Source of the DNA: a virus
DNA length: 22,983 nt
Direction: 5' to 3' (one strand)
IMG/VR virus record: IMGVR_UViG_3300042289_000269
Coordinates: 1 to 22,983 of that record
The notes below the pieces were generated by a model. That model was not told the origin of the DNA and did no database searches. It saw nothing but the letters and a program-made list of their open reading frames with translations. The position numbers and the translations under genes are program-made. Positions 1 through 22,983 of this stretch are shown here, in pieces (within the stretch, counting starts at the first letter, position 1; every line of letters starts with the position of its first letter).

Positions 1-173
1 CAGATTCACTAAATATAGTGCTATCAATGGCACATTCAGCTATAAAAGAGGTTGAAAAAGATAATCCGGAACAAGCTCACCAACTATTAAAGGATTTGGA
101 TACGGCTCAAAGGTCAAAGGATATGTCAGAAATTAATAACTTAATGAACAAATATGCCAATTTTAATAAGTAG
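1..173 (+). CDS. C-terminal end of an unknown protein (5' partial)
   Basis: An open frame enters from the left edge (first full codon at position 3) and stops at TAG 171-173. It encodes about 56 residues, rich in Lys, Asp, Glu, Asn and Leu, and looks helical (it includes AIKEVEKDNPEQAHQLLKDL). It overlaps the next gene by 20 nt, the usual spacing here, which supports a real gene end. It sits just before large tail-type proteins, so the end of a tape measure or another tail protein is possible, but nothing in the sequence identifies it. Confidence 0.6.
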   Translation, partial: DSLNIVLSMAHSAIKEVEKDNPEQAHQLLKDLDTAQRSKDMSEINNLMNKYANFNK

Positions 174-2337
174 TATTGATTTTGAAGATATATTCTCTGT
201 CAATAAGAATTTTTACCAAGCGAATGCAGGTGATAAGCAGACATTTACATGTACAATCACTGAAAATATTGCTATTGTAGAGAGTGCAGCTGTATTGTTA
301 ACATACTTTGCAGGTCAAGACCAGATAAATTTGTCTGGAGCTAACTTTTTAACAGAGGGATTCCAGGTAGGTGATGAGATTGAGGTTCTAATTTACACTA
401 CTAATGGTAATATCCATCATACAAACACTGTAGACATAGTAAGTGTGACTGCCAACACAATGGTAGTTGATGCATCCTTGAATTGGAAGACTGGAACTCA
501 ATATGTTTACATCATAGCAAAACAAAAAGGCGGCTCAAAGCGTAATGGATTAGAACTTAACTTAAATTTTGTACCACAAACAGGAACAATTACTCCAAAT
601 AGCTTAATAGATGGATCAGTAAATAAATTATTATTCAATCTTACAGGCACAATCAATGGTCAAGTAGTAACAGGTACTCAAGTTGGCATCATGTCAGGGC
701 AATATGCTGTGAGTGCAACCATTACTGACCAAACAACTTATCCAAATAAGACCAGGACTTATGATTTAGAGGTGGAGTTCATTCAAGGCGGTGCCATGTT
801 GCCATCCTCATTTGATTTTGGAGGGTGTTTAAAGCCTTATTTTGGCACAGTTTGGCAGCGTACTTATGGCAATCCAAATAATAATCTAACTTATGTAATA
901 TGCGACAATGCAGATACAGGTTGGTATGATGAGCCATTCAACAGTGGTGTGGCTAATGCCTCACTTGTAACTGGAATTACATCTCTTGAGTTTAACACAG
1001 TGCAGACTGGCACCATCTCAATTGATTCTGCGAGTGCATCCTTTGGATTTGGTGCAGGATATATTCCTGTAGATGATTCATATTTTAAAAATCAAACGGT
1101 TGATCAGAGTGAGTTAAGCATGTTTGCTGAAACCCAAACAAGTGCAGCTCCAATCTTATTGACATCACCACTCAATCCAAGCGGTGCAGGATATACTCTT
1201 GAATTTAGCAATCCGGTAACTGTTGGAACTATCACAACCTGGGATTGGGAGTTTACTCCAAATGCTGCATTTATAACTTTCATGGATGCACGTAGTATTG
1301 GTGATCGCTTATTCTATGTTTGGGCTAAATATGGAACAGTAAACCTGTTATTATTTGAGGACCAACTAAGTGAGCAACCACCTACTCCCGGAGTTTTGGA
1401 TATGGTTGTTCATAGATTTGTTGATCACTCACAAAACTATGCAAATGATAATGTGACTAAGTTAGGATTTGAGGGTAATATCGAGGATGACATTGCATTC
1501 ATAGGTAAATTTTTAGTTCCTATCAATGCAGATATGAGATATACTAAGGCAGAGATTTGGGCGGTTAACTCAGTTACTAATGAAGAGTTTTTATTGAATA
1601 GTTCATTCTTTGATTTTGCGAGCGTTCCAAAGGTCGGAGGTTACTATCCTATCAATCAATCTCAAAGTGTCATTACAACTCTTCCAACAACCTCTGAGAA
1701 ACTTACTGCTCAACTTGAGAGGGATGCGTTCATTGACACTGTTACTCATTATGGTATGAGGGTTTATTTACCATTCTTTTACAGTTGGGAATATTGGATC
1801 AACCAACCTAATGCGGCACCTATATTTTATCCAAATAGGCAGACTCGAGATTGGTTGCCTTATGGAACTGAGCCAGATTGGGATTTGCAACTAAGAATAA
1901 CAGCAGACATTAATGGACTTGACTATATTTACAGCGAGAATATTGTAATTAAAGACTATGATTCAGACGCTAATATAAACCAAACAATGACGCTTCAAGT
2001 GGTAAGTACTGCTCAGAATGTAGGTGTGGTTGTGGAAGGTGAACTTCATTATGTTGTGGCCACTCACTTACTTACATCTGGAGTTTGGGATCAACCAACA
2101 GTGTGGGGGATGATTACAGTAGAACCAACAGAGGCTGCACCTCGATGGATATGTTCAACAACTGTTGCCTATGATAATAACCTGGCTAATCCATTGACTC
2201 CCATTACAGGCCTTTATGCCACGTTAACATTCTCTGCTCCAAACTTAGCTGTTATAACTTGTTACTTTAATCCAAACAATGTTAACTTATCTAATGGAGT
2301 TAAATTTACATCTAAAATAAAAGGTTGCTATGTGTGA
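154..2337 (+). CDS. large beta-rich structural protein, probably tail-associated
   Basis: This encodes 727 residues of unknown family. The sequence is rich in Thr, Asn, Gly, Val, Tyr and aromatic residues with few Lys or Arg, and has the alternating hydrophobic/polar pattern of stacked beta-sandwich domains. The N-terminal third (about residues 1-215) resembles immunoglobulin-like repeats. The later part is rich in Trp and Tyr, as in carbohydrate- or receptor-facing virion proteins. There is no signal peptide or membrane segment. ATG 154 overlaps the upstream gene by 20 nt, and the stop overlaps the next start by 8 nt, so it belongs to the late virion operon. By position (before adhesin-like proteins and lysis genes) a distal tail, baseplate or fibre role is inferred. 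No motif proves it. Confidence 0.75.
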   Translation: MPILISSIDFEDIFSVNKNFYQANAGDKQTFTCTITENIAIVESAAVLLTYFAGQDQINLSGANFLTEGFQVGDEIEVLIYTTNGNIHHTNTVDIVSVTANTMVVDASLNWKTGTQYVYIIAKQKGGSKRNGLELNLNFVPQTGTITPNSLIDGSVNKLLFNLTGTINGQVVTGTQVGIMSGQYAVSATITDQTTYPNKTRTYDLEVEFIQGGAMLPSSFDFGGCLKPYFGTVWQRTYGNPNNNLTYVICDNADTGWYDEPFNSGVANASLVTGITSLEFNTVQTGTISIDSASASFGFGAGYIPVDDSYFKNQTVDQSELSMFAETQTSAAPILLTSPLNPSGAGYTLEFSNPVTVGTITTWDWEFTPNAAFITFMDARSIGDRLFYVWAKYGTVNLLLFEDQLSEQPPTPGVLDMVVHRFVDHSQNYANDNVTKLGFEGNIEDDIAFIGKFLVPINADMRYTKAEIWAVNSVTNEEFLLNSSFFDFASVPKVGGYYPINQSQSVITTLPTTSEKLTAQLERDAFIDTVTHYGMRVYLPFFYSWEYWINQPNAAPIFYPNRQTRDWLPYGTEPDWDLQLRITADINGLDYIYSENIVIKDYDSDANINQTMTLQVVSTAQNVGVVVEGELHYVVATHLLTSGVWDQPTVWGMITVEPTEAAPRWICSTTVAYDNNLANPLTPITGLYATLTFSAPNLAVITCYFNPNNVNLSNGVKFTSKIKGCYV

Positions 2338-3466
2338 TTGTATTAATATTTCGTTTCAATCTGGGACTTATCCAACACTTAATTTTGAGGTTGATGCATC
2401 CGGCACGTATAATGGATTCAATGTATTTGAGTTCACTTACTTTGGATCAACTTATTATGTCTGGTTTGATGGGTCTGATACGTGGTATATTACAGATCTT
2501 ATTGGGGGTGGCACTTATGTTGACAGCTTAAAAACAAGTGATCCATGTCCATTAGGTAATACTACTCAATGGCTTTCATTTGCTGTTACAACTGAGACAA
2601 CAGAGTGCGAATGTGCTAAGAATGAGGATAGAATGTTCTTTGATTACAAGTCAATTAAGATACCGGGTGTTTGTCCTCCACAGGATAGAGGATTTGAGGA
2701 GTGTTGCTGTGAGGAGTTGGTCCTGGCTAAGTCCACATCAAACTCATGGGAGACAGATAAAACAAGTGCCTGGATGAAACTCAGTGATCCTGCAGATACT
2801 GTTACATTTGAGCTTTATAAAGATGGTGTGTTAACAACTTACACTCCAACAGCGGTTGCCTTCCCTAATGAGCCAAATGCTTACTACACTACAATAGATT
2901 GGAATGATGTTCTGGTATCAGATGGAATTGGATGCTATGAGTTAAAGGTTGATTATGATATCTCAGGCATTCAAGCTATATTCTCATGGGGCAAATATAG
3001 ACTATTGCCATTCACAATACAGAACGCAATTGCAACAGCCAGATTGAGGGCAAACTTTGATGGATACCATGAGATACAACAAATTGATTTCTCTGGTAGT
3101 GGTGTTGAAAGTACTTACAGATTCAATGGATTCATTGGCAACAGGCAACCAAACACTGAGATAGATAATATCATCTACAATAATCGAGAGATGAGGAGAG
3201 TGATAAGAGAGAATTTGAATGAATATGAAATACTTGTTGATCCATCTTTGAAATGTGTAACACAACCACTTGTTGATTTATATTTATTAAGTGAGAATAA
3301 TCTTTACATTTCAGATTACAATGCTCACAACCATGACTATTGCATTAATGATTTGCCTGTAATTGTGAGTCAAAGTCCAGAGTTAACATACTACGACTTT
3401 GCACGTAAAGCATCTTTAAAATGTGTGGTTGCAGATAAATTTAAGAACAAAAGAACCTACTACTAA
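2330..3466 (+). CDS. cysteine-rich putative virion protein
   Basis: This encodes 378 residues of unknown family, beginning MCDCINISFQ and overlapping the upstream gene by 8 nt. It is unusually rich in Cys for a phage virion protein: CDC at the N terminus, ECEC near residue 94, and a CCC triplet near residue 125, with further single Cys downstream. The rest is beta-type sequence with many Tyr, Asn and Asp. Alternative open frames inside it (for example at 2325 and 2580) are shadows: they are shorter and lack this patterned composition. It likely works with the preceding protein in the tail tip. The Cys could form disulfides after lysis or bind a metal; which of these is unknown. Confidence 0.75.
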   Translation: MCDCINISFQSGTYPTLNFEVDASGTYNGFNVFEFTYFGSTYYVWFDGSDTWYITDLIGGGTYVDSLKTSDPCPLGNTTQWLSFAVTTETTECECAKNEDRMFFDYKSIKIPGVCPPQDRGFEECCCEELVLAKSTSNSWETDKTSAWMKLSDPADTVTFELYKDGVLTTYTPTAVAFPNEPNAYYTTIDWNDVLVSDGIGCYELKVDYDISGIQAIFSWGKYRLLPFTIQNAIATARLRANFDGYHEIQQIDFSGSGVESTYRFNGFIGNRQPNTEIDNIIYNNREMRRVIRENLNEYEILVDPSLKCVTQPLVDLYLLSENNLYISDYNAHNHDYCINDLPVIVSQSPELTYYDFARKASLKCVVADKFKNKRTYY

Positions 3467-3486
3467 AAACTAAAAAATTTAAGTAT

Positions 3487-3494
3487 TATCTTTG
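3487..3494 (+). promoter_or_regulatory. Bacteroidota-type -7 element (TATCTTTG)
   Basis: A perfect TAnnTTTG element lies in the 44-nt gap before the gene at 3511. No TTG/TTTG -33 element is seen at the usual distance, so it is a weaker candidate than the promoters at 5768 and 13581. It could give extra late transcripts of the adhesin and lysis genes. Confidence 0.4.
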
Positions 3495-3510
3495 ACAAAA
3501 AAATAAGATT

Positions 3511-3816
3511 ATGCCAAGTCCATCAGTATACGAATTAAGCTCTAAAAATGGTAGTGATGCAGTACTTTCCGCTGCTAATGGAACATTTATTTTGAACACT
3601 ACAACAACTTATTCAGGTAATGTAAAAGCTGTTGTATTATTAGAGGATACAATTATTAACTCACTTAAACATGTTGGGGATGTAGCAGAGCAAAAGACTG
3701 CCTACATTGGCAATTCAGCAATTGCATTGAAAGCAGGTACTATCATAACACCTGCTAATCAAAACATCTTTGATACAGTTAAGTTAACAAGTGGATCTGC
3801 TATATTAGTACTATGA
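3511..3816 (+). CDS. small putative virion protein
   Basis: This encodes 101 residues with no recognised domain. It is rich in Ser, Thr, Ala, Asn, Val and Ile with short beta strands (for example GTFILNTTTTYSGNVKAVVL) and a hydrophobic C terminus (SAILVL). Composition resembles small beta-sandwich decoration or tail-tip proteins. ATG 3511 follows a 44-nt gap with a -7 promoter element. The stop overlaps the next start as ATGA, so the two are probably translated together. The function is unknown; a chaperone-like or attachment role for the DUF1566 protein that follows is only an inference from position. Confidence 0.7.
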   Translation: MPSPSVYELSSKNGSDAVLSAANGTFILNTTTTYSGNVKAVVLLEDTIINSLKHVGDVAEQKTAYIGNSAIALKAGTIITPANQNIFDTVKLTSGSAILVL

Positions 3817-4430
3817 TAAGTGCATTGAACTTCAAGATAGGTGGTGGTGGTTCGTCCACCCCTGCTCCTGTTGGTGCAACCTTAATGAAAACAGGTCAAA
3901 CAACATCATACAGAACAGGTGATGATGGTGACATTGAAGCAGGGAGAGCAACATCATTCACAGTCTTAGCAAGTAATAATCCATTTGGTAACACGAATAG
4001 ATTTACTGATACATTGGGAGGCACAGCATATGCCAATAATATTGTACTTGACTGGAGTACGTATAATGGTACTACGGTTTTAGGGTGGCATAGATTAGCC
4101 ATGCCTACCGTTGGAACTTACACATGGAACCAAGCTATTGACAATGCTTTGACTTTTACAAATGGATCTTTCACTACGGGTTGGAAGTTAGCAAATATTG
4201 CTGAATATTTTAGCTTATTTAATTGGGCAAACACGCCAGCAAATAAATTGAATTATGCACCTTTTACTTTGATTGGTGACTTTTGGAGTAGTACAACTAC
4301 AGATGGGTCAGTAAACGCATATTATGTTGTAAATTCAACTACCTTACATATTTTCACAACAGGTAAAACTGCAGGCATAAAAGCATTATTTAATAGAACG
4401 TTTACAGTAACAGGAACAACTTTATCTTAA
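3813..4430 (+). CDS. DUF1566 (Lcl C-terminal) domain protein, candidate tail adhesin
   Basis: This encodes 205 residues. A glycine/serine/proline linker (about residues 10-20) separates a short N terminus from a DUF1566-type domain. Visible landmarks are TGQTTSYRTGDDGD (27-40), W105 and the following helix (NQAIDNAL), GWKLANIAEYFSLFNW (123-138) in place of the usual WRLPTxxEL, FWSST (157-161), and the closing FNRTFTV where the family has VRPV. The domain is known from Legionella collagen-like adhesins and from many phage and surface proteins of Bacteroidota. Its position before the lysis genes fits a receptor-binding tip. It starts by ATGA overlap with the gene upstream. The family call is fairly firm; the receptor role is inferred. 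Confidence 0.75.
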   Translation: MISALNFKIGGGGSSTPAPVGATLMKTGQTTSYRTGDDGDIEAGRATSFTVLASNNPFGNTNRFTDTLGGTAYANNIVLDWSTYNGTTVLGWHRLAMPTVGTYTWNQAIDNALTFTNGSFTTGWKLANIAEYFSLFNWANTPANKLNYAPFTLIGDFWSSTTTDGSVNAYYVVNSTTLHIFTTGKTAGIKALFNRTFTVTGTTLS

Positions 4431-4441
4431 TATAAAAAAAA

Positions 4442-4678
4442 ATGGCAACTTATAAATTCCCGCAATTCAACGTTGAAATAGTTAACCCAAAGGTTACAGT
4501 TACAACAGTTATTGATAATATCATTGACAAAGTTTGTACAGCAAATGTTATCCTTCAAACTCCTTCAACAAACTTTGGAGTTAGCTTTGATGGTTACACA
4601 TATCAAAGTGATTGGAATGATCAGGACATCATTGATTGGGTAAACAATGTCGAACTACCAAAGTATGAAGTTAAATGA
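4442..4678 (+). CDS. small conserved-looking protein of unknown function
   Basis: This encodes 78 residues with no recognised motif. It has beta-type Val/Thr/Ile runs (VEIVNPKVTVTTVIDNIIDK) and an acidic aromatic C-terminal half (YQSDWNDQDIIDWVNN). The start follows an A-rich leader (taatataaaaaaaaATG), typical of efficiently translated genes in Bacteroidota. The stop overlaps the holin-like gene's start as ATGA. It could be a minor virion protein or a lysis accessory; the sequence does not decide. Confidence 0.65.
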   Translation: MATYKFPQFNVEIVNPKVTVTTVIDNIIDKVCTANVILQTPSTNFGVSFDGYTYQSDWNDQDIIDWVNNVELPKYEVK

Positions 4679-4926
4679 AAATGTTACCTATCACTCAATT
4701 CATAGAAATAATTAAAAAGCAGGGAGCAGTCGGAGTGCTTGCATTATGGTTGACGTACACCCATTTTGAGGTGCAAGACGTTAAAGAACGTTTATACAAT
4801 TGCTTAGATAAGAATGAGTATTACAATCGCAAACCTATTGAGGAGAAACAGCCACAAGCTCCGATCATAAAATCAGATACTGTTGCTGTCATTGATACTA
4901 AAAAGCGTATATTAGCAAAAAAATAA
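4675..4926 (+). CDS. holin-like small membrane protein (BhlA-type architecture)
   Basis: This encodes 83 residues. After a short N-terminal helix comes one hydrophobic segment (about residues 17-29, GAVGVLALWLTYT), then a charged helical and low-complexity tail rich in Lys, Glu, Gln and Pro. This layout (one membrane segment near the N terminus, charged C-terminal tail, directly upstream of a cell-wall hydrolase) resembles BhlA/UviB-type holins. It overlaps the previous gene by ATGA and ends 4 nt before the endolysin. Inferred role: inner-membrane lesion at lysis, releasing the endolysin, which has no signal peptide. A small membrane anchor without holin activity is the alternative. Confidence 0.55.
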   Translation: MKMLPITQFIEIIKKQGAVGVLALWLTYTHFEVQDVKERLYNCLDKNEYYNRKPIEEKQPQAPIIKSDTVAVIDTKKRILAKK

Positions 4927-4930
4927 TTTT

Positions 4931-5305
4931 ATGCAACTTACAAAGAATTTCAACTTATCAGAGTTCAATAAGCATGGATTTGCTTTGAATGAAACTGTAT
5001 TACGTAACATCCAGGCACTGGCTAATAATCTGCAGGTCCTAAGAGATGAGGTAAATAAACCAATTAAGATCACAAGTGGTTACAGATCACCAGAACATAA
5101 TGCAAAAGTTGGTGGAGTTAAGTCATCACGTCATATCACAGGTGAGGCAGCTGACTTTAAGATCGCTGGCATGACTCCAAAAGAGGTGGCCGCTGTCATT
5201 GAGAAACTTATTGCAGCTGGTAAGATGGAAGAGGGAGGACTGGGAACATACAGCACGTGGGTGCATTATGACCACAGGAACGTTAAAGCAAGATGGAGTA
5301 AATAA
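4931..5305 (+). CDS. M15-family peptidase, endolysin
   Basis: This encodes 124 residues forming a single Peptidase_M15-type domain: a zinc D-Ala-D-Ala carboxypeptidase or L-Ala-D-Glu endopeptidase fold that cleaves peptidoglycan stem peptides. Landmarks are the N-terminal FNLSEF motif, SGYRSPEHN (49-57), SRHITGEAADF (66-76) with zinc ligands H68 and D75, and WVHYDHR (110-116) with the third ligand H112. The length is the usual minimal domain, with no cell-wall-binding module or signal peptide, so export needs a holin. It lies between the holin-like gene and the cationic protein at 5312, which together form a lysis cassette. Confidence 0.92.
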   Translation: MQLTKNFNLSEFNKHGFALNETVLRNIQALANNLQVLRDEVNKPIKITSGYRSPEHNAKVGGVKSSRHITGEAADFKIAGMTPKEVAAVIEKLIAAGKMEEGGLGTYSTWVHYDHRNVKARWSK

Positions 5306-5311
5306 TTAATT

Positions 5312-5599
5312 ATGGCAAAGAAAAAAACAGTCAAAATTGACACTGATAATGTAGACATCAACCTTGAAAAGGATGGAACCAACATCAAGCTGGATATTGA
5401 TACAAAAAATGTTGACATTCACTTATTAAAGGATGAGCTTAACAGGGAGTTCAAATATGATGGTAAAAATATAGATATTGAAATTTCCAAAACCGCTGAC
5501 GGAGTGGAGGTGAAAGTTGACTCTAAAGGCGGTCTTTGGAAAGTCATTGCAAAGAGAGTAGTTAAGTTCATTCTAAGACGTTTCAAGGTAGGAAAATAG
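5312..5599 (+). CDS. 20-residue-repeat protein with cationic amphipathic tail; lysis-cassette member
   Basis: This encodes 95 residues of no known family. Three copies of a 12-residue motif occur at an exact 20-residue period: DTDNVDINLEKD (10-21), DTKNVDIHLLKD (30-41) and DGKNIDIEISKT (50-61). A fourth degenerate strand follows at 63-74. This gives an acidic, beta-strand repeat body. Residues 75-95 switch sharply to a basic amphipathic helix with eight Lys/Arg, no acidic residue, and hydrophobic positions W76, V78, I79, V83, V84, F86, I87, L88 and F91. There is no signal peptide. It is the last gene before the terminator and follows the endolysin by 6 nt. A membrane-disrupting or outer-membrane lysis role is inferred; a host-DNA- or membrane-binding protein is the alternative. 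Confidence 0.7.
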   Translation: MAKKKTVKIDTDNVDINLEKDGTNIKLDIDTKNVDIHLLKDELNREFKYDGKNIDIEISKTADGVEVKVDSKGGLWKVIAKRVVKFILRRFKVGK

Positions 5600-5645
5600 T
5601 ATCTGGATACTTACCATTAGAACAGTTACCGGATCATTGTAATAC

Positions 5646-5703
5646 ACCTGCTATGGTTAAAGGATTGGGGATTCCCGGTCGCCCACACTTAGCAGGTTTT
5701 TTT
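5646..5703 (+). terminator. rho-independent terminator with structured loop
   Basis: ACCTGCT (5646-5652) pairs with AGCAGGT (5691-5697) and is followed by a run of seven T. The 38-nt loop is unusually long and can form its own hairpin (TGGGGAT near 5666 with GTCGCCCA near 5678). It ends the late virion and lysis operon. Positions 5600-5645 upstream are non-coding, with short complements to the loop (ACCGG at 5628, ACCAT at 5613), and hold nothing else recognisable. Confidence 0.7.
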
Positions 5704-5767
5704 ATATCATTTTATTGACATCGACACTTATTAACAATCAAATGTTAATATTTATTTTGTTCAATTA

Positions 5768-5798
5768 TTTGCATATATGAAAATAGTTATTAACTTTG
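5768..5798 (+). promoter_or_regulatory. strong Bacteroidota-type promoter (TTTG-N19-TAACTTTG)
   Basis: TTTG at 5768-5771 and TAACTTTG at 5791-5798, 19 nt apart, match the -33/-7 consensus of the primary sigma factor of Bacteroidota exactly. Transcription should begin near 5803-5806, just before the gene at 5824, and drive the accessory gene run to the terminator at 8762. Positions 5704-5767 upstream hold no gene and are AT-rich. Confidence 0.75.
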
Positions 5799-5803
5799 TC
5801 CTA

Positions 5804-5821
5804 TAATAATTAACAAATCAA
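5804..5821 (+). repeat. 18-nt leader repeat, copy 1
   Basis: TAATAATTAACAAATCAA lies 2 nt before ATG 5824. An identical copy at 6035-6052 lies 2 nt before ATG 6055. The downstream bases (TATGAAA) also match. It is probably a duplicated A/T-rich translation-initiation leader. Confidence 0.7.
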
Positions 5822-5823
5822 GT

Positions 5824-5994
5824 ATGAAAACAGTAAAATATAAAAACCAAATAATCGAAGTGGTTAAGGTTAGAATGGAATGGGAAAACAAATCCTATTG
5901 GGTATGTTTAATCAATGACAAAGGAGGAGATGACCTATTTAGAACACAGGCAGATGCTATTTATGCAGGAAAATATATAATAGATAATAATTAA
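5824..5994 (+). CDS. small unknown protein (56 aa)
   Basis: ATG 5824 to TAA 5992-5994 encodes 56 residues starting MKTVKYKNQIIEVVKVRMEW. It has beta strands and a helical end (RTQADAIYAGKYIIDNN), reading like a compact single-domain protein. It is the first gene after the strong promoter, and its start sits at the 18-nt leader repeat that also precedes the next gene, which supports translation. No family is recognised. First-gene position suggests an early-expressed host-interaction protein, by inference only. Confidence 0.65.
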   Translation: MKTVKYKNQIIEVVKVRMEWENKSYWVCLINDKGGDDLFRTQADAIYAGKYIIDNN

Positions 5995-6005
5995 AAAATC
6001 AAGGG

Positions 6006-6031
6006 GTGCGACTTAACAACGCACATTAAGT
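6006..6031 (+). promoter_or_regulatory. two competing short hairpins in the 5' leader of the zinc-finger gene
   Basis: GTGCG (6006-6010) can pair with CGCAC (6020-6024), while ACTTAA (6011-6016) can pair with TTAAGT (6026-6031). The two pairings interleave, so they either exclude each other or form a small pseudoknot. The segment lies between the genes at 5824 and 6055, just before leader repeat copy 2. It might control translation or processing; no T-run follows, so it is not a terminator. Confidence 0.35.
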
Positions 6032-6034
6032 AAG

Positions 6035-6052
6035 TAATAATTAACAAATCAA
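6035..6052 (+). repeat. 18-nt leader repeat, copy 2
   Basis: TAATAATTAACAAATCAA is identical to 5804-5821 and has the same distance to the start codon (ATG 6055). Confidence 0.7.
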
Positions 6053-6054
6053 AT

Positions 6055-6399
6055 ATGAAAGCAGAATTTTTAAAAGAATGTGACAAGTGCTGGGGCACAG
6101 GCACAGTATCAATTAGCAGCTCTTATGAGCATCCATCTCACAGCGAGTCTGACACTTGTGATGAGTGTAGAGGTGAAGGCAAATATCTTGACTATGAACT
6201 ATTAACTGAGCGTGTTGAGGATGTAGAGTGGATGATTGATGGGATGTTGACTCGAATTAGATTGACATCCGATGCTGTTAAGTCATGCAACAAAGGAATG
6301 CTTGATAGACTTGAGGCAAAGTACAGAAACCAACTTCACACACAAGCTCGTGGACTTGCAAGATTAGAAACTTATTTAGCTAACCTTAAAACTTATTAA
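6055..6399 (+). CDS. DnaJ-type zinc-finger protein
   Basis: This encodes 114 residues. Two CxxCxGxG motifs, CDKCWGTG (9-16) and CDECRGEG (35-42), form one complete zinc site of the kind found in the central cysteine-rich domain of DnaJ. The remainder (about 45-114) is a charged helical region ending in LARLETYLANLKTY. The J domain is absent, so it is not a DnaJ co-chaperone. Free-standing copies of this finger occur in many phages, where their partner is usually unknown; protein or nucleic-acid binding is likely. It lies in the early accessory run and has the duplicated leader at its start. Confidence 0.75.
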   Translation: MKAEFLKECDKCWGTGTVSISSSYEHPSHSESDTCDECRGEGKYLDYELLTERVEDVEWMIDGMLTRIRLTSDAVKSCNKGMLDRLEAKYRNQLHTQARGLARLETYLANLKTY

Positions 6400-6401
6400 T
6401 C

Positions 6402-6500
6402 ATGAATGAGGAGCAAAAGGCTGTGAGAGACATTTTAATCGTTTCTGCTGCATTATTATTATTCACAGGTGTATTTATGTACATCGGTTTAATTGGATAG
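6402..6500 (+). CDS. 32-residue single-span membrane protein
   Basis: ATG 6402 lies 2 nt after the previous stop, and TAG 6498-6500 ends 1 nt before the next start, so this short frame fills the gap exactly. The product starts MNEEQKAVRD and continues as one hydrophobic helix (about residues 11-32: ILIVSAALLLFTGVFMYIGL), predicted to span the inner membrane with a charged cytoplasmic N terminus. The function is unknown. Small membrane proteins among early phage genes often act on host membrane processes or superinfection. Confidence 0.6.
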   Translation: MNEEQKAVRDILIVSAALLLFTGVFMYIGLIG

Positions 6501-6501
6501 C

Positions 6502-6717
6502 ATGAGAGAGCCTAAAATTACACTGGCATATGTCAATGGATGGGATCACTTTGACATGGATAGATACATTAATTATTTAAAAGCATTGAATTATGTGGAT
6601 AATACACTATCGAGGATACATGGGAGGAGCTTGGAGGATATTAAAAAAGACTGTGCAAGCAGACTCAGAATGGGAGGCTCGCAGAATGAGCAACCTTTGG
6701 GAGAAACTAATCATTAA
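6502..6717 (+). CDS. small unknown protein (71 aa)
   Basis: I chose ATG 6502, one nt after the upstream stop, over a TTG at 6493 that would add three residues by overlap. The product begins MREPKITLAYVNGWDHFDMD and continues as a helical, charged protein with a hydrophilic tail (GGSQNEQPLGETNH). No domain is recognised. Tight packing between neighbours and even codon use support it as real. Confidence 0.6.
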   Translation: MREPKITLAYVNGWDHFDMDRYINYLKALNYVDNTLSRIHGRSLEDIKKDCASRLRMGGSQNEQPLGETNH

Positions 6718-6729
6718 AATTGAAAGGGT

Positions 6730-6927
6730 ATGAAAATACAAGAAGAACATTTTGACCAAAGAACTGGAGTTCATTATTTTGAACAAACATTCACAACTCA
6801 GACAGAGAAACAATTATCATTTAAAGATTATGATAATCTTAAAAATTTTCTTGAGGTTGTTGTTGAACACATGAGTAATGGTAGACATATAAGTTTATTT
6901 TTTAACGACTCAACTGATTTAAAATGA
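6730..6927 (+). CDS. small unknown protein (65 aa)
   Basis: This encodes 65 residues starting MKIQEEHFDQRTGVHYFEQT. The pattern suggests two strands, a helix (FKDYDNLKNFLEVVVEHM) and a final strand (RHISLFFND). The start lies in the leader AAAATTGAAAGGGTATGAA (6716-6734), which recurs with two changes before the HNH gene. No family is recognised. Composition and spacing agree with its neighbours. Confidence 0.6.
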   Translation: MKIQEEHFDQRTGVHYFEQTFTTQTEKQLSFKDYDNLKNFLEVVVEHMSNGRHISLFFNDSTDLK

Positions 6928-6940
6928 AAATTGAGAGAGT

Positions 6941-7558
6941 ATGAACTTAGATGATATCATAAGAGAAAAATTCCCTCACATGAGAACCATTGACCTTGCT
7001 AATGAGCTTGGACTTAAGTACTGCACTGTGGCCAACAAAGCATATAGAATGGGATTGCATAAGTCAAAAGAATATCTGGCATCTGAAACATCTGGCAGAC
7101 ACAATCTAATTGAAGGTGGTAAGCCATTCAGATATCCAAAAGGACATGAGCCTCATAACAAAGGAGTTCCAATGAGCTCAGATGTTTATAATAGAGTCAA
7201 GCCTACCATGTTCAAAAAAGGTGATAAGCCTCACAACACTCAACCTGTTGGCACCATCCATTTCAGAACAGATAAAGCCGGGAGGACTTATGCTTACATC
7301 AAAATCAAAGATAAAGATTGGAGGTTGATGCATCGAGTAGTATGGGAACAACACAATGGACCAATCCCTCCAGGTCATGTAGTAAGATTCAAAGATGGTA
7401 ACACAATGAATTGGGATATTAACAACCTTGAGATGTTCCACCAATCCGGGAACATGGAGCTCAACACAATACAAAGATTTCCTGCAGAGCTCCAGGAAGT
7501 AATTAAATTAAAAAGTAAACTAAAAAAGAAAATCAATGGCACGAAACAAAATCAATGA
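6941..7558 (+). CDS. HNH endonuclease with N-terminal helix-turn-helix
   Basis: This encodes 205 residues. Residues 14-40 form a helix-turn-helix-like DNA-binding segment (RTIDLANELGLKYCTVANKA). Two related basic motifs follow, YPKGHEPHNKG (65-75) and FKKGDKPHNTQ (91-101), as seen in phage homing-type nucleases. The HNH_3-type core runs from H131 (MHRVVWEQHNGPIPPGHVV) through KDGN (151-154) to INNLEMF (160-166). The position that is often a second His is R149-F150, a variant I recall from related phage HNH proteins. It makes DNA nicks or breaks and could be a homing, packaging or host-DNA nuclease. The gene overlaps the next one by 23 nt, and the pair is probably co-translated. Confidence 0.85.
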   Translation: MNLDDIIREKFPHMRTIDLANELGLKYCTVANKAYRMGLHKSKEYLASETSGRHNLIEGGKPFRYPKGHEPHNKGVPMSSDVYNRVKPTMFKKGDKPHNTQPVGTIHFRTDKAGRTYAYIKIKDKDWRLMHRVVWEQHNGPIPPGHVVRFKDGNTMNWDINNLEMFHQSGNMELNTIQRFPAELQEVIKLKSKLKKKINGTKQNQ

Positions 7559-7781
7559 TCTACGTGATCACCTATTCGCATCTCTTGAGAGATTAGATAA
7601 TGATGAGCTCACTCCTGAGCAACTTAATTTAGAGATAAACAAAGCAGAGGCAATTGCACAGATTGGAAGTGTAATCATCCAATCTGCAAAGGTCGAGGTT
7701 GACTTCCTTAAAGCAATGGGCAAGGCAGGAACCGAGACAGAACTATTCAAAGATATTGACCAACAAAAACAAATAGCATGA
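7536..7781 (+). CDS. small helical phage protein of unknown function
   Basis: This encodes 81 residues, almost all helical, starting MARNKINDLRDHLFASLERL. It contains LNLEINKAEAIAQIGSVIIQSAKVEVDFLK in its middle (about residues 30-60), a pattern I recall from uncharacterised proteins in Bacteroidota phages and prophages. It begins inside the HNH gene (23-nt overlap), a pairing that suggests a joint role in DNA transactions. Its stop overlaps the start of a 23-residue frame as ATGA. No catalytic motif is visible. Confidence 0.7.
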   Translation: MARNKINDLRDHLFASLERLDNDELTPEQLNLEINKAEAIAQIGSVIIQSAKVEVDFLKAMGKAGTETELFKDIDQQKQIA

Positions 7782-7849
7782 CAGTAAAAAACCCCACAAG
7801 ATTAATCTTAGCTTGCAAAGCTATTTATTACACAATTAAATTTAGTTAA
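7778..7849 (+). CDS. candidate 23-residue microprotein
   Basis: ATG 7778 overlaps the upstream TGA as ATGA, and TAA 7847-7849 ends 1 nt before ATG 7851. This tiny frame therefore tiles the only gap between two genes exactly. The product is MTVKNPTRLILACKAIYYTI plus KFS: basic and moderately hydrophobic. Its role could be simply to carry ribosomes to the next gene. An internal AGCTT/AAGCT hairpin (7810-7822) lies within it. Coding is suggested by the spacing only. Confidence 0.4.
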   Translation: MTVKNPTRLILACKAIYYTIKFS

Positions 7850-7850
7850 T

Positions 7851-8246
7851 ATGAGTACAGCAGTTCAAGAGTTTGCACTGGCATTAATGAGAGCCAGGGC
7901 AATCAAATCAAGTTCAACAAATGATTTTATTAAAGCTCATGCAGATGCTTTGAAGATGGAGAAGGAGCAGATAATTAATGCTTATGAAACAGCCGAAAAA
8001 GATTGTGGCAAAGATTTTCTCCATGGTGATTTATACTATCATGAAACCTACCTACAATCTCACACGCCAAAACATTATAGAGTTTGGTTTGAGGATACCA
8101 TGGAAGAGGATGGAGGTTATTGGTGGAATGCAGTCACTGATCCATGTGGCAGGTTGTATGATCCAAAACATCCTAATGAAGAGCGTGACACTGTGCAATG
8201 GTATATTGATAATGGTTACAAAGTAGAGGAGGTAACAAATGGCTGA
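7851..8246 (+). CDS. unknown acidic protein (131 aa)
   Basis: This encodes 131 residues. The N-terminal half is helical (MSTAVQEFALALMRARAIKS, then KMEKEQIINAYETAEKD). The C-terminal half is acidic and aromatic, with many Trp, Tyr and Asp (VWFEDTMEEDGGYWWNAVTD). No family is recognised with certainty. Its stop overlaps the next small gene by 8 nt. One alternative frame at 7978 is open for part of this length but lacks a matching start context and is rejected. Confidence 0.65.
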   Translation: MSTAVQEFALALMRARAIKSSSTNDFIKAHADALKMEKEQIINAYETAEKDCGKDFLHGDLYYHETYLQSHTPKHYRVWFEDTMEEDGGYWWNAVTDPCGRLYDPKHPNEERDTVQWYIDNGYKVEEVTNG

Positions 8247-8331
8247 GGAGGCAAAAATGGCACTGCTATTATTTAGCACAGGGATAATTATGATTATAAT
8301 AGGACTGATTAAAAAACATAAAAATGACTGA
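8239..8331 (+). CDS. 30-residue single-span membrane protein
   Basis: ATG 8239 to TGA 8329-8331 encodes MAEEAKMALLLFSTGIIMII followed by IGLIKKHKND. It has an acidic N terminus, one membrane helix (about residues 7-24) and a basic tail (KKHK), so the C terminus is probably cytoplasmic. It overlaps both neighbours by 8 nt. Unusually for this genome it has a near-perfect Shine-Dalgarno sequence, AGGAGGT (8227-8233), 5 nt before the ATG, although the same bases also encode the end of the upstream protein. Function is unknown. Confidence 0.6.
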   Translation: MAEEAKMALLLFSTGIIMIIIGLIKKHKND

Positions 8332-8704
8332 CATAATACAATACATTGAGGATAATGACCTCAAAGCAAGGCATAGATATAGACACTACACTTACAAACG
8401 TTTCTATCTGTACAACCTACTTAGAGAGGAAGGATTGACACTCTATGAAATAGCAGCCATGTTCAACAGAGACCATGCAAGTGTGATACATGGACTTAAG
8501 ACTCATCATGATCTAATCTCAATCAAAGATAAAATATACCTGGAATATATTGAGGAGCTCATGTTGATATTTGAGAATTATAATGAAGATCATGACCTGG
8601 TTGATGATATTATGAACTGTTTTTGTTTGAAACAATTGAGAAAAATTAAATTTAGAATTAAGAATAATCTCTACAAAGATTTAACTTTGGAGTTGCATAC
8701 TTGA
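8324..8704 (+). CDS. free-standing DnaA domain IV-like DNA-binding protein
   Basis: This encodes 126 residues. Residues about 20-70 match the DnaA C-terminal DNA-binding domain: YKRFYLYNLLREEG, then the helix-turn-helix LTLYEIAAMFNRDHASVIHG, where RDHASVIHGLK (49-59) corresponds to the DnaA signature that reads DnaA boxes. The AAA+ ATPase domain is absent. The remainder is a charged helical tail (DHDLVDDIMNCF, then basic). It is the last gene before the terminator and the non-coding origin candidate, so it may bind there, or act on host DnaA boxes. The domain assignment is good; the target is inferred. Confidence 0.8.
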   Translation: MTDIIQYIEDNDLKARHRYRHYTYKRFYLYNLLREEGLTLYEIAAMFNRDHASVIHGLKTHHDLISIKDKIYLEYIEELMLIFENYNEDHDLVDDIMNCFCLKQLRKIKFRIKNNLYKDLTLELHT

Positions 8705-8725
8705 TTTTTTAAATTATTACTCTCG

Positions 8726-8762
8726 AAATCCCCTTTGCAAACGAGCTTAGGGGATTTTTTTT
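8726..8762 (+). terminator. rho-independent terminator after the accessory gene run
   Basis: AAATCCCCT (8726-8734) pairs with AGGGGATTT (8749-8757) and is followed by a T-run to 8762. The 14-nt loop contains CGAG (8742-8745), complementary to CTCG (8722-8725) just upstream of the stem, giving a possible pseudoknot or antiterminator pairing. Confidence 0.85.
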
Positions 8763-9022
8763 GTGCTATCAATTTTTAACTATCATTGAAAATCAGACAG
8801 TTAGCATCAGAACAAAAGTACAATTGAAACCCCTATATATATAGTATATATTTTACTATATTTTTTTTTTATTATTATATATACTTTTTTAATCAATCAT
8901 TTTTTTTTGTAGGTTTTTTTGAGCTGAATTTTTTTGTTTTTTTGTGCTATTTACAGTTAAGTAATTGATAATAAATAATTTAATCAGTACAAACTCAGTA
9001 CAAATAAAAATATTTTAGAACA
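8763..9022 (+). other. non-coding AT-rich region, candidate replication origin
   Basis: No credible gene lies here. Features seen: a perfect palindrome CTATATATATAG (8833-8844) within a TA-alternating stretch; four T-tracts of 7-9 bases each ending in G (8900-8909, 8914-8921, 8929-8936, 8937-8944); the direct repeat TTTTTTTGTGCTAT (8756-8769 and 8937-8950); and TCAGTACAAA iteron-like repeats. An easily melted region with short repeats, between a DnaA-domain gene and the primase-helicase gene, is the classical arrangement of a phage origin. No canonical DnaA box (TTATCCACA) was found. The origin assignment is inference. Confidence 0.45.
8984..9004 (+). repeat. iteron-like repeat pair TCAGTACAAA
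   Basis: Two identical 10-mers (8984-8993 and 8995-9004) recur with 11-bp spacing, one helical turn apart, so a bound protein would meet both on the same face. A third copy with one mismatch (TCAGAACAAA) lies at 8807-8816. Candidate binding site for the phage DnaA-like or primase-helicase protein. Confidence 0.5.
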
Positions 9023-9056
9023 TTTGGAGTACATATTAAAATAATAGTTATATTTG
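9023..9056 (+). promoter_or_regulatory. Bacteroidota-type promoter (TTTG-N22-TATATTTG) for the replication operon
   Basis: TTTG at 9023-9026 and TATATTTG at 9049-9056 match the -33 and -7 elements, with spacing at the long end of the accepted range. Transcription would begin near 9062, immediately at the start of the structured leader, so the leader (9061-9161) would be the 5' untranslated region of the primase-helicase mRNA. Confidence 0.65.
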
Positions 9057-9060
9057 TGAA

Positions 9061-9152
9061 CGGTTCGCTCTCACGAAATAGAACTAAAAGACGTTATTAA
9101 ACCTCTTAATGAATTTGGATGTGAGAGCCCAAAGGAGTTAAGGGGTTTTTTT
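9061..9152 (+). promoter_or_regulatory. pseudoknot/attenuator-like leader RNA before the primase-helicase gene
   Basis: GCTCTCAC (9067-9074) is perfectly complementary to GTGAGAGC (9121-9128). AAACCTCTTAA (9099-9109) pairs with TTAAGGGGTTT (9138-9148) over 11 bp with one G-U, and a T-run follows to 9152, which makes the second stem an intrinsic terminator. The first helix pairs an upstream segment with the terminator's loop, so the helices interleave: they either compete or form an H-type pseudoknot. The upstream segment can also form a small hairpin TTCG/CGAA (9064-9077) that presents CTCTCA in its loop. The T-run ends 9 nt before ATG 9162. Conditional termination of the replication operon is inferred; ligand, protein or antisense control is unknown. 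Confidence 0.6.
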
Positions 9153-9161
9153 ATCACTATT

Positions 9162-11528
9162 ATGAAGGTATCATTTTTTAAACAAGTAAGGGACACTGCA
9201 CCAAAACTAAATAAAGATGTTGGTCATTTCTTAGATCGTATCAAGGATGGAGCATCAAAGGAATTGGTTGAAAAGATTAGGAACACCGAGGATGAGGATG
9301 AGCAAAAGTTTTTAAAGGTCCAACTCCCAGTTGTTTGCTTTAATGGTCAGTTCAATACCAGGTCAAAGAGTGGATTAAAGAAATCATCCGGTTTAATGGT
9401 ATTGGATTTTGATGATCTGAGCTCACTTGATGAGGCAAAGGAGTTAAAAAAGAATATTAAGTCAGATATACATGTGTTCTCTGCATGGATATCACCTCGT
9501 AATGGAGTGAAGGTACTTTATAGAATACCACCTGTTGCCAATGATAATGAGTTCAAAAATATATTCAAGTCCATCAAGGAAAAATATCCAAACTTAGATC
9601 CATCTGGAAGTGATGTGTCCAGGGCTTGTTTTGAATCTTATGATCCATTGATATATGTTAACTTAGAGGCAGAGGTTTATACTCCAACTATTCAGATAAT
9701 AGACATAGAGCCAATTGAGATAGGTGATGTGACTAATATACCAATCAATGATCAAGATGTTATTGCTAATAAGTTAGTGATATGGTTCCAAAAACACTAT
9801 GATAGGACCAACAGAAATAACTCAGTGTTTAAATTAGCAGCTGCATTCAATGACTTTGGAGTGAACAAACAAACTGCCATGGTATATTGCTCAAGATATG
9901 CAGAGGCTGGCTTTCCTGTTGCTGAAATAACAAACATTGTTAACTCTGCTTACAAACATACTGCACAATTTAGTAGTAAATTCTTTGAGGATAAGCCACG
10001 AAAAAAGAAACTAATGGCCATGGTCATGAGTGGCAAAAAAGAGAAGGATATACAACAGCAATTCTCTGACATTGACATTGAAAAACTTAATAATGAGATT
10101 AACATCATAAGAGAAACTACCAAAATCAATGAGTTTTGGGAGTACAGCTCAGATGGTAAATTGCAAATCAACTCATTCAAAATGAAATTGTATCTGCAGT
10201 CATTGAACTATTATAAATATTATCCAGTTGGAAATGATAAGACATTTGTATTCATATCAAAGGCAGAAAATTTCCTTGAGGAGGTGAACGAATATAAGAT
10301 AAAAGATCATGTGATTAGAAACCTTGAGGCAGCCAATGAGATTGATGTGTTTAACCTTTGTGCAAATAGAACAAAGCTATTCACAACACCTTATCTATCA
10401 ATGATTGATACTGCTCATGTTGACTTTTTAAAGGATGAGAAGGATTTTGCTATGATATATTATCAGAATAATGCTGTTAAAGTCTATCAAGATAAGTATG
10501 AGATATATGATTATGATGAGCTTGATTTCTATATTTGGAAGGATCAAGTTATTAAAAGAGATTTCATTACAGAGGACCATCATGAGAGCATGTTCAGAAC
10601 ATTCCTATGGTTAATCTCAGGTCAAGAGGTGGAGAGATACAACAGCATGAAGTCAGTTATCGGATACATGTTGCACTCTTATAAAACTAATGCAAACAAC
10701 AAGGCAATTATCTTGAATGATGAGGTTATTTCTGACAATCCAAATGGGGGTAGTGGTAAAGGATTACTGACAAATGCCATTAGTCAAATGAAAAAAGTAT
10801 CTACTATTGATGGTAAGACCTTTGATTTTAACAAATCATTCCCTTATCAGACTGTTTCAACTGATTGTCAAGTCCTGGCATTTGATGATGTTAAGAAAAA
10901 TTTTGATTTTGAGAAACTTTTTAGCATAATTACAGAGGGAATTACCATTGAGTACAAAGGTAAGGATGCTGTCAAGCTCCCAGTTAAGGACTCACCAAAG
11001 GTATTGATTTCAACTAACTACACAATCCGGGCAGAGGGTGGATCATTCACTCGCAGAATGTTTGAAGTGGAACTATCAAGCTACTTTGGAGCTCATAGAT
11101 CACCACTTGATGAGTTCAACTGTATGTTGTTTGATGATTGGGATACAGATGAGTGGGCCCGATTTGACCATTTTATGATTAACTGCATTCAATACTATCT
11201 TGAGCATGGATTGGTGGCCTATGAACATAAAAACTTAAAGATTAGAAAGCTAATTAACCAAACATCTAAGGAGTTCATTGATTGGATGGATGATAAAAAG
11301 TTCACTCCTGGACAACAGATAAACTATAAGCAATGGTTTGAAACATTTGTAAGTGAATATGAGGACTTTAAAAAGTGGCTGACTAATAGAAATTTCAACT
11401 CATGGATAAGAGCTTATTTTGAATTTAAGAAAATTGAGATTGATAATGTATCAAGCAATGGTCAAAGATACTATGAGATAAAATCTGACATCTTAAACAC
11501 TAAAAAAGATGAGGACCTTCCATTCTAA
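9162..11528 (+). CDS. VirE_N/BT4734-type primase fused to SF3 (D5-like) helicase
   Basis: This encodes 788 residues, the replication initiator. Residues about 50-170 are a VirE N-terminal/BT4734-type domain, with FNGQFNTR (60-67), DFDD (82-85), SPRNGVKVLYRI (111-122) and SGSDVSRACF (148-157). The acidic DFDD resembles the first catalytic motif of archaeo-eukaryotic-type primases. A PriCT-like helical segment follows (about 200-270). The C-terminal helicase has Walker A GGSGKG (529-534, K533), Walker B FDD (574-576), sensor Asn N619 in ISTN, and a likely arginine finger at FTRR. It should unwind and prime DNA at the adjacent origin candidate. The protein ends DEDLPF, like a bacterial SSB tip. 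Its last 20 nt overlap the next gene. Confidence 0.9.
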   Translation: MKVSFFKQVRDTAPKLNKDVGHFLDRIKDGASKELVEKIRNTEDEDEQKFLKVQLPVVCFNGQFNTRSKSGLKKSSGLMVLDFDDLSSLDEAKELKKNIKSDIHVFSAWISPRNGVKVLYRIPPVANDNEFKNIFKSIKEKYPNLDPSGSDVSRACFESYDPLIYVNLEAEVYTPTIQIIDIEPIEIGDVTNIPINDQDVIANKLVIWFQKHYDRTNRNNSVFKLAAAFNDFGVNKQTAMVYCSRYAEAGFPVAEITNIVNSAYKHTAQFSSKFFEDKPRKKKLMAMVMSGKKEKDIQQQFSDIDIEKLNNEINIIRETTKINEFWEYSSDGKLQINSFKMKLYLQSLNYYKYYPVGNDKTFVFISKAENFLEEVNEYKIKDHVIRNLEAANEIDVFNLCANRTKLFTTPYLSMIDTAHVDFLKDEKDFAMIYYQNNAVKVYQDKYEIYDYDELDFYIWKDQVIKRDFITEDHHESMFRTFLWLISGQEVERYNSMKSVIGYMLHSYKTNANNKAIILNDEVISDNPNGGSGKGLLTNAISQMKKVSTIDGKTFDFNKSFPYQTVSTDCQVLAFDDVKKNFDFEKLFSIITEGITIEYKGKDAVKLPVKDSPKVLISTNYTIRAEGGSFTRRMFEVELSSYFGAHRSPLDEFNCMLFDDWDTDEWARFDHFMINCIQYYLEHGLVAYEHKNLKIRKLINQTSKEFIDWMDDKKFTPGQQINYKQWFETFVSEYEDFKKWLTNRNFNSWIRAYFEFKKIEIDNVSSNGQRYYEIKSDILNTKKDEDLPF

Positions 11529-12633
11529 TAGAACAAATAAATATCCTTATGCTTATGATGAGCATGGCAGTATGGTTTCAATTGAGGTGGCAATAACATT
11601 TAGTCAAAGAAAATGGTATTTAGATCCTGGACTGCAGATTGAATTGAATTTACTTTGCAATTTACCTAAGCAAGTTGACCACTGGAGGACATTATCCAAT
11701 CAAAAAATCAATATTAATGGAGTTGATTACACCTATTCACATGATAAAGACTCTGAATCATTTGAACATAAGCAGTTTAAATTTACAATACTTGAAAAAC
11801 AGTATATAAATATAAAAAATTATAAGGTATTTTTAGTCAATCCAAGGGAAGAGATACGAATCATTGACAGTAAATTCAGAGCAGATGTCATGGCAGAGCT
11901 CCCATGTGGAACCCAATGTGTCATTGAGATAATCAAAACAAGTGAGGTAAGTGATAGAAAATTGGAATTTATAAAACAAAATCAGATATTAACATTTAAA
12001 ATTTACATAGATGATAAAGGAAATCAAATCAGTCAAAGAGATAATATCATCGGAGTTACAGAAATTAGTGAACTTGCACGAAGAATACAAGATGGAGAAG
12101 GAAAACTTGCAGAACTTAGAGATAAAATTTCAAGAGAGAGAGGAGAGAGAGAGAACATATCACGAAAAAAAGCTATTGAATATACAGCAATTGAGAGAGT
12201 TAAGTCAAATAAACTTACAGAACTTAGAGATAGAATTGAAGAACTTGAGGCAGATAAGCGAGGAGCAATTGAATCAAATGAGGTTAAAGAATCAAATAGA
12301 GCTCCAGAACTTAGAGAACAAATCAAACAACTTGAGTACACAATTGGAGTCTATCAAAAATCAATACAACAACCATCCTGGGAATCTAAAATTTCAATCC
12401 TTGAGCAGTCAATTAGAGAATATCAAGAGAAATTACGAATTGAAACTGACACACAGGCAGGACTCAACAAATCCTATATTGATATCATTAAAGGATACCA
12501 GGAGGAAATTAATAGACTTAGAAATTTGGAGCAGGAGGTATTCAAGATTATTAAGGACTGCCAGCCAGAATGGTTTGGACATCAACCAAAAGGAGTAGAT
12601 AAAGTAAATCACATATTATATCATATATCATGA
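11509..12633 (+). CDS. CoiA-like (PDDEXK-type) protein with long coiled coil
   Basis: This encodes 374 residues. Residues about 100-170 resemble the nuclease core of competence-protein CoiA-like families: FRADVMAELPCG (123-134, D126), then CVIEIIKTSEVSDRK (137-151, E140 and K143), then ILTFKIYID (160-168). Upstream, residues 1-95 form a less clear domain that in CoiA relatives often binds zinc; only C50 and C133 are seen here. From about 185 to 350 is a long coiled coil with repeated LAELRDKI/LTELRDRI/APELREQI units, ending in a short tail with WFGHQPKG. It may process branched or broken DNA. The start ATG 11509 lies inside the DLPF codons of the primase gene. The domain call is tentative, because the exact catalytic triad is not certain. 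Confidence 0.6.
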   Translation: MRTFHSNRTNKYPYAYDEHGSMVSIEVAITFSQRKWYLDPGLQIELNLLCNLPKQVDHWRTLSNQKININGVDYTYSHDKDSESFEHKQFKFTILEKQYINIKNYKVFLVNPREEIRIIDSKFRADVMAELPCGTQCVIEIIKTSEVSDRKLEFIKQNQILTFKIYIDDKGNQISQRDNIIGVTEISELARRIQDGEGKLAELRDKISRERGERENISRKKAIEYTAIERVKSNKLTELRDRIEELEADKRGAIESNEVKESNRAPELREQIKQLEYTIGVYQKSIQQPSWESKISILEQSIREYQEKLRIETDTQAGLNKSYIDIIKGYQEEINRLRNLEQEVFKIIKDCQPEWFGHQPKGVDKVNHILYHIS

Positions 12634-13106
12634 AAAAAATAAACAAATCAAAACTCAATGCTCTCATGATGGAGAGTTTGAAACTGAAATATCCAAACAT
12701 GCCAGAGGCATACATCCCTAAAACAGAATGGAATGATAACAATGCCAATGCCTTGACAAAATGTGTCATTGCATGGATACAGTTCATGGGAGGTCAAGCT
12801 GAGAGAATCTCATCTCAAGGTCAGTACAGGGAAGGAGCTAAGATACAAGTTGGCTCAGGTATGATGGCTCACACAAAGCAGCTGCCAGGGAAGTGGACAC
12901 CTGGACAGTCAACCAAAGGAACAGCAGATATATCTGCTACTATCAGAGGCAGGTCAGTTAAGATTGAGATTAAGCAAAAGGACAAACAAAGTGAAGCACA
13001 GAAACAGTATCAAAAAGCGATTGAAAATGCTGGAGGTGTTTATATTATTGTTAGAAATTTTGATGATTTTGTTACTTGGTATGAGAAATTTGTATTAGGA
13101 TTATGA
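12630..13106 (+). CDS. VRR-NUC domain nuclease
   Basis: This encodes 158 residues. The C-terminal two thirds match the VRR-NUC branch of the PD-(D/E)xK nucleases: KGTADI (96-101) with D100, the core IRGRSVKIEIKQKDKQSEAQ (105-124) with E113, K115 and Q124, then AGGVYIIV (134-141). An N-terminal extension with aromatic and charged residues (about 1-45) precedes it. Free-standing VRR-NUC proteins of phages are thought to cut branched DNA such as replication or recombination intermediates. The start overlaps the upstream stop (ATGA), and the gene lies in the replication operon, in agreement with that role. Confidence 0.88.
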   Translation: MKKINKSKLNALMMESLKLKYPNMPEAYIPKTEWNDNNANALTKCVIAWIQFMGGQAERISSQGQYREGAKIQVGSGMMAHTKQLPGKWTPGQSTKGTADISATIRGRSVKIEIKQKDKQSEAQKQYQKAIENAGGVYIIVRNFDDFVTWYEKFVLGL

Positions 13107-13213
13107 AACACAAGCCATCCCCATTAGTCAGATATGATGTTTACATCAAGGCTAAGAAACGCAGAATTAGGAAAACAAATAATAAAATAAGATATGAGTT
13201 TGAAATCGAATGA
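13103..13213 (+). CDS. 36-residue basic protein
   Basis: ATG 13103 overlaps the VRR-NUC stop (ATGA), and the frame ends at TGA 13211-13213, overlapping the next start (13194) by 20 nt. It encodes MKHKPSPLVRYDVYIKAKKR followed by RIRKTNNKIRYEFEIE. The middle is very basic (KAKKRRIRK), suggesting nucleic-acid contact. It fills an otherwise empty 87-nt interval between two genes, which supports it. Function is unknown. Confidence 0.5.
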   Translation: MKHKPSPLVRYDVYIKAKKRRIRKTNNKIRYEFEIE

Positions 13214-13571
13214 TCTAAGAGTTGGTAACTATGTCAAAGGAATAGGCCACAAAATATCATGGTTGGTTGATGGTATTGAAAGTGAATATATATACTCATC
13301 TAAGGCATGGAGGTTGTTGAGTTCATTTGAAGGGATACCATTGACTGCAGAATTATTGAAATACTTTGGGTTTAAATTAGTTTGGGCTGGCAGTGGTGAT
13401 GGTAGTCTATATAGATTTGGAGAGAAATGTAATACAATGGAGCTAATCAATAGAGGTTATGGATTTAAATACAATACATTCAATGCATGTGAGATTGAAA
13501 TTAAATACGTTCACCAGCTCCAAAACTTATACTTTTCACTCACTGGGGAGGAATTAACAATAGTATGTTAA
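13194..13571 (+). CDS. conserved hypothetical protein of Bacteroidota phages
   Basis: This encodes 125 residues. The ends carry patterns I recall from uncharacterised proteins common in Bacteroidota and their phages: an N-terminal NDLRVGNYVKG (residues 6-16) and a C-terminal VHQLQNLYFSLTGEEL (about 106-121). The middle holds SSFEGIPLTAELLKYFGFK. The protein looks globular with mixed strands and helices, without catalytic motifs. It is the last gene of this transcription segment: the next 60 nt carry a strong promoter. Function is unknown. Confidence 0.75.
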   Translation: MSLKSNDLRVGNYVKGIGHKISWLVDGIESEYIYSSKAWRLLSSFEGIPLTAELLKYFGFKLVWAGSGDGSLYRFGEKCNTMELINRGYGFKYNTFNACEIEIKYVHQLQNLYFSLTGEELTIVC

Positions 13572-13580
13572 TAACTTTAA

Positions 13581-13611
13581 TTTGTAAATCTGCAAAGTTT
13601 TATTATCTTTG
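13581..13611 (+). promoter_or_regulatory. strong Bacteroidota-type promoter (TTTG-N19-TATCTTTG)
   Basis: TTTG (13581-13584) and TATCTTTG (13604-13611) with 19-nt spacing match the consensus exactly. It lies in the 60-nt gap before the Erf gene; transcription should begin near 13617, leaving a short A-rich leader (aaaaaacaagttATG). It gives the recombination genes a start independent of the attenuator at 9061. Confidence 0.75.
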
Positions 13612-13631
13612 CTGAAAGTAAAAAACAAGTT

Positions 13632-14189
13632 ATGCAAAAAGAAATCAAAACAGCTACCGAAAAAATTAAGGAGCTGAATGAGTTAGGGGGAGTCCTAACT
13701 CTACATCAAAAGTTACACAGGGCAAAGTTAGCCATTGGTAAGGTAACTAAAAATGCAACCAGTCATCATTCAAAGTACGCAGATCTTAATGCTATTCTTA
13801 GCACAGTTGAGCCTGTATTACTTGAGAATGGATTACTACTTATCCAACCAATACATGGTAACAGTGTCTGCACTCAGATCATTGACATTGACTCAGGTGC
13901 TATGCTTGACTCATGTATGGACTTACCTCAAGGAGTTAATCCTCAAAACATGGGATCTGCAATAACTTACTATCGTAGATACACATTACAGTCAGCTCTA
14001 TCATTACAGGCTGTTGATGATGATGGTGAGAAAGCATCTAAGGAAGAGCCTGTTAAAGAGATAGTTAAAGAGACATTATCAACTGAGCGTTTCAATAATG
14101 CATTAATTAAGATCAAGGCTAAGGAGTTCACAGTTGAGGAGCTCAAGTCTAAGTTTCACCTAACCAAAGAACAGGAGGCACAACTATGA
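13632..14189 (+). CDS. erf: Erf-family single-strand annealing recombinase
   Basis: This encodes 185 residues. The ERF superfamily core is plain: SKYADLNAILSTVEPVLLEN (47-66), the GLLLIQP strand, then NPQNMGSAITYYRRYTLQSA (103-122) and VDDDGEKA (128-135). ERF proteins form rings that anneal complementary single strands, and phages use them for recombination-dependent replication and genome circularisation. The C-terminal third (135-185) is a charged helical extension, as usual. The gene overlaps the exonuclease gene by ATGA, so the two form an annealase-exonuclease pair. It is the first gene after a strong promoter. Confidence 0.92.
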   Translation: MQKEIKTATEKIKELNELGGVLTLHQKLHRAKLAIGKVTKNATSHHSKYADLNAILSTVEPVLLENGLLLIQPIHGNSVCTQIIDIDSGAMLDSCMDLPQGVNPQNMGSAITYYRRYTLQSALSLQAVDDDGEKASKEEPVKEIVKETLSTERFNNALIKIKAKEFTVEELKSKFHLTKEQEAQL

Positions 14190-14809
14190 AATGGAGACCA
14201 TCACAATTAGGGAAGTTAATGACCAACTCAAGGAGTAAGTCAGATCCATTGTCTGAGACTGCAAAGAGTGAGATTAGAAAAATTGCAAAGCAGGACTTCT
14301 TTGGATATACTACAGAGATAAAGACTAAGCCAATGATCAAGGGCACTGACTGGGAGCATGAGGGCATCAAGTTACTCAATGATGTTAGGTTTACAAATAA
14401 GTACGTTAAGAACACTGTCAGAGTAGAGAATGAGTACATGTCTGGATGCTGTGACATCATAACAGATGACCTCATCATTGACATTAAAAGCTCATGGTCA
14501 TTGGATACCTTCCCGGCAACACCATCCGAAGGAGAGAACTCAGATTATGAGTGGCAGGGAAGAGCGTACATGTGGCTATATGATAGGCCAGCATTTGAGT
14601 TAGCTTACACTATGTACACAACTCCAGATGAGTTACTCAATGAATGGGATAATCTATCAATCCACAGAGTTAATCACATACCAATGCATCATAGAGTAAC
14701 TGTGCTCAGATATGAACGTGATGAGGAGATTGAGGACTTGATAAGGGAGAAACTCATTTACTGTAATGAGTATTATTCTAAGTATGTAAACGAACTAAAT
14801 AACAAATAA
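14186..14809 (+). CDS. YqaJ/RecB-type recombination exonuclease
   Basis: This encodes 207 residues of the PD-(D/E)xK superfamily. Visible elements are MKWRPSQLGKLMT at the start (family S/LG.LMT motif), KGTDWEHEGI (52-61, E57/E59), GCCDIITDDLIIDIKSSWSL (87-106) with D90, D99 and K101, and YEWQGRAYMWL (121-131) with Q124 and Y128. This is the catalytic order of phage 5'-3' exonucleases that make single strands for an annealase. Its immediate upstream partner is Erf, so the pair equals a Red-type system. It acts in the cytoplasm on double-strand ends. Confidence 0.88.
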   Translation: MKWRPSQLGKLMTNSRSKSDPLSETAKSEIRKIAKQDFFGYTTEIKTKPMIKGTDWEHEGIKLLNDVRFTNKYVKNTVRVENEYMSGCCDIITDDLIIDIKSSWSLDTFPATPSEGENSDYEWQGRAYMWLYDRPAFELAYTMYTTPDELLNEWDNLSIHRVNHIPMHHRVTVLRYERDEEIEDLIREKLIYCNEYYSKYVNELNNK

Positions 14810-14811
14810 CC

Positions 14812-14991
14812 ATGGAAAAAAAAGAATTTTACCAGCAAGCAGTATTGATGGCTCTCAATGGATTGCTTTCAAATGGAGCCCAAAGATTAGAGGAGGAGTA
14901 CTTAAACAATCATGCAACTGTGGCCGCAATGGCTCATGAATATGCTAAGGCAGTTACTGATAGAACATTTATTGAACAAAATAAAATATAA
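14812..14991 (+). CDS. small helical protein (59 aa)
   Basis: ATG 14812 lies 2 nt after the exonuclease stop; TAA 14989-14991. The product starts MEKKEFYQQAVLMALNGLLS and is wholly helical and acidic (NGAQRLEEEYLNNHATVAAM, then AHEYAKAVTDRTFIEQNKI). It resembles the next gene product in layout (hydrophobic helix, ALLxN-type turn, AxxYAxxVxDRT end). An overlapping frame from 14912 is not the gene. Function is unknown. Confidence 0.65.
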   Translation: MEKKEFYQQAVLMALNGLLSNGAQRLEEEYLNNHATVAAMAHEYAKAVTDRTFIEQNKI

Positions 14992-14995
14992 AACA

Positions 14996-15193
14996 ATGGA
15001 TAAAACACAAATTGTCACTCACTTAGTGGCTGCACTACTCACAAACAGTGAGAGACTTAGAGACATCAGATTTTCTTATGATGCTCAATCACAGGCAACA
15101 ATGTCAGATTATGAGGTTGCTGTTGATTATGCTTGCATGGTTGCAGATTATATCATTGATAGAACCATTGAGCCAATAGAGTTCACACAATAA
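14996..15193 (+). CDS. small helical protein (65 aa)
   Basis: I chose ATG 14996, 4 nt after the upstream stop, in the leader aaaatataaaacaATG, rather than the further upstream start at 14912, which would lie wholly inside the previous gene. The product starts MDKTQIVTHLVAALLTNSER and ends VDYACMVADYIIDRTIEPIEF. Layout and scattered identities suggest it is a paralogue of the upstream product. No catalytic motif is present. Function is unknown. Confidence 0.65.
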   Translation: MDKTQIVTHLVAALLTNSERLRDIRFSYDAQSQATMSDYEVAVDYACMVADYIIDRTIEPIEFTQ

Positions 15194-15225
15194 AGTTATT
15201 AACAATTTAAAATAAAATACAAACA

Positions 15226-15561
15226 ATGTCAGATTTAACAATCAAAGGAGCTATCAAGCTCATCAATGAGGTCAAAGTGATCTCAGACCGATTCTCAGTG
15301 AGAGAATTTGTAATCACAACATTTGACTCTAAGTATCCACAAGATATCTTATTCCAGGCAGTCAATGATAAGATGGACATGGTGGCTCCATTAAAGGTCA
15401 GCCATGTTGTTGATGTATCATTCAACCTAAGAGGTAGGGAGTTCAATGGTCGCTACTATAACACTCTTGATGTGTGGAAAGTTACACATGATAAAGAGTT
15501 TGTTGATCCGGCATCTACAAGTGTACAACCAGCAGATGAGCCAGATGACTTACCGTTCTAA
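15226..15561 (+). CDS. DUF3127 protein, SSB-like
   Basis: This encodes 111 residues matching DUF3127, a family frequent in Bacteroidota and their phages: KGAIKLINEVKVISDRFSVR, REFVITTFDSKYPQDILFQA, VNDKMDM, then VDVSFNLRGREFNGRYYNTLDVWKV (about 63-87), followed by an acidic disordered tail ending DEPDDLPF. The core looks like an OB fold, and the tail ends like the partner-binding tip of bacterial SSB (DDDIPF). It very likely coats single-stranded DNA during phage replication and recruits partners. It lies in the recombination operon. The DLPF codons overlap the start of the next gene. Confidence 0.88.
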   Translation: MSDLTIKGAIKLINEVKVISDRFSVREFVITTFDSKYPQDILFQAVNDKMDMVAPLKVSHVVDVSFNLRGREFNGRYYNTLDVWKVTHDKEFVDPASTSVQPADEPDDLPF

Positions 15562-15763
15562 GACAGTATATCTTAATCTCGATGAGTCATTCTCTGAGTG
15601 GCTCAGGAGAGAACTAACTGATCAACTGTCATACAGATATAAAATCATTCACATGGCAGAGGATATGAACGTCAATGCAGCTACACTGTACAGGTTCATG
15701 AATGGCAATGAGGTGAGAGGTTCGTTCTATGATAATGCATTCAAATACTTAGTAAAGAAATGA
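15545..15763 (+). CDS. small helix-turn-helix DNA-binding protein
   Basis: This encodes 72 residues from ATG 15545 (ATG 15536 would add three). Residues about 29-62 form a Cro/CI-like helix-turn-helix: KIIHMAEDMNVNAATLYRFM followed by NGNEVRGSF. The size suggests a Cro- or DNA-binding regulator rather than an enzyme. It is encoded directly upstream of a repeat-rich non-coding segment (15844-15965) and a promoter at 15961, which are candidate targets. The start lies within the DDLPF codons of the DUF3127 gene. An open frame extending back to 15446 is only a shadow of that gene. Confidence 0.65.
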   Translation: MTYRSKTVYLNLDESFSEWLRRELTDQLSYRYKIIHMAEDMNVNAATLYRFMNGNEVRGSFYDNAFKYLVKK

Positions 15764-15843
15764 ACTACTTAATACAGATATACAATAAGTATGGATGGGA
15801 GTATAATACCCCTCAATCAATACTTGATAAGATTAAAAACTGA
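15760..15843 (+). CDS. candidate 27-residue microprotein
   Basis: ATG 15760 overlaps the upstream TGA (ATGA), and the frame stops at TGA 15841-15843. It encodes MNYLIQIYNKYGWEYNTPQS followed by ILDKIKN, a plausible amphipathic peptide. Overlap style and composition match neighbouring genes, but the length is too short for firm evidence. Confidence 0.35.
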   Translation: MNYLIQIYNKYGWEYNTPQSILDKIKN

Positions 15844-15965
15844 GGTTCGGCAAAACCACCCCCCTTGTTCAGATCAGAAACCTGGGAAGTAATGAATATG
15901 CACACAAGGGGGATCACATTCGGCTCTGGTAAGCCACAAGGGGGAGTATAACAACTCCCCTTTGT
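15844..15965 (+). promoter_or_regulatory. repeat-rich structured non-coding segment (RNA switch, terminator or operator array)
   Basis: Four related arms occur: CCCCCTTGT (15860-15868), ACAAGGGGG (15904-15912), ACAAGGGGG again within ACAAGGGGGAGT (15936-15947), and ACTCCCCTTTGT (15954-15965). Arm 1 pairs with arm 2 around a 35-nt loop; arm 3 pairs with arm 4 over 12 bp (one G-U) with a 6-nt loop. Arms 2 and 3 are identical at the core, so they can swap partners. Small hairpins GGTT/AACC (15844-15857) and GGCT/AGCC (15922-15935) separate them. The last arm covers the -33 element of the next promoter and is followed by only a weak T-run. It may be a terminator, a switch or DNA operators for the HTH protein upstream; no known riboswitch was recognised. 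Confidence 0.5.
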
Positions 15966-15991
15966 CATGTTGATAACTTTAATTACCTTCG
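15961..15991 (+). promoter_or_regulatory. probable promoter (TTTG-N19-TACCTTCG)
   Basis: TTTG (15961-15964) lies 19 nt before TACCTTCG (15984-15991), which differs from TAnnTTTG at one base. The -33 element falls within the last inverted-repeat arm, so a protein bound to that arm would block it. It would serve the small genes from 15996 and perhaps the packaging genes. Confidence 0.5.
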
Positions 15992-15995
15992 TCAA

Positions 15996-16286
15996 GTGTT
16001 AATCATTGACCTACATAGAAAACAGAAACCATTTGCTGTTACTGTAAGCAATGAAACATTTGGGCGGCTGTATTCTATACTCTTCAAAGATAGGTATCTG
16101 AGATGTCAGGAGCTCAATAGATATGAGATACGATGGTTTTGCGATAACATCAACCTATTCAAGGTAACACATGAGACAAAGGATGGGAAAGTGTACGAAT
16201 ATAGAATGTTCAAAAGGTCAATGAGTAACTCAATGAAACATAATTTTTTAGTTAGAAATAAGATAATAAATGATTCATACATCTGA
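15996..16286 (+). CDS. unknown protein (about 96 aa, start uncertain)
   Basis: The frame is read from GTG 15996 (product LIIDLHRKQKPFAVTVSNET after the start), because no ATG occurs before the last quarter of the frame. The start lies so close to the predicted transcription start that a leaderless message or a later non-ATG start is possible. The product is basic and aromatic (YEIRWFCDNINLFKVTHETK) and ends in helices. No domain is recognised. It overlaps the next gene by 17 nt. Confidence 0.5.
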   Translation: MLIIDLHRKQKPFAVTVSNETFGRLYSILFKDRYLRCQELNRYEIRWFCDNINLFKVTHETKDGKVYEYRMFKRSMSNSMKHNFLVRNKIINDSYI

Positions 16287-16455
16287 AATAATTAAGATTG
16301 CAAAGGACCAGGATACAGCCCTCAAATTGGTGGATGTGATAACAGATATTGGATTTGATTATATTTGTAATCCTATTGATGCATTGAACTATGCCAAGAG
16401 AATAAACGTATTAAAGAACGAAATAAACAACTATTATGAACTCAAAAGAGACTAA
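16270..16455 (+). CDS. small helical protein (61 aa)
   Basis: This encodes 61 residues starting MIHTSEIIKIAKDQDTALKL, helical throughout, and ending INNYYELKRD. It overlaps both neighbours (17 nt and 20 nt). No family is recognised. The pattern of overlapping starts is the same as for its neighbours, so all are probably co-translated. Confidence 0.55.
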   Translation: MIHTSEIIKIAKDQDTALKLVDVITDIGFDYICNPIDALNYAKRINVLKNEINNYYELKRD

Positions 16456-16624
16456 GAATGTTTACTCATTCAACTTTGAGACCAAAACAGCCTACATCAA
16501 TGATGAGCCACTGGGCACCATTGTGGATCATACTGACACTGTTATCAATGTGGTTTGGGATAATGGAATGAAGCAGGAATTTAGATTATACAATCAAGTA
16601 AAAAATATACACAATGAGGCATAA
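16436..16624 (+). CDS. small beta-rich protein (62 aa)
   Basis: This encodes 62 residues starting MNSKETKNVYSFNFETKTAY. It is predicted as a small beta barrel: strands NVYSFNFETKTAYI, EPLGTIVDH, INVVWDNG and KQEFRLY alternate with turns. No motif identifies a function. It overlaps the upstream gene by 20 nt and the membrane-protein gene downstream by 11 nt. Confidence 0.6.
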   Translation: MNSKETKNVYSFNFETKTAYINDEPLGTIVDHTDTVINVVWDNGMKQEFRLYNQVKNIHNEA

Positions 16625-16835
16625 AATTAAGGTAACATTAGGGCTCATGATCCTGCCAGTATTCGCACTGTTATACTTTGCAGATAAGTTCGTTCTATTA
16701 TTCATGCCATGGAAGAGCTGTGAGACTATTCAAAAGTGGATATATGATCCTAAAAAAGCAACAGAAAGCCTTATGAGAGTGATAGTTGCACTGGCATTGA
16801 TAGGTCTTTATTACCTCATGGCAAACATGTTTTGA
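16614..16835 (+). CDS. two-span membrane protein (73 aa)
   Basis: This encodes 73 residues starting MRHKIKVTLGLMILPVFALL. Two hydrophobic segments (about residues 7-30 and 53-71) flank a short loop with Lys, Asp and Glu (KSCETIQKWIYDPKKATES). By the positive-inside rule both ends are probably cytoplasmic or the loop lies inside; the balance is unclear. It could be an early membrane-acting protein, a superinfection-exclusion protein or a second holin-type protein. Its distance from the endolysin makes the last less likely. No family is recognised. Confidence 0.6.
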   Translation: MRHKIKVTLGLMILPVFALLYFADKFVLLFMPWKSCETIQKWIYDPKKATESLMRVIVALALIGLYYLMANMF

Positions 16836-16844
16836 TTTATTGAG

Positions 16845-16852
16845 TATCTTTG
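16845..16852 (+). promoter_or_regulatory. Bacteroidota-type -7 element (TATCTTTG) before the packaging genes
   Basis: A perfect TAnnTTTG lies 30 nt before ATG 16883. No TTG is present at the usual -33 spacing (TTTG 16831-16834 is only 10 nt away), so strength is uncertain or an activator is needed. It supports ATG 16883 as the small-terminase start, since upstream starts would overlap the promoter. Confidence 0.4.
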
Positions 16853-16882
16853 AATTTAATTACAGCACAAAAACAGCAGAAA

Positions 16883-17191
16883 ATGAGTGCAGAAGATATT
16901 AAAAAATATGAGTTCAACAAGGGTCAAAGCGGTAATCCAACAGGCAGACCCAAAGGAGCACGCAACAGAAGTACTATTTTGAGAGAGTTACTTGATGTTA
17001 ATGACCAAGAGTTAAAGATGCATCAAGCTCAGATTGATAAGGCCATTGAACAAAAGGATACCAATGCTTATAAGGCTGTATTAGATAGTGCCTATGGAGC
17101 TCCAACACAACAGATTGAACAAACCCAAACAAATGTAGATCTCACTGGATTAAGCTCCGATGATATCAGACAACTCCTCAAAGGTGAATGA
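16883..17191 (+). CDS. DUF5681 protein, small terminase subunit
   Basis: This encodes 102 residues from ATG 16883; a TTG at 16850 would add 11 residues but overlaps the -7 element. The N-terminal signature FNKGQSGNPTGRPKGARNRS (11-30) is the DUF5681 hallmark, a basic DNA-contacting stretch, followed by a helical region (31-75) and a disordered acidic tail (SSDDIRQLLKGE). DUF5681 proteins are usually encoded just before the large terminase and are taken as the DNA-recognising small subunit. It overlaps the large subunit by 32 nt. Confidence 0.8.
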   Translation: MSAEDIKKYEFNKGQSGNPTGRPKGARNRSTILRELLDVNDQELKMHQAQIDKAIEQKDTNAYKAVLDSAYGAPTQQIEQTQTNVDLTGLSSDDIRQLLKGE

Positions 17192-18533
17192 TAAGCAAAA
17201 CGCCATATTACAGATACTACGCCTCGAACTTTGCCGTAGGGAGTTTTGGGAATTTTGTATCTACTATGACCAGGCATTCTTTGAAAGTAGGTTATTTCTT
17301 CACAGTGTCGCAGAGTCATTTCAAGAGATAGAGGATAATAAGATTAAGTCATTAAGTGTATCCATGCCTCCAAGGGCAGGGAAGTCCTATGTCAGTTCAT
17401 TGTTTTGTGCATGGACCATTGGCAGGAACCCGGCAAGATCAGTTATGAGGAACGCATGTACAGCAACACTTTACCTTAAGTTCTCTTATGATGTCAGGAA
17501 CATAGTTAAGAGTGATAAGTTTAAACAGATATTTCCAAGCGTTTTATTGTCAGATGATAAAGCAAACCTGCAAGGATGGAACACAAATCACGCTAAGCAA
17601 GTGAGTTATTTTGGTGCAGGGGTTGGAGGTACTATCATAGGGTTTGGTGCAGATAATATTGCGGTCACAGATGACCTTTACACAGGATTAGAACAGGCAT
17701 TGTCAGACACTCAGAATGAACGCATCATCCAATGGAAGGAGGCAACACATGACAGCCGCTTTGAGAGTGGATGCAAGAGGATTGACATAGGTACTCGATG
17801 GAGTTTGAATGATGTGATAGGCAGGCAAATGAATGATGGGATGTATGATAAGTCCATTGTCATCCCTGCATTAATAGATGGTAAGTCATTTTGTGAGTCA
17901 GTGATGACCACAGATGAGTACCTGGATAAGAAAAAACGAACTGAGCCCTCCATTTGGGAGGCTGAATACATGCAATCACCTGTTGATATTCAAGGTAGGT
18001 TGTTTAATGACCTCAAAACTATTCCACTAACTGAGTTCAACACCATCAAAGATAAGGTCCAGGGGTGCATTGCTTACTGTGATGTGGCAGATGCCGGGGC
18101 AGACTTCACTGCATTTGCTATCTTAGCAGTGGCAGGTAATGAGTTCTATTTGGTTGATTACGTGTTCAACAAGTCAAACACTGACATCACCATGCCATTG
18201 ATTGCCAACAAGCTCAATGAGTGGAATGTTACCTATTGCAGGGTGGAGTCCAATAGTATGGGAGCCATGTTTGCCAGGGGATTGCAAAAGATTACCAACA
18301 CCAGGATATTGCCGGTCCATAACTCAGTGAATAAGATAACACGCATCATCATGCAATCTGTTTGGATCCAGCAAAGGATTACATTCGTTAACAATGGCAC
18401 CCCAGAATGTGAGTTGTTTATCCAAAATGTATTGCATTTCAGTAAGGAAGGTAAGAATAAAAATGATGATGCACCGGATTGCCTGGCAGGTTTATCCATC
18501 TTCGCTCAATCCATGTTCAGACAACTGGCATAA
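17160..18533 (+). CDS. terL: large terminase subunit
   Basis: This encodes 457 residues, the ATP-driven DNA packaging motor. The ATPase domain shows Walker A PPRAGKS (70-76, K75) and Walker B IAVTDD (167-172). IDIGTRWSLNDVIGR (208-222) is a typical coupling segment. The nuclease domain carries CDVADAGADFTAF (307-319, D308), RVESNS (361-366, E363) and NDDAPD (435-440, D436/D437), the RNase H-like metal triad that cuts concatemers. The start is ATG 17160, within the small subunit gene; GTG 17184 is a possible alternative, but the next ATG falls inside Walker A. The length is at the short end for the family but all motifs are present. Confidence 0.93.
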   Translation: MISDNSSKVNDKQNAILQILRLELCRREFWEFCIYYDQAFFESRLFLHSVAESFQEIEDNKIKSLSVSMPPRAGKSYVSSLFCAWTIGRNPARSVMRNACTATLYLKFSYDVRNIVKSDKFKQIFPSVLLSDDKANLQGWNTNHAKQVSYFGAGVGGTIIGFGADNIAVTDDLYTGLEQALSDTQNERIIQWKEATHDSRFESGCKRIDIGTRWSLNDVIGRQMNDGMYDKSIVIPALIDGKSFCESVMTTDEYLDKKKRTEPSIWEAEYMQSPVDIQGRLFNDLKTIPLTEFNTIKDKVQGCIAYCDVADAGADFTAFAILAVAGNEFYLVDYVFNKSNTDITMPLIANKLNEWNVTYCRVESNSMGAMFARGLQKITNTRILPVHNSVNKITRIIMQSVWIQQRITFVNNGTPECELFIQNVLHFSKEGKNKNDDAPDCLAGLSIFAQSMFRQLA

Positions 18534-18567
18534 TTTAAACCCCCTTTTTTGTATTAAAATAATGCTT

Positions 18568-18575
18568 ACATTTGC
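18568..18575 (+). promoter_or_regulatory. -7-like element (TACATTTG) before the portal gene
   Basis: TAnnTTTG occurs 14 nt before ATG 18590 in the 56-nt gap after the terminase gene. The nearest TTTG (18549-18552) is 15 nt upstream, shorter than usual. Candidate internal late promoter for head genes; weak evidence. Confidence 0.35.
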
Positions 18576-18589
18576 CAAAACAATATTGA

Positions 18590-20014
18590 ATGGCATTCAA
18601 TTTTCTTAGTGCATTCGTTGATAATTACGCAAATACAGATAGGTATCGTAACTTGACACGTCAAATATTCCCACCTGCAGTGCAGATATGGGGTAAAAAA
18701 GAGGCTGTTTGGCTTGATACTGGAGATGCGTGGAGGTTATTCATAGATATACCAGAGTTAAGATCAGTTATTAACAAGAGAGCCACAATGATGAGCTCTA
18801 ATGTTCCAACATTATTTGATAAGGATGGTAACTTAGTGACTGATCACTGGATAAATGACCTAATTACTAAGCCTAATGGAGTTCAATCATGGTCAGATGT
18901 AGTCTATTCAATGAGTGTACAGGATGCTTTGTATTCAAATGTGGTTGCTTACTGCCCTGTGAGGTCTTTTGGACAGCGTAATTTAATCATAACACTACCA
19001 AACAACAAGATAAAAATCAATCTAAGTGGTAAGAAATTAAAGCAAATGGAGATCAATGACCTCATTGATTCGTTTGTATTCACTTATGATGATGGTTCCA
19101 AAGAGACAATTCAATTAGAGGATTCAATCTATTTGACCACAGCAGATGGTATGAACATAGTTCGACCTATCTCAAGGATTGACTCACTTAGATTACCATT
19201 GTCAAACATCATGGCCAGCTATAATAAGCGAAATGTATTACTTGAAAACTTAGGGGCTATTGGTATCTTATCAGCTCAGAGCAATGACATGGGAGGAGCT
19301 ATTCCAATGACTCCAGAGGAGAGACAAAAGATTCAAAAAGACTGGTATCGTAGACAAAAAGATGAGTTAATAATCACTGAGTCCAATGTTAATTGGCAGC
19401 CTATGTCTTATCCAACACGTGACCTCATGTTATTTGAGGAGTTAACAGAGGATAAGCTGGCAATCATTGATGCATTTGGATTGAATTACAACCTATTTTC
19501 AAGTGAGAAGGGATCTACATTCAGTAATGTAAGGGATTCAATTCGTATGGCTTACACTGATACAATCATTCCAGAGACACAACAGATGTATGATTCAATG
19601 ATAGCTCAGTGGGGATTGCAAGGTGAGTATTACTTACAGGCTAACTTCCAACATCTGCCAATACTTCAAGATGATGAGCAGGTAAAAGCCCAGGCAGAGA
19701 AAACCAAAGTAGATACATGGTCAGTTATGCTTAGAGATGGAGTAATCACTCAACAACAATATGCAGAGGAGTTTGATATTGAGTTACAAAAACAAGATAG
19801 GACAGAGGCTCAGGCCGCTGCACTTGCACAGGCTCAGACTAATCTCAAAGGAACAGTCGGAGGTTTGGATGGTATCATCTCGCTCAATAATGCAGTGAGT
19901 GGTGGTCAGATGGATAGACAAACAGCTATCAATACATTGGTTAACTACTATGGATACGATCCTGTTACAGCAAATTCAATGATAACTAATCCAATACAAA
20001 ATGCCAATACCTAA
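18590..20014 (+). CDS. portal protein
   Basis: This encodes 474 residues of the HK97/phage_portal type. Evidence is the N-terminal region with ELRSVINKRATMMSSNVPTL (55-74), ITKPNGVQSWSDVVYSMSVQ, the mid region with NNKIKINLS and EDSIYLTTADG, and the crown-stem segment with AIGILSAQSNDMGGAIPMTP and LLFEELTEDKLAIIDAFGLN, followed by SSEKGSTFSNVR. The C-terminal part (390-474) is Gln/Ala-rich and helical. It forms the dodecameric DNA channel at one capsid vertex. Gene order terminase-portal-protease-capsid fits. It overlaps the protease gene by 14 nt. Confidence 0.88.
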   Translation: MAFNFLSAFVDNYANTDRYRNLTRQIFPPAVQIWGKKEAVWLDTGDAWRLFIDIPELRSVINKRATMMSSNVPTLFDKDGNLVTDHWINDLITKPNGVQSWSDVVYSMSVQDALYSNVVAYCPVRSFGQRNLIITLPNNKIKINLSGKKLKQMEINDLIDSFVFTYDDGSKETIQLEDSIYLTTADGMNIVRPISRIDSLRLPLSNIMASYNKRNVLLENLGAIGILSAQSNDMGGAIPMTPEERQKIQKDWYRRQKDELIITESNVNWQPMSYPTRDLMLFEELTEDKLAIIDAFGLNYNLFSSEKGSTFSNVRDSIRMAYTDTIIPETQQMYDSMIAQWGLQGEYYLQANFQHLPILQDDEQVKAQAEKTKVDTWSVMLRDGVITQQQYAEEFDIELQKQDRTEAQAAALAQAQTNLKGTVGGLDGIISLNNAVSGGQMDRQTAINTLVNYYGYDPVTANSMITNPIQNANT

Positions 20015-20879
20015 GCCAACAGGAGAAGAGAATGAGGAGCAGTTCATTGGACGTTGCATGAGTGATGAGAGCATGAACAGTGAGTATGACAATGACCAAA
20101 GGTTTGCAATATGTTCAACAGCATGGACCGATAACACAAAGAGTATGAGTAAATATGAGATAAAAAGCGGCTTTGAGATTAAAGACATGGACTCCTCAAA
20201 GAGGGAGGTTGCTGTGTATTTAGCAAAGTTTGGCAATGTTGATTCTGATAATGATGTGATCCAAAAGGGTGCCTTTAAAAAGTCCATTCAGGAGAGAGGA
20301 CCACAGGCTGCATCAAATCGTAAAATTGCATTCTTAAGGCACCATGACTGGGAGAAACAAATCGGAGTATTCAGTAAGTTACAGGAGGATGACAATGGAC
20401 TCTTTGCTGTTGGTAGATTAGGCACCTCAACAATGGGAGAGGATGCCTGGAGAGATTATCAAGAGGGCATCATAAAGGAGCATTCAGTAGGATTCCAACG
20501 GGTATCTGATAAGACTAAATTTGTAAAGGACAGTTCTAATCCATTGGGTGGATTTACACTACTTCAAGAGGTTAAACTTTGGGAGGGTTCGGCTGTTACC
20601 TTTGGAGCAAATGAGTTGACTAATGTGGTTGACATCATGAAAAGCGAAACTAAAAAAACATATATAGATAAGATTTCAGATGATTTACAAATAGTAATCA
20701 AAGCCCTGGCAAATGGTAAGGGCTCAGATGAGCGTTTGTTTGAACTCGAAATGAAAGCCAACTTCCTGTCAAGTCAATTGACTTTACTCGCACAAACAGA
20801 ACCGGAAAGCCATTCTGTTAAACTGTATGAGCCGGAGCAAAAAGCATTTGATTGGAGTGAGGTAATTAGTAAACTTTAA
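20001..20879 (+). CDS. prohead (maturation) protease with N-terminal Cys motif domain
   Basis: This encodes 292 residues. Residues 1-45 form a small domain, PIPKPTGEENEEQFIGRCMS with RFAICSTAW, that commonly accompanies phage head genes. Residues about 50-215 are an HK97-type (S78/U35) protease: YLAKFGNVDSDNDVIQKGAF (73-92), FLRHHDWEKQIGVF (111-124, catalytic His at 114 or 115), EGIIKEHSVGFQ (155-166, catalytic Ser 162) and the closing VKLWEGSAVTFGANE. The last 75 residues are helical. It cleaves the delta domain from capsid subunits during maturation. The start overlaps the portal stop by 14 nt. Confidence 0.88.
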   Translation: MPIPKPTGEENEEQFIGRCMSDESMNSEYDNDQRFAICSTAWTDNTKSMSKYEIKSGFEIKDMDSSKREVAVYLAKFGNVDSDNDVIQKGAFKKSIQERGPQAASNRKIAFLRHHDWEKQIGVFSKLQEDDNGLFAVGRLGTSTMGEDAWRDYQEGIIKEHSVGFQRVSDKTKFVKDSSNPLGGFTLLQEVKLWEGSAVTFGANELTNVVDIMKSETKKTYIDKISDDLQIVIKALANGKGSDERLFELEMKANFLSSQLTLLAQTEPESHSVKLYEPEQKAFDWSEVISKL

Positions 20880-20898
20880 TTTTTTAATTTAAAACAAA

Positions 20899-22113
20899 AT
20901 GGAAAACAATTTAACACCGGAGCAAGTTGTTGAAAAGATCAACGGTTTGTTCTCTGAAAAATTTGCAACTATCCCAACTAAGGATGAGGTTGCTCAATTG
21001 AAAAGCGAGCTTGACAACTTCAAGTCTATCGAAGTTAAGAACTCTGAAATGGAGAAAGCTATTGCAAAAATGGAAGGTCGTATCGAGGCTATGTCTGAGA
21101 AGGCAGTTGATGCACCAAAAGCAAAAGGAGCTAAGACATTAAAAGAGGCATTGGTTAAGACTTATTCTGACAATGTTAAGGCTATCACTGACTCAATCGA
21201 GAAAGGTAACAGAATTACATTAGATGTTAAGACTGACACTACAATCGATGGAGATTACTCTGGTAATGTTGCATTGAGTGTATTAGAGCCAGGAGTAAAC
21301 AGAATTGCACGTCCTATTCGTAGAATTCGTGAGATTTCTAACGTAGGAACAACTACATCTAAATTCGTTACTTACATCCAACAAACAAAACAAGTTGCTC
21401 CAACAGGTGAGGGAACTTTGTGGGTGAATGAGGCAGGTGCTAAATTCAATGGAGAGGTTAAGTATGAGGAGGTTTCTGAGGAAGTGAAAAAAGTTGCTGC
21501 TTACATCAAGGTTTCAAAAGAGATGTTGGCTGACTTATCATTCGTTAGATCTGAAATCAACACTGAATTGATGGAAGCTATTGAGCAAACTATTGACAAC
21601 TCATTAATAAATGGAGCAGGTGGTGTTGACTTAAATGGTTTATTATCAGCTGCACCTAACTTTTCAGCAGGTACATTTGCAGGTACTATCCCAGGGGCAA
21701 ACATTTCTGATTTAATTAGAATTGCAAAAGCTCAGATTCAAGCTGCTAACTTTGAGCCTACTCACGTTCTATTGAACCCAGAGGATGTTGCTAAAATCGA
21801 ATTGACTAAGACATCATCTGGAGAGTACACTTATCCTGCATTTTGGGATGCAAACATGATGTTGGCTGGTTTAATGATTGTATCTTCAAACAATATCACT
21901 GCAGGTACTTTGGTAGTTGGTGACTTCACTAAATTCAACATCAAGTTCAGAGAGGACATGAATATGTCAGTAGGATATGAGAATGATGATTTCACTCGAA
22001 ACATGGTTACAATCTTATGTGAGGCTCGTTTAGTAGCTTACATCAAAGGTAATGATGTTGATGCGTTTGTTCAATCAGATATCGCAACTGATATAGCTCT
22101 AATCAACGACTAA
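20899..22113 (+). CDS. HK97-type major capsid protein
   Basis: This encodes 404 residues. Residues 1-80 are a Lys/Glu coiled coil (delta, scaffold-like domain: VEKINGLFSEKFATIPTKDE, NSEMEKAIAKMEGRIEAMSE) that the protease is expected to remove. The HK97-fold core follows from about residue 95, with GNVALSVLEPGVNRIARPIR, KKVAAYIKVSKEMLADLSFV, EQTIDNSLINGAGGVDLNGL and ATHVLLNPEDV-like sequence THVLLNPEDVAKIELT. It ends with the P-domain-like NMMLAGLMIVSS and VGDFTKFN. An A-rich leader (aatttaaaacaaaATG) and a codon choice skewed to C-ending aac and atc codons compared with neighbours suggest very high expression. Confidence 0.92.
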   Translation: MENNLTPEQVVEKINGLFSEKFATIPTKDEVAQLKSELDNFKSIEVKNSEMEKAIAKMEGRIEAMSEKAVDAPKAKGAKTLKEALVKTYSDNVKAITDSIEKGNRITLDVKTDTTIDGDYSGNVALSVLEPGVNRIARPIRRIREISNVGTTTSKFVTYIQQTKQVAPTGEGTLWVNEAGAKFNGEVKYEEVSEEVKKVAAYIKVSKEMLADLSFVRSEINTELMEAIEQTIDNSLINGAGGVDLNGLLSAAPNFSAGTFAGTIPGANISDLIRIAKAQIQAANFEPTHVLLNPEDVAKIELTKTSSGEYTYPAFWDANMMLAGLMIVSSNNITAGTLVVGDFTKFNIKFREDMNMSVGYENDDFTRNMVTILCEARLVAYIKGNDVDAFVQSDIATDIALIND

Positions 22114-22126
22114 AATTCAATCCATT

Positions 22127-22360
22127 ATGGAAAAGAAACCACGAAAAAAGAAAGTTGCTAATGTAGAACTTGAGAATAAGATTGAGGCTCCACAAGTTGA
22201 GGCAGTTGAAACTGTTGAGGCTGTGAGCTTAGATCCAAACAAAGAGTACACATTCATTAGTAATGGCACCTTCCCTGGACTTGCAAAAGGTCAAGTGTGG
22301 AAGATGCTCGGTTCTAAGGCAGAGATATTGGTAAAAAAAGGATACGGCAAAATAAAATAA
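22127..22360 (+). CDS. small protein between capsid and connector genes
   Basis: This encodes 77 residues: a very basic start (MEKKPRKKKVAN), an acidic Val/Glu linker (QVEAVETVEAVSL) and a compact C-terminal domain (EYTFISNGTFPGLAKGQVWK, then LGSKAEILVKKGYGKIK). The last part resembles small beta domains found beside head genes. A minor head or head-decoration protein is the natural guess from position, but no family is recognised. It follows the capsid gene by 13 nt and ends 1 nt before the next start. Confidence 0.6.
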   Translation: MEKKPRKKKVANVELENKIEAPQVEAVETVEAVSLDPNKEYTFISNGTFPGLAKGQVWKMLGSKAEILVKKGYGKIK

Positions 22361-22361
22361 A

Positions 22362-22983
22362 ATGATACTTTCAATTCAAGATTTTAGCGGCAAATATCAA
22401 GTTTCTACAGGTATGTATGATCAGGCTAAATTGCAGGATTACATCAACCGGTATGAGCCACGATATTTAAAGGAGTTGTTTGGGATTACTTTGTACAATG
22501 ATTTTCAAAGTGATCTATTAAACAACGTACCTCAAAGCCCTAATTTCTTAGTCTTATTTAATCCATTATCGGAGGATTTGGGATACAACTTTTATTATTT
22601 CAATGGAATATATGAAGGTGTAAACCAATTGGACTCAGAGGGGATTAAAGAGATGTTGAAAGGATTTATTTATTTTGAATATGTCAAAGACTTGAGTAAT
22701 CAAATCACGCCAATAGGATTAGTAAAGCCAGATAATGAGAATAGTACAGTGGCGAATACTTTATTCAGCATGATGTACACTCGCTATAATGAGGCAATAC
22801 GGTCCTATAATTCAATTCGAGATTTCATAAGATATACCACAGCTCCCCCATTAGGTCAAGCAGTTTCACTGGATTTGATCAGTGGGGGCACTGGATATGC
22901 TGACCAAACAAATGTAAGTTTAACAGGTGGAACAGGCACAGGCTTGACAGTCAATATCACAGTCACACAAAGCGGCTCAGATG
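22362..22983 (+). CDS. head-tail connector-like protein (3' partial)
   Basis: The frame from ATG 22362 stays open to the right edge (207 full codons). Residues 1-145 are helical (MILSIQDFSGKYQVSTGMYD, LQDYINRYEPRYLKELFGIT, GFIYFEYVKDLSNQ, MMYTRYNEAIRSYN), resembling DUF6712/gp6-type head-tail adaptors of Bacteroidota phages. From about 165 begins a beta segment with GGTGYADQTNVSLTGGTGTG, a Gly/Thr-rich repeat type known in phage adhesive and structural proteins. The combination is unusual. The connector role is inferred from helix pattern and position after the capsid gene; the C terminus lies outside the window. Confidence 0.65.
   Translation, partial: MILSIQDFSGKYQVSTGMYDQAKLQDYINRYEPRYLKELFGITLYNDFQSDLLNNVPQSPNFLVLFNPLSEDLGYNFYYFNGIYEGVNQLDSEGIKEMLKGFIYFEYVKDLSNQITPIGLVKPDNENSTVANTLFSMMYTRYNEAIRSYNSIRDFIRYTTAPPLGQAVSLDLISGGTGYADQTNVSLTGGTGTGLTVNITVTQSGSD

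Follow-up and report, generated by a model that had tools for sequence, protein, structure and literature searches.

A covarying kissing-loop leader RNA with a built-in terminator precedes replication genes in Bacteroidota phages and is a putative transcription attenuator

The window, that is, the whole 22,983-nucleotide stretch of viral DNA analyzed here (positions 1 to 22,983 of IMG/VR record IMGVR_UViG_3300042289_000269), carries between positions 9061 and 9161 a leader that directly precedes a primase-helicase gene and contains or adjoins the following features:

9023-9056, plus strand: Bacteroidota-type promoter recognized from the sequence (TTTG at 9023-9026, TATATTTG at 9049-9056)
9062-9085, plus strand: 5' hairpin H1 (stem 9062-9066/9081-9085, 14-nt loop holding the 5' arm; minimum-free-energy [MFE] fold)
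9067-9074, plus strand: 5' kissing arm GCUCUCAC, whose partner is 9121-9128
9086-9098, plus strand: single-stranded linker AAAAGACGUUAUU
9099-9148, plus strand: terminator hairpin (stem 9099-9109/9138-9148; MFE fold)
9110-9113 and 9134-9137, plus strand: internal loop of the terminator (UGAA/GGAG)
9114-9118 and 9129-9133, plus strand: apical stem of the terminator (5 bp, UUUGG/CCAAA; MFE fold)
9121-9128, plus strand: 3' kissing arm GUGAGAGC, within the apical loop of the terminator
9146-9152, plus strand: intrinsic-terminator U-tract (7 T, of which the three at the 5' end also belong to the stem; conserved in the family)
9162-11528, plus strand: first gene of the operon, a 788-amino-acid BT4734-like_N/VirE-type primase-helicase (Pfam and PHROG matches)

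The 5' arm GCTCTCAC (9067-9074) and GTGAGAGC (9121-9128) are exact reverse complements of each other, and the resulting 8-bp helix interleaves with an 11-bp terminator stem (including one U-G) formed by AAACCTCTTAA (9099-9109) and TTAAGGGGTTT (9138-9148) and followed by the T-run. Both helices had been proposed in the original prediction, and both are present at these coordinates and covary in relatives. The stem of H1 (GGUUC/GAACU, 9062-9066 with 9081-9085) is also the MFE fold, in which both arms lie in loops; because the terminator loop contains the further 5-bp hairpin UUUGG/CCAAA, the pairing is best described as loop to loop (kissing), as had been suggested. A smaller TTCG/CGAA hairpin, in whose loop the upstream arm had been placed, is possible in the window and is not conserved (relatives show CAAT, CAAA, CACT or CATT at the CGAA position). 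Folding of the window leader as a single sequence gave a weak signal (z = -1.5), and comparison between relatives was decisive instead. Among these, conservation is strong in the linker (13 to 16 nt in 90 members; consensus AAAGANGUUAUU) and in the UGAA/GGAU internal loop.

The TAnnTTTG and TTTG elements correspond to the published Bacteroidota promoter consensus (PMC7366714, PMC2483708), and TAnnTTTG lies 3 to 6 nt 5' of H1 in 81 of 85 relatives. The position of TATATTTG would set the transcription start near the 5' end of H1, in agreement with the start that had been predicted. An inverted repeat resembling a terminator (8726-8734/8749-8757) closes the preceding transcription unit, and reliance of the primase operon on the leader promoter is therefore probable. 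The first open reading frame of this operon starts with ATG at 9162, and the product matches PF08800 (4.2e-18), phrog_28855 (4.2e-153) and phrog_18375, DNA primase/helicase (3.8e-29); in each of the 39 leaders examined, an ATG-started frame began no more than 45 nt from the U-tract. Upstream of the leader, 8324-8704 (plus strand) encodes a 126-amino-acid product that has the DnaA domain IV-like motif RDHASVIHG and a Pfam Bac_DnaA_C match that falls short of the curated cutoff (E = 1.9e-6), possibly a DnaA-box binder or replication initiator; many of these phages have a DnaA-domain-IV-like gene 5' of the leader. The intergenic region 8705-9060 is very AT-rich (GC of ∼0.20 around 8800 to 9000) and contains TCAGTACAAA at 8984, at 8995 and imperfectly at 8807, plus a 27-nt repeat; located just 5' of the leader, it looks like a candidate replication origin.

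To recover relatives, the primase protein was used as a query, which returned 17 loci, and two pattern scans that left the arm sequences unconstrained then added many more. Upstream of the primase in these relatives the arms vary and yet remain complementary (GCUCUCAC, GAUCUGAC, GGUCUGAC, GCUCUGAC, CGUCUCAC), also where the leader has diverged (arm ACGACCAA). The covariance model was built from the nested helices only, so the kissing helix was never fitted. In 31 close members 98.4% of cells were paired and compensatory double changes occurred at 17 of 28 pairs; in an alignment of 89 distinct members the corresponding values were 98.1% and 26 of 28, with a covariation score of 0.686 (shuffled: 0.206; slid: ≤0.108). 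The observed covariation was reached by none of 500 shuffles for either alignment. Every helix contributed in the 89-member alignment (compensatory changes at 5/5 pairs of the H1 stem, 10/10 counted pairs of the terminator stem and 5/5 of the apical stem), including the kissing helix, with double changes at 6 of 8 pairs and 98.4% of cells paired. The 8-nt arms fall into 23 sequence types, nearly always complementary and nearly strictly Watson-Crick: G-U accounts for 0.7% of pairs in the kissing helix versus 12.8% in the terminator stem. The covariance search across phage relatives that had been proposed as a check therefore returned strong covariation, and on the lack of covariation, named in advance among the grounds for rejection, the result speaks strongly for the structure. 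On this comparative evidence we consider the pseudoknot with its conserved kissing pairing to be real, and an apparently undescribed regulatory RNA.

The family survey covered viral sequences. At 80 loci anchored by the helicase protein alone, without the RNA pattern, 50 leader matches were obtained at E<1e-6, mostly ∼600 to 900 bp upstream of the helicase, and a search of 26 whole phage records gave one strong class I match each in 25, further matches being marginal. A descriptor combining TAnnTTTG, an upstream hairpin and a terminator stem whose apical-loop segment is exactly complementary to the hairpin loop was matched 273 times in 2.98 Mb versus 0 times in first-order Markov shuffles; these are not 273 independent elements, as many loci overlap and a few are visibly nonmembers. 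A pattern scan of viral contigs identified seven true members with 9-nt 5' arms, and the descriptor exposed a compact class II with arms of 6 to 8 nt (for example GAGCAG/CUGCUC, GGGCAG/CUGCCC, AGGCAG/CUGCCU and GUUACGG/CCGUAAC), in which the kissing and terminator helices covary; part of this alignment has a misaligned 5' stem. Several phages combine a class I with a class II leader, and the arms of the two are unrelated. The second leader often lies 5' of a gene starting (M)EIWKDVIGYEGLYQVSN that resembles HNH/NUMOD4 endonucleases, and the corresponding gene in cultured phages is annotated as an endonuclease with PF07463. At six loci (L080, L300, L326, L349, L368 and L397) a class II leader lies directly 5' of a free-standing HNH-type endonuclease gene, which suggests that a promoter-attenuator cassette may belong to homing endonucleases themselves.

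Cultured members were located by the covariance model together with position, and later by the descriptor; BLASTN of the consensus leader against cultured phages had returned only weak, short and probably chance matches. Leaders precede the primase or helicase operon in Flavobacterium phages of the hemulen/lillamy group (arms GUGAGACG/CGUCUCAC), in morran (GUGAGAAG/CUUCUCAC), in snusmum and mumin (GUGGAACG/CGUUCCAC) and in Cellulophaga phi19:1 (GUACGAC/GUCGUAC), and a replication initiator plus primase in the cultured Flavobacterium phage elemo (GUGGAGG/CCUCCAC). Hemulen, morran, mumin and elemo are virulent. No leader was found near the primase of Leef_1, Panino, phi38:1 or BT-TP2. Phages of the mumin group were isolated as virulent and lack lysogeny genes (PMC7077304), and a search for Phage_integrase (PF00589) had no matches in 20 metagenomic phage records of unstated completeness; for these two reasons the phages appear virulent, and the lack of integrases weakens a role for the leader in lysogenic immunity.

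The leader had been described as belonging to a primase-helicase operon. This holds for the VirE-type operon of the window and is too narrow for the family, members of which also precede a module of DnaD-like helicase loader and helicase, as well as the HNH-type endonuclease genes. Mean column identity of the leader is 85%, while the primase of other phages falls to 34 to 35% identity, and in others again the VirE primase module is replaced by the loader and helicase behind the same leader. As the first gene of the operon diverges or is exchanged, the leader is evidently not tuned to any single gene product. One relative (L023:6728-9100, compared with 9162-11528 of the window) carries an N-terminal Prim-Pol domain instead of BT4734-like_N; outside this domain the two proteins align, and the leader is retained. 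Two primase genes (L007 and L218) follow strongly diverged leaders (ACGACCAA/UUGGUCGU), and because the L007 primase is 91% identical to that of the window, leaders may have been swapped between phages by recombination.

With a promoter followed first by an intrinsic terminator and next by the start codon of a downstream gene, the element has the general anatomy of an attenuator, and we regard it as probably a cis-acting transcription-attenuation leader RNA in which the kissing pseudoknot sets read-through. Transcription would start at the TATATTTG promoter and H1 would be made first, its loop presenting the 8-nt arm. As polymerase advances, the apical loop of the terminator would expose the complementary arm, and the loops could kiss before the terminator 3' arm exists; the terminator stem next to the U-tract would then close, releasing an RNA of ∼90 nt, or fail to close, letting polymerase enter the replication operon. 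Pairing of the arms can precede termination in folding predictions, since the best nested fold of a window transcript ending before the terminator 3' arm pairs both arms. In the predicted fold at full length the terminator is included in 98% of members (predicted median energies of -12.3 kcal/mol for the arm duplex and -16.6 kcal/mol for the terminator hairpin). Read-through would be variable and regulated, we infer, with its level set by the kissing helix. All covarying helices occupy separate nucleotides and are conserved together, for which reason we slightly favor a kissing helix that is part of the terminated state. It is nearly as likely that pairing of the loops at an early stage puts strain on the terminator or slows its formation. 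General RNA geometry suggests that, in an in-line stack of H1, kissing helix, apical stem and terminator, the linker would span ∼32 bp (∼90 Å), near its reach, so that kissing would need a bent terminator or would resist closing of the terminator base.

By eye, no conserved, mutually exclusive antiterminator was recognized, and any switch must therefore rely on tertiary structure, on kinetics, or on a protein or a further RNA. One candidate antiterminator, the linker paired with the 5' arm of the terminator, was rejected as missing in many members, as judged by eye. A leader peptide reading AUGAAUUUG... was likewise set aside, as the frame appeared unconserved by eye and stops after four codons in L018 and L266. 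What favors attenuation is the covariation of every helix, including the kissing and terminator helices of class II, together with the scarcity of G-U in the kissing helix, the promoter before H1 and the close start codon. The retention of the leader where the primase diverges or is replaced, the matches at helicase-anchored loci, the descriptor matches not seen in shuffled sequence, and the folding predictions for the shortened window transcript and for full-length leaders point the same way. On the other side, an identical layout would suit a small RNA that always terminates, the operon then being read from elsewhere.

Control by a protein is best seen as a subcase of the attenuator model. 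A phage or host protein binding the pseudoknot at the linker or internal loop could govern termination, by antitermination or autoregulation, and the conservation of just these unpaired segments and the frequent DnaA-domain-IV-like gene upstream are consistent with it. However, no single protein family was recognized beside all leaders and the first operon gene is exchangeable, and we consider such a switch rather unlikely.

Similarly doubtful is an action in trans, in which loops of the terminated ∼90-nt RNA would pair with nascent leaders of sibling or superinfecting phages and alter their termination, matching arms defining compatibility groups. The near-strict pairing within 23 arm types and the changes of type between close relatives suggest specificity: arms differ among near-identical phages of the window group, among hemulen, morran and mumin, which were all obtained on one pair of Flavobacterium strains, and between two leaders of one genome. 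An antisense RNA from the leader of P4 terminates transcription of its replication genes (PMC4825925). Against this, pairing of the arms in cis would mask them, the phages look virulent, and on the helicase tree kissing pairs show 13.75 changes per pair versus 11.8, 16.6 and 15.4 for the other helices. Since the rate of change in the kissing pairs does not exceed that in the other helices, diversifying selection on the arms is not established; faster evolution of the arms than of every other part was unsupported overall on this tree, an excess of change being limited to moderately close relatives. Arm type shows almost no dependence on phylogeny (42 switches on 61 leaves versus 47.7 with shuffled labels). 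A second target of the arm was sought in the analyzed phage sequence and none beyond expectation was found (2 occurrences versus 4.7 expected), so only another leader copy could be the trans target, and action on such copies is possible. The suggestion that the leader is the target of a separate antisense transcript was unsupported, as a consensus test detected no conserved antisense promoter motif (7/83 downstream versus 10/85 in a control stretch). Taken to its limit, this line of thought has virulent Bacteroidota phages carrying an RNA self/non-self system, in which the leader of each early unit is identified by its kissing-loop type and a resident leader RNA holds back the replication operon of any incoming phage whose arms match, while phages with other arms are spared; we offer this as a speculation of low probability.

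It is also quite unlikely that the element is a stand-alone phage small RNA with targets in host or phage, reached via the linker or internal loop, and that the operon receives only leaky read-through. Its own promoter and terminator, the mutual compatibility of all helices and the conserved linker and UGAA/GGAU loop agree with a small RNA. The start codon close behind the U-tract in all leaders examined speaks against it, and unrelated arms before HNH-type genes versus replication operons better suit a leader than an RNA with a single target.

Among known systems, Rfam gave no leader match at gathering threshold in the window or in four further loci (L102, L349, L150 and L403), and none at E<10 for the window leader alone, including c4 (RF01695) and the riboswitch classes, which agrees with the earlier impression that no known riboswitch class is present. 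Close parallels include P4 CI and P1/P7 C4 (RF01695), phage antisense immunity RNAs in which complementary segments lie in one transcript with premature termination as the outcome; in P4 a leader-derived antisense RNA causes termination ahead of the replication genes (PMC4825925). Our leader resembles these in its complementary segments, its predicted attenuation and, as in P4, its short RNA ahead of replication genes. It differs in that the 5' arm pairs in cis with the apical loop of the terminator itself, in lacking the Rfam match and in belonging to apparently virulent phages without integrases (20 records), unlike those of the P4 CI type. Plasmid antisense attenuators of the pT181 type are also close, and in pT181 the controlled gene is a replication gene. 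In this type a kissing-hairpin interaction controls terminator formation, and loop changes can diversify specificity (PMC3753616). Kissing hairpins and a terminator are common to both (predicted from sequence here), but the pT181 partner is a separate antisense RNA, whereas here both loops reside in one sense transcript. Riboswitch and other attenuator leaders likewise place a promoter, a structured RNA and an intrinsic terminator, in this order, before a gene, and differ in that here no conserved antiterminator is recognized, the arms vary with no fixed ligand pocket and Rfam has no match. HK022 put and the Bacillales EAR (epsC motif) are antitermination RNAs with structured RNA near the 5' end of the transcript; like them, the leader is a structured 5' RNA that may act on elongating polymerase, but its structure includes the terminator itself and has no match in Rfam. 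We file it as a variant of attenuator leaders outside the C4/CI family.

No description of this leader RNA in Bacteroidota phages was found in the open-access literature, and few phage regulatory RNAs have been described in this phylum. The family adds a widespread structured RNA of >100 distinct sequences, including members in cultured plaque-forming phages, and in it a tertiary contact between two loops lies within a terminator, where transcription would enter the phage replication genes. Phages that grow on the same laboratory hosts supply natural compensatory variants and so allow a direct test of the mechanism, and the leader modules may serve as orthogonal transcription attenuators.

Elsewhere in the window, 3813-4430 (plus strand) encodes a protein that contains Lcl_C (PF07603, 3.7e-9); this domain is frequent in variable receptor-binding or diversity-generating proteins.
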